Source: Massilia atriviolacea (GTDB taxonomy: Bacteria > Pseudomonadota > Gammaproteobacteria > Burkholderiales > Burkholderiaceae_D). From it: a stretch of DNA of 64,000 nucleotides. Under the pieces are notes generated by a model that saw nothing but the letters and a program-made list of their open reading frames with translations, made no database searches and was not told where the DNA came from. Location of the stretch: contig NZ_RXLQ01000006.1 in NCBI RefSeq assembly GCF_003953935.1, positions 1-64,000 on the forward strand, read 5' to 3'. The position numbers and the translations under genes were made by a program. Within the stretch, counting starts at the first letter, position 1. Every line of letters begins with the position of its first letter. Positions 1 through 64,000 of this stretch are shown here, in pieces.

Positions 1-111
1 CCGAAGACGGCGCCGGCCGCTGCCGCCGCCAGGGTCCCGGCCACGCCGGCCCGCGCCGCCGCGCCGCCGCCTGCGGCCCCCGCGCCCGCACCCAAGGAAA
101 CGAACCGATGA
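1..111 (+). CDS. mreC: MreC rod-shape protein, C-terminal end only
   Basis: Only the last 36 codons are inside the window, so the gene is cut by the left edge. They encode an Ala/Pro-rich tail ending K-E-T-N-R. The stop overlaps the mreD start as ATGA at 108-111. The assignment rests on position: the next genes are mreD, mrdA and rodA, and MreC precedes MreD in this conserved operon. Pro/Ala-rich cytosol-distal tails are common in betaproteobacterial MreC. No MreC domain is visible here, so identity is contextual. Confidence 0.75.
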   Translation, partial: PKTAPAAAAARVPATPARAAAPPPAAPAPAPKETNR

Positions 112-620
112 ATCGCCCGCATTACATCCTGCTGCCCGTCAGTCCGCTGTTCATCACCTTCAGCCTGAGCTGCGCCTTCATGCTCAATCTGCTGCCCTGG
201 GGGCACTGGATGGGCGCGCCCGACTTCGTGGCGCTGGTGCTGGTGTTCTGGGGCATCCACCAGCCGCGCAAGGTCGGCATCGGCGTCGCCTTTTTCATGG
301 GCTTGCTGATGGACGTGCACGAAGCGACCCTGCTCGGCGAGAACGCGCTGGCCTACACCTTGCTGTCCTACCTGGCCATCATGATCCACCGCCGCGTGCT
401 GTGGTTTCCGGTGCTGACCCAGGCGCTGCACGTGTTCCCGCTGCTGCTGGCCACCCAGGCGATCCAGGTGCTCGTGCGGGTGATCGTCTCGGGCAAATTC
501 CCCGGCTGGATGTACTTCATCGAGAGCGTGGTGGCCATCGCCCTGTGGCCCGTGATTACCTGGATGCTGCTGGCGCCCCAGCGGCGCGCCGTCGACCGCG
601 ACCACACGCGCCCGATCTGA
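108..620 (+). CDS. mreD: Rod shape-determining protein MreD
   Basis: Encodes 170 residues, nearly all hydrophobic, with about five predicted membrane helices, the usual MreD size and topology. MreD is an inner-membrane part of the elongasome that links cytoskeletal MreB and periplasmic MreC to wall synthesis. The segment around residues 60-85 (GLLMDVHEATLLGENAL) resembles the conserved MreD region with its acidic and Gly-rich core. The start overlaps the mreC stop (ATGA), suggesting translational coupling. mrdA follows after 16 bases. Confidence 0.93.
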   Translation: MNRPHYILLPVSPLFITFSLSCAFMLNLLPWGHWMGAPDFVALVLVFWGIHQPRKVGIGVAFFMGLLMDVHEATLLGENALAYTLLSYLAIMIHRRVLWFPVLTQALHVFPLLLATQAIQVLVRVIVSGKFPGWMYFIESVVAIALWPVITWMLLAPQRRAVDRDHTRPI

Positions 621-636
621 CCGGCGTGGCTTCTTC

Positions 637-2619
637 ATGACTGAACTGACCAATAACGACCGCGAAATCCATCTGTTTCGCCTGCGCGTGGTGGCGCTGG
701 TGGTGCTTGTCTTCCTCTGCTTCGGCGTGCTGGTGGCGCGCCTGGTGTTCCTGCAGGTGGTCAAGCACGACGGCTTCGCCGAAAAAGCCGAAGACAACCG
801 CATCGCCATCGTCCCGATCGTGCCCAACCGCGGCCTGATCGTCGACCGCAAGGGCGTGGTCCTGGCGCGCAACTACTCGGCCTACACGCTCGAAATCACC
901 CAGTCCAAGCTGCGCAACACGCTCGACTCGGTGATCGACGAGCTGTCCACCCTGATCGAGATCGAACCGAAGGACCGCAAGCGCTTCAAGTCCCTGCTGG
1001 CCGAGTCGAAGAACTTCGAGAGCGTGCCGCTGCGCACCCGCCTGACCGACGACGAAGTGGCGCGCTTCGCGGCCCAGCGTTTCCGCTTTCCCGGGGTCGA
1101 GGTGCAGGCGCGCCTGTTCCGCCAGTACCCGCTGGGCGAAACCGCCTCGCACGTGATCGGCTACATCGGCCGCATCAACCAGAAGGAAGCCAAGGAACTG
1201 GAAGGCATGCCCGATGAAGCGAACTACAACGGCACCGACCATATCGGCAAGGAAGGGCTGGAAAAGAGCTACGAAGCGCAGCTGCACGGGCGCACCGGCT
1301 ACCAGAAGATCGTGCGCACCGCCAGCGGGCGCGCGGTCAGCATCCTGTCGCGCACCGAAGCGACCGCCGGCAGCAACCTGATCCTGTCGATCGACATCGA
1401 ACTGCAGAAGATCATCGAAGAAGCCTTCGGCGAATACCGTGGCGCGCTGGTCGCCATCGAACCGGAGACGGGCGACATCCTGGCCTACGTCTCGCGTCCC
1501 GGCTTCGACCCCAACCTGTTCGTCGACGGCATCGACACCCAGAGCTGGAACGAACTCAATACCTCGCTCGACCGCCCGCTGATGAACCGCCCGCTGCAGG
1601 GCACCTATCCGCCCGGATCGACCTTCAAGCCCTTCATGGCGCTGGCCGCGCTGGAACTGGGCGCGCGCACCCAGAACCACGCGATCTCGGACGCCGGCTA
1701 CTTCACCCTGGGCGGGCACACCTGGAAAGACGACAAGGCGGGCGGGCACGGCATGGTCAGCCTGACCGAGTCGATCATCGTCTCGTGCAATACCTACTAC
1801 TACCAGCTCGGCAACGACCTCGGGATCGACGCCATCCACGCCTTCATGAAACCGTTCGGCTTCGGCCAGAAGACCGGGATCGACCTGGAAAACGAAAAGA
1901 CCGGCGTGCTGCCGTCGAAAGAGTGGAAGCGCACGCGCTTCGCCAAGAACAAGCCGATGCAGGCCTGGGTCGGCGGCGATAACGTTAACATCGCCATCGG
2001 CCAGGGCTTCAACAGCTACACCATGCTGCAGCTGTCGCACGCGGTGGCCACCCTGGCCAACAACGGCGTGGTGATGAAGCCGCACCTGGTCAAGATCGTG
2101 GAAGACAGCAGCACGCGCGCGCGCACGCTGACGGTGCCGAAGGAGAGCGGGCGCATTCCTTTGCGCCAGGAGAACATCGATTTCATCAAGCGCGCCATGA
2201 TCGGCGTGTCCGAACGCGGCACCGGCCGTCCGGCCTTCGGCAACGCCGCCTACGTCGCGGCCGGCAAGACCGGCACCTCGCAGGCGGTGGGCCTGCGCCG
2301 GGGCGAAAAGTACAACGCCAAGAACGTCAACGAACGCCTGCGCGACAACGCGCTGTACATCACCTTCGCGCCGGCCGACAAGCCGCGCATCGCGGTGGCG
2401 CTGATCGTCGAAAATGCCGGCTTCGGCGGCGCGGTGGCGGCCCCGATCGCGCGCAAGGCGCTCGATTACTACCTGCTGGGCAAGCGCCCGGTCGGCAAGG
2501 ACGGCGCCAAGGTGCCCAAGGAAGACGTGGAACTGCTGCCGCTGGAAGAACTCAAGACCGACACCGCCACCGAAATGCCCTACAAGCCCGGCGCCGAAAC
2601 GCTGGCACCGAAGGAGTGA
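637..2619 (+). CDS. mrdA: Penicillin-binding protein 2 (elongasome transpeptidase)
   Basis: Class B PBP of 660 residues that cross-links peptidoglycan during rod elongation, working with the glycosyltransferase RodA. An N-terminal membrane anchor lies at about residues 18-40, followed by the PBP dimerisation domain and a C-terminal transpeptidase domain. All three penicilloyl motifs are intact: SxxK with S328 (PPGSTFK), SxN with S383 (SCN), and KTG at 544-546 (GKTGTSQ). Length fits the family (E. coli PBP2 is 633). The rodA start lies just after or across its stop, so the two are likely co-translated. Confidence 0.97.
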   Translation: MTELTNNDREIHLFRLRVVALVVLVFLCFGVLVARLVFLQVVKHDGFAEKAEDNRIAIVPIVPNRGLIVDRKGVVLARNYSAYTLEITQSKLRNTLDSVIDELSTLIEIEPKDRKRFKSLLAESKNFESVPLRTRLTDDEVARFAAQRFRFPGVEVQARLFRQYPLGETASHVIGYIGRINQKEAKELEGMPDEANYNGTDHIGKEGLEKSYEAQLHGRTGYQKIVRTASGRAVSILSRTEATAGSNLILSIDIELQKIIEEAFGEYRGALVAIEPETGDILAYVSRPGFDPNLFVDGIDTQSWNELNTSLDRPLMNRPLQGTYPPGSTFKPFMALAALELGARTQNHAISDAGYFTLGGHTWKDDKAGGHGMVSLTESIIVSCNTYYYQLGNDLGIDAIHAFMKPFGFGQKTGIDLENEKTGVLPSKEWKRTRFAKNKPMQAWVGGDNVNIAIGQGFNSYTMLQLSHAVATLANNGVVMKPHLVKIVEDSSTRARTLTVPKESGRIPLRQENIDFIKRAMIGVSERGTGRPAFGNAAYVAAGKTGTSQAVGLRRGEKYNAKNVNERLRDNALYITFAPADKPRIAVALIVENAGFGGAVAAPIARKALDYYLLGKRPVGKDGAKVPKEDVELLPLEELKTDTATEMPYKPGAETLAPKE

Positions 2620-2624
2620 CCGCC

Positions 2625-3737
2625 ATGCGCATCAACGAACGGCGCTCGCTGTGGCGGCGCGCCAAACCCTACCTGCTGGTGTTCGACGCGCCGCTGGCCA
2701 TGGTCATCTTTCTGCTGCTCGGCACCAGCCTGGTGACGATGTACTCGGCCGGCGCCGACTTCCCCGGCCGCATCGAAGGCCAGCTGCGCAACATGATGAT
2801 CGCCTTCGTGGTCATGTGGCTGGCGGCCCAGGTGCCGCCGCAGACCCTGATGCGGCTCGCCGTGCCGATCTACACGGTCGGCGTGACCCTGCTCATTGCG
2901 GTCTTCCTGTTCGGCGTGATCAAGAAGGGCGCGCGCCGCTGGCTGCACATCGGCTTCGACATCCAGCCGTCCGAGATCATGAAAATCGCCATGCCGCTGA
3001 TGCTGGCCTGGTACTTCCACCAGAAGGCGGGGCTGGTGCGCTGGCATTCGTTCATCATCGCCACCGTGCTGCTGGCCGTGCCGGTCGGCCTGATCCAGCT
3101 GCAGCCTGACCTGGGCACCTCGCTGCTGGTGCTGGCCTCGGGCTTTTACGTGATCTTCTTGGCCGGCCTGTCGTGGAAGGCGCTGCTCGGCCTGTTCCTG
3201 GCCGGCGCCGCCAGCCTGCCGGTGGCCTGGTCGCTGATGCACGACTACCAGCGCCAGCGCGTGCTGACCCTGATCGACCCGAACGCCGACCCGCTCGGCA
3301 AGGGCTTCCACATCATCCAGTCGGTGATCGCGATCGGCTCGGGCGGGGTCGGCGGCAAGGGCTGGATGAAGGGCACCCAGGCCCACCTCGAATTCATCCC
3401 CGAGCGCACCACCGACTTCATTTTCTCGGTGTTTGCGGAGGAGTTCGGGCTGATGGGCTTTCTGGGACTGCTGCTGCTGTACCTGCTGCTGATCGGGCGC
3501 GGGCTGATGATCGCGGCCAATGCGCCGACCCTGTTTTCGCGCCTGCTGGCCGGCGCCATCACGATGATCTTCTTTACCTACGCCTTCGTGAACATCGGCA
3601 TGGTCAGCGGCATCCTGCCGGTGGTCGGGGTGCCGCTGCCGTTCATGAGCTATGGCGGCACCGCTTTTGTCACCCTCGGACTCGGGGCAGGTATACTGAT
3701 GAGTATCCAGCGGCATCGCAAGCTGGTGCAAACCTGA
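2625..3737 (+). CDS. rodA: RodA peptidoglycan glycosyltransferase (SEDS family)
   Basis: SEDS-family polymerase of 370 residues with about ten membrane helices that makes glycan strands in complex with PBP2. Typical motifs are visible: KKGARRWL near residue 100, QPSEIMK, LQPDLGTS, and the C-terminal GMVSGILPVVGVPLPFMSYGG block. I chose ATG at 2625 because AAGGAG (2611-2616) lies 8 bases upstream. A GTG at 2616 would overlap the mrdA stop and is a less likely alternative adding three residues. It follows mrdA directly, as in other elongasome operons. Confidence 0.96.
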   Translation: MRINERRSLWRRAKPYLLVFDAPLAMVIFLLLGTSLVTMYSAGADFPGRIEGQLRNMMIAFVVMWLAAQVPPQTLMRLAVPIYTVGVTLLIAVFLFGVIKKGARRWLHIGFDIQPSEIMKIAMPLMLAWYFHQKAGLVRWHSFIIATVLLAVPVGLIQLQPDLGTSLLVLASGFYVIFLAGLSWKALLGLFLAGAASLPVAWSLMHDYQRQRVLTLIDPNADPLGKGFHIIQSVIAIGSGGVGGKGWMKGTQAHLEFIPERTTDFIFSVFAEEFGLMGFLGLLLLYLLLIGRGLMIAANAPTLFSRLLAGAITMIFFTYAFVNIGMVSGILPVVGVPLPFMSYGGTAFVTLGLGAGILMSIQRHRKLVQT

Positions 3738-3750
3738 CCACGGAGCCACG

Positions 3751-4761
3751 ATGGCGGTATCGAAAACGCTTTCACCTGCCATGACGCTGAGCGCACTGGC
3801 CTTTTTACTGACCGCCTGCGGCACCGATTCGGAAGGCCACCGGCGCATGTCGCCGGTGCCGTCGCCCGGCGCCAAGCCGGCCAGGCATGGCGAGCTGCCG
3901 TCCCTGCCGCGCGCCGGTTCCGGACGCGGCGGCTATTACCAGGACGACGGCCCGGGCGAGAATCCGCCGGCCAACCTGCTCGACATCCCGGACGCCGAGG
4001 TCAGGGCCGAGCCCCTGGCGCGCTATGCCAACCGGCCCTACGTCGTGTTCGGCAAGACCTACACCCCGATACTGCACGAGCAGCCGTTCCGCCAGCGCGG
4101 CGTGGCCACCTGGTACGGGAAAAAATTCCATGGCCAGAAAACCTCGTCCGGGGAACTGTACGATATGTACAAGATGACGGCGGCCCATCCGACCCTGCCG
4201 ATTCCCTCGTACGCGCGCATCACCAGCCTCGATAGCGGCAAGCAGGTGGTGGTGCGCATCAACGACCGCGGCCCGTTTCATTCGAGCCGCGTGATCGACG
4301 TGTCGTACACGGCGGCGCTCAAGCTGGGATTGCTCGGCAAGGGCAGCCACACGGTGGAAATCGAACGCCTGCTGCCCAACGCACAGGAACGCATCGCCAC
4401 CATCCGGCGCCTGGCGCCGGAGCCGGACGGCGAAGTGAGCACGATGGCGGTGGACCTGCCGCCGCCGGGCGAAAGCAGCGCGCTGGCCGTCACGCCAGCG
4501 GTGGCGGCACCGCCGGCGGCGGCGGCGCCGCAGAGCGGATACTACCTGCAGCTGGGCGCCTTCAGCCGCGCCGACAAGGCGGCCGACGTGCGCGCGCAGA
4601 TCGCGGCCACGGGCGGGGCGCTGGCCGGGGTCCAGGTCGTGCAGGGCGGTGCGCTGCACCGGCTGTTCAGCGGTCCGTTCCCGAGCCGGGACGAGGCCAT
4701 GCAGGCGCTGCGCGAATTGCCGTCGACCTTGCGCCTGAAACCGATCGTCGTGCAGCGCTGA
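3751..4761 (+). CDS. rlpA: RlpA-family septal/wall lytic transglycosylase lipoprotein with SPOR domain
   Basis: Lipoprotein of 336 residues. The signal peptide ends in lipobox LTAC with Cys23, followed by Gly, not Asp, so outer-membrane localisation is expected. The middle (about residues 105-200) is the double-psi beta-barrel RlpA domain with GVATWYGKKFHG, TSSGE, NDRGPF and RVIDVSYTAA. The C-terminal 75 residues form a SPOR domain (YYLQLGAFSR) that binds denuded glycan strands. RlpA enzymes in other bacteria cleave naked glycan. It is the last gene of the rod operon, 13 bases after rodA. Confidence 0.93.
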   Translation: MAVSKTLSPAMTLSALAFLLTACGTDSEGHRRMSPVPSPGAKPARHGELPSLPRAGSGRGGYYQDDGPGENPPANLLDIPDAEVRAEPLARYANRPYVVFGKTYTPILHEQPFRQRGVATWYGKKFHGQKTSSGELYDMYKMTAAHPTLPIPSYARITSLDSGKQVVVRINDRGPFHSSRVIDVSYTAALKLGLLGKGSHTVEIERLLPNAQERIATIRRLAPEPDGEVSTMAVDLPPPGESSALAVTPAVAAPPAAAAPQSGYYLQLGAFSRADKAADVRAQIAATGGALAGVQVVQGGALHRLFSGPFPSRDEAMQALRELPSTLRLKPIVVQR

Positions 4762-4798
4762 GCGGGCCGGGCGCCGGGGGCGCTCCTGGCCGGGTCCA

Positions 4799-5563
4799 TT
4801 ATTTGCAGCTGCGCGCCTGCTGCTCGGGGAACTTGGCCAGCACCGCATCGACCTTGGCCTTGGCCGCCGGTTCGAGTGCGCGGAAGCGGTACGCCATTTT
4901 GGTGGCCTGGCTGGTGCGGCCGGCCACCTTGGCCCCGACCACGCCCTGCTTGGTCAGGGTCGCCAGCAGCGTCTGGGCCGATGTCTCCGACTTGAACACG
5001 CCGAGCGAAATCGCGTATTTCATCGGGCTGTTGTCGTTCATGATGAAGTAACTGGTGATCCCGAGTTCCTTCAGCTCGGCCGCCTTGCGGTCGGCCGCTT
5101 CCTTGCTGCCGGCTGAAGGAATGAACACGATATGGCTGGTCACCTCGGGTACGGCCACGTTCTCGCGCGTCTGGCGCTGGCCCAGGGCCAGCGGTGCCAG
5201 CATGGCTTCGAGGCGGCGCGCTTCGGGCGGCGCAAAATTGCCGACCAGGGTGCAGGCGACCAGCTCCGGCTTGACCTCAGGCTTCGGTTCCGGCTTCGGC
5301 TCGACCGGCGCAGGTGCGGGCGGCTTGGCCATGACCAGGACCGGCGTTGGCGGCGGCGCAACCGGTTCGGCGTCGCCCGCAGGTTCGGCGTCCGGCGGCG
5401 GCGCCGGGCGGGCGGCGACCAGCTTGATGTTCTCGACGCCGAGCTGGTTGCGCATGCGGCCCGGCTCGCGCTCGTTCTCCCTGAAGTTGCCGAGCAGGCC
5501 CTGGCCATACGCGAACAGCACGGCATTGATGGCAAGGAGGGTCCAAAATATGAATTTCAACAC
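4799..5563 (-). CDS. SPOR-domain-like membrane-anchored protein downstream of coaX
   Basis: Encodes 254 residues: one N-terminal membrane helix (about residues 3-20), a long Pro/Ala/Glu-rich linker (about 50-95, PKPEPKPEVKPE) and a C-terminal region with two SPOR-like halves (TSYFIMND... and YAISLGVFKSETSAQ). SPOR domains bind peptidoglycan lacking stem peptides, so a periplasmic wall-associated role is likely. GTG at 5563 with an AGGA 7 bases upstream is the probable start and overlaps the end of coaX by 7 bases. It converges with rlpA. Exact function is unknown. Confidence 0.8.
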   Translation of the reverse strand: MLKFIFWTLLAINAVLFAYGQGLLGNFRENEREPGRMRNQLGVENIKLVAARPAPPPDAEPAGDAEPVAPPPTPVLVMAKPPAPAPVEPKPEPKPEVKPELVACTLVGNFAPPEARRLEAMLAPLALGQRQTRENVAVPEVTSHIVFIPSAGSKEAADRKAAELKELGITSYFIMNDNSPMKYAISLGVFKSETSAQTLLATLTKQGVVGAKVAGRTSQATKMAYRFRALEPAAKAKVDAVLAKFPEQQARSCK

Positions 5564-6306
5564 GGGCTATCCTGGAATGGCGAAGACGTGACGGTGGAAT
5601 GAAGGCCGATCAGGACGATATTATCGACGATCCGGTGGCCGGCCGGTAGCCGCAGCACGGGACCGATGTACTGCGCCGCGCCGCCCGAGACGATGCAGGC
5701 TGCCGCGCCGTGCAGCGCGCAGGCGCGTTCGATGGCGCCCGCCTGCGCCGACAGGCAGCCCGACAGGATGGCGTCGGCGGTATTGTCGGCAAAGCCGGAC
5801 GGCAGGGCGCCGGGCGCCACGTCCGGCAGTTGCGCCGTATTGCGCGCCAGCGAGCTGGCCATCAGCCCCAGGCCCGGCAGGATCATCCCGCCCAAAAACA
5901 CGCTGTCGGCGCTGACCGCGTCGATCGTGGTGGCGGTGCCGCAGGTGGCCACGATCACGGCCTGGCCGGGCATCAGCGCGCGCGCCCCGAGCGCGGCGGC
6001 GAAGCGGTCGCACCCGAGCTGGGACGGATTGCGGTAAGCGTTGCGCAGGCCGGCCAGCTGCGCCACCGAGGCGAACCAGGTGACATCGGTGGTGGGCATC
6101 ATCAGCTGCAGCTGGTCGCGCAGCTTGCTGCCTGCCACATTCGATATGAGCGCGCGCGTGATGCCCTGGCGCGGCCAGCTGGCCGGCAGGTGATTGATAT
6201 CGGCGTGGGTCACGGCGCCGCTGTCGAGCCATGCGCCGGGCGCGGCGCCGTCCTCGGCCAGGGCCCACTTGATGCGCGTGTTGCCGGCGTCGATCAGCAG
6301 CAGCAT
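5557..6306 (-). CDS. coaX: Type III pantothenate kinase
   Basis: Phosphorylates pantothenate, the first committed step of CoA synthesis. The protein has 249 residues and the ASKHA-fold hallmarks of CoaX: DAGNTRIKWAL at the N-terminus, QLGCDRFAAALGAR in the middle and CGTATTIDAV. The reading frame is open further upstream, but ATG 6306 is chosen because the DAGNT motif follows immediately and the birA stop lies one base upstream. The birA-coaX-SPOR order is common in Burkholderiales. Confidence 0.95.
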   Translation of the reverse strand: MLLLIDAGNTRIKWALAEDGAAPGAWLDSGAVTHADINHLPASWPRQGITRALISNVAGSKLRDQLQLMMPTTDVTWFASVAQLAGLRNAYRNPSQLGCDRFAAALGARALMPGQAVIVATCGTATTIDAVSADSVFLGGMILPGLGLMASSLARNTAQLPDVAPGALPSGFADNTADAILSGCLSAQAGAIERACALHGAAACIVSGGAAQYIGPVLRLPAGHRIVDNIVLIGLHSTVTSSPFQDSPC

Positions 6307-6307
6307 G

Positions 6308-7096
6308 TCAGGCCTCCCGCGCGCGCAGCGACACGTCGCCGGCCACGATGGCGATGCGGCCGGCGGCCGTATCGAGCAGCAGGCGGGCGCCGTCGTCGAC
6401 GCCGGCGGCCACGCCTTCGTGCAGGGTCGCGCCGTTGTCGAGGATCGCCACCGGCACGCCCTGGTAGGCATGCAGGCGGTTCCAGCGCGCGCAGAAGGGG
6501 GCGAAACCGCCCTGCGCGAACTGGCCCAGGCTGGCCGCCAGCGCGGCCAGCAAGTGCGCCATCAGCGCATTGCGGTCCATCTGCGCCAGCCAGGGAGCGG
6601 CGGCCACGCTGCGGCCGATGCGCTGTTCGATATCGTCGGGCATGAGCAGGTTGAGGCCGATGCCGATCACCGCCCACACGCCGCCGCCGGGCGCGGCCTG
6701 GGTTTCGATCAGTACCCCGGCCAGCTTGGCGCCGTCGCGCAGCACGTCGTTGGGCCACTTGAGCTGGACCGGCACATCGAGCGCGCCGAGGGCGTCGGCG
6801 ATGGCCACCCCAACGGCCAGCGGCAGGCCGGCCAGCTCGCGCAGCGGCCCGGCAAAATGCCAGGCCAGCGAAAACGTCAGCGCCGCTCCCGGCGCCGACA
6901 GCCAGCTGCGCCCCGCGCGTCCGCGTCCCGCACTCTGGTGCAGGGCCACGCGCAGCAGCGGGCGGCGCAGGCCGGCGGCGCGCGCCAGCAGGTCGGCGTT
7001 GGTCGATCCGGTTTCGGCCACGACTTCGATGTCGATATCGGCGGCGCCCAGGTGGCGCGCGATCGCCTCGGCATCCATGGCGAAGGTCTCGTTCAT
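6308..7096 (-). CDS. birA: Biotin--protein ligase, monofunctional type
   Basis: Transfers biotin to the acetyl-CoA carboxylase carrier protein. The 262 residues show the catalytic-domain motifs GSTNADLL, the biotinyl-AMP loop GRGRAGRSWLS and KWPNDVLRDGAKLAGVLIE. No N-terminal winged-helix DNA-binding domain is present, so this is a group I enzyme that should not repress the biotin operon as E. coli BirA does. ATG 7096 overlaps the stop of the upstream SDR gene (ATGA). A longer open frame upstream is Gly/Ala/Arg-rich shadow sequence. Confidence 0.95.
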   Translation of the reverse strand: MNETFAMDAEAIARHLGAADIDIEVVAETGSTNADLLARAAGLRRPLLRVALHQSAGRGRAGRSWLSAPGAALTFSLAWHFAGPLRELAGLPLAVGVAIADALGALDVPVQLKWPNDVLRDGAKLAGVLIETQAAPGGGVWAVIGIGLNLLMPDDIEQRIGRSVAAAPWLAQMDRNALMAHLLAALAASLGQFAQGGFAPFCARWNRLHAYQGVPVAILDNGATLHEGVAAGVDDGARLLLDTAAGRIAIVAGDVSLRAREA

Positions 7097-7875
7097 GATG
7101 CGCCCTTGTCTGTTTTGCGCGCCTTGTGCGGCGCGTTGACGAAGGCCAGGTCGTACACGACGTCGGGCAGGAGCCGCAGCAGCTTGGCCACCACCCCCAT
7201 CTGCCACGGGATGACGCGGTAGCTGGTGCCGGCGTCGATGGTCCGCACTGCCCTGGCGGCAAAGCGCTCCGGGCGCATCAGGAAAGGCATCGGATAGGCA
7301 TTATGTCTGGTCATGGGCGTGTCGATGTAGCCGGGCGCGATGGTCACCACCTTGACACCGTGCGGCTTGAGTTCGAGCCGCAGCGACTCGCAGTACACGC
7401 GCACCGCCGCCTTCGAGGCGCTGTAGGCGCCGGCGCCCGGCAGGCCGCGCACGCCGGCCACGCTGCCGATGCCGACCAGGCGGCAGGGCGTGGTTTGCGC
7501 TTTCATGGTGGCGATGAAGGGTGCGAAGGTGGCCACGGTGGCGCCGACGTTGGTGGCGATGATGGCGTCGAACACCGGCAGGTCTTCGGTGAATTCGGTC
7601 AGGGTGCCGGCCGAAATGCCGGCGCAGGCGATAACGATATCGGCGCCGCCGCAGCGCGCGATGAAGTCGGCGGCGGCGGCGGCCAGCGCTGCGCGATCGG
7701 TTACGTCCAGCGCATAGACCAGGTGCCGCTCGGGGTTGGGCAATTGCGCGCGCAGCTCGTCGAGCGCATCGCGGCGGCGCGCCGCCAGGCCGACCGTGGC
7801 GCCGCGTGCGGCGTACTCGCGCGCCAGCGCGGCACCGATGCCGCTCGACGCGCCGGTGATGAACACGCGGTTCAT
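7093..7875 (-). CDS. Short-chain dehydrogenase/reductase
   Basis: NAD(P)-dependent oxidoreductase of 260 residues with the Rossmann motif GASSGIGAALA at residues 7-17 and the catalytic YSASK motif about 150 residues in. An Arg-Arg pair after the second strand (AARRRDALDE) suggests NADP preference. The substrate cannot be deduced. It lies between dsbA and birA on the minus strand and shares ATGA with birA, so it is probably co-transcribed. The C-terminal region (LLRLLPDVVYDLAF) is hydrophobic and may associate with membrane. Confidence 0.88.
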   Translation of the reverse strand: MNRVFITGASSGIGAALAREYAARGATVGLAARRRDALDELRAQLPNPERHLVYALDVTDRAALAAAAADFIARCGGADIVIACAGISAGTLTEFTEDLPVFDAIIATNVGATVATFAPFIATMKAQTTPCRLVGIGSVAGVRGLPGAGAYSASKAAVRVYCESLRLELKPHGVKVVTIAPGYIDTPMTRHNAYPMPFLMRPERFAARAVRTIDAGTSYRVIPWQMGVVAKLLRLLPDVVYDLAFVNAPHKARKTDKGAS

Positions 7876-7894
7876 TGGGCGCGCGCCGGCATGG

Positions 7895-8563
7895 CTACTT
7901 TTTTTCCGCGGCCGCCTTGGCGACCAGGTAATCCATCACCTGCAGGGCCATCGCCTGCTGCTGCGCTTCGCTGGCGTCGGGCGCGCTCCTGCCGGCCTGG
8001 GTGGGCGAGGTCAGGTAGCGGCCGGCGATGGCGATCTTCGGCCAGTCCTGGACCTTGTAGGAAGCCACCATGCCGTTGGCGCGAACCAGCTTGGCCTGGA
8101 TGCCGAACGAGCGGTAGGCATTGGTGAAGGCGGCGCGGTCGATGCCGGCGCTGGCGGCCCACTCGAAGACCTGCTCGTCGTTGCCGAAGCGCTGGCGCTG
8201 CTCGTGCATCGCGGTAAACACCTTGGCGTGGTACTGCGGCACGATGCCCATCGATTCGAGCGTGTAGTACAGGCGCTGCTGCGGCACCACGGCCGGCGTG
8301 TGGCCGAGGTGGACGCGCTTGAAGACGATCTTGTCGCTGTTCTTGTTGACCCACTCGGCCAGCGCCGGTTCGAAGCTGGCGCAGTGCGGGCAGTAGTAGG
8401 CGAAAAATTCGGTGACTTCGACCTTCTGGCCGGCGTCGGTGTTCTGCGTCTCGGCCAGCGTGAGGTATTCGACGCCGCTGGCCGGCTGCTCGGGCGAGGC
8501 GGCCGCGTTGGCGCCGGCGCCGCACAGGGCCAGGGCGAGCATGATCTTGAAAAGAGTTGGCAT
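7895..8563 (-). CDS. dsbA: Periplasmic thiol:disulfide interchange protein DsbA
   Basis: Catalyses disulfide formation in secreted proteins. The precursor has 222 residues with an N-terminal signal peptide (about residues 1-22) and a thioredoxin-fold domain with the active site C58-P-H-C61 in FFAYYCPHCASFEP. The C-terminal cis-Pro region is consistent with DsbA. It lies downstream of argS and a SPOR protein, an order often seen in Burkholderiales. A 15-base gap separates it from the preceding SPOR gene. Confidence 0.95.
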   Translation of the reverse strand: MPTLFKIMLALALCGAGANAAASPEQPASGVEYLTLAETQNTDAGQKVEVTEFFAYYCPHCASFEPALAEWVNKNSDKIVFKRVHLGHTPAVVPQQRLYYTLESMGIVPQYHAKVFTAMHEQRQRFGNDEQVFEWAASAGIDRAAFTNAYRSFGIQAKLVRANGMVASYKVQDWPKIAIAGRYLTSPTQAGRSAPDASEAQQQAMALQVMDYLVAKAAAEKK

Positions 8564-8578
8564 CTGTCTGTTCCGTGG

Positions 8579-9265
8579 TTATTTCTGGTTGCGCACGATG
8601 GCGACGTCGATGCCGGCGTCGACCAGTTTGGCGCGCGCCTTGTTCATCGACTCGACCTGGCCGAAGGGGCCGATGCGCACCCGGTGCAGCACGCCGCTGT
8701 CGTTGGCGCGCTCGCTGATGACCGCCTCGAAGCCGAGCAGCGCCAGCTTGGCGCGCGTGTTTTCGGCGTCCGCCACTTCGCGGAAGGCGCCGGCCTGCAG
8801 GTAGTACGTGATCTTTTCCTCGGCCGGTTCGGCGGCCGAGGACGGGATCACGTTTTGCGCCGGAGCGGTGGCGACCTGGGTTGGCGCAGGTGCGGGTGCC
8901 GGCGCCGGCGCCGCTTTTTCTTTCATGTTGGCGATGGCCGCGCCCAGCGGATCGGCTTCGGCCGGGGTGGCCGGCTTCGGCTTCTCGGTGACCTGCTTGT
9001 TGGCCGCCCGCGCCGCGTCCTTGTTCCCGTACAGCGGCTTGTTCGGATCGGCCGCCTGGCCGGCGGTCGGCTCGCTCATCTTGCCGGCCTTGCCGGTTTT
9101 GTCGGTGAAGGGCGTGGCGCCCTTGGTGATCGCCAGCGCCACTGCGACAGCGATCACCAGGCCCACGATCAGGCCGATGACGATGCCGGTGAGGGTATTG
9201 CCCTGCTGGAACTGGAACCGGTGCTTGAGCGGGAGTGTGGGCCGCAGGCGGGAGTCGCGTGTCAT
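8579..9265 (-). CDS. SPOR-domain cell-division/wall protein (FtsN-like architecture)
   Basis: Encodes 228 residues with a short cytoplasmic N-terminus, one membrane helix (about residues 27-48, rich in Ile/Val/Gly), a Lys/Pro/Ala-rich periplasmic linker and a C-terminal SPOR domain (ITYYLQAGAFREVADAENTRAKL). This matches the layout of FtsN-like proteins encoded after argS in betaproteobacteria, although homology to FtsN outside the SPOR domain cannot be judged by eye. ATG 9265 is preferred over an in-frame TTG at 9277. argS lies directly upstream on the same strand. Confidence 0.85.
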   Translation of the reverse strand: MTRDSRLRPTLPLKHRFQFQQGNTLTGIVIGLIVGLVIAVAVALAITKGATPFTDKTGKAGKMSEPTAGQAADPNKPLYGNKDAARAANKQVTEKPKPATPAEADPLGAAIANMKEKAAPAPAPAPAPTQVATAPAQNVIPSSAAEPAEEKITYYLQAGAFREVADAENTRAKLALLGFEAVISERANDSGVLHRVRIGPFGQVESMNKARAKLVDAGIDVAIVRNQK

Positions 9266-9289
9266 TGGAGCTTTCAATCGAAGAAACGG

Positions 9290-10999
9290 TTACATTGTTT
9301 CCGGCGCCGACACGCCGATCAGGGCCAGGCCGTTGCGCAGCACCTGGCGCGTGGCGACCATCAGCGCCAGGCGCGCCAGCTTGAGCGCCTCGTCGTCGAC
9401 CAGCACGCGTTCCGCAAAATAGAAGCTGTGCAGGTTGGCGGCCAGGTCGCGCAGGTAGAACGCCACCTGGTGCGGACCGAGTTCGGTCTGGGCGCGCGCC
9501 AGCATTTCCGGGTAGGCGGCCAGGGTCGCCAGCAGCGTCATTTCGGTCGGCGCGGTCAGCGGCGCCAGGTCGACCGATGCCAGCGAGGCGATGTCGCCCG
9601 TGAACTGCTCCAGCATGCGGCAGATGCGCGCGTGCGCGTACTGCACGTAATACACCGGGTTCTCGTCGGACGTCTTCAAGGCGATATCGACGTCGAACAC
9701 GAATTCGGTATCGGCCTTGCGCGAGATGAGGAAGAAGCGCACGGCGTCGCGGCCCTTGGCGATGTCGCCGTTGCCGGACCATTCGATCAGGTCGCGCACC
9801 GTGACGTAGGAGCCGGCGCGCTTGGAGATCTTGACCTCTTCGCCATCCTTCATCACGGTGACCATCTTGTGCAGCACGTAGTCGGGATACCCCTGCGGGA
9901 TCTCCAGGCCGACCGCCTGCAGGCCGGCGCGCACGCGCGCGATGGTGCCGTGGTGATCGCTGCCCTGGATGTTGATGGCCTGGGTGAAGCCGCGTTGCCA
10001 CTTGACGATGTGGTACGCCACGTCCGGCACGAAATAAGTGAAGCCGCCTTCGGACTTGCGCATCACGCGGTCCTTGTCGTCGCCGTACTCGGTGGTGCGC
10101 AGCCACAGCGCGCCATCCTGCTCGTAGGTCTTGCCGGCCTTGATCAGGGCCTCGACCGCCTTGTCGACCTTGCCGTCGGCGTACAGGGACGATTCGAGGT
10201 AGTAATTATCGAACTTGACGCCGAAGGCCTGCAGGTCGATATCCTGTTCGTTGCGCAGGTAGGTGACGGCGAACGGGCGGATCGAATCGAGGTCGTCGAC
10301 ATTGCCGCTGGCGGTGGCGGGCAGGCCGTCGCTGGCCGAGACGGTTTTGCCGGCCAGGTAATCGGCGGCGATATCGGCGATGTAGTCGCCGTTGTAGGCC
10401 GACTCGGGCCATGCGGCGTCGCCCGGCTTGAAGCCGCGCGCGCGCGCCTGGACCGAATTGGCCAGGGTGGCGATCTGCACGCCGGCGTCGTTGTAATAGA
10501 ACTCGCGGGTGACCGCGTAGCCCTGGGCGTCGAACAGCGCGGCCAGGGCGTCGCCGAGGGCGGCCTGGCGGCCGTGGCCGACGTGCAGGGGGCCGGTCGG
10601 ATTGGCCGAGACGAATTCGAGGATGACCTTCTTGCCGGCGCCGGCGTCGCTGCGGCCGAAGGACTGGCCTTCGGCGAGGATGGTCTTGACCACCGACTGC
10701 TTGGCGGCAGCGGCCACGCGCAGGTTGATGAAACCGGGGCCGGCGATATCGGCGCTGTCGACCAGGGCTTTGCCGGCCGGGTTATCGAGCAGGGCGGCGA
10801 CGATTTTCTGGGCCAGTTCGCGCGGATTCATCTTGAGCTGCTTGGCCAGCTGCATGGCGATATTGCAGGCGATGTCGCCGTGCGAAGGATCGCGCGGGCG
10901 CTCCAGGACGACGGACGGCGTGATGCCGGTGCCATCGAGGACAGGGGCGAGGGCGGCCTGGAACAGGGCGGCGATTTCTTGTTTTTGTGAGGCGAGCAT
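9290..10999 (-). CDS. argS: Arginyl-tRNA synthetase
   Basis: Class I synthetase of 569 residues that charges tRNA-Arg. The HIGH-type motif is LHVGHGR (within [19 protein letters not shown]) and the KMSKS-equivalent is VKISKRAG, as usual for ArgRS. The N-terminal Add-1-like tRNA-binding domain and the C-terminal helical anticodon domain ([24 protein letters not shown] end) fit the family length. ATG 10999 has no strong Shine-Dalgarno. It heads the minus-strand group argS-SPOR-dsbA-SDR-birA-coaX-SPOR. Confidence 0.97.
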
Positions 11000-11130
11000 G
11001 AGTGTTGATCTGTAGAGTGGTCGAGCGGTGGCGGTGCCACGGGCAATAGTAGCTCAATTATACTGGTTTGCCGCCCCTCTGAGTCCGCCCGCGCAAGCCA
11101 TCGTCAGCCCCCCGCCGCCGCCAATCCCCC

Positions 11131-11302
11131 AACCGGGGTCAGAGCTTTAACTAGCAACAAAATTCCCCGGAGTCATAGCTTTGGTCTCGATGAATCCGCT
11201 TCATCGTCTCGTGCCATGGCGCGATGGCCCGGATTTGTCGCTTCCGAGGTAAAAATGTTGGGTTTGTGCTAGATGTTTCTAATTAAAGCTCTGACCCCGG
11301 TT
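11131..11302. repeat. MITE-like element with perfect 20-bp terminal inverted repeats
   Basis: The left end 11131-11150 (AACCGGGGTCAGAGCTTTAA) is the exact reverse complement of 11283-11302. A degenerate internal copy of the end lies at 11165-11182. The centre holds a 7-bp-stem hairpin at 11188-11206 and the palindrome GCCATGGC at 11213-11220. No transposase fits in 172 bases, so it would be non-autonomous. GGGGTCAGAGC-type ends resemble sequences flanking REP-associated tyrosine transposases in proteobacteria; that link is from memory and unproven here. No target-site duplication is evident. Confidence 0.75.
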
Positions 11303-11354
11303 GTAGGATTTCTAAATGTTTCTAATTAAAGCTCTGACCCCGGTTGTAGGATTT
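11273..11354. repeat. Two direct copies of a 39-bp unit carrying the element's right end
   Basis: The stretches 11273-11311 and 11316-11354 are identical over 39 bases and are separated by 4 bases, a period of 43. Each contains the 20-bp terminal repeat in the right-end orientation. This looks like tandem duplication of the right end of the MITE-like element, or the scar of two insertions or excisions at one place. Confidence 0.85.
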
Positions 11355-11473
11355 TGGGTTGGATAAGCGTTGGGCGTTGGAAGAATGTGTTGTCATAAAG
11401 GATCGTTTAAGCCTGCGCGAAGGCGAACCCGGTACAATTGCGCCTTTATTAAGTAGCTGAGCTGATCCCGACC

Positions 11474-12895
11474 ATGACCAACAAGCGCCCGACGCTCTCC
11501 ATCAAACCCGCCGCCGCCAAAAACGCCAAGCCGGCCGCGCAGCGCATGCGCGCCAGCTATGAGGTCAAACCGGTCCTGCAGCCCGGCTACCGCCCCGACC
11601 TGAAGGCCGATTCGCTCGCACTGTGCCTGCTCGGCGCGGCGAATGCCGTGGCCCAGGTGCGCGCCGGCGCGGCCTTGCCGCAGGCGCTGCTGACCGCGTT
11701 CGGGGTGACCGCCGCCGCTCCCCAGGCGCGCGGAGCGATCCAGGATATCGCTTACCGCACCATGCGCCAGCTCGGCCGCAGCGAAACCCTGCTCGGCCTG
11801 ATGACGTCGAAGGCGCCCGAGCCGCCCATGCTGGCCAGCCTGCTGTGCTGCGCCCTGACCCTGATCGATACCCCGGACGGCGCCGAGCCGCCCTATGAAG
11901 TGTTTACCGTCGTCGACCAGGCCGTCACCGTGGCCAGCTCGCATCCCGACATGGCGCACGCCAAGGGCATGGTCAACGCCGTGCTGCGCCGCTTCCTGCG
12001 CGAGCGCGAGGACCTGCTCAAGACCGCGCTGATGCAGCCGGTGGCGCAGTTCAATTATCCGCAGTGGTGGATCGATGCCGCCAAGGCGGCCTACCCGGGC
12101 AACTGGCAGGCCATCCTCGCGGCCGGCAACGCGCAGCCGCCCCTGACCCTGCGCGTGAACCGGCGCAAGACCACGGTCGAGGCCTACCTGCGCTTGCTGG
12201 CCGACGCCGGCATGGGCGCCACCCAGATCGGCCCGTCCGCCGTGCGCCTCGACAAGGCGCTGGGCGTGGCCCTGATTCCCGGGTTCGACGAGGGGCTGGC
12301 CTCGGTCCAGGATGCCGGCGCCCAGCTGGCCGCGCCGCTGCTCGATGTGCAGGACGGCATGCGCGTGCTGGACGCCTGCGCCGCCCCCGGCGGCAAGACC
12401 TGCCACCTGCTGGAACTGGCGCAGCTGGAGCTGACCGCGCTCGATTCGGACCCGAAGCGCCTCGAACGCGTGGGCGAGAACCTGGAACGCCTCGGCCTCG
12501 GCGCCACCCTGAAAGCCTTCGAAGCCCAGACCAGCGTATGGTGGGACGGCCAGCAGTTCGACCGCATCCTGGCCGACGTGCCGTGCACGGCCTCGGGCAT
12601 CGTGCGCCGCCACCCGGACATCCGCTGGTTGCGGCGCAAGGGCGATGCACTCCAACTTGCAACACTTTCGGCCAAAATTCTCGACAACCTTTGGCAGATG
12701 CTGCGCCCGAATGGTAAATTGCTGTTCGTGACATGTTCGCTCTGGCCCCAGGAATCGGAGGCGCAGGCCGCCGCATTCGCGGTGCGCCATAACGCGACCC
12801 GCCTGGCCGCGCCGGGACAGTTGCTTCCGACCGGTACCGCCGTGCAGGATCATGACGGTTTGTTCTACGCCCTGTTTCAAAAAAACGCGACGTAA
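11474..12895 (+). CDS. rsmB: 16S rRNA m5C967 methyltransferase RsmB
   Basis: Methylates C967 of 16S rRNA using S-adenosylmethionine. The protein has 473 residues with an N-terminal NusB-like RNA-binding domain (about 45-200) and a C-terminal Rossmann methyltransferase domain. Key motifs are VLDACAAPGGKTCHL (SAM binding), DVPCTASGIVRRHPD with C371, and FVTCSLWPQESE with catalytic C421. The Thr after C371 replaces the more usual Ser and should be tolerated. An Ala/Lys-rich N-terminal extension of about 25 residues precedes the NusB-like part. A DUF4390 gene follows. Confidence 0.95.
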   Translation: MTNKRPTLSIKPAAAKNAKPAAQRMRASYEVKPVLQPGYRPDLKADSLALCLLGAANAVAQVRAGAALPQALLTAFGVTAAAPQARGAIQDIAYRTMRQLGRSETLLGLMTSKAPEPPMLASLLCCALTLIDTPDGAEPPYEVFTVVDQAVTVASSHPDMAHAKGMVNAVLRRFLREREDLLKTALMQPVAQFNYPQWWIDAAKAAYPGNWQAILAAGNAQPPLTLRVNRRKTTVEAYLRLLADAGMGATQIGPSAVRLDKALGVALIPGFDEGLASVQDAGAQLAAPLLDVQDGMRVLDACAAPGGKTCHLLELAQLELTALDSDPKRLERVGENLERLGLGATLKAFEAQTSVWWDGQQFDRILADVPCTASGIVRRHPDIRWLRRKGDALQLATLSAKILDNLWQMLRPNGKLLFVTCSLWPQESEAQAAAFAVRHNATRLAAPGQLLPTGTAVQDHDGLFYALFQKNAT

Positions 12896-12938
12896 CGGGT
12901 CCTTCGACTATGCGAACTTTTAAGGCTCTGTCCCTCCT

Positions 12939-13514
12939 GTGACATTACGATTTTTCCGACTCCTGGCCTGCCAGCTGCTGCTGATGTTCGCGTCCGTGTG
13001 CGCGTTCGTGCCGGCATGGGCGGCGGACGTGGTCGATGTCACGCATGCGCATATCGAGGCGACCGACGAGGGCTACCGCCTGGCCGCCAGCTATGCCTTC
13101 GACCTGAACGAGGGGCTGGAAGACGCGATCAAGCACGGCGTGCAGCTGTACTTCACCACCGAAATCGAACTGACCCGCCCGCGCTGGTACTGGTACGACG
13201 ACAAGGCCGTGTCGGCGCGCCAGACCATCCGCATCTGGCACAATGTGCTCACGCGCCAGTACCATGTGTCGGTGCTGGGCAGCATGGCGCAGAGCTTTCC
13301 GACCCTGGAAGACGCGATGGTGCTGATCCGCCGCCCCAGCCGCTGGGTGATCGCGCCGAAAGGGGCGCTCAAGCGCGGCGAAACCTACAACGTCACCGTG
13401 CGCATGTTCATGGACCGCCAGCTGCTGCCCAAGCCGATGCAGGTCAATGCGCTGAATAATTCCGACTGGCGCCTGGCTTCCAAGAACAAGTCCTTCCCTT
13501 ACACGGCAGAGTAA
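12939..13514 (+). CDS. DUF4390 family secreted protein
   Basis: Encodes 191 residues with a clear signal peptide ending near AWA-AD (about residue 29), so it should be exported. The mature part is beta-rich with many aromatics (PRWYWYDDKAV, RIWHNVLTRQYHV) and matches my recollection of DUF4390. The family is usually found, as here, between rsmB and an NtrY-like kinase gene in betaproteobacteria. Function is unknown; context suggests a periplasmic partner of that kinase, which is inference. GTG 12939 is the only start that keeps the whole signal peptide. The next gene begins 5 bases after its stop. Confidence 0.8.
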   Translation: MTLRFFRLLACQLLLMFASVCAFVPAWAADVVDVTHAHIEATDEGYRLAASYAFDLNEGLEDAIKHGVQLYFTTEIELTRPRWYWYDDKAVSARQTIRIWHNVLTRQYHVSVLGSMAQSFPTLEDAMVLIRRPSRWVIAPKGALKRGETYNVTVRMFMDRQLLPKPMQVNALNNSDWRLASKNKSFPYTAE

Positions 13515-13519
13515 AAAGA

Positions 13520-15814
13520 GTGAAACAGGTCTTGCGCTATGCCGTGATGGTCGGCGCCGCCGTCGTCAGCATCCTCCTGTTCCTGCTCGCCTCCGCCTCC
13601 GACAATTCGGGCTTCTTCGACCGTTACTACACCTGGCTGCTCGGCCTGAACGCCGCCGTGGCCGGCGCGCTGCTGGTGTTCGTGGTGGTGGCGCTGGCGC
13701 GCCTGTATGTGCGCTACAAGAGCGGCAAGTTCGGCTCGCGCCTGATGACGCGCCTGGTGCTGCTGTTCGCCGGCATCGGCATCCTGCCGGGCCTGGTGAT
13801 CTTCCTGATCTCGGTGCGCTTCGTGTCGAATTCGATCGAATCCTGGTTCAACGTGAAGATCGAGGCGGCGCTGGAATCGGGCGTGAGCCTGGGCGTGGCC
13901 GCGCTCGATCAGGCGCGCAGCGAACTGGGCTCGATCGGCGAGATCAGCGCGGCCACCATCGCCGGCCAGGACGCGCTGGCCTCGCACGATATCCTCACGC
14001 GCCTGGTGCAGGACCAGGAGGGGATGCTGAGCGCGGTGATCATCGGCCAGGACGGCAAGATGATCACCAGCGCGGCCGCGCCGCGGGTCGACCTGAAGAC
14101 CGATATGCCGACCCCGGCTATGCTGCTGCAGGCGGTCATGCCGGGCGGGTATTCGGTGGCCGAGGGCGGGGTGGAGCGCGATTTCAAGGATGCCAGCGGC
14201 AACCACGGGGGCGTGCCGAGCGCGCTCGACGGCGCCACCAGCCTGCGCCTGCGCGTGGTGCTGGCCATTCCCGAGCCGCCCGGGGCGGCGCCGCGCTTCC
14301 TGCAGCTGATCCAGGCGGTGCCGGTCAAGCTGGCGCTCAACGCCGAGGTGCTGCGCACCGCCTACAGCGAGTACCAGGAGCGCTTCGTGGCGCGCACCGG
14401 CCTGCGCAAGATGTACATCGAAACGCTGACCCTGACCCTGCTGCTGGCGATCTTCGGCGCGATCGCCAGCGCCTTCGTGATCGCCGGCAAACTGGCGCAG
14501 CCGCTGCTGGTGCTGGCCGAGGGCACGCGCGCGGTGGCCGAGGGCGACCTGTCGCCGCGCCCGATCGTGGCCACCTCGGACGAACTGGGTACCCTGACCC
14601 AATCGTTCAACACCATGACCGGCCAGCTGTTCGAGGCGCGCAGCGCGGTCGAGCGCAACCGCGCGGCCCTGCAAAGCGCCAAGGCGCACCTGGAATCGGT
14701 GCTGGAAAATATGTCGGCCGGGGTGATCGTGCTGGACGCCGATTCGAAGCTGGTCAGTTCGAACGAGGCGGTCGAGCGCATCCTGCAGCACGACGTGGCC
14801 AGCCACATGGGCATGGCGCTGGCCGCGATCGACGGACTGGAAATGTTCGCGCAAGCCATCGCCAAGGCGTTTTCGGCCCAGAGCGCGCAGAGCGCCGCCG
14901 GTTCGCCGCGCAAGCAGAGCAAGCAGGCCCACTGGCAGCAGCAGATCGAAATCCCGCGCCGGCTCGGCACCAGCGACGACCATGACATCACCCTGCTGGC
15001 GCGCGGCTCGCGCCTGCCGGTCGGCGCCGGCAGCGGCTACATCGTGGTGTTCGACGATATCTCGGATGTGATTTCGGCGCAGCGCTCGATGGCCTGGGGC
15101 GAAGTGGCGCGCCGCCTGGCGCACGAAATCAAGAATCCGCTGACCCCGATCCAGCTCTCGGCCGAGCGCATGCAGATGAAGCTCGAAGCGCGCCTGGAGG
15201 GGAGCGACCGCGACCTGCTCAACAAGGGCACCGCCACCATCGTCAACCAGGTCGACGCCATGAAGCGCATGGTGGACGACTTCCGCGACTATGCCAAGGC
15301 GCCCCCGGCCGTGCTCGACAAGCTCGACCTGAATGCCCTGGTCGGCGAAATCCTGCATATGTACCTATCCGGCGACGAAAGCGATATTATTCATGCTGAG
15401 CTTGCCGACACGCTGCCGGCGGTGATGGGCGACGCCACCCAATTGCGCCAGGTGATCCATAACCTGCTGCAAAATGCCCAGGATGCGATGAGCGAGCGCG
15501 CTGCGGATGCGCCGCCGGCGCGCATCGATATCACGACCGAGGCGATTCATTACCAGGGCGCGAACGGGGCCGGAACCGCGGTGCGCTTGTCGATCGTCGA
15601 TAACGGACCGGGATTCGCCCCTAAAATCCTGTCGCGCGCATTCGAGCCGTATGTGACCTCGAAAGTGCGCGGAACCGGACTGGGACTGCCGATGGTGAAG
15701 AAAATCATCGACGAACACGGCGGCAAGATCGAGATACAGAACCGGAGTGACGGAACTGGCGCGTCGGTGTTGATTTTACTGTTAAAGTTAGCACCGGCCA
15801 GCGTTGTGGCATAA
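13520..15814 (+). CDS. NtrY-like membrane sensor histidine kinase
   Basis: Encodes 764 residues with N-terminal membrane helices near 9-25, 40-62 and 75-100, a periplasmic region, another helix at about 300-320, then HAMP, a PAS-like segment (HLESVLENMSAGVIVLDADSK), HisKA with phospho-acceptor H535 in RRLAHEIKNPLTP, and HATPase (VDNGPGFAP, GTGLGLPMVKKI). This order is that of NtrY-type kinases. GTG is the start. The response regulator gene follows 83 bases later, so it should be the cognate partner. In other bacteria such systems respond to nitrogen or redox state; the signal here is unknown. Confidence 0.9.
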   Translation: MKQVLRYAVMVGAAVVSILLFLLASASDNSGFFDRYYTWLLGLNAAVAGALLVFVVVALARLYVRYKSGKFGSRLMTRLVLLFAGIGILPGLVIFLISVRFVSNSIESWFNVKIEAALESGVSLGVAALDQARSELGSIGEISAATIAGQDALASHDILTRLVQDQEGMLSAVIIGQDGKMITSAAAPRVDLKTDMPTPAMLLQAVMPGGYSVAEGGVERDFKDASGNHGGVPSALDGATSLRLRVVLAIPEPPGAAPRFLQLIQAVPVKLALNAEVLRTAYSEYQERFVARTGLRKMYIETLTLTLLLAIFGAIASAFVIAGKLAQPLLVLAEGTRAVAEGDLSPRPIVATSDELGTLTQSFNTMTGQLFEARSAVERNRAALQSAKAHLESVLENMSAGVIVLDADSKLVSSNEAVERILQHDVASHMGMALAAIDGLEMFAQAIAKAFSAQSAQSAAGSPRKQSKQAHWQQQIEIPRRLGTSDDHDITLLARGSRLPVGAGSGYIVVFDDISDVISAQRSMAWGEVARRLAHEIKNPLTPIQLSAERMQMKLEARLEGSDRDLLNKGTATIVNQVDAMKRMVDDFRDYAKAPPAVLDKLDLNALVGEILHMYLSGDESDIIHAELADTLPAVMGDATQLRQVIHNLLQNAQDAMSERAADAPPARIDITTEAIHYQGANGAGTAVRLSIVDNGPGFAPKILSRAFEPYVTSKVRGTGLGLPMVKKIIDEHGGKIEIQNRSDGTGASVLILLLKLAPASVVA

Positions 15815-15897
15815 GCGTTGAATCAAGAATAAAATCGCGGCTGTGAGCGGTATGCGCTGCATGCCATTGGAGCGGGCAAAAAGAGGAAGGCAAACAC

Positions 15898-16617
15898 ATG
15901 GCAAACATTCTCGTAGTTGATGATGAAATGGGCATCCGCGAGTTACTCTCGGAAATCTTGGGCGACGAAGGCCATGCAATCACGCTCGCTGAAAATGCGC
16001 AGCAGGCCCGCGATGCGCGCGCGGCCGGGGCACCGGACCTGGTGCTGCTCGATATCTGGATGCCCGATACCGACGGTGTCACCCTGCTCAAGGAGTGGCA
16101 GCGCGACGGCCTGCTGACCATGCCGGTCATCATGATGTCGGGGCACGCCACCATCGATACGGCGGTCGAGGCAACCCGCATCGGCGCGCTCAATTTCCTG
16201 GAAAAGCCGATCGCGCTGCAAAAACTGCTGAAAGCGGTGCAGCAGGGCCTGACCCGGGCCCAGGAAGTGGTGCGCGCGCCGGTGATCGCGCCGCGCCCGA
16301 TGCTGGCGCCCCAGCCCGAGGAAAGCCCGATGACGGCCTCGGCCATGTTTTCGGCGCAAACCCCGCAATCGGCCATCGCCCCGCGCATGGGCGGCTTGCC
16401 GAACGGCGAAGGGCACGGCTTCAACCTGAGTTTCGACCTGCCGCTGCGCGAGGCGCGCGACGCCTTCGAACGCATGTATTTCGAGCATCACCTGGGGCGC
16501 GAGGGCGGCAGCATGACCCGCGTGGCCGAAAAAACCGGCCTCGAACGCACCCACCTGTACCGCAAGCTCAAGCAGCTCGGCGTCGAGCCGGGCAAGCTGG
16601 CCAAAAAGAACGGATGA
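15898..16617 (+). CDS. Two-domain response regulator (receiver plus Fis-type HTH), NtrX-like without AAA+ domain
   Basis: Encodes 239 residues. The receiver domain (1-120) has acidic residues D8-D9, phospho-acceptor D52 in LLDIWMPD and the KPI lysine. A Pro/Ala-rich linker (about 125-170) leads to a C-terminal Fis-type helix-turn-helix (EARDAFERMYFEHHL ... EKTGLERTHLYRKLKQLGV). Canonical NtrX/NtrC regulators carry a sigma-54-activating AAA+ ATPase between these parts; it is absent, so this protein should not activate sigma-54 polymerase by ATP hydrolysis. It is paired with the upstream NtrY-like kinase. Confidence 0.9.
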   Translation: MANILVVDDEMGIRELLSEILGDEGHAITLAENAQQARDARAAGAPDLVLLDIWMPDTDGVTLLKEWQRDGLLTMPVIMMSGHATIDTAVEATRIGALNFLEKPIALQKLLKAVQQGLTRAQEVVRAPVIAPRPMLAPQPEESPMTASAMFSAQTPQSAIAPRMGGLPNGEGHGFNLSFDLPLREARDAFERMYFEHHLGREGGSMTRVAEKTGLERTHLYRKLKQLGVEPGKLAKKNG

Positions 16618-17036
16618 GCGCACCCGCTGCGCGCAGGGCGGCCCTGACCCTGGTCACGGGCGGCTCGGCGGCGCAGCGCGAGGCGGCCATCGCGGCGCGC
16701 CTCGCGGCCTTGTCGCCGGCCGGCAAGCCTGGCCCCGGGCCCGAAGCGGCCGCCGGCGCGCAGGAGGCGGTCGCCGTCCTGCTCGAAGGCTTGCCGTCCG
16801 GCCAAACCCTGCTCTCTCCCTCCGACCGCCTGCAGATTCACCGGATCGCACCCGGTTGCCTGTGCTGCACCGGCCATCTCGTTTTACGTGTAACATTAAA
16901 CCGGATCCTGCGTCTGCGCCCCGACCGGCTGTTCATCGGGCTGGCCGCCACGGACCACCTTGATCAGTTGCGATCGTGGCTGCAACACCCGCCATACGAT
17001 CAGCTGTTGGAACCGACAGCGGACCTGCGCACTTGA
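16614..17036 (+). CDS. Short CobW/P47K-like protein lacking a proper P-loop
   Basis: Encodes 140 residues starting at an ATG that overlaps the stop of the regulator gene (ATGA). A CxCC-type motif (APGCLCCTGHLVLRVTLNRIL) followed by RPDRLFIGLA matches the metal-binding and strand region of CobW-family GTPases. The expected Walker A near the N-terminus reads LVTGGSAAQRE and lacks the GK[ST] signature, and the usual C-terminal half is missing. It may be a non-GTP-binding metal handler or a gene in decay. Coupling to the two-component genes is notable. Confidence 0.6.
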   Translation: MSAPAARRAALTLVTGGSAAQREAAIAARLAALSPAGKPGPGPEAAAGAQEAVAVLLEGLPSGQTLLSPSDRLQIHRIAPGCLCCTGHLVLRVTLNRILRLRPDRLFIGLAATDHLDQLRSWLQHPPYDQLLEPTADLRT

Positions 17037-17105
17037 AATCGGTCCGCATAGCCCCACCTGCTCTGTCGAGCACAGTGGAACGTCTGATCGAGCGAAGGAG
17101 CATTC

Positions 17106-17363
17106 ATGAACATGATCTACAACAGTGAACAGTACAGTGTGGTCGAATTCGGCGTCGATCACAACCTCGAAGCCCTGCGCTTCGGCGGCTATGAAATCGT
17201 CGACAAATCCGGTCGCCGTGAAGCGTTTATCGGCGGCAAACTTGCGCAATCGTTCAGGCGCGACGTCAACAACCTGATCGCCAGCGAACCGACCATGGAA
17301 GAGATCGACGACTTCCTCGGCTCCTACGACTCGCTGATGAGCCAACCGGTGTTGTTGCACTAA
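17106..17363 (+). CDS. DUF3567 family protein
   Basis: Small acidic protein of 85 residues of the DUF3567 family, which as far as I know is restricted to Burkholderiales and nearby betaproteobacteria. Recognisable pieces are the start MNMIYNSEQYSVVEFG and the core YEIVDKSGRREAFIGG followed by LAQSF. No catalytic motif or membrane segment is visible, and its function is unknown. A good AAGGAG ribosome site sits 6 bases before the ATG. Confidence 0.85.
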   Translation: MNMIYNSEQYSVVEFGVDHNLEALRFGGYEIVDKSGRREAFIGGKLAQSFRRDVNNLIASEPTMEEIDDFLGSYDSLMSQPVLLH

Positions 17364-17447
17364 TACCCCCGCAGTCCGGCAGGCAGGCATGACGCCGTCC
17401 GGGCTGCCGCTGCGCAGCTTGCCGTCCGAACATGGTATTCTTGCGCG

Positions 17448-18221
17448 ATGTGCCAACTCCTCGGAATGAACTGCAATGTCCCCACGGACATTGTTTTTAG
17501 CTTTACCGGCTTCGCCATGCGCGGCGGCCGCACCGATACCCACCACGACGGCTGGGGCATCGCATTCTTCGAAGGCGCCGGCGTGCGCCATTTCGTCGAT
17601 CACCAGGCGGCTGTGGCATCGCCGGTGGCCGAACTGATCAAGCGCTATCCCATCAAATCCCGGCATGTCATCGCGCATATCCGCAAGGCGACCCAGGGCC
17701 ATGTTGCGCTGGAAAACTGCCATCCCTTCGTGCGCGAACTGTGGGGACGCTACTGGGTATTCGCCCATAATGGCGACCTCAAGGATTTCGCGCCGACCCT
17801 GGACGGCCCCTACCGGCCGGTCGGCAGCACCGACAGCGAAACCGCCTTTTGCTTCCTGCTGCAGGAATTGCGCAAGCGCTTCGGCGCCACGCCGCCGGCC
17901 CTGTCCGTGCTGCGCGCGGCGCTGCAGGAACTGGTGGCCGCGGTGGCCGTGCACGGTACCTTCAACCTGATGCTGTCCGATGGCGCTGCCCTGTTCGTGC
18001 ACTGCTCGACCAAGCTGCATTATGTGGTGCGCCAGCATCCGTTCGTGACAGCGCGCCTGTCCGACGAAGATGTCAGCGTTGATTTTTCTCAAGTCACCAC
18101 GCCCGCCGACCGGGTCGCCATCATCGTCACCGAGCCCCTGACCACCAACGAACAGTGGACCGCTTTCGCGCCCGGCGAATTCAAGGTGTTCGTGGACGGA
18201 ATGTCAATACAGGAACGATAA
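17448..18221 (+). CDS. Class II glutamine amidotransferase (YafJ-like)
   Basis: Encodes 257 residues of the Ntn-hydrolase type. Cys2 directly after the initiator Met is the expected nucleophile (MCQLLGMNCN). Further landmarks are GRTDTHHDGWGIAFF, HIRKATQG and FAHNGDL, all typical of the GATase II domain. No synthase domain is attached, as in YafJ-type stand-alone proteins. The reaction is therefore glutamine hydrolysis or a related amide cleavage with unknown acceptor. It lies alone between DUF3567 and the EAL-HDOD gene. Confidence 0.9.
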   Translation: MCQLLGMNCNVPTDIVFSFTGFAMRGGRTDTHHDGWGIAFFEGAGVRHFVDHQAAVASPVAELIKRYPIKSRHVIAHIRKATQGHVALENCHPFVRELWGRYWVFAHNGDLKDFAPTLDGPYRPVGSTDSETAFCFLLQELRKRFGATPPALSVLRAALQELVAAVAVHGTFNLMLSDGAALFVHCSTKLHYVVRQHPFVTARLSDEDVSVDFSQVTTPADRVAIIVTEPLTTNEQWTAFAPGEFKVFVDGMSIQER

Positions 18222-18290
18222 GTATTTCCGCCACGCACTGGTATTTGTAGGTTACATTACCGGCTGTTATTATTGATATTTACAGGACAG

Positions 18291-19571
18291 ATGAGCCACG
18301 ACGCCGAATCCGACCTAATGGCGCAGCAGATGCCAGTGCGGGATTTTTATCTGGGGCGCCAGCCAATCCTCGACCGGCAACAAGGTTTGTACGGTTATGA
18401 AATGCTTTTTCGCAATGCGGCAGGCGAATCGGCCGAGATCGACAGCGATGTGGCGGCCACCGCCACGGTGATCGCCCACACCGCCCAGCTGGGCCTGGAA
18501 AAAGTCATCGGCGATGCGCTCGGCTTCCTGAACGTGGACGCCGAAGTGCTGATGAGCGATATCTTCGTGTTCCTGCCGCGCGAGCGGGTGGTGCTGGAAA
18601 TCGTCGAGAGCATGGTGGTCAGCCAGCCCGTGCTCGAGCGCATTGCCGACCTGACCGGCCATGGCTTTCGCTTCGCCCTCGACGATGTGCGGGTCGATGC
18701 GCCCGAGGTGCAACTGTTGCTGCCGATGGTCGAATACGTCAAGCTCGACGTGCGCGCCATGCCCCTGTCCGGCCTGATGGCCGCCGCGCCGCGCTTCAAG
18801 CGCGAAAAAAAGAAACTGATCGCCGAAAAGGTCGAATCGCGCGAGGAATTCGACACCTGCCTCGGCCTCGGTTTCGATTTTTTCCAGGGATATTATTTTG
18901 CCCGCCCGGCCGTGATCAGCGGACGCAAGCTGTCGCCATCCCAGCTGGCGGTCCTCGAACTGATGGGCCTGGTGACATCGGACGCCGACAATATCGACAT
19001 CGAGCGCGCGGTCAAGCGCGACGTCACCCTGGCCCTCAATTTGCTGCGGCTGGTCAACACGCCGGCCATCGGCATGCGCCACCGCATCGATTCGATCAGC
19101 CAGGCGATCACCATCCTCGGCCGCCGCCAGCTGCAGCGCTGGCTGCAGATCATGCTGTACGCCGAGCCTTCGCGCGGCGGCAACAGCATGACGCCGCTGC
19201 TCCTGCTGGCCACCACGCGCGGCCGCCTGCTCGAACTGCTGGCGCAGCGCCTGCGTCCCGGCCAGCGCAACGTGGCCGAGATTGCCTTTACCGTCGGCAT
19301 CATGTCGCTGATGGATGCCTTGTTCGGGATGCCGATGACGCTGATCGTCGAGCAGATTCCCGTCATCGACGAGGTGGCGCACGCCCTGCTGCGGCGCAGC
19401 GGCTTCTTCGGCGACCTGCTGCACCTGGCCGAATGCATCGAACGCATGGAGGAGTCCGACGACCAGGTACTGCCGGCCCTGCGCGAACTGGCCATTTCCA
19501 GCGAAGAGCTGATCGAGCTGGAAGTGGCCGCCTTCGAGTGGAGCGACAAGGTGGTGCGTTACGCGCTGTAA
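18291..19571 (+). CDS. EAL-HDOD signal transduction protein (COG3434 type)
   Basis: Encodes 426 residues. The N-terminal half is an EAL-like domain beginning YLGRQPILDRQQGLYGYEML; the EAL signature itself reads EML, and the DDFGTG loop is LDDVRVD, so c-di-GMP hydrolysis is doubtful. KLDVRAM and AEKVESREEFD are kept. The C-terminal half is an HDOD domain (ALNLLRLVNTPAIGM ... ISQAITILGRRQLQRWL), a non-catalytic HD relative. Such proteins usually act as regulatory adaptors. ATG 18291 is chosen over an upstream TTG at 18273. It converges with the SPW gene through a 19-bp hairpin. Confidence 0.87.
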   Translation: MSHDAESDLMAQQMPVRDFYLGRQPILDRQQGLYGYEMLFRNAAGESAEIDSDVAATATVIAHTAQLGLEKVIGDALGFLNVDAEVLMSDIFVFLPRERVVLEIVESMVVSQPVLERIADLTGHGFRFALDDVRVDAPEVQLLLPMVEYVKLDVRAMPLSGLMAAAPRFKREKKKLIAEKVESREEFDTCLGLGFDFFQGYYFARPAVISGRKLSPSQLAVLELMGLVTSDADNIDIERAVKRDVTLALNLLRLVNTPAIGMRHRIDSISQAITILGRRQLQRWLQIMLYAEPSRGGNSMTPLLLLATTRGRLLELLAQRLRPGQRNVAEIAFTVGIMSLMDALFGMPMTLIVEQIPVIDEVAHALLRRSGFFGDLLHLAECIERMEESDDQVLPALRELAISSEELIELEVAAFEWSDKVVRYAL

Positions 19572-19611
19572 GCGCGGCGTGGCGCGGGCGGGGCCCGCGC
19601 CACGCCGCGCT
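19571..19611. terminator. Perfect 19-bp GC hairpin between convergent genes
   Basis: Arms 19571-19589 and 19593-19611 are perfect reverse complements around a GGG loop. The arm ends touch the stop codons of the two convergent genes. There is no U-tract on either side, so it is a strong structure that may act as a bidirectional transcript end or 3-prime stabiliser rather than a classical intrinsic terminator. Confidence 0.7.
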
Positions 19612-19979
19612 CACGGGCTACCGGCCCACTGCCTGTGCAGCTCAGGGTCGCTGCGCAGTTCCCACAAGGCCAGCACGATGACGGCGATGCCCACGATGAG
19701 GCTATTGTTCATCATGGCGCCGCGGTCGGCCACGGCCGGCACCCACGGCGATACCGCCACCCACACCCCCGCAAGGAGATTGACGACGACGGCCCAGACG
19801 TAGGTTTTGTAGAGGTCGAACGCGGCGAGCACGGCGATGACCGCGCCCGCGATCCAGGCATTCATGGCCTGTGGCGAGTCACTGGGGTAGGCCAGTGCCC
19901 AGGGTGAGACGATCAGCCAGAGACCGAGCAGCAGGATCGCCTGATCCTGCCATCGTCTGGCAGCGGGGTGAATGTCCAT
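19611..19979 (-). CDS. SPW-repeat membrane protein
   Basis: Small integral membrane protein of 122 residues with four hydrophobic helices arranged as two repeats. Each repeat carries the signature Ser-Pro-Trp (IVSPWALAY near residue 25 and AVSPWVPAV near 77), which defines the SPW family. Function is unknown. ATG 19979 is supported by an AGGAGG site 4 bases upstream, so the longer open frame starting at 20039 is rejected. It faces the EAL-HDOD gene. Confidence 0.88.
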   Translation of the reverse strand: MDIHPAARRWQDQAILLLGLWLIVSPWALAYPSDSPQAMNAWIAGAVIAVLAAFDLYKTYVWAVVVNLLAGVWVAVSPWVPAVADRGAMMNNSLIVGIAVIVLALWELRSDPELHRQWAGSP

Positions 19980-20093
19980 ATTGCCTCCTGAACGCGATGT
20001 CCGGCGCGCAAAATCGCTGCGCGGGAGCTGCGCCGTCACTCCCGGGCTACAGGGAGTTAGGCAGGCAAAGCCGGGAAAAGTTCACCCGGCGTG

Positions 20094-23873
<3,780 letters not shown>

Positions 23874-23974
23874 GGGTGTGCTTTCAATAGGCGGGTCGGA
23901 ACCGGTCTGGACCGGGTCTAAAATTATACGTCATCGTGCCCTTTTGGTTTTCCAGGGCTTAATGATCAGTTCGC

Positions 23975-24023
23975 TTTGTATCGTTTTGTAATTAAATGCC
24001 GGCTTGATACAAGACGATACAAA
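23975..24023. promoter_or_regulatory. 16-bp inverted repeat, probable operator between metH and brnA-like gene
   Basis: The arm 23975-23990 (TTTGTATCGTTTTGTA) matches the reverse complement of 24008-24023 at 15 of 16 positions, with 17 bases between. Within the right arm GATACAA occurs twice with a 10-base period, one helical turn, as expected for a dimeric ribbon-helix-helix regulator. It lies between divergent metH and the BrnA-like gene, so it could control either or both. Binding by BrnA is inference. Confidence 0.6.
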
Positions 24024-24110
24024 ATGTGTTGTGTCTGCAATCTTTGCGTTACATGCGAAGACGACAATCGCTTCGATGACGCCGCAGTGCGTCTTTACGG
24101 GGAACACATA

Positions 24111-24347
24111 ATGAACGATGAATTTCAAACCAGCTGGTCCGAGCCAGCATCCATGCAGCAGGGTGACGCCAGCACCGTGCAGCGCCCACCGGCAGCCGCG
24201 CCGCTCAAGCAGATCGTCACGATCCGCCTCGATGTCGACATGCTGAAGTGGTTCAAGTCCGCAGGTCCGGGTTACCAGACCCGCATCAACCAGATCCTGC
24301 GTGAACATATGGAAGCGCAGCAAGCCGCGCAGGACGCGGCCCGGTAA
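24111..24347 (+). CDS. Orphan BrnA-family antitoxin/repressor
   Basis: Encodes 78 residues. The C-terminal 45 residues (VTIRLDVDMLKWFKSAGPGY followed by QTRINQILREHM) match the BrnA ribbon-helix-helix antitoxin family closely; the N-terminal 30 are polar and low in complexity. BrnA normally pairs with an upstream BrnT toxin, but no brnT is present: metH is divergent upstream and fmt converges 17 bases downstream. It is probably a stand-alone DNA-binding protein, perhaps autoregulated through the inverted repeat upstream. ATG 24111 is chosen because the family similarity and composition start there; the frame is open further upstream. Confidence 0.75.
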   Translation: MNDEFQTSWSEPASMQQGDASTVQRPPAAAPLKQIVTIRLDVDMLKWFKSAGPGYQTRINQILREHMEAQQAAQDAAR

Positions 24348-24364
24348 GACGTCGCCAGGGCGGC

Positions 24365-25321
24365 TCAGTCCAGGCTGAGTCCGTCCAAAGGGAATCCCTT
24401 GAGAAACTCGGCCGCAGGCAGACGCTTGCCGCCGGGTTTTTGCAGTTCCGTCAGGCGTAAAGTGCCTTGCTTGCAGGCAACGATGATTCCGTGCTGGGCA
24501 TCGGCCGCCAGTACCTGGCCCGGCGCCGCATCGCTACCGGCCTCGAGCGCCTCGGCGCCCCAGATCTTGATGGTCACCCCGTTCAGCTCGGCGTGCGCGC
24601 CGGGGAAGGGGTTGAAGGCGCGGATCTTGCGGCCCAGTTCGTTTGATGACAGCGAAAAATCGAGTGCGGCTTCTTCCTTGGCGATCTTGGCGGCGTAGGT
24701 CACGCCCGCTTCCGGCTGCGCCACCGGGTGCAGGGTGCCGGCGGCGCGCGCGCGCAGGGCGTCGACGATCATCCGTGCGCCGAGCGCGGCCAGGGTGTCG
24801 TGCAGGGTGGCGGTGGTGTCGGTTGGCAAGATCGGTACCCGTTCCATCAGCAGCATGGGGCCGGTGTCCAGGCCTTCTTCCATGTCCATGATGGTCACGC
24901 CGGTTTCCGTGTCGCCCGCTTCGATGGCGCGGTGGATCGGCGCGGCGCCGCGCCAGCGCGGCAGCAGGGAACCGTGGATATTGATGCAGGGCTTGATGTC
25001 GAGGGTGCTGCGCGGCAAGATCAAGCCATAGGCGGCGACCACCATTGCGTCGTAGTCGGTGGCCATCAGGCGCGCATGCGCGAAGGCGGCCTGGGCGGCG
25101 CGCTCGGGGTCCTTGCTGTCGAGGCGCAGGGAGAGCGGCTGCAACACCTCGATGCCGTGGGCTTGGGCGTATTGCTTGACGGCGGAGGCGTGCAGTTGCA
25201 TGCCGCGTCCGGCGGGGCGGTCGGGCTGGGTCAGGACCAGCGGAATCCCGAAGCCGGCTTCATGCAGGGAGCGGAGGGCGACCGCGGCGAACTCCGGCGT
25301 GCCGGCGAAGATGATGTTCAT
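24365..25321 (-). CDS. fmt: Methionyl-tRNA formyltransferase
   Basis: Formylates initiator Met-tRNA with 10-formyltetrahydrofolate. The protein has 318 residues with the N-terminal [15 protein letters not shown] motif and the catalytic loop [18 protein letters not shown] containing the conserved Asn/His/Asp neighbourhood ([10 protein letters not shown]). The C-terminal OB-like domain (about 205-318) binds tRNA. ATG 25321 has an AGGAA site 5 bases upstream. It lies downstream of def on the same strand, but the usual tight def-fmt spacing is broken by 244 bases of repeats. Confidence 0.96.
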
Positions 25322-25373
25322 GGGGTTCCTGGGTTAAAACGGTTCAAGGGACAAACGCACTGTGTTTCATCAG

Positions 25374-25430
25374 CAACGCTAAAAATCGACAACAACGCTA
25401 AACACCGACAATAACGCTAAAAACCGTCGT
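25374..25430. repeat. Three tandem 19-bp repeats
   Basis: Units start at 25374, 25393 and 25412 with a strict 19-base period. The consensus is about YAACGCTAAAMAYCGACAA; the third unit runs into the inverted-repeat element that follows. The repeats lie between def and fmt. They look like a slipped-strand expansion next to a mobile or intergenic repeat. Confidence 0.85.
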
Positions 25431-25517
25431 TCCCGCGAAGGCGGGAACCCAAGTTATCGGCACAGTCGGGAACTGCGCGACGGACTTGGGTTCCCGCCTG
25501 CGCGGGAACGACGGTTT
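25421..25517. repeat. Intergenic inverted-repeat element (97 bp)
   Basis: Arm 25421-25454 pairs with 25484-25517 at 33 of 34 positions, leaving a 29-base centre. Each arm contains its own short palindrome (TTCCCGCGAAGGCGGGAA), a motif I know from dispersed intergenic repeats in many proteobacteria. It would form a very stable cruciform or RNA hairpin in the def-fmt transcript and may act as attenuator or stabiliser. Confidence 0.85.
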
Positions 25518-25565
25518 CAGGTGCAGAGGCAGTGAAGGCTAGGCCAGCCTATCCGCCAAGGCCAA

Positions 25566-26108
25566 TCAATGCCGGCGACCGGCCGCCCGCAATGCCGCTT
25601 CGCGCTCCATTCCGCGCTCTTCCTTGAGCATCTTGGCCTTGATCCGGTTGCGCTTGAGCGGCGACAGGTATTCCACGAACACCTTGCCCATCAAATGGTC
25701 CATCTCGTGCTGGATGCAGACCGCCATCAAGCCGTCGGCGCTCAGCTCGAACGGCTTGCCGTCCGCGTCCAGTGCGCTGACCTTGATCTGCGCGGGCCGC
25801 TCCACGCCGTCGTAGATGCCCGGCACCGACAGGCAGCCTTCGTCGTAAACTTGCTTCTCGGCACTTGCCCACACGATCTGCGGATTGATGAACACGCGCA
25901 GCTCGTCCTTGGTCTCGGAGATATCCACGATGAGCAGTTGCTCGTGCACGTCGACCTGGCTCGCGGCCAGGCCCACGCCAGGCGCGTCGTACATGGTCTC
26001 GGCCATGTCGGCCACCAGTTTCTTGATGCGTTCGCCGAATTCGGTGACCGGCTTGGCCACCTTGTGGAGACGCGCGTCCGGGTAGCGGAGAATATTCAGT
26101 ATTGCCAT
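25566..26108 (-). CDS. def: Peptide deformylase
   Basis: Metal-dependent enzyme of 180 residues that removes the N-terminal formyl group from new proteins. All three signature motifs are present: GVGLAASQ (44-51), EGCLSVP with metal ligand C92, and QHEMDH with H134 and H138 and catalytic E135. The C-terminal helix is Arg-rich. It is the first gene of a def-fmt unit on the minus strand and is divergent from the LysM gene. Substrate generation by Fmt next to it makes the pairing functionally coherent. Confidence 0.97.
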
Positions 26109-26391
26109 AGGTCTAGTAATTTCGATAACAATTCGGTGATAATTTCAAGTGGTCACGCGCATAAGAATTCTAAAACACAACAAAAACACAACAGACCCGC
26201 AACCGGGTTGAGCATGGTTTTTCTTGCTAGTTCAAGGATTTATGTGCAGAATTTGATCCAGTTCGGCAAGCCTTATCATCGATATCGTCGATAGGGTAGC
26301 GTTAAATCGCGCTGTCTCTTGCGCTGTGGCTGGCAAGGTGACGTGTCCAGCTAGCAATTCCGTGTTAATGCCGCACTTTACGGACATCTCA

Positions 26392-27495
26392 ATGAAAAAT
26401 TTTAGCACAGTCGGCGTCCGCGTAGCGGTTGTGGCGCTTTTTGCGGGACTGCTCGCAGCCCCGACCCAAGCGGCCACCTGCGAATTCCGGCCCAATGCCC
26501 CTGACCAGCATCTGGTGGTCAAGGGTGATACCTTGTGGGACATTTCCGGCAAGTTTCTGCAGCACCCATGGTGCTGGCCCCAGGTATGGGGTTTGAACAA
26601 GGCGGAGATCCGCAATCCGCACTGGATTTATCCGGGTCAGATCGTCTATTTCGACCGCAAGAACAACCGCTTGTCGCTGTCCCGTCCGGGTAGCGGCGAT
26701 GGCTCGGGCAGCGCCAACGGCACCTTGCGCCTGTCGCCCCAGATCCGTACCGAAGGCCTGGGCAAGGATGCGATCCAGGCCATCCCGGCCGGCGTGATCG
26801 AACCCTTCCTGTCGCAGCCCCTGATCGTCGAAGCCGGCGAGCTGAAGGGCTCGCCGCGCATCGCCGCGGCCGAAGATGGCCACGTCTACCTCGGCCAGGA
26901 CGACAAGATTTACGTGCGCGGCGACCTGAAGGGCGGCAGCTCGTTCCAGGTCTTCCGTCCGGGCACCCCGCTCAAGGACCCGCAAACCGGCAAGCTGCTG
27001 GCCTATGAAGCGGTGTACCTCGGCACGGCCAAGCTGTTTGCCGAAGCCAAGCCGGGCGTCGATGCGCATACCTTCGTGGTGGCCAGTTCCAAGCAGGAAA
27101 TCGGCGTAGGCGACCTGCTGATTCCGGCCCCGCCGACCGTCATGCGCAACTACATGCCGCATCCGCCCGATCAGAACGTCGATGCGCGCGTCGTGGGCGT
27201 GTATTCGGGCGTGACCCATGCCGGCCAGAACCAGGTGGTCAGCATTAATCGCGGTACGCTTGACGGAATCGATGTCGGCACCGTACTCCAGCTGTACACT
27301 CTGGGCAGAACGGTGCCCGACCCGGGTGCGCCACGCCGCGGCATCCTGGGCACCAAGAAGACGATGATCAAGTTGCCTGACGAGCAGTCCGGCACCCTGT
27401 TCATTTTCCGTGTGTTCAACCGTATTTCGTACGGCTTGATCATGCAGGTAACCGACCCGGTGAAAATCGGCGACGTGGCCCGATCACCGGAGTAA
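26392..27495 (+). CDS. Secreted LysM-domain protein
   Basis: Encodes 367 residues with a signal peptide cleaved after about residue 26 (APTQA-AT). A LysM domain follows at about 40-95 (HLVVKGDTLWDISGKFLQHP ... IYPGQIVYF), which binds peptidoglycan. The remaining 270 residues are beta-rich with no catalytic motif I recognise. ATG 26392 is chosen over an upstream ATG at 26326 because the signal peptide begins there. It lies 7 bases before dprA, a position this LysM family often holds in betaproteobacteria. Role is likely structural at the wall. Confidence 0.85.
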   Translation: MKNFSTVGVRVAVVALFAGLLAAPTQAATCEFRPNAPDQHLVVKGDTLWDISGKFLQHPWCWPQVWGLNKAEIRNPHWIYPGQIVYFDRKNNRLSLSRPGSGDGSGSANGTLRLSPQIRTEGLGKDAIQAIPAGVIEPFLSQPLIVEAGELKGSPRIAAAEDGHVYLGQDDKIYVRGDLKGGSSFQVFRPGTPLKDPQTGKLLAYEAVYLGTAKLFAEAKPGVDAHTFVVASSKQEIGVGDLLIPAPPTVMRNYMPHPPDQNVDARVVGVYSGVTHAGQNQVVSINRGTLDGIDVGTVLQLYTLGRTVPDPGAPRRGILGTKKTMIKLPDEQSGTLFIFRVFNRISYGLIMQVTDPVKIGDVARSPE

Positions 27496-27502
27496 TATCG
27501 CC

Positions 27503-28633
27503 GTGCAAGACACGGACCCCGCCAACCCCATCAGCCAGGCCGAGCGCCTGGCTGCCTGGGTACGCCTGGAACAGACCCCGGGCGTGGGGGCCGTGAGCGC
27601 GCAGCGCCTGCTGGAGCGCTTCGGCACGCCGCAATCCGTCTTTTCCGCTTCCCACCTGGCCCTGCGCGAGATCGTCTCCGACAGCGTCGCGCGCGCCCTG
27701 TGCGGGCCCATGCCCGATGCCTGCGCCGCCTGTCTCGACCGCATCGGCGACTGGCTGGCCGATCCCGCCCACCATCTCCTCACCCCCGACGACCCCGCTT
27801 TCCCGCCGCTGTTGCGCCAGCTGGCCATGCCGCCGCTGCTGCTGTACGCCGCCGGCCGCATGGAGCTGCTGTCGGCGCCGGCCGTGGCCGTCGTGGGCAG
27901 CCGCAACGCCACCACGCAGGGCGCGGCCAATGCGCGCGCCTTTGCCGGCGCCCTGAGCACGGCGGGCCTGACCATCGTCTCCGGCCTGGCGCTGGGGATC
28001 GATGCCGCCGCGCACGACGGCGGCTTGCGCGGTCCCGGCTCGACCGTGGCCGTGACCGGCACCGGCGCCGACCGCATCTATCCGCGCCGTAACGAGGCGC
28101 TGGCCCGGCGCATCGCGGAGGAGGGGTGCATCGTCAGCGAGTACCCGCTCGGCAGCGGCCCCCTTGCCGCTAACTTCCCGCGCCGCAACCGCCTGATCAG
28201 CGGCCTGTGCTGCGCCGTGCTGGTGGTCGAGGCGGCGGCCGATTCCGGCTCGCTGATCACCGCCCGTCTGGCGCTCGAGCAGGGCCGCGACGTGTTCGCC
28301 ATCCCCGGTTCGATCCACGCGCCGCTGTCCAAGGGTTGCCACAGCCTGATCCGCGACGGCGCCACCCTGGTCGACTGCGTCGACGATATCCTGGTCCCGC
28401 TGCGCATCGCGCCGCTGGCGACCTTGCCGGTCCAGGCCGACAGCGCCGCGCTGTGCACCGGCGCGCAAGCCGCGCTGCTCGACGCGCTCGGCTACGAGCC
28501 GGTCGGCGCCGATGCGCTGGGCGCGCTCACCGGCCGAGATGCGGGCGCGCTGGCCGCAGCCTTGCTGGCGCTGGAACTTGCCGGCCATCTCGAACGATTG
28601 CCCGGCGGATTGTTTCAGCGCGTGAAGCGCTAG
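27503..28633 (+). CDS. dprA: DNA-processing protein DprA (Smf)
   Basis: Loads RecA on incoming single-stranded DNA during natural transformation. The 376 residues contain an N-terminal helical domain (about 15-80, LEQTPGVGAVSAQRLLERFG), the central extended Rossmann fold with VGSRNATTQG, GLALGIDAAAH, NRLISGL and GRDVFAIPGSI, and a C-terminal winged-helix domain (about 310-376). GTG 27503 is the start. It is likely co-transcribed with the LysM gene, followed by smg as in many proteobacteria. Confidence 0.95.
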   Translation: MQDTDPANPISQAERLAAWVRLEQTPGVGAVSAQRLLERFGTPQSVFSASHLALREIVSDSVARALCGPMPDACAACLDRIGDWLADPAHHLLTPDDPAFPPLLRQLAMPPLLLYAAGRMELLSAPAVAVVGSRNATTQGAANARAFAGALSTAGLTIVSGLALGIDAAAHDGGLRGPGSTVAVTGTGADRIYPRRNEALARRIAEEGCIVSEYPLGSGPLAANFPRRNRLISGLCCAVLVVEAAADSGSLITARLALEQGRDVFAIPGSIHAPLSKGCHSLIRDGATLVDCVDDILVPLRIAPLATLPVQADSAALCTGAQAALLDALGYEPVGADALGALTGRDAGALAAALLALELAGHLERLPGGLFQRVKR

Positions 28634-28710
28634 CCGAACGGCGGGTCGCGCCGCAAAGCGCGCGCGGGCGGGGCTTGTGTCGGAGCGAGCTTAACTGATA
28701 GAGTAGAGCC

Positions 28711-29175
28711 ATGTTCGATATCCTGGTCTACCTTTACGAGACGTACTACCGCCCCGATGCCTGCCCCGAGCCGGCCGCGCTGGCGCGTAAGCTGTCCGCT
28801 GTCGGTTTCGACGATGTCGAGATTTCGGAAGCGCTCGTGTGGCTGACCGACCTGACCGAAATGGCCGGCGACGAGACCAGCCTGGCGTTCAGTTCGACCG
28901 GTACGCGCTTTTACGTGCAGCGCGAATACGATGCCCTCGGCAGTGCCGCGGTCGGCTTTATCCAGTTCCTCGAAAGCGCGGGCGTGCTCAGTCCCTTGCA
29001 GCGTGAAATCGTGATCGAACGCGCGCTGGCGCTGGAAGAATCGCCGGTGGGCCTCGGCAAGCTGAAGATCATCGTGCTGATGCTGTTGTGGAGCCAGGGC
29101 AAGGAACCGGACGCGCTGATGTTCGACGACCTGTTCGGCTCCGACGACGAACAAGCCCCCCGCCTGCTGCATTGA
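28711..29175 (+). CDS. smg: Smg/DUF494 family protein
   Basis: Encodes 154 mostly helical, acidic residues beginning [20 protein letters not shown], which is characteristic of the Smg (DUF494) family. It commonly follows dprA, as here, and precedes a type IA topoisomerase gene. No catalytic motif is known and its role is unclear. It starts 77 bases after dprA. Confidence 0.92.
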
Positions 29176-29433
29176 ATCGGGCCGGCGCTGTCCGCAGGCG
29201 CCCGTTTTCCCTTCCACGCAACGCTTTTCCCCCGCTGACGGCACGATTGTGGCGTTTGGCATGCAGTGGCTACTTGCGGATTTCCCGACAACCCGCTTAT
29301 CATTGGCCGCTCTATCGGGTTGTTATAATTTCGATATCAGCTTGGCAAAATACCGCCTGCTGCGGCTGAGATAGGCTCTTAGCATGTATGATGCGCGGGC
29401 CGAACCACTTAATATAGTACGACGAGAAAACCT

Positions 29434-32109
29434 ATGACCAAAACCCTCATCATCGCCGAGAAGCCCTCCGTCGCGAACGATATCGCCAAGACGCTGGGCG
29501 GCTTCACCAAGCACGATGAGTACTTCGAATCGGACGAGTATGTCCTGTCGTCGGCCGTCGGCCACCTGCTCGAAATCGCGGTGCCGGAAGAGCACGACGT
29601 CAAGCGCGGCAAGTGGAGCTTTGCCCACCTGCCCATGATTCCCCCGTATTTCGCGCTCAATCCGATCGCCAAGACCGAGGCCCGTCTCAAGGTCTTGAAC
29701 AAGCTGATCAAGCGCAAGGATGTCACCCAGCTCATCAACGCATGCGACGCCGGGCGCGAGGGCGAGCTGATTTTCCGCCTGATCGCGCAGAACGCCAAGG
29801 CCAAGCAGCCGGTCAAGCGCCTGTGGCTGCAATCGATGACGCCGGGCGCGATCCGCGACGGCTTTTCGAACCTGCGCAGCGACGAAGAAATGCTGCCGCT
29901 GGCCGACGCCGCGCGCTGCCGCTCCGAGGCGGACTGGCTGATCGGCATCAACGGTACCCGCGCCATGACCGCCTTTAATTCGAAGGAAGGCGGCTTCTAC
30001 CTGACCACCGTGGGCCGCGTGCAGACGCCGACCCTGTCGATCGTGGTCGAGCGCGAAGACAAGATCAAGAAATTCGTTTCCCGCGATTACTGGGAAGTGC
30101 GCGCCGAGTTCGTGTGCGCCGCCGGCGTGTACGAAGGGCGCTGGCTGGACCAGTCCTTCAAGAAGGACGAGAACGACCCCGAGAAGCGCGCCGAGCGCCT
30201 GTGGAGCAAGGCGGCCGCCGACAGCATCGCCATGGCCTGCAAGGGCCGCCAGGGCAATGTGACGGAAGAATCGAAGCCGACCACCTCGATGGCGCCGGCC
30301 CTGTTCGACCTGACCAGCCTGCAGCGCGAAGCCAACGGCCGCTTCGGCTTTTCGGCCAAGAACACCTTGGGCCTGGCCCAGGCGCTGTACGAAAAGCACA
30401 AGGTGCTGACCTACCCGCGTACCGATTCGCGCCATTTGCCGGAAGACTACATCAACACCGTCAAGGACACCATGGTGAGCCTGGCGGAAAACAATAACTA
30501 CCACCAGTTCGCCAAGCAGATCACCGACAAGGGCTGGGTCAAGCCGAACAAGCGCATCTTCGACAACACCAAGATTTCGGACCACTTCGCGATCATCCCG
30601 ACCACCCTGGCGCCGAAGAACCTGTCGGAGCCGGAACAGAAGCTGTACGACCTGGTCACGCGCCGCTTCATGGCCGTGTTCTTCCCGCCGGCGGAATTCC
30701 AGGTCACCACCCGCTTTACCGACGTGTCCGGCCACCAGTTCAAGACCGAAGGCAAGGTCATGACCAATCCGGGCTGGCTGGCGATCTACGGCAAGGAAGC
30801 CTCGACCGACAGCGACAAGGACGACAACACCGGCGGCAATCTGGTTCCCGTGGCCAAGGGCGAAAAAGTGCACACCGAAAAAGTCACGCCGAACGCCCTG
30901 GTCACCAAGCCGCCCGCGCGCTACTCGGAAGCGACCCTGCTGTCCGCCATGGAAGGCGCCGGCAAGCTGATCGACGACGACGAACTGCGCGACGCCATGG
31001 CCGGCAAGGGCCTGGGCACGCCGGCGACGCGCGCGGCCATCATCGAAGGCTTGCTGGGCGAGCGCTACCTGCTGCGCGAAGGGCGCGAGCTGATGCCGAC
31101 CGCCAAGGCATCCCAGCTGATGACCTTGCTGCGCGGCCTCGGCGTGAACGAACTGACCGCGCCGGAACTGACCGGCGAATGGGAATACAAGCTGTCGCAA
31201 ATGGAGAAGGGCAAGATTTCGCGTGACGAGTTCATGCGCGAAATTGCCCAGATGACGCAGATCATCGTCAAGCGCGCCAAGGAATACAACAACGACACGA
31301 TTCCGGGCGAGTACGCGACCCTGCACACGCCGTGTCCGAACTGCGGCGGCGTGGTCAAGGAAAACTACCGCCGTTTCGCCTGCACCAAATGCGAATTCAA
31401 CATGAGCAAGACGCCTGGCAGCCGCCAGTTCGAGATTGCCGAAGTTGAAGAACTGCTGGAAAAACGCACGATCGGCCCGATGCAGGGCTTCCGCTCGAAG
31501 ATGGGACGTCCGTTCGCCGCGATCCTGCGCATCGTGCGCGACGAAGAGATCAAGAACTTCAAGCTGGAATTCGATTTCGGCCAGAACGACGATGGCGGCG
31601 AAGATGGCGAAGGCGTCGACTTCACCGGCCAGACCGCGCTCGGCCCGTGCCCGAAATGCACCGGCGGCGTCTACGAAATGGGCCTGGCGTATGTGTGCGA
31701 GCACAGCGTGGCCAAGCCGAAGACCTGCGACTTCCGCAGCGGCCGCATCATCCTGCAGCAGGAGATTTTGCCCGAGCAGATGGTCAAGCTGCTCAACGAC
31801 GGCAAGACCGACCTGATGCCGGGCTTCGTGTCGCAGCGTACGCGTCGTCCGTTCAAGGCTTTCCTGGTCAAGGGCAAGGACGGCAAGATCAGCTTCGAGT
31901 TCGAAGAACGCAAGGCCAAAGCGCCGGCCAAGGGCAAGGCTGCGGCGGTAGCCGATCCGGAAGGCGGCGACGAGGCGGCACCGGCCACGGCCAAGAAAGC
32001 CGCGCCAGCCAAGAAAGCGGCGGCCAAGAAGGCGCCGGCGAAAAAGGCGGCCGCCAAGAAACCGGCTGCGAAGAAAGCCGCTGTCAAGAAGGCCGCTAGC
32101 GAGGAATAA
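29434..32109 (+). CDS. topB: Type IA DNA topoisomerase (topoisomerase III-like) with zinc modules and basic tail
   Basis: Encodes 891 residues. The Toprim domain has IIAEKPSVAND at the start and DAGREGE near residue 108; the active-site tyrosine is Y327 in LTYPRTDSR. Two C-terminal cysteine modules follow (CPNCGG...CTKCEF about 632-655 and CPKCTGG...C about 737-767), then a Lys/Ala-rich histone H1-like tail over the last 45 residues. It relaxes negative supercoils or decatenates DNA. The N-terminus and insert pattern look more like TopB than TopA. A TATAAT at 29324-29329 may be part of its promoter; a terminator follows. Confidence 0.88.
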   Translation: MTKTLIIAEKPSVANDIAKTLGGFTKHDEYFESDEYVLSSAVGHLLEIAVPEEHDVKRGKWSFAHLPMIPPYFALNPIAKTEARLKVLNKLIKRKDVTQLINACDAGREGELIFRLIAQNAKAKQPVKRLWLQSMTPGAIRDGFSNLRSDEEMLPLADAARCRSEADWLIGINGTRAMTAFNSKEGGFYLTTVGRVQTPTLSIVVEREDKIKKFVSRDYWEVRAEFVCAAGVYEGRWLDQSFKKDENDPEKRAERLWSKAAADSIAMACKGRQGNVTEESKPTTSMAPALFDLTSLQREANGRFGFSAKNTLGLAQALYEKHKVLTYPRTDSRHLPEDYINTVKDTMVSLAENNNYHQFAKQITDKGWVKPNKRIFDNTKISDHFAIIPTTLAPKNLSEPEQKLYDLVTRRFMAVFFPPAEFQVTTRFTDVSGHQFKTEGKVMTNPGWLAIYGKEASTDSDKDDNTGGNLVPVAKGEKVHTEKVTPNALVTKPPARYSEATLLSAMEGAGKLIDDDELRDAMAGKGLGTPATRAAIIEGLLGERYLLREGRELMPTAKASQLMTLLRGLGVNELTAPELTGEWEYKLSQMEKGKISRDEFMREIAQMTQIIVKRAKEYNNDTIPGEYATLHTPCPNCGGVVKENYRRFACTKCEFNMSKTPGSRQFEIAEVEELLEKRTIGPMQGFRSKMGRPFAAILRIVRDEEIKNFKLEFDFGQNDDGGEDGEGVDFTGQTALGPCPKCTGGVYEMGLAYVCEHSVAKPKTCDFRSGRIILQQEILPEQMVKLLNDGKTDLMPGFVSQRTRRPFKAFLVKGKDGKISFEFEERKAKAPAKGKAAAVADPEGGDEAAPATAKKAAPAKKAAAKKAPAKKAAAKKPAAKKAAVKKAASEE

Positions 32110-32132
32110 TCCGCCGCGCCGCGATCGACAGG

Positions 32133-32170
32133 AAGAGGTGGTCACAGTCTGTGGCCACCTCTTTTTTTTT
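32133..32170 (+). terminator. Rho-independent terminator after the topoisomerase gene
   Basis: Stem 32133-32141 (AAGAGGTGG) pairs with 32155-32163, with extra pairing inside, and is followed directly by a run of nine T. It lies 24 bases after the stop codon. Confidence 0.9.
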
Positions 32171-32224
32171 GCGGGATAGGGACAGGGAAGGGCGAGCAGA
32201 TGCAACCAGCTTGCATTAATAAAC

Positions 32225-32244
32225 GATAATGCATTATCATTATC
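32225..32244. promoter_or_regulatory. Fur-box-like operator before TonB-dependent receptor
   Basis: GATAATGCATTATCATTATC is close to the classical Fur consensus of GATAAT-type hexamers with partial dyad symmetry. It lies 41 bases before the start of the receptor gene, in the only AT-rich stretch nearby, where a promoter should be. This predicts repression by Fur when iron is sufficient. Confidence 0.75.
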
Positions 32245-32284
32245 GGCTCTGTCCGCGTTTTTCCCGTATCCTGGAGCCGTCATC

Positions 32285-34399
32285 TTGCCATCCGTATTGC
32301 GCCTTCCCCGGCCGCCCGCACTGTCTCTGCGCCCGGTTCACCGTGCCGTCCTGCTGATCTGCGCGCTGGGAAGCGCCGCGCCCGCCAACGCCGCCGCCGA
32401 CCTGCCTGCGCCTGCGGGCGACACCCAGGTCGTGGAAATCAGGGGCAGCAAGGAGGACGACGGGCGCGCCGCCGCCAGCGCCAGGGCGCGCGCCTTGCCC
32501 GGCACCGTCAGCGCCATCACGGCGCAGGAGATCGCCACACTCAATCTGGGGCGCGACATTTCCAACATCTTCCGGCGCGTGCCGGGCGTGGTCGCCAACA
32601 ACATCGACCAGGGCGACACCGGCAACGGCTTTCGCATGCGCGGCTTCGCCACCCAGGGCACGCACGGCGCCGACACCGCCATCAGCATCGATGGCGTGCC
32701 GCAGAATATCCCGTCGAGCCAGGGCGGGGCCGGCCACGGACCGGCCTTCCTCGAATGGATGAGCGCCGACATGATCGACACCGTCGACGTCGTCAAAGGC
32801 CCGGTATCGGCCCTGTACGGCGACCAGAACCGGGCCGGCTCGGTGTTCATCGCCACGCGCGAGGGCGGCGCCGCCACCCCGTCCAGCGCCGCGCTCACGC
32901 TCGACAGCCACGGCGGCCGGCGCGGCTCGCTGACCCTGTCGGGCGAGTATGCGAACGTTCGCTCGCTGCTGGTGGCGGAGCGCTACCGCAGCGATGGCTT
33001 CCGCCACGGCGGCGGCAACGACCGCGAGAACCTGTTCTGGAAGCTGTCGACCACGATCGGCGATGGTCTCTACAGCCTGCGCGCCAGCTACTACCGCTCG
33101 GACTACGCGGGCGCCGGCTACCTGTCGCTGCCGGCCTTGCAGGCCGGGCTCGATCCGCATTCGGTCCAGTTCAACCTGCCCGGCTTCGGCGCCGCGCAGC
33201 GCACCTCGCTGGTGTTCAAGCGCGCACCCGCGCGCGGGGAGGCCGGCTGGTTCGCTACCGTGTATGCGGAAGACTTCGAACGCAGCCGCGCCATCGCCAC
33301 CAGCGCCAGCGGCCACACCTTCGGCTACGACGATCGCAGCATCGGCGGCGCGCGCGCCGGCCATACCTGGGTCGTCGGCGACCGTGCGGTGCTGACCGTG
33401 GGCGCCGACACGCGCAGGGACAAGGGCGACGCGCTGCGCCGCCAGTACCTGCTGCGCCAGCCGACCGCCAACTACGTCAACAACCAGCAGCTCGACCTGC
33501 TCACCTACGGCGCCTTCGTGCAGGGCCAGTACCGCATCCTGCCGACGGTGAAGCTGCATGCCGGCGCGCGTTACGACCGCTTCGACTACGACCTGGTGAA
33601 CCGCAAGCTGCCCGCCGCCTCGACCGGCTACGAGGGCTCGGTGCTCACGCCGAAATACGGCGCCATCTGGACCGTGCTGCCCGACCTGGAGCTGTTCGCC
33701 AATGTCGCCCAGGGCTTGCGCTCGCCGGCTGCGGAGCAGATCAGCGCGAGCGGCAGCCCTGGCCCGCTCGGCGCCGCCGGCGGCAGGGTCAACGCGGCCA
33801 TCGATCCGAGCAAGGTGCGCTCGCACGACATCGGCTTGAATGCGAAAGTGGCGGGCGGCTGGCGCCTCGCCGGCGCGCTGTACGCGATCGGCAACGACGA
33901 CGACATCGTCAACAGCGCGCCCGACGTCTTTGTCGCATCGGGCCAGACCACGCGCCGGGGCCTGGAAGTGGATGTGCGCTACCAGCCGGACAACACCTTC
34001 AGCGCTTCGCTGAGCTACGGCCGCATCCTGCGCGCGCGGCTCGACAACCCGGCCCCCGGCGCGGGCGCGCTGCTGTCGGTGCCGGCGCATACCTGGAAGG
34101 CGGGCGCGCAGCACCGCAGCGTGATCGGTGCGGGCAGGCTGACCGTCAACGGCGACGTGTACGTCAGCGCGCGCAATCCGTATTACAGCGGCACGCCATC
34201 GGTGCGGCGCGACATGCCGACCTTCGTGCGCTACGACGTCAAGGCGAGCTACGATATCGGCAGGTTCCAGGGTGCGCTGTTCGCCACCTTGCAGCCGCAC
34301 CGGTTCGCCAGCGACATCGCCTACGGCACTGCCGCCGGCCTGCTGGTGTCGACCGTGCCGCGCGCGCAGGGCGGGGCGTCGCTGCGCTACTTCTTCTGA
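32285..34399 (+). CDS. TonB-dependent outer-membrane receptor, probably for a ferric siderophore
   Basis: Encodes 704 residues: signal peptide to about residue 36, a TonB-box-like segment (TQVVEIRGS), plug domain (about 65-190, with VPGVVANN, MRGFATQG, SIDGVPQN, VDVVKGPVSALYG) and a C-terminal beta-barrel ending in Phe (SLRYFF). Start is a TTG with GGAG 8 bases upstream; no better start retains the signal peptide. The Fur-like box upstream supports an iron substrate. No siderophore genes, FecI/FecR or permease are near, so it likely scavenges a foreign siderophore. It is 114 bases from the convergent coaD-like gene. Confidence 0.88.
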   Translation: MPSVLRLPRPPALSLRPVHRAVLLICALGSAAPANAAADLPAPAGDTQVVEIRGSKEDDGRAAASARARALPGTVSAITAQEIATLNLGRDISNIFRRVPGVVANNIDQGDTGNGFRMRGFATQGTHGADTAISIDGVPQNIPSSQGGAGHGPAFLEWMSADMIDTVDVVKGPVSALYGDQNRAGSVFIATREGGAATPSSAALTLDSHGGRRGSLTLSGEYANVRSLLVAERYRSDGFRHGGGNDRENLFWKLSTTIGDGLYSLRASYYRSDYAGAGYLSLPALQAGLDPHSVQFNLPGFGAAQRTSLVFKRAPARGEAGWFATVYAEDFERSRAIATSASGHTFGYDDRSIGGARAGHTWVVGDRAVLTVGADTRRDKGDALRRQYLLRQPTANYVNNQQLDLLTYGAFVQGQYRILPTVKLHAGARYDRFDYDLVNRKLPAASTGYEGSVLTPKYGAIWTVLPDLELFANVAQGLRSPAAEQISASGSPGPLGAAGGRVNAAIDPSKVRSHDIGLNAKVAGGWRLAGALYAIGNDDDIVNSAPDVFVASGQTTRRGLEVDVRYQPDNTFSASLSYGRILRARLDNPAPGAGALLSVPAHTWKAGAQHRSVIGAGRLTVNGDVYVSARNPYYSGTPSVRRDMPTFVRYDVKASYDIGRFQGALFATLQPHRFASDIAYGTAAGLLVSTVPRAQGGASLRYFF

Positions 34400-34513
34400 T
34401 CGGCGCTTCGGACAGGGACGGGAACGCGCGCGCCGGGTGCGTTGTCTGCTGCGCGTACATCAGGCCATAGCGCACCGCCAGCATGCCGCCGCCGTCGCGC
34501 TGGGCCGCAGCGC

Positions 34514-35668
34514 TTACGGCGATTCGCCCGCAAACGACTGGCGCTCGCGCAGCGTATCGAGCTCGCGCGCCAGGTTCTCCTGCGCGCGTTCGTTGTACAG
34601 GTCCGCGAAATACGCATCCGGATACAGCGTGCCCGCCCTGGCCTGGGCATGAAAATGCGCCAGGATGCGTTCGCGCCCGGCGAGATAGTCCGCCTCTTCG
34701 ATGTGCCGGTATTCGGCCCGCACCGCGCGCGCATAGCCGTCGTACACATCGGGCGCCTGGCCGAGGATCGCCAGGTCCACGCCCTGCATCACGTCCTGCA
34801 GCGCATGGCGCGCCGCCGCCGGCGCCAGATGCTCGGTGGCGCGAATCAGGGCAGCCACCTCGCCGGCCGCCGCGCCGCTGTCGAGAGCGGACGAAAGCCA
34901 CAGCTGCGCGCTCTGTTCTTCGTTCGATCCGCTGCCGCTGCCGCCGCCGTACACCGCATCGTGGAACCAGAACGCCTTTTTCAGCATCGCCATCTGCGCC
35001 GCACCGGCGCCGGCGTTGGCCGCCCACACCGTGATCTCGGTCAGGCCGTGCACCAGGTGATCGAGGTTGTGATACGGCCGTGCCTCGGCACCGTAGGCGC
35101 TCTCGCCGGTCAGGCGCGCGAACCAGGCGCCGGCGTTGGCGTCATCGGCCGGCCACAGGCTGTCCCATTCCTTGCGCAGCCAGTCCAGGATCCAGGCGGC
35201 GTAGGCCGGCGCCGGCATGAACTGGCGCGTGGTCCAGTGCCAGCCGACCGGTCCCTGCAAGCCGCGCACGAAACTCGAACTGACCGAGCCCAGGTCGCGC
35301 GGCGGCATCACGAACAGCGTTTTGGCGCCGTGCAGCACGTCGACGTTGGCTTGCTGGATCAGGTTCTCGTAATCGAAGTCCGAGGTGTTGCGGATGCCCC
35401 GGATCAGGAAGTCGATGCCCAGCCGCTTGGCCGCGCGCGCCGTGTAGTCGCCGCGCACCAGCACCACGCTGACATTGGTCCAGCCCTGCGCGGCCACGCT
35501 GCGTTCGACGATGTCCTTGCGCGAGGCGGCGTGGAACTGCGGCTTCTTGAACGGGTTTTCGGAGATCAGGACGACGACTTCGTCGGCCAGTTCGCGCGCT
35601 TCGCCGATCACCCACAGGTGGCCGTTGGTGATCGGATCGAGCGTGCCGGAGAAGGCGATTTTTTTCAA
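34514..35668 (-). CDS. Fusion of CoaD-like adenylyltransferase and HD-type phosphohydrolase
   Basis: Encodes 384 residues, more than twice a normal CoaD (about 160). Residues 1-162 are a phosphopantetheine adenylyltransferase: FSGTLDPITNGHL with the HxGH-type TNGH ending at H17, LIRGIRNTSDFDYE, and the S-S-S motif near 130. Residues 163-384 resemble the predicted HD-superfamily phosphohydrolases of COG4339: YHNLDHL (H200, H204), FHDAVYGG (H236-D237), NEEQSA and a later VDLAILG. The start is TTG 35668 with GGAG 7 bases upstream, 3 bases after coaE. The N-terminal half should make dephospho-CoA; the HD half's substrate is unknown. A normal coaD probably exists elsewhere (inference). Confidence 0.85.
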   Translation of the reverse strand: MKKIAFSGTLDPITNGHLWVIGEARELADEVVVLISENPFKKPQFHAASRKDIVERSVAAQGWTNVSVVLVRGDYTARAAKRLGIDFLIRGIRNTSDFDYENLIQQANVDVLHGAKTLFVMPPRDLGSVSSSFVRGLQGPVGWHWTTRQFMPAPAYAAWILDWLRKEWDSLWPADDANAGAWFARLTGESAYGAEARPYHNLDHLVHGLTEITVWAANAGAGAAQMAMLKKAFWFHDAVYGGGSGSGSNEEQSAQLWLSSALDSGAAAGEVAALIRATEHLAPAAARHALQDVMQGVDLAILGQAPDVYDGYARAVRAEYRHIEEADYLAGRERILAHFHAQARAGTLYPDAYFADLYNERAQENLARELDTLRERQSFAGESP

Positions 35669-35671
35669 GGT

Positions 35672-36277
35672 TCAGCTCCAAAGGTCGGTGTATTTGCGAT
35701 GCAGTTGTTCGGTGAGCACGCGCACCTCGTCGAGCGTGCCGTCGTTTTCCACCACGTCGTCGGCGCGCGCCAGGTAGTCGGCGCGCGCCAGCTGCATGGC
35801 GACCACGCCGGCTACCTGGGCGCGGGTCCAGTCGGGATTGCGCAGGGCGATGCGCGCGGCGCGGTTGCGGTACGCGGCGTCGACCACCAGCACCCTCGTC
35901 GCGGGCAGCGCCTGGTCCATCGCCAGCGCCGACTCCCACACCACGTACGGCGTTTGCTGGCGGCGCGTCCATTCCGCGGCCAGCGCCAGCACCGCCGGGC
36001 GCAGGATGCGCTTGAGTTCCTCGTTGGCGTCCGCATCGAGCGCGAAGATGCTGCGCAGGGTGCCGCGCGCCAGTCTGCCGTCCGCCGCCATCGCCTGCGG
36101 AAAGGCGCGCGCGATCTGCAGCGTGGCCGGATGCGCCGGGTCCTGGTGCACGGTGCGCGCCAGGGCGTCGGCATCGATGCAGGGCACGCCCAGCGCTTCG
36201 AATGCACGGGCGAAGGTCGACTTGCCGCTGCCGATCCCGCCGGTCAGCACCAGTACCCTGGGGGGTGTTGCGCTCAT
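35672..36277 (-). CDS. coaE: Dephospho-CoA kinase
   Basis: Phosphorylates the 3-prime hydroxyl of dephospho-CoA, the last step of CoA synthesis. The 201 residues start with a P-loop, LTGGIGSGKSTFARAFEALG, followed by PCIDADALAR and, near residue 125, the conserved lid region. ATG 36277 has GGAG 6 bases upstream; the open frame reaches further but lacks family similarity. In Burkholderiales coaE usually lies by pilD and zapD, so this may be a second copy. It forms a two-gene unit with the coaD-HD fusion and is divergent from a TetR gene. Confidence 0.9.
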   Translation of the reverse strand: MSATPPRVLVLTGGIGSGKSTFARAFEALGVPCIDADALARTVHQDPAHPATLQIARAFPQAMAADGRLARGTLRSIFALDADANEELKRILRPAVLALAAEWTRRQQTPYVVWESALAMDQALPATRVLVVDAAYRNRAARIALRNPDWTRAQVAGVVAMQLARADYLARADDVVENDGTLDEVRVLTEQLHRKYTDLWS

Positions 36278-36297
36278 TTCGTGCTCCGTTCGATTAT

Positions 36298-36372
36298 TTG
36301 GTTGCTCACCCAATATTGTGAGGTTAGCGAAAGCCGGCGCGGAAAACAAGTATAATTTGGTCAATCAACCAA
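36298..36372. promoter_or_regulatory. Two related TetR-type operator candidates
   Basis: Sites 36298-36313 (TTGGTTGCTCACCCAA) and 36357-36372 (TTGGTCAATCAACCAA) agree at 12 of 16 positions and each has TTGG/CCAA dyad ends. One lies just upstream of coaE and the other just upstream of the tetR start, next to a TATAAT at 36351-36356. The spacing of 59 bases is close to a whole number of helical turns. Binding by the adjacent TetR protein is inference. Confidence 0.65.
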
Positions 36373-36389
36373 TTTAAGTGACAACACGT

Positions 36390-36998
36390 ATGTCGAGGAA
36401 GCCGAATTCGGAGCAGCGCCGCGCGCAGATCGTGCAGGCGCTGATGGACACGATGGCCGAACATGGCTACGAAAAGGCCACCATCCAGTTGATCGCGCGC
36501 CGCGCCGGGCTCACGCCCGGCCTGCTGCACTACCATTTTCACAGCAAAGCCGACATCCTGCTGGCGCTGGTGAAGGCGCTCGCCGGGGCGGCGCAGCAGC
36601 GCTACCAGGCGTTCGCGCAGGACGCGCAGGACGACGGCCAGCGCCTCGGCGCCTACATCGACGCGCGCCTGGGCCTGGGCGAGGGTGCGGACGCGGGCGC
36701 GGTGGCCGCGTGGGTGGTGATCGGCGCCGAAGCGGTGCGCCAGCCGGAGGTGCGGGCAGCCTACCGGCACGCCATCGATACCGAAACGGCGCTGCTGCGC
36801 GAACTGCTGTCGGCCAGCCTGGCCGCGCACGGCAAAAGCACGGCCAACGCGCAGGCGCTGGCGGCTGCCTTGCTGGCGATGATGGAGGGGACTTTTCAAC
36901 TGGCCAGCGTGGCGCCGGCCGGCATGCCGGCGGGGTTCGCGGCGCCGATGGCCGCGCAACTGGTGCGCCGCTTTATCGACGCCGAGCCGCCGGCGTAG
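36390..36998 (+). CDS. TetR-family transcriptional regulator
   Basis: Encodes 202 residues with the N-terminal TetR helix-turn-helix (RRAQIVQALMDTMAEHGYEK, then IARRAGLTPGLLHYHFHSKADIL, about residues 10-56) and a helical ligand/dimerisation domain. The RAGLTPGLLHYHF recognition helix is of the BetI-like type. It is divergent from coaE and the coaD-HD fusion, with two matching dyad sites in the 112-base gap, so it is likely autoregulated and represses that unit. The ligand is unknown; an acyl-CoA or pantetheine derivative would be a reasonable guess. Confidence 0.9.
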   Translation: MSRKPNSEQRRAQIVQALMDTMAEHGYEKATIQLIARRAGLTPGLLHYHFHSKADILLALVKALAGAAQQRYQAFAQDAQDDGQRLGAYIDARLGLGEGADAGAVAAWVVIGAEAVRQPEVRAAYRHAIDTETALLRELLSASLAAHGKSTANAQALAAALLAMMEGTFQLASVAPAGMPAGFAAPMAAQLVRRFIDAEPPA

Positions 36999-37476
36999 TG
37001 GCGCGCCAGCCGCTGCCCGCTTGCGGCGGCAGGGTTGCGGCATCGCCCCTGGCGATACTGAAGTGGGCCATGCCGCCGGGATGGCCGTGCGCCCACGCCG
37101 TCCAGGCGGCGCCGCTCATCAGCCAGGCCAGCGCGCCGTCGTCGCGCGCGAAGCGCTGCGCGCGCACCGGGCCGGCGTCGATGCGCACCCACAGTTCGCG
37201 GTAGCTGCCGTCGATGCCGGTTTCTTCGACCGTGTCGGCGCCGTCGAAGCGCATCGTGCCCGCATCGATGCCGGGGCCGAGTGGGGGATAGGCGATCGCG
37301 GGATGCCATTCGCAGCGCGCTCCCTGCACCACGGTGGTGCCGGCGAAGCCGCGCGAGTCGATGTGCCAGTGCGCCGACTGGAACCACAGCACCACGGTGG
37401 TGCTGTCGCTGCTGCCGTCGCTGCGCCAGATGCCCTGGCGCCGCCACAGGCCGTGGTAGGCGTCCGGCACGCTCAT
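36973..37476 (-). CDS. Unknown protein, last gene of the kinase-CheR-CheB cassette
   Basis: Encodes 167 residues, beta-rich with many Trp (YHGLWRRQGIWRS, VVLWFQSAHWHIDSRGF), no signal peptide and no membrane segment. The pattern resembles a small lipocalin-like or HRI1-like family I recall from bacterial genomes as hypothetical; I am not certain. Its ATG overlaps the stop of the preceding gene (ATGA). Its last 26 bases overlap the end of the convergent tetR gene, so the C-terminus could be read differently. No function can be given. Confidence 0.65.
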   Translation of the reverse strand: MSVPDAYHGLWRRQGIWRSDGSSDSTTVVLWFQSAHWHIDSRGFAGTTVVQGARCEWHPAIAYPPLGPGIDAGTMRFDGADTVEETGIDGSYRELWVRIDAGPVRAQRFARDDGALAWLMSGAAWTAWAHGHPGGMAHFSIARGDAATLPPQAGSGWRATTPAARRR

Positions 37477-38150
37477 GCCAGGTCGGCCTTGTCGAAGTAG
37501 ATGGTGCCGAGGATGCGCGCACCATCGAGCCGGCGCGCCAGGACCGCATCCGGGGTCCGCGCGAGCGCTTTTTTCGGCACCTCGAGCGTATCGCCCGGCG
37601 CATCCGGGCGCGTGCGGATGGCGACGATGTGATCGACATCGGGCCGGCTGTCGATCTGCTTGACCAGGAAACGCGCCGCCCCGCTACCCACCTGCAGGTA
37701 GCGCGCCGTGGGCCTGGCCACGAAGACCGGCAGCAGCGGCCGGAAAGCCAGCACCTGGTCGACGAGCACCGTCGCCCCCTTGTGGCGGGTGGCGCCGCCG
37801 CGCTCGAAGTGGCCCTGCACCAGGTCGGCCTGGAAGGCGCGCAGCGGATCGGCGCTGTCGGGCGCCAGCCGGTCCAGGTCGAAGTGTTCCGGGGCGATGG
37901 TCCACAGCGCCGTCTTGCCATCGAGCCGGCGCCGCAGGGCCGCGTCGAGCGCCGGGTCGGCCAGCCGGATCTGCAGGATCGCCTGGCGGTCGTGCGGTGC
38001 GCGCAGCATCGGCAGGTGCGAGGCATACAGCCCGCCGGCGCCGCCGAACAGCACCATGCCGTGCTGGCCGTGGCGCGGCGCCACGGCCGCAGCGGCGCGG
38101 TCCATGCAAGCCAGCAGCGCCAGCTTCAGGACAAGGCGGCGCCGCTTCAT
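37473..38150 (-). CDS. Secreted protein of unknown function
   Basis: Encodes 225 residues with an Arg-rich start and signal peptide (MKRRRLVLKLALLACMD, cleavage near AAAA-VA). The mature part contains GMVLFGGAGGLYASHLPMLR and APHDRQ; I recognise this as a conserved hypothetical family without assigned role. The ATG overlaps the stop of the receiver-kinase gene and its own stop overlaps the next start, both as ATGA, so it is translationally coupled to a signalling cassette. A periplasmic sensor or effector role is possible but unproven. Confidence 0.75.
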   Translation of the reverse strand: MKRRRLVLKLALLACMDRAAAAVAPRHGQHGMVLFGGAGGLYASHLPMLRAPHDRQAILQIRLADPALDAALRRRLDGKTALWTIAPEHFDLDRLAPDSADPLRAFQADLVQGHFERGGATRHKGATVLVDQVLAFRPLLPVFVARPTARYLQVGSGAARFLVKQIDSRPDVDHIVAIRTRPDAPGDTLEVPKKALARTPDAVLARRLDGARILGTIYFDKADLA

Positions 38151-39325
38151 GCGTGCGATCCGCGCAAGGGCAAGGCCAGGCGGAAGGCTGCTCCCCGGTT
38201 CGGCGCGCTGTCGACATCGAGCGTGCCGTCGTGCGACTCGGCCAGCTGGCGCGCGATGTACAGGCCCAGTCCCAGGCCCTCGCGCACATCCTTGGTGCCG
38301 GCCCGTTCGAAGGGGGCGAAGATGCGCAACTGGTCTTCCGGCGCGATGCCCACGCCCTGATCGCGCACCTCGATCCAGGCATGCTCGCCGCGTACTTCCA
38401 GGCTGATCTTCACCGGCTTGCTGCCGCCGTAGCGCAGCGCGTTGGTGAGCAGGTTGATGATGATCTGCTCCACGCGGAACTCGTCCCACACGCCGGCCAC
38501 CGGCTGCGGCGCATGCAGTTCGATGGTGCTGCCGGCCGCCTCGGTGCGCTGCGCCAGGTCGTTGACGATGCGCGACAGGAGCGCCGACAGTTCGGTTTCG
38601 GCCGGGCGGATCGACAGCTTGCCGCTGCGGATGCGCGAGACGTCGACCATGTCGTTGATCAGGCGGATCATGCTCTGGATCTGGCGTCCGTCGCGCGCCA
38701 CCATCTTGCGCATGTTCTCTTCGCTGAAGGCCGCCATATTGCCTTTATCGAGCTGCATGCCGCGCAGCTGGGTTTCCAGGAACAGGGTGTTGAGCGGCGT
38801 GCGCAGTTCGTGCGCGACCATCGACATGAAGTCGTCGCGCATCTTCACCGAGCGTTCCAGTTCGACCTGGGTGGCGCGCAGCTCGCGCCGGCTCTCTTCC
38901 AGTTCGGCCACCTGGCGCTTGACCTCGTTGCGCTGCTGGCACAGGGCCACGAACACATTGACCTTGCTCTTGACGGCCGCGATGTCGAGCGGCTTGTAGA
39001 GGAAGTCGACGGCGCCGGTCTCGTAGCCCTTGAAGGCGTAATTGAGTTCGCGCCCGGCCGCGCTGACGAACACGATCGGCACGTTGCGCGTGCGTTCGGT
39101 GCCGCGCATCAGTTCCGCCAGTTCGATGCCGTCCATCCCTGGCATCATGACGTCCAGGATGGCCAGCGCGAAGTCGTGTTCGAGCAGCAGCGACAGCGCC
39201 GCCTCGCCCGAACCGGCCTGGTAGATGATGCGGTCGTCCTGTTCGATGATCTTGCTCAGCGCGAGCAGGTTCTCGGGCAGGTCGTCGACGATCAGGAGCT
39301 TGATTTTTTGTTGGTCGCTCTTCAT
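38147..39325 (-). CDS. Receiver-histidine kinase hybrid (REC-HisKA-HATPase)
   Basis: Encodes 392 soluble residues. An N-terminal receiver domain has DD near 14-15, phospho-acceptor D58 (LDVMMPGMDG) and KP at 111-112. A coiled-coil linker (about 125-165) leads to HisKA with H172 in MVAHELRTPLN and HATPase with NLLTNALRYGG, DQGVGI and GLGLGLYIARQL. With the receiver in front of the kinase, it is probably controlled by phosphotransfer from another kinase, such as the large hybrid kinase in the same cassette. Start and stop overlap both neighbours (ATGA). Confidence 0.93.
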   Translation of the reverse strand: MKSDQQKIKLLIVDDLPENLLALSKIIEQDDRIIYQAGSGEAALSLLLEHDFALAILDVMMPGMDGIELAELMRGTERTRNVPIVFVSAAGRELNYAFKGYETGAVDFLYKPLDIAAVKSKVNVFVALCQQRNEVKRQVAELEESRRELRATQVELERSVKMRDDFMSMVAHELRTPLNTLFLETQLRGMQLDKGNMAAFSEENMRKMVARDGRQIQSMIRLINDMVDVSRIRSGKLSIRPAETELSALLSRIVNDLAQRTEAAGSTIELHAPQPVAGVWDEFRVEQIIINLLTNALRYGGSKPVKISLEVRGEHAWIEVRDQGVGIAPEDQLRIFAPFERAGTKDVREGLGLGLYIARQLAESHDGTLDVDSAPNRGAAFRLALPLRGSHA

Positions 39326-39924
39326 TGGTTCTCCATCATCGCGCCCATCAGCGCGCGGATCGCGGGCACTGGCAGCACGGCGTCGGGTGCGCGCAGCCGG
39401 ATCGCGGCGGCGGGCATGGTCGCTATCTCGGCGTCCTGCGGGTCCTGCACCACGGTCAGGCCGCCGCAGGCGGCGATGCGCGCCATGCCGGCCGCGCCGT
39501 CGGCGCTGGCGCCGGTGAGCAGGATGCCGGCCAGGCGCTTGCCGTAGGCGTCGGCGGCCGACTCCATCAGGATGTCGATGGCCGGGCGCGAAAAATGCAC
39601 CGGGTCTTCCTGGCTCAGCGAAAACGTCAGGTCGCGCTCGATCGACAGGTGGTAGCCGGGCGGGGCGAAGTACACCGTGCCCGCCTCCACGCCCATCTTG
39701 TCGTCGGCCTGGCGCACCGGCATCGGCAGGTGCTGCTGGAAGACGCCGGCCAGGCGGCTGTCGCGGTCGTCCGGCAGGTGCAGCACCACCGTCACCGAAA
39801 AGCCGAATTTTTGCGGCAGCGCCGGCAGGATGCGCAGCAGGGCGTCGATGCCGCCGGCTGACGCGCCGATGACGACGGCGTCGATCCTGCGCCCGGCCAG
39901 CAAGCTGTCATGCACGGCGCTCAT
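39322..39924 (-). CDS. cheB: CheB-type methylesterase without receiver domain
   Basis: Encodes 200 residues forming only the CheB catalytic domain. The predicted Ser-His-Asp triad is S22 (GASAGG), H49 (VLHLPDD) and D142 (LTGASADGA), with spacing close to E. coli CheB. The regulatory receiver domain found in chemotaxis CheB is absent, so activity must be controlled another way. The ATG lies at 39924, just inside the end of cheR; the stop overlaps the receiver-kinase start. The substrate would be methyl-glutamates set by CheR, but no chemoreceptor gene is nearby. Confidence 0.9.
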   Translation of the reverse strand: MSAVHDSLLAGRRIDAVVIGASAGGIDALLRILPALPQKFGFSVTVVLHLPDDRDSRLAGVFQQHLPMPVRQADDKMGVEAGTVYFAPPGYHLSIERDLTFSLSQEDPVHFSRPAIDILMESAADAYGKRLAGILLTGASADGAAGMARIAACGGLTVVQDPQDAEIATMPAAAIRLRAPDAVLPVPAIRALMGAMMENQ

Positions 39925-40748
39925 GGCGCCACCTTGCGGAAGATGCGCTCGGCCTTGACCAGCGGCTCGAAGGCGTCCGCGTGCGAGGAGAAGTCCAGGC
40001 TCTCCTTGCTGCCCAGGCCGAGAAAGCCGCGGTGGCACAGCGATTCGTGGAACAGGCCCAGCGCGCGGTCCTGCAGCTTGCGGTTAAAGTAGATCATCAC
40101 GTTGCGGCAGCTGATTAGGTGGGTTTCTGAGAACACGCTGTCGGTCGCCAGGCTATGGTCGGCGAAGCTGACGTTCTCCACCAGGCTGCGGTCGAACAGG
40201 GCGCCGTCGTAGGCGGCCGTGTAGTAGTCGGAAAACGCGGCGCGCCCGCCCGCCATCTGGTAGCTGGCCGTGTAGGCGCGCATGCGGTCGAGCGCGAATA
40301 CGCCCTTGCGCGCCCGTTCCAGCGAATGCGGATTGATGTCGGTGGCGTAGATGATGGAGCGCTCCAGCAGTCCTTCTTCCTTCAGCAGGATCGCCATCGA
40401 ATAGATTTCCTCGCCGGTGCTGCAGCCGGCGATCCAGATCTTCAGCGACGGGTAGGTGGACAGGTGCGGCACCACATGCTCGCGCAGCGCCTGGAAGTAG
40501 GCCGGGTCGCGGAACATCTCGCTGGTCGGGATGGTCAGGTACTGCAGCAGCTGCATGAAGGCGTCCGGATCGTGCAGCACGCGCGCCTGCAGTTCGGAGA
40601 TGCTGGCGCAATCCATCTGGTGCAGCGCATGATGCACGCGGCGCTTTTGCGAGGCGCCCGAGTAGTCGCGGAAGTCGTAGCTGTACTTGAGATAGATCGC
40701 CTCCATCAGCAGGCGCAGCTCGATGCTGATGCTGTCCGGGGTATGCAT
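39921..40748 (-). CDS. cheR: CheR-type protein-glutamate methyltransferase
   Basis: Encodes 275 residues: N-terminal helical CheR domain (about 5-80) and a SAM-dependent Rossmann domain with IWIAGCSTGEEIYSMAI, IYATDINPHSLERAR and CRNVMIYFN. This is a full-length CheR. Its start overlaps the stop of the upstream hybrid kinase (TGATG) and its end overlaps cheB. In chemotaxis it methylates receptors; here the likely targets are unknown because no receptor, CheA or CheW is encoded in the window. Confidence 0.93.
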   Translation of the reverse strand: MHTPDSISIELRLLMEAIYLKYSYDFRDYSGASQKRRVHHALHQMDCASISELQARVLHDPDAFMQLLQYLTIPTSEMFRDPAYFQALREHVVPHLSTYPSLKIWIAGCSTGEEIYSMAILLKEEGLLERSIIYATDINPHSLERARKGVFALDRMRAYTASYQMAGGRAAFSDYYTAAYDGALFDRSLVENVSFADHSLATDSVFSETHLISCRNVMIYFNRKLQDRALGLFHESLCHRGFLGLGSKESLDFSSHADAFEPLVKAERIFRKVAP

Positions 40749-43700
40749 CAGAGCCGCTCCATGCTCGGCAGCCAGACCCGCAGCAGCGAGTACAGGCGGT
40801 CAAGGTCGATCGGCTTGGCCAGGTAGTCCGAGGCGCCGGCCTTCATGCACTGCTCCTGGTCGTCCTTCATGGCCTTGGCGGTGATGGCGATCACCGGCAG
40901 CTTGGCGAAGCGCGGATCGGCGCGCAGGCGCCGCGTCGCTTCCAGGCCGTCCATGCCCGGCATCATCACGTCCATCAGCACCAGGTCGATCTCGGCAATC
41001 TGGTCCAGCCTTTCCAGCGCTTCGAAGCCGTTGCGGCCGACTTCGACGATGATGCCTTTCTGTTCCAGCGCGCTGGTGAGCGAGAAGATATTGCGCACGT
41101 CGTCGTCGACCAGCAGGATGCGGCGGCCGTCGAACACGCGGTCGCGGCTGCGCACCGTCTTGAGCATGCTCTGGCGCTCGGCCGACATCTGCGACTCGAC
41201 CTTGTGCAGGAACAGCGTGACTTCGTCGAGCAGGCGTTCGGGCGAACGCGCGCCCTTGATGATGATCGAGCGCGAATATTTGAGCAGTTCGGCTTCTTCG
41301 GCGCGGGTCAGGTTGCGGCCCGTGTAGACGATCACCGGCGGGAAGGAGACGATTTCTTCGGCCGCCATCTTGCGCAGCAGTTCGTGGCCCTGCATGTCGG
41401 GCAGCTTCAGGTCGATGATCATGCAGTCGTAGATCCCGGCCTGCAGCAGCGCGAAGGCTTCGCCGCCGGTGGCCACCGCCGTGATTTCGACATCGGCGTC
41501 GTCGATCAGCTGCACCACGCTCTCGCGCTGGCGTTCGTCGTCTTCGACCAGCAGCACGCGCTTGAGCTTCTGGGTGAATTTGCCTTCGAGCGTCTGGAAT
41601 ACCTGTTTCAGGCGGTCGCGCGTGGCCGGCTTGATCACGTAGCCGATCGCGCCCAGCTGCATGGCCGCTTCGGCGCGGTCGTTGGCCGAGACGATGTGCA
41701 CCGGGATGTGGCGCGCGCGCGGATTGTCCTTGAGCTTTTGCAGCAGGTCCAGGCCGGAGCCGTCGGGCAGGCCCAGGTCGAGCAGGATGGCGTCCGGCAG
41801 GAAGTCGTTGGCCGCCTGCAGGCCGTCGGCGGCGCTGTGCGCGACCAGGCAGCGGTACTGCATTTCGTGCGCCAGGTCGAACAGGATGCGCGCGAACGAG
41901 ACGTCGTCCTCGATCACCAGCACGCTGCGCCCGGGCGTCGTGGCGCGCTCGCGGTCATCGGCAAACACGGGGGCGCGCAGGGCCGATGCCGGCGCCGGCG
42001 CGGCGGCGCGCGCCGCGCTCGCAAGCGCAGGGGCGGGCGCTTCCGGCAGGCCGGGGGTGCCGGCCGGCAGGGTGCTCGGTAACAGCAGGGTGAAGGTGCT
42101 GCCCTTGCCTGGCGTGCTGTCGATCGCGATCGAGCCGCCCAGCAGGGCCGCCAGGTCGCGCGAAATGGACAGGCCCAGGCCCGTGCCGCCGTAGCGCCGG
42201 CTGGTGGTGCCGTCGGCCTGGCGGAAGGCTTCGAAGATGATCGCATGCTGGTCGCTGGCGATGCCGATGCCCGAGTCGCGCACGGTAAAGGCCAGCATGC
42301 CGTCGGCGCGCGCGGCGATCTTCAGCGAGACCTCGCCCGCATCGGTAAACTTGATCGCGTTCGACAGCAGGTTCTTGAGGATCTGCTGCAGGCGCTGGGC
42401 GTCGCTATGCAGGGTAAGCGGGGCGCCGGCTTCCACCGTCGACGTGAAGGTGAGCTGCTTCTGGCCGGCCAGCGGGCCGAAGGTATGGCGCATGGTGTCG
42501 GCCAGCTCGGTCAGGGCGATGTCTTCCGGCGTCAGTTCGAGCTTGCCCGCTTCGACCTTGGAGATGTCGAGGATGTCGTTGATCAGGTTCAGCAGGTCGT
42601 TGCCGGCCGCGTAAATCGTGTTGGCGAACTGGATCTGCTCCGGTTCCAGGTTGCCCTTGGCGTTCTCGGAGAGGAGCTTGGACAGGATCAGCGAGCTGTT
42701 GAGCGGGGTGCGCAGTTCGTGCGACATATTCGCCAGGAACTCGGACTTGTATTTGCTGGCGCGCTGCAGGTCGAGCGCGCGTTCTTCCAGCTCGTGCTGG
42801 ATGACGCCCAGGGCGCTGTTCTTTTCATCGAGCGCGTTGGCCTGTTCGGCCAGGCGTTCGTTGCTCTGTTCCAGTTCGGCCTTCTGGTTTTCGAGGATGG
42901 TCTGGGATTCCTCCAGCACGCGCGACTGCTCTTCGAGTTCCTCGTTGGCGGTGCGCAGTTCTTCCTGCTGCACCTGGAGTTCTTCGTTGAGCTGCTGGGT
43001 TTCGGCCAGCGCGTCGTGCAGGCGGCGGCGCGCCAGCGCCGCTTCGATGGCGCGCCCGATGTTCGGCGCCACCAGTTCCAGGAATTCCAGGTCGCGCTTG
43101 CGCGGCTCGTTCAGGAAACCGAATTCGATCACGCCGTTGGCCGCGCCGTCGTTGTCGACCGGGACCAGGACCAGATGGCGCGGGCTGCCGCTGCCGATGC
43201 CGGAACTGACCTTCAGGTAATGGTCGGGCAGGTTTTCCATCACGATCATGCGCTTGCACAGCTGGGTCTGGCCGACCAGGGTATCGGCGCCGTTGAAGCG
43301 CACCTCGCGTTCGGTTTCTTCGCGGCTCATGCCGAAGCCGGCGATGCGGCGCAGGCTGCCGTCTTCCTCGCGCGCGTACAGGGCGCCGACGGCGGCGCCG
43401 GTGTATTCGGCCATGAAATCGAGGGTGGCGCGCCCGAGGCTGGTCAGGCTGTTGTGGCCGATGCTGCGCTCGGCCAGCTGGGTTTGTCCGCTGCGCTGCC
43501 AGGCCTGGCGTTCCAGCGCTTCGCCGTGGCTGCGGTGCTGGTCGATGGCTTCGCCGAACACGTCCGACAGGCGCATCAGCTCGCGCCGGCCGAAGTAGGC
43601 CAGCACGCCCGACAGCAGCAGGCTGACCAGCAGGTACAGGGCCACGCCCCAGCGCGTCACGGTCTGGGCGCTCGCGTTACGCTGTTGCAGCAGGCGCTGT

Positions 43701-44206
43701 TCGACCGCCAGGAATTCGTCGAAGGTGGTGCGGATTTCATCGAAGGCGACCTTGCCGCGTCCGCTGCGCACGAGGGTGATGACGTCGCTGTTGGCGCGCC
43801 GCAGGGCGATCGCGTTGTTGGCGTAGACATTCCACTGCTCCTGCATCGCGCCGATCTGGCGCAGGCGCTCGACCTGGGGCGGATTGTCGGCCACCAGCTT
43901 GGACAGGGCTTCGAGGGTGGCTGCGGCTTTGCCTTTCGACACCGTGTAGGGGGCGAGGAAGGATTCGTCGTTGCTCAGCAAGTAGCCGCGCAAGCCCGAT
44001 TCCTGGTCGACCGAGAGCTTGGCCGCTTCGTTGGCGTGGCCGATCACCTTTTCGCTGTGCTCCACCATGCTCAGTACCGACAGCAAATAGGTAATGACGG
44101 CAACGAAAATGAGCGCACTGCCGACGCCGATCGCCAACGGCAAGGCGACGTTGCGGGCGAGGATGCGGCGAAAGCCGGTCTGGTCCATCGTTTTGACGCT
44201 CGGCAT
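40748..44206 (-). CDS. Large hybrid histidine kinase: CHASE3-GAF-HisKA-HATPase-REC-REC-REC
   Basis: Encodes 1152 residues. A membrane helix near 20-42, a CHASE3 sensor (DQESGLRGYLLSNDESF) and a second helix near 185-207 are followed by a GAF domain (about 260-390), a long Glu-rich coiled coil (about 395-480), HisKA with H496 (NMSHELRTPLNSS), HATPase (DSGIGI, GTGLGLSISRDLA) and three receiver domains (DLGLPDG, DLKLPDMQG, DVMMPGMDG). ATG 44206 with GGAAG upstream is preferred over GTG 44218. It heads a coupled operon with cheR, cheB and a receiver-kinase. It probably senses a periplasmic cue. Confidence 0.93.
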   Translation of the reverse strand: MPSVKTMDQTGFRRILARNVALPLAIGVGSALIFVAVITYLLSVLSMVEHSEKVIGHANEAAKLSVDQESGLRGYLLSNDESFLAPYTVSKGKAAATLEALSKLVADNPPQVERLRQIGAMQEQWNVYANNAIALRRANSDVITLVRSGRGKVAFDEIRTTFDEFLAVEQRLLQQRNASAQTVTRWGVALYLLVSLLLSGVLAYFGRRELMRLSDVFGEAIDQHRSHGEALERQAWQRSGQTQLAERSIGHNSLTSLGRATLDFMAEYTGAAVGALYAREEDGSLRRIAGFGMSREETEREVRFNGADTLVGQTQLCKRMIVMENLPDHYLKVSSGIGSGSPRHLVLVPVDNDGAANGVIEFGFLNEPRKRDLEFLELVAPNIGRAIEAALARRRLHDALAETQQLNEELQVQQEELRTANEELEEQSRVLEESQTILENQKAELEQSNERLAEQANALDEKNSALGVIQHELEERALDLQRASKYKSEFLANMSHELRTPLNSSLILSKLLSENAKGNLEPEQIQFANTIYAAGNDLLNLINDILDISKVEAGKLELTPEDIALTELADTMRHTFGPLAGQKQLTFTSTVEAGAPLTLHSDAQRLQQILKNLLSNAIKFTDAGEVSLKIAARADGMLAFTVRDSGIGIASDQHAIIFEAFRQADGTTSRRYGGTGLGLSISRDLAALLGGSIAIDSTPGKGSTFTLLLPSTLPAGTPGLPEAPAPALASAARAAAPAPASALRAPVFADDRERATTPGRSVLVIEDDVSFARILFDLAHEMQYRCLVAHSAADGLQAANDFLPDAILLDLGLPDGSGLDLLQKLKDNPRARHIPVHIVSANDRAEAAMQLGAIGYVIKPATRDRLKQVFQTLEGKFTQKLKRVLLVEDDERQRESVVQLIDDADVEITAVATGGEAFALLQAGIYDCMIIDLKLPDMQGHELLRKMAAEEIVSFPPVIVYTGRNLTRAEEAELLKYSRSIIIKGARSPERLLDEVTLFLHKVESQMSAERQSMLKTVRSRDRVFDGRRILLVDDDVRNIFSLTSALEQKGIIVEVGRNGFEALERLDQIAEIDLVLMDVMMPGMDGLEATRRLRADPRFAKLPVIAITAKAMKDDQEQCMKAGASDYLAKPIDLDRLYSLLRVWLPSMERL

Positions 44207-44364
44207 GCTATCTTCCACGTAAAAGGTGGAAGTTTATACGAAAAGAAATATTTGACGCGCAAGATTCGGGGCGGACCTTGTACAAGTGTCAGGTCCCTGG
44301 CGCCGGCCAGGTCTGGGGTTTGCCAGGTACGGGCGTGTTGACGACGCCCTGTCCGGCCTGACGG

Positions 44365-44886
44365 TCAGCGGCAGCCGTACCTGCGCGCCCCGGATTGCCC
44401 TTCGGCGATGGCGGCGGGCGGGGTCGCGCTGGCGCTGGCAAAAACCTTTCTCAGCGAAGCGAGCTGTTTCAGCGCCGGGGCGGTGTCGGTCTTGCTCCCG
44501 CAATAACACCCCGCGTTTGCCAGTTCATCCAGCCCGGACGTCACTCTGGGTTCCAGATGCCGCTTCACGCAGGATGTCACCGCCGGCCAGGCTGCCGCGA
44601 GCGCGCGCAAACGCGACACCACCGCTGCGGGACGCATGCAGCCGCCCGTGTCGGTGGAGGGCTCGACATGGATGGCGCGGCCGGCCGGATCAGGCCAGAT
44701 CTCGCCAGCAAGCCGCAGCGCGCTCCGATGCGGAACCCTCCGGCGCGCCCGACGCCAATGCGCCATAGCGCACGTAATGGTAGACCGTCTCCGCACCCAC
44801 GGCCAGTCCGATGCCGCGACGCCGGCCAGGGCGGCGAGCAGCTTTTTCCAGCCCCGCGCAGACCTGCCATACCCGCCTTGACGCAT
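44365..44886 (-). CDS. Doubtful or degenerate small gene after the ABC-M1 fusion
   Basis: This open frame of 173 codons has a good ribosome site (AAGGAAACAG before ATG 44886) 20 bases after the permease-peptidase stop. The last two-thirds has high third-position GC. Between about 44700 and 44820, however, another frame on the same strand reads as a more protein-like sequence (GIGLAVGAETVYHYVRYGAL) that the called frame does not contain. This suggests a frameshifted gene. No family recognised. It could also be non-coding. Confidence 0.35.
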   Translation of the reverse strand: MRQGGYGRSARGWKKLLAALAGVAASDWPWVRRRSTITCAMAHWRRARRRVPHRSALRLAGEIWPDPAGRAIHVEPSTDTGGCMRPAAVVSRLRALAAAWPAVTSCVKRHLEPRVTSGLDELANAGCYCGSKTDTAPALKQLASLRKVFASASATPPAAIAEGQSGARRYGCR

Positions 44887-44905
44887 CTGTTTCCTTTTTT
44901 GGCGT

Positions 44906-47900
44906 TTACTGCTCCACCTCGATCATATTGTCGCCCGGCTTGCGGTCGATCAGCTTGTTGTCCGGATCGATGCCGGCCTTGTACGGCAGCGCCCCGACCA
45001 CCATGGTCACGCTGACGGTCTTGCTGTCGACGATGCGCCGTTCGCGCAGCAGCGGCTTGCCATCCTTGTCGTCGACGCCGAATTCGATCACATCGCGCAC
45101 AGGCGCTTCGGTTTCGTCGCCCAGCTTGCCGGCGCGCTGCTTGGCGACACTGGCGCGCAGCACCACCTCGTACTTGCCGTCCGCGCGCCTGGTGGCGCTG
45201 GCGCTGGTGGCGCGGTTTTCGTAGAGCACGATGTGCTCGAACAGGTCGTCGACCAGGTAGGCGTACTCGGGCGGGGCCGCGCGGCGCAGGCCGTCGGTCA
45301 GCGCCAGCACGCTCGGATACGGCGCGCCGTGGAAGGCGTGGCTGGTCAGCAGCTGGTGCAGCACGGCGTTGACCTTCCGTTCACCGAGCACGTCCTGCAG
45401 CAGGTACATGGCCAGCGCGCCCTTGTGGTAGTGGATGTAGCCCTGGTTTTCATTGTGCGACAGCGGCAGCTCGTAGCGGGTTTCCAGCGCGCGGCCCAAC
45501 AGGTACTTGTCCAGGCCATAGCTCAGGAAGCGCCGCATGCGCTCCGGGCCGACCTGCTGCTGCATCACCATCAGGGCGGAATACTCGGACAGGGTTTCGC
45601 TCAGCACCGTGGCGCCGCGCGTGTTCGACGGCACCAGCTGGTGTCCCCACCACTGGTGCGCCACTTCATGCGCGGCCACGTAGAAGGGGTAGTCGATATC
45701 CTTGGGATTCTTGTCGTCGACCCGGGCGATGAAACCGACGCTCTCGGAAAACGGGATCGTGCCGGGGAAGGACTGCGCGAACGCCGCATAGCGCGGAAAC
45801 TCGACCACGCGCAGCACCTTGTGCTGGTAAGGGCTGAAATGCTTCGAGTTGTAGTCGAGCCCGGCCTTGACGCCGCGAATCATGCGCTCGACGTTGACGT
45901 CGTGGCCCGGGTGGTAAAACACGTCGATCGTCACATCCTGCCAGCGGTCGTGCCGCACCTCGTAGCGGGCCGACTGGAAGGCGTAGAAATTCAGGATCGG
46001 CTTGTCCATGCGGTAATGGAAATAGCGGCGGCCGGCCGACATCCATTCCTTTTCCAGGATGCCGGGGGCGATCGCCATCTGCTCCGGGCTGGTGCTGATG
46101 ACGGCGTTGAAGTCGATCCAGTCGGCATCGGCCGACAGGGTGTTGTTGGCCAGGCCCGCGGGATCGGTCGGCGCGCGCATCGGCGCGTGCGGGCCCAGGC
46201 CGTGGCGCTTGCGGTCGCGGTCGTTGTCCAGCTCGGCCGCCGGCTGGTAGCCGATGCGCGGCAACTGGCTGTTGTTGAAGAAGGTGCCGTTGGCCAGCAC
46301 CGGGGTGTCCGATTCCAGGCCGAGGATGCCGCGTGCTTCGAACTCGACATCGAATTCGAGCGCCAGGCGCTGTCCCGGCTGCAATGGCGTGCCCAGCTTG
46401 TAGCCGTAGAAGCCGCGCTCGCGGTCGCTGACCAGCGTCGTGATTTTCTGGCCGAAGCGCACTTTCAGGCTGGCCAGGCGGTCCTGGCTTAGGAAGACCT
46501 GCTCGATCGGGCGCCTGCCCTTGTTCTCGAGCTGGTAGACGCCGGTGACAGTCAGGCGCCGCTGCTCCGGCACGATCGCCACTTTCAGGTCGACGCCGGT
46601 GATGCGCGGCTGCGGCAACGCCGCGAATGGCTTGTAGCGCAGCTCGTACTGGGCGCGGGTCTGGTCTTTTTGCCAGGCGGTCTGGTAGTCGCCTGCGACG
46701 TGCAGGTTGTAGTAGAGCAGCGCGCCGGTGCCGAGGAAGAGCGCCAGCCCGGCGCCGAAGGTGGCTAGCACCGGCAGGCTCAGGTTGCGGCGCGCCAGCT
46801 GGATCCGGCTGCCCAGTTCGGCGTTGCAGCCGCGCGGCCAGAACACCAGCGAAGCCACCAGCAGCATCAGCGCCGCGCCTCCCCAGTACAGCTCGAACCA
46901 GCGTTCGCGCACCAGGAAGTGGCCGTACCCGTTCATGTCCGAATACACGAAGGAGGGCGTGGTGCCGTACAGCAGCATCGGATGGTCGAGGCCGAGCGAG
47001 CCGAAGGTGATGGTGGCGAGGTAATACACGATCATGGCGAAGTACGCCAGGTACTTGTGGTTGATCAGCACCTGCAGCGCGATCGCCAGCACCGCCACCA
47101 GCGCGTATTGCGGCAGCTGGATCAGGAACAGGCTTTGCAGGTAGAGGCCGACGTCGATGGCGAAGTAGCCGCGGAACAGCTGGATCAGCATGCCGGCGAT
47201 CATCACCAGCACCAGCATCAGCACTTGCAGGCCGATCAGGGCGAACAGCTTGGCCAGCATCGGCACCCAGCTCGGCAGCGGCAGGGCGTCCAGCATCTGG
47301 CCCACGCGCGCTTCGCGTTCGCGCCACACCAGTTCGCCCGCATAAAAGGTGGTCACGACCAGCATGAACAGGGAGAATGTCTCGCTGACCAGTTCCAGCA
47401 CCTGGTAGGTGACCGGATAGGTATTGGTGCCGTACATCGAGCCGAGGTTGAGCGAGGCGCCGAACACGGCCAGCACGCCGGCCAGGGCGATCACGGCGAA
47501 GTAGATGTCCTTGACCGACTCGCGCAGGTTCAGCCAGCCCGATTTGAGCAACAGCAGGGCCAGGCTGCGCTGGAGGAAGTCGGGCGCTTCCTGGGTCGCC
47601 AGGGCGCTGTGGGACAGGCGCGCGGCGGCCTCGCCCTCGCTGCGCCCGGCCGGACGGCCCTCGCTGCCGCCGATGAAGTGGAAGCGCCAGTAGCCGAGCA
47701 GCAGCGCCACCAGCGCGAAGCCGCACCACAGCGCGCGGTTGAACAGGTAGACGCCGGCAAAGGGAATCTCGCGGCTGTTGCGCTCGGCGATGGACCAGTA
47801 TTCGGTGACACGGATCAGGGCGGTGGTGCCGAAGGGGTCGATCAGCGCGGCCAGGGTCTTGTAGTCGAGGTCGCGCGCCAGCGAGGGCGCGACGATGTAG

Positions 47901-48472
47901 CCGATCATCATCACCACGCTGGCCACGTAGACCGGCAGCATGCGCCGGGTCAGCGCCGCCAGCACGAAGAAGATGGCGCCGAAGATGAAGATATTCGGCA
48001 AGGTGATGAACAGATAGGGCCGCAGGAACATCCAGAGCCCGGAGGGACCGAGCCGGTCCGGTTCGATGCCGGGAATGTAGCTGCCCAGCCAGGCGCCCAG
48101 CGCGATGCTGGAAAACACCACCGCCAGGGTCAGCGCGGCCCCGATGAAGCGCCCGAACACATAGTCGTGCTTGGCGATCGGGGCGCTGAAGAAGAAGTGG
48201 TGCATATCGTATTCGAAATCCTGCTGCACCGAGCGGCCCATCATCGCGGCCATCACCACCACGCCCAGGCAGCCGAGGAAGGCGACCGTCAGCGAGACCG
48301 AGCGCGGGGCGTTGATGAACAGCCGTCCGCCGAAGGTGATGTGGGCTTCCTTGAAGACGCCGCCGGCGGCGGCCATCCACAGCATCGCCAGCGCGAAAAA
48401 CATGCCGAAGTAGACCCAGGTCGAGAGCAGCTTGAGCCGCTGGCGCGCTTCGAACAGTGCGATTGCCAACAT
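44906..48472 (-). CDS. ABC-2 type permease fused to M1-family aminopeptidase
   Basis: Encodes 1188 residues. The first half has about twelve membrane helices in two sets of six, typical of duplicated ABC-2 permeases. From about residue 590 a soluble M1-like part follows, with zinc-site [11 protein letters not shown] and a second glutamate in [10 protein letters not shown]. The ligand spacing is HEXXH-X19-E, one more than classical M1. ATG 48472 (AAGGTGG site upstream) is preferred over TTG 48487. The ATPase gene lies immediately upstream. Substrate unknown; a role in peptide export with cleavage, or in quality control, is inference. Confidence 0.9.
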
Positions 48473-48483
48473 GGAGGCCACCT

Positions 48484-49374
48484 TCAACAGTTGCTGGCCG
48501 CGACGTGGCGTCCGGCGATGGTGGCGAAGTAGACGTCTTCCAGGTCGCCGGCGGCCGGCTCGAAGCCCTCGCCCGGATCCTGTTCGGCATACACGTGAAT
48601 CAGGGTGCGGCCGGTCAGCAGGCGGGTCGAGATCACCGCGTGCGCTTGCTGGAAATGGGCCAGCTCATGCTTGGCGACGAAGCGCGCCCAGATCTTGCCG
48701 TCGATATCGTCGATCAGCTTTTGCGGCTCGCCGCACAGCAGCACGTGGCCCTTGTTGATGATCGCCATGTTGGCGCACAGGTCCGACACGTCGGACACGA
48801 TGTGGGTCGACAGCAGCACGGTCTTGTCGTCGCCGATGTCGGACAGCAGGTTGTGGAAACGCACGCGTTCCTGCGGGTCGAGGCCGGCGGTCGGTTCGTC
48901 GACGATGATCAGCTGCGGGTCGCCCAGCAAGGCCTGGGCGATGCCGAAACGTTGGCGCATGCCGCCCGAAAAGGTGCCGAGGCGCTGGTTGCGCACTTCG
49001 AACAGATTGGTTTGCTGCAACAGGCCGTCGACCACTTCGCGCCGGCGGCCGCGCTGGGACAAGCCCTTGAGCACGGCAAAATGGTCGAGCAGTTCGTAGG
49101 CCGTGACCTTGGGGTAGAGACCGAAATCCTGGGGCAGGTAGCCGAGCAGGCGGCGGATGTCGTCCTTGTCGTCGAGTACGTCGAGGTCGCCGAAGAAGAC
49201 CGAGCCGGCATCGCACTCCTGCAGGGTGGCCAGGGTGCGCATCAGGGTCGACTTGCCCGCCCCGTTCGGGCCGAGCAGGCCGAACATCCCGCTGGGGATG
49301 GTGAGGGTAACTTTATCCAAGGCAACTACGCCATTCGCGTAGGTCTTGGATAAATTCCTGATGCGTAATTCCAT
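48484..49374 (-). CDS. ABC transporter ATP-binding protein (partner of the permease-M1 fusion)
   Basis: Encodes 296 residues. Nucleotide-binding motifs are Walker [10 protein letters not shown] (near residue 36), Q-loop YLPQDFG, signature FSGGMRQR, Walker [13 protein letters not shown] and switch STHI. A C-terminal extension (about 225-296) is variable. It lies upstream of the permease-M1 gene with 11 bases between stop and the chosen ATG, so the pair forms one transporter. The 5-prime leader contains an inverted repeat at 49402-49428. Confidence 0.93.
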
Positions 49375-49401
49375 GCCTGACTCCTGATACGGTCGCTGTA
49401 T

Positions 49402-49428
49402 GTACGCCCTGCGGATAGCGGGGCGTAC
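49402..49428. promoter_or_regulatory. 8-bp inverted repeat in the leader of the ABC-M1 operon
   Basis: GTACGCCC (49402-49409) and GGGCGTAC (49421-49428) are perfect reverse complements around 11 bases, 28 bases upstream of the ATPase start. It could be a regulator site or a leader hairpin. Nothing else in the 49375-49597 gap stands out apart from an AT-rich stretch near 49440-49460 that may hold the promoter. Confidence 0.45.
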
Positions 49429-49597
49429 TTTTAGAGTTGCATTGTATAAAATTTGACCGTCCAGCGGCCGCCCATTGCGACATGCGGCGTTTTGATGGGC
49501 TCAGATTGCACAAATGGGGGTGTGGGAGTCGCCACCGTCGCCCCGGGCAGGCGGGGGCGGCAACGCGAGCGCCCGCCCGACCGGGCAGGCGTTCAAC

Positions 49598-50794
49598 TTA
49601 ATTCCGGAACAACACATCTTCGCGGTTGAACCACCACCTGCACCACGCCAGCAGCGCCCCGGCGATCAGGGTGGTGGACAGCAGGATCGCCGAAAACATG
49701 CGGTAATCCATGGTCCCCTTGACCAATTCCTTCATTGCCAGCGAGACATTAGTCAGGGGCACCATCGACCAGAACCAGTTCAGCTCCACGCCCGGCATCA
49801 TGGCCACCACGATCGGCACGATCAGCAGCATCATCAGCGGCGAAATCATGCCCGAGGCTTCCTTGTAGCTCTTCGCATAGATCGAAATCGACAGCAGGAT
49901 CGAGGCGAAAATCGCCGCCGTCGGCACCAGCATCAGCGCCACCATCGCCAGGTCGCGCGCCCCGATGGCGCGCACCATCTGCGCCAGGCCGCCCTCCAGC
50001 GAGCCGCCGAACACGCCCAGCAGCAAGCCCATGCTGGCCACCATCAGCAGCGCCGAGGTCAGTCCCACCGTAAACAGCACCAGGAACTTGGCCAGCACCA
50101 GCGCAGTGCGCGAAATCGGCGCCAGCAGCAGCGTTTCCAGGGTGCCGCGTTCCTTCTCGCCGGCGCCGAGGTCGATGGCCGGGTACATCGCCGCCATCAG
50201 GCACACCATCAGCAGGATGTAGGGCAGGAAGCCGCCCACCAGCGCGCCCACCCGTTCGCGCGTGCCGGCCGTCGACAACTCTTCCAGCTCGATCGGATTG
50301 AGCGCAAAGCGCAGCTCGGCCTGGCTCATGTTCATGGCCGACAGGGCCTGCTCGCGCAGCGCCCCGTTATGCGCCTGGATCACCGCCGCCACCCGCTTGT
50401 GGGTCATGTCGAGCGCCACCGCGTTGTTGTAATGCAGGGTCACGCGCGCCTGGCGGTGCGCCGCCATGGCCGCTTCGAAACCGGCGGGAATGACGATGGC
50501 GAAGGTGATGCGGTCGGCATCGATGGCGGCCTTGATCGCCCCCGCATCGGCCAGCGGCACTTCGCGCAAGCCTTTTTCGTGCTTGAAACGCTCGCTCAGC
50601 CCGGGCGCATGTTCCTTGCCGAACACGGCGTAGGTCAGCTCCTTGTGCTGGGCTTTCTTGAAGATGGTCGACGACAGATAGCCCAGGCCGCCGAAAATCA
50701 GCGGCATGGCGACGATCGGCAACAGCAGGGTGAAGATGAATGTCTTGCGGTCGCGCAGCAGTTCCAGCAATTCCTTGCAATACACGGTCCACAT
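49598..50794 (-). CDS. ABC-2 type permease, NatB-like
   Basis: Encodes 398 residues: one N-terminal helix (about 19-42), a periplasmic domain to about residue 180, then five or six helices to the C-terminus. This is the NatB/ABC-2 layout, in which the DRKTF and GAGEKERGTLETLLLAPISR motifs are typical. NatAB exports sodium in Bacillus, but the family is broad and the substrate here is unknown. It starts 3 bases after the stop of the ATPase gene, so the two form a module. Confidence 0.88.
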   Translation of the reverse strand: MWTVYCKELLELLRDRKTFIFTLLLPIVAMPLIFGGLGYLSSTIFKKAQHKELTYAVFGKEHAPGLSERFKHEKGLREVPLADAGAIKAAIDADRITFAIVIPAGFEAAMAAHRQARVTLHYNNAVALDMTHKRVAAVIQAHNGALREQALSAMNMSQAELRFALNPIELEELSTAGTRERVGALVGGFLPYILLMVCLMAAMYPAIDLGAGEKERGTLETLLLAPISRTALVLAKFLVLFTVGLTSALLMVASMGLLLGVFGGSLEGGLAQMVRAIGARDLAMVALMLVPTAAIFASILLSISIYAKSYKEASGMISPLMMLLIVPIVVAMMPGVELNWFWSMVPLTNVSLAMKELVKGTMDYRMFSAILLSTTLIAGALLAWCRWWFNREDVLFRN

Positions 50795-50797
50795 GGC

Positions 50798-51577
50798 TCA
50801 GCCTTCCTGGTTGATGACATGCACGAAGGCATCGTACAGGTCGTGGCTGCCGCCCAGCTCGCGCAGCTCGGCCACGCTGCCGTTGAAGGCGCTGCGGCCG
50901 CGGTTGATGACGCAGACCCTGTCGCACAGTTTTTCCACCTCGTGCAGGTGATGCGTGGAAAAGATCAGGGGAATGCGCAGCGCCTTGTAGCTGGCGATGA
51001 AGTCGAGCAGCACGCGCGCCGACATCACGTCCAGCCCGGTGGTCGGTTCGTCCAGGATCACCACCTGCGGCTCGTGCACCACGGTGCGGGCGATGGCGCA
51101 CTTCTGCTTCATGCCGGTCGACAAGTCATCGGCGCGCTTGTGGGCGTAGGCGTGCATGTCGAGCTGTTCGAACAGGGCGTCGCAGCGCTGCTTGAGGCGG
51201 GCCGGGGCCATGCCGTGCAGGCGCCCGAAATACTCGACATTCTCGCGCGCGCTCAGGCGTCCGTACAGACCGGTGCTGCCGGACAGGAAGCCGACCCGCT
51301 GGCGCGCCTTGATCGGATCGGCCACGATATCGATATCGTCGATGAAGGCGCTGCCGGCGTCCGGGCGCAGCGCGGTCGAGAGGATGCGCAGGGTGGTGGT
51401 CTTGCCGGCCCCGTTCGGGCCCAGCAGGCCCAGCACTTCGCCGGGCGCGCAGGCAAAACTGACGTCGCGCACCGCATGGAACCAGCCATCGCTCTCGCGC
51501 ACGTCGCGCTGGCGGGCGCGCCGCTCCTTGTGTACCGTCGCGGCGAAGCGCTTGGCCAGGTGTTTCACCTCGATCAT
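50798..51577 (-). CDS. ABC transporter ATP-binding protein, NatA-like
   Basis: Encodes 259 residues with Walker [12 protein letters not shown]-loop-equivalent [10 protein letters not shown], signature LSTGMKQK, Walker [13 protein letters not shown] and switch STHHL. The STGMKQK variant of the signature is common in NatA-type ATPases. ATG 51577 with AAGGAA 4 bases upstream is chosen; the open frame continues upstream without similarity. It forms a two-gene exporter with the NatB-like permease. An unknown protein gene is divergent 98 bases away. Confidence 0.9.
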
Positions 51578-51675
51578 CGGGTTCCTTCTCTCAAAGCGTG
51601 AGGGTAGCAGTACAAATTCGGCGCCGCAAGCGCGGCAGCCTGCCAAATCGGGCTGGAAATGTGGATAATGGGGCC

Positions 51676-52122
51676 ATGGACAGTGCCATCAAAGAAAAAG
51701 TTCTTGCCGTCGCCAGCAGCGGGCGCAACGCGGCCGAGTGGACCGCGTACTTCCGCGTCACCCTCGGCCTGTACTACCTGGCCGGGCTGATGACCCCCGA
51801 AACCATCGATTTCAAGAAGGTCGACCGGGCCTTCAACCAGTTCATCTATCACACCATCGGCAAGGGCCACACCATCACCAGCGTGCTGCAGTTCATGAGC
51901 GGGGCGAAAGTGGTGCCGGTGGTATCGTCGCCGCGCTTTGCCGCCGCCTTTGCCGCGCATTGCCCGGACGTGCCGTCCGACACCATTCCCTTCCTGCTGA
52001 AGCTGAACCTGGGCGTGGCGAAAAACATTTCCGGCATCGATGCCGGCGGGCCCCTGCTCGACTGGATCGAGGCCCAGGCCGCGCCGGATACCGGCGACCC
52101 GCCCGCAGCGGAGGTTCTATAA
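51676..52122 (+). CDS. Conserved-looking protein of unknown function
   Basis: Encodes 148 residues, mostly helical, without signal peptide or clear membrane segment. Recognisable stretches include [20 protein letters not shown] and [17 protein letters not shown] cannot assign a family. Third-position GC is high, supporting a real gene. ATG 51676 is chosen because a longer frame upstream would overlap the leader of the divergent NatA-like gene. coq7 starts 28 bases downstream, so co-transcription is likely. Confidence 0.7.
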
Positions 52123-52150
52123 TGGCGTTTTATCGCCACCGGGACAGCGT

Positions 52151-52795
52151 ATGCCAGTTCAACGATCCATCCATCCACTCGACCAGCTGATCGTCAGCAT
52201 GGACAAGGCCCTGCGCGTGATCGCGGGCGTGGCCTCGGCATCGCGACCGACCCCGGCGGCGCACGCGGACGACGGCCAGCTCGACGAAGCCGAACAGCGC
52301 CTCAGCGCCGGCCTGATGCGGGTCAACCACGTGGGCGAGGTCTGTGCGCAAGCCTTGTACAACTCGCAATCGCGCTTTGCCAAGACCGAGGAGATGCGCG
52401 CCCAGTTCGCCGAAGCGGGGCGCGAGGAAGAAGACCACCTGGCGTGGACCGCCCAGCGGCTGGCCGAGCTCGGTTCGCGGCCGAGCCTGCTCAATCCCCT
52501 GTGGTACGCGGGCGCCTACGCGCTGGGCACGGTGGCGGCGCAACTGGGCGACGCGCGCAGCCTGGGCTTCGTGGTCGAGACCGAGCGCCAGGTGGAGGCG
52601 CACCTGGACAGCCATCTGAGCATGCTGCCGGCGCAGGACGCCAAGTCGCGCGCGGTGGTGGACCAGATGCGCATCGACGAGATTGCGCACGGCGCGGCGG
52701 CGCAGGCCCTGGGCGCCGTGGCGGTGCCGGCGCCGGTGCAGGCAATGATGAAGGCGATGGCCAAGGTGATGACGACGACCGCGTATTACGTTTGA
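52151..52795 (+). CDS. coq7: 3-demethoxyubiquinol 3-hydroxylase Coq7
   Basis: Di-iron monooxygenase of 214 residues in ubiquinone synthesis. Iron-ligand motifs are visible: Glu in [15 protein letters not shown], the EEEDHLAW block and the late pair [10 protein letters not shown] and [11 protein letters not shown]. It lacks membrane helices but has hydrophobic faces for membrane docking, as usual for bacterial Coq7. The ATG at 52151 follows the unknown gene after 28 bases. A hairpin separates it from the convergent osmC-like gene. Confidence 0.95.
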
Positions 52796-52863
52796 GGTCG
52801 ATAGCGAAGGTTCCACGGCGCTGCCGTGAGTGCCGATCGTCGATCCGCCGCCGGCATTCGTCG

Positions 52864-52893
52864 TCCGCGCGCCAAGGGCCGCCTTGGCGCGCG
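52864..52893. terminator. Perfect 13-bp hairpin between convergent coq7 and osmC-like gene
   Basis: CCGCGCGCCAAGG (52864-52876) pairs exactly with 52881-52893 around the loop GCCG. There is no U-tract. It sits between two convergent genes and, like the hairpin at 19571-19611, is probably a shared transcript end or RNA 3-prime stabiliser. Confidence 0.65.
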
Positions 52894-52905
52894 GAGGTCG
52901 CCGGC

Positions 52906-53328
52906 TTATCCTTCGACGATCTCGAAGGAATGCGTGATCTCGGCCGTCTTGGCCAGCATGATGGACGCCGAGCAATATTTGTCGTGCGACAGGCTCACGG
53001 CGCGCTCGACCGCCGCCGGCTTCAGGTTCTTGCCGCTCACGGTGAAGTGAAAATGAATCCTGGTGAATACCTTGGGATCGGTGTCGGCGCGCTCGGCCTT
53101 GAGCGTCACGTCGCAGCCGCGCACATCTTCGCGGCCGCGCTTGAGAATGAGCACCACGTCATACGCGGTGCACCCGCCGGTTCCCAGCAACACCATTTCC
53201 ATCGGCCGCGGCGCCAGGTTGTGGCCGCCGCCTTCGGGCGCGCCATCCATGCTGACCATGTGGCCCGACCCCGTTTGCGCCCGAAAACTCATGCCCGACG
53301 GGCCGTTCCAGCTGACACTCACTTCCAT
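52906..53328 (-). CDS. OsmC/Ohr family protein
   Basis: Encodes 140 residues of the OsmC fold: MVSMDGAPEGGGHNLAPRPM, then LLGTGGCTAYDVVLILKRGR with the first reactive Cys, and a second near SHDKYCSASIMLAK. The family detoxifies organic hydroperoxides with a thiol pair; this YhfA-like subgroup is less well studied and may not share that activity. It stands alone on the minus strand, downstream of a second ABC module and convergent with coq7. Confidence 0.9.
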   Translation of the reverse strand: MEVSVSWNGPSGMSFRAQTGSGHMVSMDGAPEGGGHNLAPRPMEMVLLGTGGCTAYDVVLILKRGREDVRGCDVTLKAERADTDPKVFTRIHFHFTVSGKNLKPAAVERAVSLSHDKYCSASIMLAKTAEITHSFEIVEG

Positions 53329-53394
53329 TCCATTCTCCGATAATTGTTCCCCGGCCTATTGTAATGGAGGCGCGCCGGACGCGCCCGCCGGCGC

Positions 53395-54575
53395 TCAGAC
53401 CGACAGCACGTAGCGCTCGCTCTTCATGCGCCAGCTGGCGAAGGCGACCGCGCCGAGCGCCGGCAGCATCGAACTGAGGAAGGTCAGCACGAAGGGCAGC
53501 ACGCCCAGTTCCTGGCCCTTGGCCAGTTCGCGCAGCAAGGTCTGGTTCGACAGCATCGGCACCACGTACATCCAGGTGGCCGTCTTCAATTCCAGCATCG
53601 ACACCGCCAGCCCCGGCAGCATCGGGATCAGGGTCACCAGGCTGAGCACGCTCTGGGCTTCCTTGAACGAGCGCGCATTCATGGCCAGGGCGATATGCAG
53701 GCCGGCCGCCAGCAGGGACAGCGGCACGGTGGCGACGCACACCCAGGCCAGCTGGGCCGAGGTGACGCGCCAGCTCATGCCGATTTCCTCCAGCGGCAGC
53801 CAGGACAGCACCGCATGCGCCAGCGCCAGCTCCAGGGTGATGCCGATCACCGCCAGCGAGCCGGCCGCCAGCCACTTGCCGCCGATCAGGGACCACGGAC
53901 TGGCCGGCTGCGCCATCAGCACTTCCAGCGAGCGCCGCTCGCGTTCGCCGGCGGTGCTGTCGACCGCCGCCGACAAACCGCAAATGAAGGCCGGGAAAAA
54001 CAGGAAACCGAGAATCGCGCCGATCAGCCCGGCCGAGCGCGCCGCCGTGCTGCCGGTGTCGTAGCGCTGCAGGCGGATCGGCGTCATGGTGGCGGGCGAG
54101 ACCCCGTGCGCCAGCAGGCGCGCGCTGCTGATGCCGGAACTGTAATGCTGCAGCACTTCCTCCACATCGCGCTGGCGCTGGCCGTTGTCGCTGGCCGAGT
54201 CGTACCACAGCTCGATTTCGGCCGGGCGCATGGCCTGGTAGTGTTGGCCGAACTTGGGATCGATGCGCAGCAGCCCGACCACCTTGCGCGCGCGCAGCAG
54301 TTCGCCGATGGCGTGTTCGTCCATGTCCGCCACCTGCTGCACGGTGATGTTCTTTTGCTTGAACTGCGCCATCAGGTTGGGCGCCTGGGCCGCGCCGATC
54401 ACGGCCAGTTCCATGCCCTCGCGTTCGGCCTGGGTGGCGCGCTTGATCTGCTGGTTCAGCATGTAACCGAGCATCAGCGGATACATCAGGGTGAACAGGG
54501 CCAGCAGGCCGAGCGCGCGCCTGTCGCGCAGGGTTTCCTTGAATTCCTTGAGAAAGACGATGAGGAACGCCGGCT

Positions 54576-54579
<4 letters not shown>
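53395..54579 (-). CDS. ABC-2 type permease, second NatB-like protein
   Basis: Encodes 394 residues with an N-terminal helix (about 20-42), a periplasmic domain, and about five C-terminal helices. The motif AGERERRSLEVLMAQPASPW just after the second helix is the family hallmark and corresponds to GEKERGTLETLLLAPISR in the first NatB-like protein. It is a paralogue of that protein, but sequence outside the motif has diverged. The ATG overlaps the stop of the ATPase gene (ATGA). Substrate unknown. Confidence 0.87.
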
Positions 54580-55307
<728 letters not shown>

Positions 55308-55321
55308 CGTGGCCTCGGGGC

Positions 55322-56761
55322 TTAAGGGTGCGGACCGGCGCTGCCGATCTGGAAATTGGCGGCCGGAATCTCTTTCAGGCAGGCGGCGGACACCGGCCTG
55401 GCGGGATTGTCGAGAAACTCGCGCAGCAGGCGCGGCGCGCAGCCGAGCGAGGAAATGCCATGCCCGGCATTGGCCACCACCAGGTGCTGGGCCTTGGGAA
55501 TGTGGCGCGCGGCGGCTTCGGCGCGGCGCGGCGGCGTGACCGGGTCGAGCGCGCCCGACAGCAGCAGGGCCGGCGCCAGGATCGGGGTCGGCGCGCGCCA
55601 GGGCACGGCCGGCAGCTTGAGCGACTTGCACTGTTCCATCAACTGGCCGACGCGGCTGCCGCCGAGGAAGGAATTATGGGCGTCCTCGGCCAGCAATTGC
55701 GGCGTCAGGCGCGGATAATCCTCGGCGCAGATGACCGCCATGTGCAGCACCAGGGCCACGCCGCCTTCGCCGGCCAGGTCGGCCCCGACGTTGCGGCGCG
55801 CCACGAACGGCGCCCAGCGGCCCTGCCAGGCGCTGTGGATCAGAAAGGGCAGGCGCCGTCCGTCCAGGGCCGAATACAGCACGTTGTGCACGGTGCCCAG
55901 GAAGCGCTCCTTGGTCATGCTCATCTGGAGGGGCTCGGCGGTGCGCGGATTGGCCAGGTTCAGCGGCACCGGGTGCTCGCCGATCTTGCTCAGCAGGCTG
56001 GCGAACTCGGTGCGAAGGGCCGGATAGGCCTGCTGGCAGGCGGGATCGGCCGCGCACTGGCGGAACAGGGTGTCGAGCGCGGCCTGGCCGTCGCGCCCGC
56101 CGGCCGGGATGATCTGGTCGGGCGCGGCCACGCCGTCCAGCACCAGGCTGCGCACGGCTGCGGGAAAGGCGCGCGCGTAGGCCTGCGCCAGGCGCGTGCC
56201 GTAGGAGGCGCCCCAGACATTGATGGTCTTGTAGCCGAGCGCCAGGCGCACCTGTTCGATGTCGCGCGCGGCGTTGTCGGTGGTGTAGGCCGCCAGCGGC
56301 GCGCGGATGCCGGCCAGGCAGCGGCGCACGGCGGCGATCTGCTGCTCGTCGCTGAGATCGTCGGAAAACTCTTTTTCATCGCAGTCGAGCTTGCCGGACA
56401 GGCCGGTGCCGCGCTGGTCGATGAGGATGATGTCGCGCGTGGCGCGCACGCGCCGGAACACCGCGTGCAGCACCGGCAGCACGTCGCTGCCGGCCTGGCC
56501 GGGGCCGCCCGCCAGCACGAACACCGGATCGTGACGGGCCGACTCGCGGAAGGCCGGCGCCACGGTGATGTGCAGGGGCAGGGTGGGGCCGCTGGCCTGC
56601 TGGTAATCGAGCGGGACGGCCAGGGTGCTGCAGCGCAAGCCTTCCTCGGCACCGGGCAGGTGGCAGATGCGCGTGGTCGGGGCAGGGGCGGCAAGGGCCG
56701 CCGGCGCCAGGGCCGGCAGCAGGGAGAGGAGTGAAGCGGCAAGGCAGTGTTTCAATTTCAC
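55322..56761 (-). CDS. Secreted alpha/beta-hydrolase, S33 tripeptidyl-aminopeptidase-like
   Basis: Encodes 479 residues with a signal peptide to about residue 24 (ALAPAALA-AP). The alpha/beta-hydrolase core shows FVLAGGPGQAGSD, DQRGTGLSGKLDC and nucleophile elbow GASYG. A late His in ANAGHGIS and Asp in LSGALDPVTPP complete the likely triad. The C-terminal region resembles the TAP-like domain of S33 peptidases that remove short peptides from N-termini. It heads an operon with a NatAB-like exporter, suggesting handling of peptides at the periplasm (inference). Confidence 0.87.
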   Translation of the reverse strand: MKLKHCLAASLLSLLPALAPAALAAPAPTTRICHLPGAEEGLRCSTLAVPLDYQQASGPTLPLHITVAPAFRESARHDPVFVLAGGPGQAGSDVLPVLHAVFRRVRATRDIILIDQRGTGLSGKLDCDEKEFSDDLSDEQQIAAVRRCLAGIRAPLAAYTTDNAARDIEQVRLALGYKTINVWGASYGTRLAQAYARAFPAAVRSLVLDGVAAPDQIIPAGGRDGQAALDTLFRQCAADPACQQAYPALRTEFASLLSKIGEHPVPLNLANPRTAEPLQMSMTKERFLGTVHNVLYSALDGRRLPFLIHSAWQGRWAPFVARRNVGADLAGEGGVALVLHMAVICAEDYPRLTPQLLAEDAHNSFLGGSRVGQLMEQCKSLKLPAVPWRAPTPILAPALLLSGALDPVTPPRRAEAAARHIPKAQHLVVANAGHGISSLGCAPRLLREFLDNPARPVSAACLKEIPAANFQIGSAGPHP

Positions 56762-57090
56762 GAGGTCTCCCGACGGTAGGTGCAGTTACATAGTAGGTTG
56801 ACATTGTTTCCGTGGTCAAGAAAGTTTTTCCCCGTTAATGAAATTGTCCACCGTGGTGCAGTCTAGGGCGGGCCGGATGGCCGATGTTTGCGATTTCTCT
56901 AGGGATGGCGCCGATGTCATTTCGCCATCACTGCCACAGCGGCGGAAGGGCTTGACTCGGCCGTGGGGAATGCGCTATAGTTGCCGGCTTTCCGTTTGCT
57001 CAGGAAAAGACAATAAGGCAGAGTCCGCAGGCAGCACGAGCGGAACCACCATTTGAGCGATTTAATAAGTTTTATATTTAGGAAGTCAAC
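56762..57090. other. Gap between the S33 peptidase gene and rplM, with the rplM promoter
   Basis: This 329-base gap has no convincing gene; its open frames are short and lack a ribosome site. It holds the divergent peptidase leader, an AT-rich stretch near 56790-56840 and the rplM promoter at 56951-56980 followed by a leader of about 100 bases. I could not identify a specific ribosomal-protein leader structure by eye. Confidence 0.7.
56951..56980 (+). promoter_or_regulatory. Sigma-70-type promoter of rplM-rpsI
   Basis: TTGACT (56951-56956) and TATAGT (56975-56980) are separated by 18 bases, a good match to the housekeeping consensus, ahead of a highly expressed ribosomal operon. Confidence 0.75.
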
Positions 57091-57525
57091 ATGAAAACTT
57101 TTTCCGCTAAAGGACATGAAGTCCAGCGCGATTGGTTCGTGGTTGACGCGACGGACTTGGTCCTCGGACGTGTTGCCAGCGAAGTGGCACTCCGGTTGCG
57201 CGGCAAACACAAACCAGAATTCACTCCGCACGTCGACACGGGCGATTTCATCGTCGTGATCAACGCAGGTAAACTGCGCGTGACCGGTACCAAAGCAACC
57301 GAGAAGACGTACTACCGTCACTCGGGCTACCCAGGCGGTATCTACGAAACCAACTTCAAGAAAATGCAAGAGCGTTTTCCTGGTCGCGCGCTGGAAAAAG
57401 CGGTCAAGGGCATGCTGCCTAAGGGCCCGCTTGGCTACGCCATGATCAAGAAGCTCAAAGTGTACGCGGAAGGTTCCCACCCGCACGCTGCCCAGCAACC
57501 TAAAGCACTCGTGCTGTTCAAGTAA
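57091..57525 (+). CDS. rplM: 50S ribosomal protein L13
   Basis: Encodes 144 residues, close to the usual 142. L13 is an early-assembly protein of the large subunit. Typical pieces are [40 protein letters not shown] and the basic stretch [20 protein letters not shown]. Codon use has fewer G/C-ending codons than surrounding genes, as expected for high expression. rpsI follows after 9 bases with an AAGGAG site. Confidence 0.98.
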
Positions 57526-57534
57526 GGAGCTGAC

Positions 57535-57927
57535 ATGATCGGTAACTACAATTACGGCACCGGCCGTCGCAAGAGTGCAGTCGCTCGCGTCTTCATCAAG
57601 GTTGGCACTGGCCAAATCATCGTTAACGGCAAACCAGCCGCTGACTACTTCTCGCGCGAAACGGGCCTGATGGTCATCCGTCAACCGCTGGAACTGACCG
57701 GCAACGTCGAGCGTTTCGACATCAAGGTCAACGTTCACGGTGGTGGCGAGTCCGGCCAGGCTGGCGCGGTTCGTCACGGCATCACCCGTGCACTGATCGA
57801 CTACGACGCAGCATTGAAGGGCGACCTGGCACGTGCCGGTTTCGTTACCCGCGATGCACGTGAAGTCGAGCGTAAAAAAGTTGGTCTGCGCAAAGCACGT
57901 CGCGCAAAGCAATTCTCGAAGCGTTAA
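57535..57927 (+). CDS. rpsI: 30S ribosomal protein S9
   Basis: Encodes 130 residues. The N-terminal [16 protein letters not shown] motif and the C-terminal basic tail ending [17 protein letters not shown] are diagnostic; that tail contacts the P-site tRNA. It is co-transcribed with rplM, the near-universal arrangement, and followed by a strong terminator. Confidence 0.98.
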
Positions 57928-57963
57928 TTCGCCTCTTGCGGTGCACTCCGGTGCGCCGCCCTC

Positions 57964-58000
57964 AAAAAAGCCGCCGACTGCGAAGTCTGGCGGCTTTTTT
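57964..58000 (+). terminator. Rho-independent terminator after rpsI
   Basis: AAAAAAGCCGCC (57964-57975) pairs with GGCGGCTTTTTT (57989-58000) around a short centre; the T-run continues downstream. The A-run on the other side means it could also work in reverse. Confidence 0.92.
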
Positions 58001-58108
58001 GTTTTTGCGAGGTTTTGCTTTTTTCAGCGCTGCGCAGTGTTTTGCCTGCGCTGTTAGAATCACCCTCTTTCGGGCATGGCCCCGCTTTTTACCTTTTAAG
58101 GACTACAT

Positions 58109-59146
58109 ATGATCAAAGTTGGCATCGTCGGCGGTACGGGTTACACGGGCGTGGAATTGCTGCGACTGCTGTCGGTCCACCCTGATGTGGAGCTGACCGC
58201 GATTACCTCGCGTAAGGAAGATGGCTTGCCTGTCGCGGACATGTTCCCTTCGCTGCGCGGCAAGGTGGACCTGGCGTTCTCGGCCCCGGACAAGGTCGAC
58301 CTCAGCAAGTGCGACGTGGTCTTTTTCGCGACCCCGCACGGCGTGGCCATGGCGCAGGCGCCGGAGCTGCTGGCCGCCGGCGTCAAGGTCATCGACCTGG
58401 CCGCCGATTTCCGCCTGAAAGACCAGGCCACCTTCGAGCAGTGGTACAAGATCCCGCATACCTGCCCGGAATTGCTGGAAGAGGCCGTCTACGGCTTGCC
58501 GGAACTGAACCGCGACGCCGTCAGGAATGCGCGCCTGATCGCCAATCCGGGTTGCTATCCGACCACGATGCAGCTGGGCTTCGTGCCGCTGCTCAAGGCC
58601 AAGCTGATCGATGCCAGCGCCCTCATCGCCGATGCCAAGTCGGGCGTGTCCGGCGCCGGCCGCAAGGCCGAAATCGGCACCCTGTTCTCGGAGTCGAGCG
58701 ATAATTTCAAGGCCTACGGCGTGTCCGGCCATCGCCACACCCCGGAAACCGTGGCCCAGCTGCAGCGTTACACCGGCCTGCCGGTCAAGCTGATCTTCAC
58801 GCCGCACCTGGTGCCGATGATCCGCGGCATGCATTCGACCCTGTACGCGCGCCTGACCACCGAGATCAGCAACGAAGCGCTGCAGGAATTGTTCGAAACG
58901 ACCTACAAGGACGCGGCTTTTGTGGATGTCATGCCGTTCGGCTCGCATCCGGAAACCCGCTCGACCCGTGGTTCGAACGTGCTGCGCCTGGCGCTGCATC
59001 GTCCGGACAACGGCAACACCCTGGTGATCCTAGTGGTCCAGGATAACCTGGTCAAGGGCGCGTCCGGCCAGGCTGTCCAGTGCATGAACCTGATGTTCGG
59101 CCTGGAAGAAACGCTGGGCTTGCAGCAGGTCGCGCTGCTGCCCTAA
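58109..59146 (+). CDS. argC: N-acetyl-gamma-glutamyl-phosphate reductase
   Basis: NADPH-dependent enzyme of arginine synthesis, 345 residues. The nucleotide-binding motif is [15 protein letters not shown] at the N-terminus and the catalytic Cys lies in ANPGCYPT (about residue 151). SGVSGAGR and GHRHTPE are also kept. Length fits the longer ArgC type. It lies 181 bases after rpsI behind its own leader and is followed by a hairpin terminator, so it is probably transcribed alone. The rplM-rpsI-argC order is frequent in Burkholderiales. Confidence 0.97.
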
Positions 59147-59158
59147 GGCGTTGCAAGC

Positions 59159-59196
59159 GCGAGGAAAGCATCGGCCCTCCCCGATGCTTTCCTCGC
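59159..59196 (+). terminator. Perfect 16-bp hairpin after argC
   Basis: Arm 59159-59174 pairs exactly with 59181-59196 around CCCTCC. No immediate T-run follows, but the next 30 bases are AT-rich. It is 12 bases after the argC stop. Confidence 0.75.
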
Positions 59197-59283
59197 CCGC
59201 ATGAATTAATATTTAATTAAGCTTTCTATTTAGCCAAGCAGTCTTTATGATGGGGCGTATCGATCCACCATCGAAAGACTGTC

Positions 59284-60420
59284 ATGCCTTCCGTCCGCTC
59301 GCTCCTGTCCGCCCTCGTGCTCGGCGTCTTCGCCGCTCCCGTCTTCGCCGCCACCCCTGCCTATTCGGTCACCATGATCGACACCGGGCAATACGACAAA
59401 TGGCGCCTGATCGATAACGCCGGCACCCTGTACGGTTCTTCCGGGGGCTATTCCGCCTTCTATGCGGGCGGCAGCAAGACGGTGCTGCATGTCAGCACCA
59501 GCCCGTTTCCGACCGGTGGCATCACGGCCATCAGCAAGGCCGGCCACATGGCCAGCTACGAATACTGGACCACGATCGGCGACCTCGTGTTCGCCAGCGG
59601 CTACCTGAGCTTCAATGGCGGCACCACGATCCTCGGTGCGCTCGGCCATGGCAGCGCCGCCCTGGACACCTTCACCCATGGGGTCAACCATGCCGGCACG
59701 GTGGTGGGCAGTTCGGGCACCGACCTGCGCCTGCCCGGCGGCGATCCGCATTACCCGCGTTATGCCGCGCACGCGTATGTGTACAGCGGCAATAAAATGC
59801 GCGATCTGGGCACGCTGGGCGGCACCCAGAGCAGCGCCATGGGCATCAATGCCGCCGGAACCATCGTCGGCGGCGCCGACAATGCCGCGTCGCTACAGCG
59901 CGCATTCATCTATGAAAACGGACGCATGGTCGATCTCGGCGCGTTTGCCGGGGGCACCAGCCTGGCAACCGGCATCAATGATGCCGGCCTGATCATCGGC
60001 CACTCGGCGCACCGTGCCGGCAGCGAGGAGCGCTCCGCCTTCCTGTACGCCAACGGCGTGATGAGCGACCTGGGCTGGTCGCCGCAGCGCGCTTCCAGCG
60101 CCGTCGATATCAACGAGTCCGGCCAGATCATCGCTTACGGCGTCGATGCCGGCGGCCTGCAGCGCGGCTTTCTCTACCAGAACGGCCAGTTGCTGCAGCT
60201 CGATACGGCGCTCGACCCGCTCGACAACTGGATCGTCGGCACCACCTACAGCATCAACGATCGCGGCCAGATCCTGGCCGACGCCTGCAGGCTGGGTAGC
60301 TGCGGCACTGTGCTGTTGAGCCCGGTTCCCGAGCCGGAAACCTGGGCCATGATGGCAGCCGGCCTGGCCTTGCTCGGTGTCTGCGCGCGCCGCCGCCGCG
60401 CGCGCCAAGGAACTGCTTGA
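59284..60420 (+). CDS. PEP-CTERM exported protein with HAF-type repeats
   Basis: Encodes 378 residues with a signal peptide (to about residue 22, FAAPVFAA). The body has at least five repeats of the form [I/V]N-x-x-G-x-[I/V]-[I/V/L] (VNHAGTVVG, INAAGTIVG, INDAGLIIG, INESGQIIA, INDRGQILA) with interspersed DLGTLGG-type turns, typical of HAF-repeat beta-propeller-like proteins. The C-terminus carries a PEP-CTERM sorting signal: VPEPETWAMM, a hydrophobic helix and a basic RRRRAR end. It should be processed by exosortase and linked to exopolysaccharide or the surface. Function unknown. Confidence 0.9.
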   Translation: MPSVRSLLSALVLGVFAAPVFAATPAYSVTMIDTGQYDKWRLIDNAGTLYGSSGGYSAFYAGGSKTVLHVSTSPFPTGGITAISKAGHMASYEYWTTIGDLVFASGYLSFNGGTTILGALGHGSAALDTFTHGVNHAGTVVGSSGTDLRLPGGDPHYPRYAAHAYVYSGNKMRDLGTLGGTQSSAMGINAAGTIVGGADNAASLQRAFIYENGRMVDLGAFAGGTSLATGINDAGLIIGHSAHRAGSEERSAFLYANGVMSDLGWSPQRASSAVDINESGQIIAYGVDAGGLQRGFLYQNGQLLQLDTALDPLDNWIVGTTYSINDRGQILADACRLGSCGTVLLSPVPEPETWAMMAAGLALLGVCARRRRARQGTA

Positions 60421-60578
60421 TTTCCGCTCGAATGGCCGCATTGTAGGTACAGTGGCATGCCGCCGCCCCGGCCCGCGCCGGGGGTGTTGCATTTGACGGC
60501 CACCAGAAGTGGTCGCTGAGCGTGACTCGTCCCAACAGTCTATAATGACTGATATCCGTTCCCCAGTAGGAGTTCCAA

Positions 60579-60941
60579 ATGAATGCAGTTGCTGAAATGC
60601 CAGAAGTGATGCCGGCCCCGATCGTGTTTACCGATAGCGCCGCGCAAAAGGTTGCACAGCTGATCGAGGAAGAGGGCAATCCCGACCTCAAGTTGCGCGT
60701 CTTCGTGCAGGGCGGCGGCTGCTCGGGCTTCCAGTATGGCTTCACCTTCGACGAAATCGTCAACGAAGATGACACCACCATGGTCAAGAACGGCGTGCAA
60801 CTGCTGATCGATTCGATGAGCTACCAGTACCTGGTCGGCGCCGAAATCGACTACAAGGACGACCTCGAAGGCGCCCAGTTCGTCATCAAGAATCCGACCG
60901 CCACCTCGACCTGCGGTTGCGGTTCGTCGTTCTCGGTATAA
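60579..60941 (+). CDS. erpA: Iron-sulfur cluster insertion protein ErpA
   Basis: A-type carrier of 120 residues that delivers Fe-S clusters. The three conserved cysteines are present: one in [11 protein letters not shown] and two in TCGCGSSF at the C-terminus. The N-terminal 15 residues are variable. TATAAT at 60541-60546 and TAGGAG before the ATG mark its start region. It faces anmK across a short GC-rich inverted repeat. Confidence 0.95.
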
Positions 60942-60951
60942 GGTCGTGAGC

Positions 60952-60976
60952 GCAGGCAGCCTTCGCGGCCGCCTGC
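60952..60976. terminator. Weak inverted repeat between erpA and anmK
   Basis: GCAGGC (60952-60957) pairs with GCCTGC (60971-60976) in the short gap between convergent genes, with partial pairing inside. It may be a shared transcript end; there is no T-run. Confidence 0.4.
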
Positions 60977-60980
60977 CGGC

Positions 60981-62093
60981 TCATGCCGGATAGAGGGCGC
61001 CCAGGATCCTGGGTCCCTTCGCCCCCGTCACCTGGGGCAGATTGCCCGCTTCGCGCCTTGTGAAGCGGTAGCCCAGCCACGCGAACGCCAGCGCTTCGAC
61101 GTGATTCGGGGCCACGCCCAGGGCGTCGGTCGTTTCCACTCTGGTCTTTCCGCCCAGCGCTTGCGCCAGCGCGCGCAGCAGCGCGCCGTTGTACGCCCCG
61201 CCGCCGCACACATACACCGCCTCGACCTCGCTGGCCTGCTGATGAATGGCGCGCGCGATGCTCGCAGCCGTCAGCGCCGCCAGGGTCGCCTGCACGTCGG
61301 CTGCGGGCATGGCCGGCGCCTGCGCCAGCCGCTGCGCCAGCCATTCGCCGTGGAACAGGTCGCGCCCGGTGCTTTTCGGGGCAGCCAGGCGGAAATACGG
61401 TTCGTCCAGCAAGATCCCGAGCAGGGTCGGATCGGCCCGCCCGCTGGCGGCCCAGGCGCCGTCGGCATCGTAGGCCTTGCCCTGGTGCAGGCCGATCCAG
61501 TGGTCCATCAGCACATTCCCGGGGCCGGTATCGAAACCGCCCACCGTGCCGTCCGCATGCAGCACGCTGATGTTGGCGATGCCGCCGATATTGATCACCA
61601 CGCGGGTCCGGCCGGCCTGGCCGAAGCAGGCCTGGTGGAAGGCCGGCACCAGCGGCGCGCCCTGGCCGCCGGCGGCGACGTCGCGCGCGCGAAAGTCGGC
61701 GATGACGTCGATCCCCGTCAGTTCGGCCAGCAGGGCCGGGTGGTTGATCTGGCGCGTATAGCCGAGCTCGGGCCGGTGGCGCACCGTCTGGCCGTGCGCG
61801 GCCAGGGCTTGCACCGGACCGGGCGCGGCCGGCAGCAGGGCGGCCGCGCAGTCGGCGTAGCAGCCGGCCAGGCGGGCGGCGGCCAGCGCTTCGCGGGCGA
61901 TTTCATTGTCGCCGCTGCTTTGCAGGGCCATCAGCTCGGCGCGCAGGGCGTCGGGGAAGGGCACGAAGGCCGCTTGCACGGTGCGGATGGCGCCGCCGGC
62001 AAAATCGGCCAGCACGCCATCGACGCCATCCATGCTGGTGCCCGACATCATGCCGATGTAGAGGGTCGAATGCAGGGGGGAGGCTGTGCTCAT
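60981..62093 (-). CDS. anmK: Anhydro-N-acetylmuramic acid kinase
   Basis: Recycles peptidoglycan by hydrolysing and phosphorylating anhydro-MurNAc to MurNAc-6-phosphate. The 370 residues begin with the nucleotide-binding [15 protein letters not shown] motif; [22 protein letters not shown] and [12 protein letters not shown] follow, all diagnostic. ATG 62093. It is downstream of an M23 endopeptidase on the same strand, with a terminator between, and near tyrS, a common betaproteobacterial order linking wall turnover genes. Confidence 0.96.
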
Positions 62094-62121
62094 GTCGTTT
62101 CCAATTCAATCATGACGGACG

Positions 62122-62164
62122 AAAAAAAGGGCAGGAGCCGGGATCGACGATCCGGGTCCTGCCC
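62122..62164 (-). terminator. Rho-independent terminator after the M23 peptidase gene
   Basis: On the minus strand a near-perfect stem of about 17 bp (62129-62164) is followed by seven T (62128-62122). It lies 23 bases after the stop of the M23 gene, so anmK probably has its own promoter or depends on read-through. Confidence 0.85.
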
Positions 62165-62187
62165 TCGGTATGGTACGCGCTGGACTG

Positions 62188-63552
62188 TCAGCGCGCCATG
62201 GTCGAGCCGCTGGTGGGACGCAGCAGGGCGAAGCGGTGCGACATGTCGCCCGCGGCGATCTGGAAGCGTGCGCGTTCGGCCGACGTCATCGGGGCCTGGG
62301 CCAGCACCTTGATCGACATCGGATCGACAGCCTGGTTGTTGACGCGGAATTCGTAGTGCAGGTGGGCGCCGGTCGACCAGCCGGTCGAGCCGACATAGCC
62401 GATCACGTCACCCTGGCTGACCTTGCTGCCCTTGCGGATGCCTGGCGCGAAGCGGCTCATGTGGGCGTAGGCCGTGGTGTAGTTGGCCCAGTGCTTGATG
62501 GTGACAAAGTTGCCGTAGCCGCCCTGTACGCCGGCGAAGTCGATCACGCCGTCGCCGGAAGCGCGGATCGGGGTGCCGTTGGCGGCCGCGAAGTCGACGC
62601 CCTTGTGGGCTTTCCAGGCGCCGGAAATCGGATGCGAGCGCATCGAGAAACCGGAGGAAATACGGGAGAATTCGAGTGGGGATTTGAGGAAGGCTTTTTT
62701 GAGGGCTTTGCCGTCGAAGGTGTAGTAGCCACCTTGCTTGCTGACCGGGTCTTCGTACCAGACCGACTGGTAGGTCACGCCGCGGTTGACGAATTCGCCT
62801 GCCAGGATGCGGCCCGAGCGCACCATTTCGCCGTCTTGCCAGAACGTTTCGTAGACCACGTTGAAGCGGTCGCCGCGTTTCAGGTCGGAACGGAAGTCGA
62901 TACTGGTGGAGAACATCTCGATGATCTGGGCGACGATCGCGTCGGGCAGCTTGCCGCCGTCGGTGGTGGCGTCGGTCGCCGAGTAGAGGGAGTTGGTGAT
63001 TTCGCGGGCCCGCATTTCAACCCGGCGTTCCAGCTTGGCCGGTGCTTCCACGGCAGCGAACTTGTCGCCGGTGCGGGTGATCGAAATCTGCTTGACCGGG
63101 GTGTCGCGGCCGTCGACGACGGTGGCGCGCAACCATTGCAGTTCGCCGTTCTCGCCCGTCTGCGCCTGGACCCGCTTGCCGGTCTTGAGCTGCATCACGG
63201 CTTTGGCGACCTTGTCGGACTTGATGAATTCGACTGCTGCCGCATCGTCCACGCCCAGGCGCGTGAGCAGGGCGGCGAGCGTATCGCCCGGCCGTACCTT
63301 CTCTTCGTGCACGAATTGCTGGTCGTCATTCTGCAGCGCCGTGATCTGGTCGGCCAGGTTCGGCAGTTCCAGATTCTGTGCGATCGATTTGACCGGCAGG
63401 TCGGACGCATCGGGAGCCAGGGGCGCAACGCCCGCGGCACCGAATGCGCACACTGTCAGGAAGAGGGCGCCAGCGCTGATAATGCGCTGCTTTCGCGTCG
63501 TTCCCAGCAGGCCGGTCAAGCGTTTGCCTGTGAATTTGTTTGTAGGGTCCAT
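62188..63552 (-). CDS. M23-family murein DD-endopeptidase, membrane-anchored
   Basis: Encodes 454 residues. An N-terminal membrane segment (about 25-45) is followed by a LysM-like/OapA-like region (EKVRPGDTLAALLTRLGVDD), a middle domain, and a C-terminal LytM peptidase domain with zinc ligands in MRSHPISGAWKAHKGVDFAA (H and D) and GAHLHYEF (HxH). All ligands are present, so it should cut peptide cross-links, like MepM. The start is uncertain: ATG 63552 is chosen, ATG 63582 would add ten residues, and neither has a strong ribosome site. It is divergent from tyrS. Confidence 0.92.
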   Translation of the reverse strand: MDPTNKFTGKRLTGLLGTTRKQRIISAGALFLTVCAFGAAGVAPLAPDASDLPVKSIAQNLELPNLADQITALQNDDQQFVHEEKVRPGDTLAALLTRLGVDDAAAVEFIKSDKVAKAVMQLKTGKRVQAQTGENGELQWLRATVVDGRDTPVKQISITRTGDKFAAVEAPAKLERRVEMRAREITNSLYSATDATTDGGKLPDAIVAQIIEMFSTSIDFRSDLKRGDRFNVVYETFWQDGEMVRSGRILAGEFVNRGVTYQSVWYEDPVSKQGGYYTFDGKALKKAFLKSPLEFSRISSGFSMRSHPISGAWKAHKGVDFAAANGTPIRASGDGVIDFAGVQGGYGNFVTIKHWANYTTAYAHMSRFAPGIRKGSKVSQGDVIGYVGSTGWSTGAHLHYEFRVNNQAVDPMSIKVLAQAPMTSAERARFQIAAGDMSHRFALLRPTSGSTMAR

Positions 63553-63625
63553 GCAATCAGTTAAAATTTGCCGCTTGAACATTCGCGTTGAGCACTGAAC
63601 TATTTCTTGTTATTGTTTTGTTTAG

Positions 63626-64000
<375 letters not shown>

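Follow-up and report, generated by a model that had tools for sequence, protein, structure and literature searches.

A CoaD-HD phosphohydrolase fusion beside coaE and a divergent TetR gene, a putative second and repressible CoA-finishing operon in Massilia atriviolacea

The window, a 64,000-nucleotide stretch of Massilia atriviolacea contig NZ_RXLQ01000006.1, contains a minus-strand gene (34514 to 35668) that encodes a 384-amino-acid protein from a TTG start without an internal stop, as judged from the open reading frame, profile matches, orthologues, and an AlphaFold2 model (mean pLDDT 88.7 and pTM 0.87 for the whole protein). Its N-terminal half (residues 1 to 166; 35171 to 35668, minus strand) is a CoaD, or phosphopantetheine adenylyltransferase (PPAT), domain with a GHLW motif, and its C-terminal half (residues 169 to 374; 34547 to 35164, minus strand) is an HD-type phosphohydrolase domain. 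We found the CoaD-HD fusion at 80 further loci (81 with that of the window), and the four nearest orthologues, from assemblies of four named Massilia species, are 92 to 93% identical to it over all 384 residues. Because independent assemblies contain the same fusion, a sequencing or assembly error that joined two genes is ruled out, and the domain fusion proposed in the first-pass annotation stands. Nor does the domain pair appear to be an already characterized family, as we found no publication on it in the literature searched. In comparisons with the four nearest orthologues, dN/dS was 0.00 to 0.04 for the CoaD half and 0.15 to 0.18 for the HD half, and by this measure both halves are under purifying selection. 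The HD half is the faster changing of the two, with 47 to 60% identity to the window, compared to 71 to 87% for the CoaD half.

Residues 6 to 139 of the fusion matched the CoaD profile TIGR01510 with 116.5 bits (cut-off, 103.3), compared to 22.4 bits for the best NadD model. The best 50 Foldseek matches listed for the CoaD half were all PPAT/CoaD (best E value, 4.1e-9), and its fold and motifs are like those of bacterial PPATs (PDB 1b6t, 1gn8, 3nd5, and others). The nucleotidyltransferase motifs TNGH, RGxR, and SSS vary little or not at all among the fusion rows. We also found canonical copies of both genes in the same genome, coaD next to rsmD and coaE flanked by pilD and zapD, both intact and both where the first-pass annotation had expected them; thus, the window cassette is a second set and not the only copy. 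The accompanying idea of a paralogous set holds for the existence of this second pair but not for the origin of the CoaD half. The resident CoaD, which scores 186.2 bits against TIGR01510, shares 28% identity with the CoaD half and is placed well apart from it in the CoaD tree, and this identity and tree position rule out a recent duplication. The tree indicates that the CoaD half is an older, separate lineage, with long branches between it and the resident CoaD; unlike bacterial PPATs, it is also extended by the HD half.

We delimited the HD half from a 45-row alignment of fusion and stand-alone sequences and from a structural model. H204, H236-D237, and D298 are likely metal ligands, and H200 lies in a YHNxxH motif. 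At least 97% of the 81 fusion rows retain these residues, and the matching H32, H36, H68-D69, and D130 (HD numbering) are invariant in the 45 rows, where H36, H68-D69, and D130 make up the H...HD...D metal-ligand pattern. The active-site signatures of both halves are intact, as had been claimed. The modeled HD half has nine helices (mean pLDDT 93.9), an all-helical fold as in the HD superfamily. A Pfam search with the window's HD half gave no match, PF01966 included, even at an E value of ≤10, and PF01966 was matched by 8 of the 45 family members at E ≤ 1 (best E value, 6.2e-6). No relative was found when PDB sequences were searched with the HD half, and the family profile best matched 3dto (E value, 0.0027) and YedJ 3gw7 (E value, 0.013); Foldseek with the HD model returned no match at E ≤ 0.001. 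Among the matches listed in the literature searched, we found no published activity for this family.

Most HD family genes stand alone. These genes, described as "predicted metal-dependent HD superfamily phosphohydrolase" (presumably COG4339, the label used in the earlier annotation), encode the same domain as the window's HD half but without CoaD, share 28 to 42% identity with it, and have the same invariant active-site residues. One plasmid record names such a relative "NMDAR2C subunit." In a survey of 398 genomes, with the 7 best candidates per genome scored, 41 had a match, and 40 of these contained HD relatives outside the fusion. None of 34 chromosomal stand-alone HD loci had a CoaD- or CoaE-like frame within approximately 1.5 kb, which argues that the HD domain also works without CoaD.

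Directly ahead of the fusion on the minus strand is coaE2 (35672 to 36277), assigned from profiles and orthologues as the gene for a second dephospho-CoA kinase of 201 amino acids. The open reading frame can be extended to 36364, and orthologue comparison makes the ATG at 36277 a more likely start than the listed TTG at 36364. CoaE2 contains the P-loop GGIGSGKS and scores 84.7 bits against TIGR00152 (cut-off, 65.55) and 119.1 bits against PF01121, also above cut-off. Its stop at 35672 lies 3 bases ahead of the fusion start, bearing out a complete coaE coupled to the fusion. The coaE-fusion-TetR cassette is real but is one of two main contexts: the upstream neighbor is coaE at 14 of the 81 fusion loci (but not at the other 67) and a sensor kinase at 60, and 6 loci have neither of these nor a TetR gene. 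In Duganella-type genomes, Hsp20, HtrA, and a two-component system precede the fusion, and this neighborhood is a stress setting.

Facing the cassette, as first described, is a plus-strand gene for a TetR-family regulator (36390 to 36998; 202 amino acids), identified by Pfam (TetR_N, 50.4 bits) and orthologues, with the ATG at 36390 a more likely start than the GTG at 36378 from which the open reading frame is listed. The 112-bp gap between coaE2 and tetR contains two putative 16-bp palindromic TetR operators, both unstranded predictions from sequence. Operator 1, TTTGGTTGCTCACCCAAT (36297 to 36314), lies beside coaE2, and operator 2, TTTGGTCAATCAACCAAT (36356 to 36373), abuts a TATAAT (36351 to 36356) that, read toward tetR, may be its -10 element; this hexamer is not among the promoters listed by a promoter scan. 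Two operator sites are present in 14 of 15 distinct upstream regions of TetR orthologues (22 rows before repeats were removed, with L148 and L149 outside the count), with 29 sites observed in the 15 regions compared to 0.08 expected. Thus, the layout of a repressible unit is borne out, with predicted operators that are conserved. Across the 7.36-Mb genome, we found the two sites in the gap and one site with one mismatch, while a reversed control pattern had one match; the near-absence of sites outside the gap rules out the TetR as a wide regulator. The same TetR also accompanies stand-alone HD genes and unrelated genes, so it is not tied to coaD or coaE.

The three parts are joined differently elsewhere. 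Variovorax megaplasmids encode a CoaE-HD fusion (405 amino acids; HD profile E value, 2.3e-48) and a separate CoaD, whose genes overlap by 4 bases. In Variovorax, a DGQHR-domain gene and a type I-E cas6e gene are located 4 to 6 kb away from this copy. On viral contig L282 (169 kb), a CoaD-CoaE fusion is overlapped by an HD gene; on L295 (51 kb), an HD gene overlaps the CoaD gene; and L221 and L281 (350 and 424 kb) have CoaE-CoaD pairs. On L303, an HD gene lies directly ahead of a NadM-Nudix gene, and in P0264, from a second lineage, the first 33 HD profile positions come after CoaD. Since HD is joined to CoaD or CoaE and also lies beside NadM-Nudix, it accompanies adenylyltransferases that make AMP-containing cofactors. 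The viral sample consists of 14 distinct HD genes found by HD queries; L300 was dropped, since L299 has exactly the same HD frame. In viral scans, the Variovorax CoaE-HD protein had no relative, and for the phage CoaE and for the CoaD-CoaE fusion the only matches were on their own contigs. Before counting, we set aside the HD and CoaD matches in two INPHARED records, "Acinetobacter phage MD-2021a" and "Microcystis phage MaAM05," where the neighboring genes are bacterial housekeeping genes. A phosphopantetheine adenylyltransferase (ORF34) is reported from jumbo phage PhiMa05 (PMC8093824), so phage coaD by itself is already in print; "Microcystis phage MaAM05" may be the PhiMa05 record, and the doubt therefore reaches that claim as well.

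The reading that we favor, tentatively and at somewhat less than even confidence, is that coaE2 and coaD-HD form a repressible second CoA-finishing operon whose HD half is a clean-up hydrolase, like that of NadD-YqeK. The CoaD half would adenylylate 4'-phosphopantetheine to dephospho-CoA, which CoaE2 would phosphorylate to CoA, and the HD half would act as a metal-dependent hydrolase of wrong or surplus adenylyl-transfer products, as YqeK does for NadD. Its substrates could be non-adenine, deoxy, or oxidized products of dinucleotide type, or by-products, dinucleoside polyphosphates for example. TetR, bound to the two operators, would keep both directions off until a ligand is sensed. Sequence shows which domains are present, that their active-site residues are conserved, that extra copies and operators exist, and that the three domains are joined in different orders, whereas the activities, the hydrolase substrate, repression, and the TetR ligand are inferred. 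In favor of this reading are the TIGR01510 score of the CoaD half, the GHLW-motif CoaDs that alone exceed that cut-off in genomes G250 and G491, the association of HD with adenylyltransferases, the NadD-YqeK precedent, the operator counts, and the purifying selection on both halves. That plasmids and a viral contig carry the three parts in other arrangements suggests that the HD hydrolase cleans up after the CoA enzyme.

According to PMC9426524, YqeK of mycoplasmas is an HD hydrolase fused to NadD that hydrolyzes wrong NaAD analogues and 8-oxo-GTP. As in the window, an adenylyltransferase for an AMP-containing cofactor precursor has a C-terminal HD phosphohydrolase, and in other genomes the pair also occurs as neighboring genes. 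In contrast, the window has CoaD in place of NadD; its fusion belongs to a second set, next to a TetR gene of its own and linked to CoaE, with a predicted HD activity; and none of the 45 HD family members matched a YqeK-named NCBIfam model at E ≤ 1 (NCBIfam may hold no such model). Inactivation of mycoplasma YqeK reportedly caused no growth defect, which counts against a clean-up role. The clean-up reading is also weakened because the literature searched gave no activity for the HD family, no member matched a YqeK-named model, the 34 chromosomal stand-alone HD loci lack CoaD and CoaE neighbors, most fusions lack coaE upstream, and the HD half is the faster changing.

We weighed three other explanations. 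The unit could instead serve CoA turnover, with the HD half taking a phosphate off CoA or its precursors (at the 3' position in CoA or the 4' position in phosphopantetheine). The fusion would thereby trim or recycle CoA, and CoaD would run backward when needed. HD superfamily enzymes are phosphohydrolases, and an HD part attached to CoaE in one arrangement but to CoaD elsewhere fits a metabolite shared by the last two steps. However, adding and removing the same phosphate within a single protein or operon would be a futile cycle without tight regulation, and HD also lies beside NadM-Nudix, outside CoA metabolism; we consider CoA turnover unlikely. Quite unlikely, in our judgment, is that the HD half is a general nucleotide sanitizer or dinucleoside polyphosphate hydrolase that is merely on CoaD's transcript. 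The survey of non-fusion relatives, the 34 stand-alone loci, and the Duganella-type stress setting are all consistent with such an enzyme, but its fusion to or overlap with CoaD or CoaE in separate layouts points to a shared pathway and not a shared transcript.

The cassette might also make a CoA-like compound other than CoA for conflict between cells and mobile elements, with HD as a tailoring or decapping enzyme. The sets on viral contigs and megaplasmids and the DGQHR-domain and cas6e neighbors in Variovorax would fit this, as would the WESAL sequence in all 12 aligned CoaE2 sequences (the window's included), where the resident CoaE has YVVPL. In the CoaD half, D-Y-T replaces the usual L-L stretch, and the VKEV motif has A or G in place of its Glu (sites placed by reference to E. 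coli CoaD). As a sign of a new substrate these changes are weak, since the residues that differ from canonical CoaD are largely common to the GHLW-motif CoaDs that are the sole matches above the TIGR01510 cut-off in genomes G250 and G491, and these CoaDs also deviate at the sites named. They fall outside the fusion's own clade in the tree, so they do not demonstrate PPAT activity for it. On balance, a CoA-like product also appears quite unlikely.

Eukaryotic bifunctional CoA synthase fuses two synthetic domains, PPAT and DPCK, to each other. It ties the last two CoA steps together, as the window cassette does, and resembles the CoaD-CoaE fusion of L282 in its domain joining, whereas in the window the fusion partner of CoaD is a hydrolase and CoaE is a protein of its own. 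The NadM-Nudix bifunctional enzyme (PRK05379 models) likewise couples an adenylyltransferase and a hydrolase, with Nudix in place of HD. A wider proposal, possible but doubtful, is that CoaE, CoaD, and HD are a mobile, modular cofactor-finishing system found in at least three orders (CoaE plus CoaD-HD, CoaE-HD plus CoaD, and CoaD-CoaE plus HD), with a pairing of CoaD and HD as well, on chromosomes, megaplasmids, and viral contigs alike. HD would then be a general proofreader for CoA and NAD adenylyltransferases, and Oxalobacteraceae would have domesticated it into a spare CoA line under stress or ligand control.

The widespread HD family has no substrate in the literature searched, and the several ways in which it is combined with CoaD and CoaE provide one that can be tested. 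If the clean-up reading is correct, proofreading by a fused HD domain would be a recurrent solution in cofactor synthesis, CoA included, that extends beyond NadD-YqeK, and some viral contigs and megaplasmids would carry CoA-finishing sets of their own. The same reading would account for a second, repressible pair in a cell that already has a good coaD and coaE.

The window contains two adjacent minus-strand genes separated by 3 bases, coaE2 (35672-36277; PF01121 and TIGR00152 matches) and a TTG-started gene for a 384-aa CoaD-HD fusion (34514-35668), and the ORF map places them divergent from a TetR gene on the opposite strand (36390-36998; TetR_N match in the same family scan as coaE2). The N-terminal half of the fusion matches CTP_transf_like and TIGR01510, while its HD half had no Pfam match at E<=10 and a sequence search found no relative of its family among solved sequences. 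We searched the genome (7.36 Mb, 80 contigs) for further copies and found that two CoaDs pass the TIGR01510 cut-off, one on contig 34 (186.2 bits) and the fusion (118.9 bits), and that there are two CoaEs, a canonical one (193.7 bits) and coaE2 (119.6 bits). An rsmD-like gene immediately precedes the canonical coaD, and the canonical coaE stands between a prepilin-peptidase gene (pilD) and a zapD-like gene (all three neighbors named by eye from ORFs), the places at which the first-pass annotation had expected resident copies. Thus, as that annotation had proposed, the window cassette is a second CoaD/CoaE set in this genome. We also observed that a WESAL motif is common to 12/12 aligned coaE2 sequences, including that of the window, where the resident CoaE has YVVPL.

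Among 145 genomes of the family, 25 have the fusion, 14 have a stand-alone HD gene, and none has both. A canonical CoaD is also present, among the matches listed, in 24 of the 25 fusion genomes, the exception being a genome that is 68% complete (G044). In 4/145 genomes (G000, G016, G125, and G138), the search gave a second full-length coaE, each time beside the fusion; a fifth match, from G060, is a fragment of just 40 residues where a contig ends. In a species-level collection, 115 stretches encode relatives of the fusion, and of the best 80, 78 are labeled Massilia, Duganella, Janthinobacterium, Undibacterium, Rugamonas, Pseudoduganella, or just Oxalobacteraceae, Burkholderiaceae, or Burkholderiales; the other two are a Rhodocyclaceae MAG and a Myxococcales MAG. 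The fusion on the Myxococcales-labeled contig (L023) is 62% identical to that of the window, and this contig is perhaps mis-binned Burkholderiales DNA. Across 398 genomes of the phylum, with the 7 best candidates per genome scored, the sole fusion-type match was the window's own, and 40 other genomes had matches at far lower scores. A protein database yielded 543 relatives at E<=0.001 among 7998 candidates scored (best 120 of 543 listed).

Two settings of the fusion stand out among 81 loci (the best 80 of 115 stretches and the window itself). Fourteen have coaE upstream, 8 of them along with TetR, and 60 have a sensor kinase there; 1 has TetR alone, and 6 have none of these. The spacing between coaE and the fusion is -4 to +4 bases in 14/14 loci. 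In the kinase-type order, with families checked in one example (L025), genes for Hsp20, an HtrA-like protease, an OmpR-type regulator, and the sensor kinase precede the fusion. In the Rhodocyclaceae-labeled MAG (L016:3104-8512), TetR, coaE2, and coaD-HD are followed by an NrtR-type regulator and an NAD salvage run: one gene that resembles nicotinamidase by eye but lacks a Pfam match, plus genes for NAPRTase, NAD synthase, and a NadM-like protein. In the window, a TonB-dependent receptor gene (32285-34399) separates the fusion from a topoisomerase-like gene (29434-32109; named by eye); among the fusion's four nearest relatives, a tonB match occurs at the corresponding place in L011 only.

In a CoaD tree of 61 rows, the 10 fusions form one clade (support 100/99) within a 15-row clade (100/99) that also holds the stand-alone CoaDs P0236, P0239, P0243, and P0246 and the 221-aa protein P0264, in which positions 1-33 of the fusion-type HD profile follow CoaD (24.5 bits) and the remainder is missing. 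The place of P0264 is unsure because its branch is long. The canonical Massilia CoaD belongs to a clade of 34 rows (100/100) at the opposite end of the tree. CoaDs with the GHLW motif of the fusion form a grade rather than a single clade, and in two genomes (G250 and G491) a GHLW CoaD, branching between the fusion-containing region and the canonical clade, is the sole TIGR01510 match over the cut-off. These two genomes link the motif to a presumably working CoaD, a conclusion that does not extend to the activity of the fusion's own clade. One place matching the fusion's CoaD half was also seen in a Neisseria gonorrhoeae record (2.17 Mb) of the plasmid collection.

The upstream regions of cassette-type TetR genes (22 printed, 15 distinct) contain two copies of TTGGTYNNTNRACCAA (<=2 mismatches), ~60 bp apart, in 14 of the 15 distinct regions and a single copy in the other, giving 29 predicted operators versus 0.08 expected from base shuffles. 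A genome-wide scan for the 18-base pattern at <=1 mismatch gave two places in the coaE2-tetR gap and one elsewhere; a reversed control gave one match. The predicted operator near tetR abuts a TATAAT sequence, and the sole site given by a consensus promoter scan is weak, directed toward coaE2, and overlaps predicted operator 1, the one beside coaE2. Cassette-type TetR was found at E<=1e-30 in 10/145 genomes. Nine of these hold the fusion or a stand-alone HD gene, which in 7/10 adjoins TetR, sits behind coaE2, or is within ~2 kb; this ties TetR more to the HD part than to coaD or coaE. The fusion is at another place in G067 and G094, and G113 has neither HD form. Elsewhere, the gene divergent from this TetR encodes an MFS transporter (G067 and G094) or a WD40-repeat 2OG-Fe(II) oxygenase (G062 and G098). 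G062 and G131 have a stand-alone HD gene downstream of TetR on the same strand. At L161:2547-4064 and L157:5218-6708, the oxygenase is fused to the WD40 repeats and diverges from TetR, with a stand-alone HD gene near.

The same parts occur in other arrangements on plasmids and viral contigs. A Variovorax megaplasmid (one examined of 4 records among the matches listed) encodes a protein of 405 aa whose N-terminal part is CoaE (TIGR00152, 65.7 bits, slightly above the cut-off of 65.55) and whose C-terminal part is a fusion-type HD (E 2.3e-48 in a two-protein search); its gene overlaps a CoaD gene by 4 bases. In L289:4787-12477, this pair is about 3.5-5.6 kb from genes for DUF6884, a DGQHR domain, and type I-E cas6e. 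The CoaE-HD protein matched 136 plasmid records, 110 of them Pseudomonas, where, among the matches listed, the HD part alone is matched; in p243931-IMP, the one Pseudomonas plasmid examined, the 6 kb around the match contain neither a coaD-like nor a coaE-like frame. On a 169-kb viral contig (L282), a CoaD-CoaE fusion gene (TIGR01510, 137.4 bits, over the cut-off; TIGR00152, 38.6 bits, below 65.55) overlaps an HD gene without a Pfam match. HD queries alone found 14 distinct viral HD genes, counting the identical L299 and L300 once, and 3 of the 14 have such a neighbor: an overlapping CoaD gene in L295 (51 kb), a NadM-Nudix type gene directly after HD in L303:5938-7668 (321 bits, under the model's cut-off of 397), and in L318:4965-6749, likewise after HD, a nucleotidyltransferase-like frame that is similar in length to that of L303 and has the CoaD profile (1.4e-8) as its sole match. 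In L288, HD is 2.8 kb from NadD (125.4 bits versus a cut-off of 112.45). Among 26 distinct viral CoaD-like frames, two of them weak matches, CoaE is adjacent or fused in 4, with HD too in 1 of these. A 3.4-kb stretch of a 350-kb viral contig (L221:3414-6751) contains coaE, coaD, and a gene that looks NadM-Nudix-like by eye. Against this association, the ~1.5 kb flanking each side of chromosomal stand-alone HD loci held a frame resembling CoaD or CoaE in 0/34 cases, and none of 9 further plasmid/phage stretches had both. The INPHARED records CAKLQH020000004.1 and MW495066.1 may hold bacterial DNA, since the examined stretches carry housekeeping genes (rpoH and thiG; rplA and nusG).

CoaD, NadD, and NadM share one chemistry, in which AMP is transferred to a cofactor precursor that bears a phosphate and pyrophosphate is released. 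An HD hydrolase found alongside such enzymes would most simply be a clean-up enzyme for adenylyl-transfer chemistry, and our preferred reading is that the HD half is a clean-up or proofreading hydrolase for CoaD-type reactions, a reading to which we give a little less than an even chance. The strongest precedent is the NadD-YqeK fusion: PMC9426524 describes the mycoplasma HD domain as hydrolyzing wrong NaAD analogues and 8-oxo-GTP, and a YqeK-dead strain as having no growth defect. The HD half might instead act in CoA turnover, which we consider unlikely. A general sanitizing role seems slightly less likely again, and the fusion or overlap of HD with CoaD and CoaE in separate layouts argues against it. 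That the cassette makes a product other than CoA is the least probable of these alternatives, even after being weighted up because the G250 and G491 CoaDs lie outside the fusion clade and the L318 neighbor is weakly matched; the same two points lowered our estimate of the proofreading role and of the broader proposal below.

Fusion of an adenylyltransferase to a correcting HD domain is of a known kind, given NadD-YqeK, and coaD in a jumbo phage has already been published (PMC8093824). The literature matches listed, mostly from outside subscription journals, included no report on a CoaD-HD fusion, the activity of the fusion-type HD family, or phage coaD-coaE sets. As far as searched, what is new is the CoA version, its linkage to CoaE, the TetR sites close by, and the variety of layouts. 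It is possible, at perhaps one chance in three by our reckoning, that CoaE, CoaD, and HD make up a modular, mobile cofactor-finishing system joined in several orders, in which HD would serve as a general proofreader for CoA and NAD adenylyltransferases.
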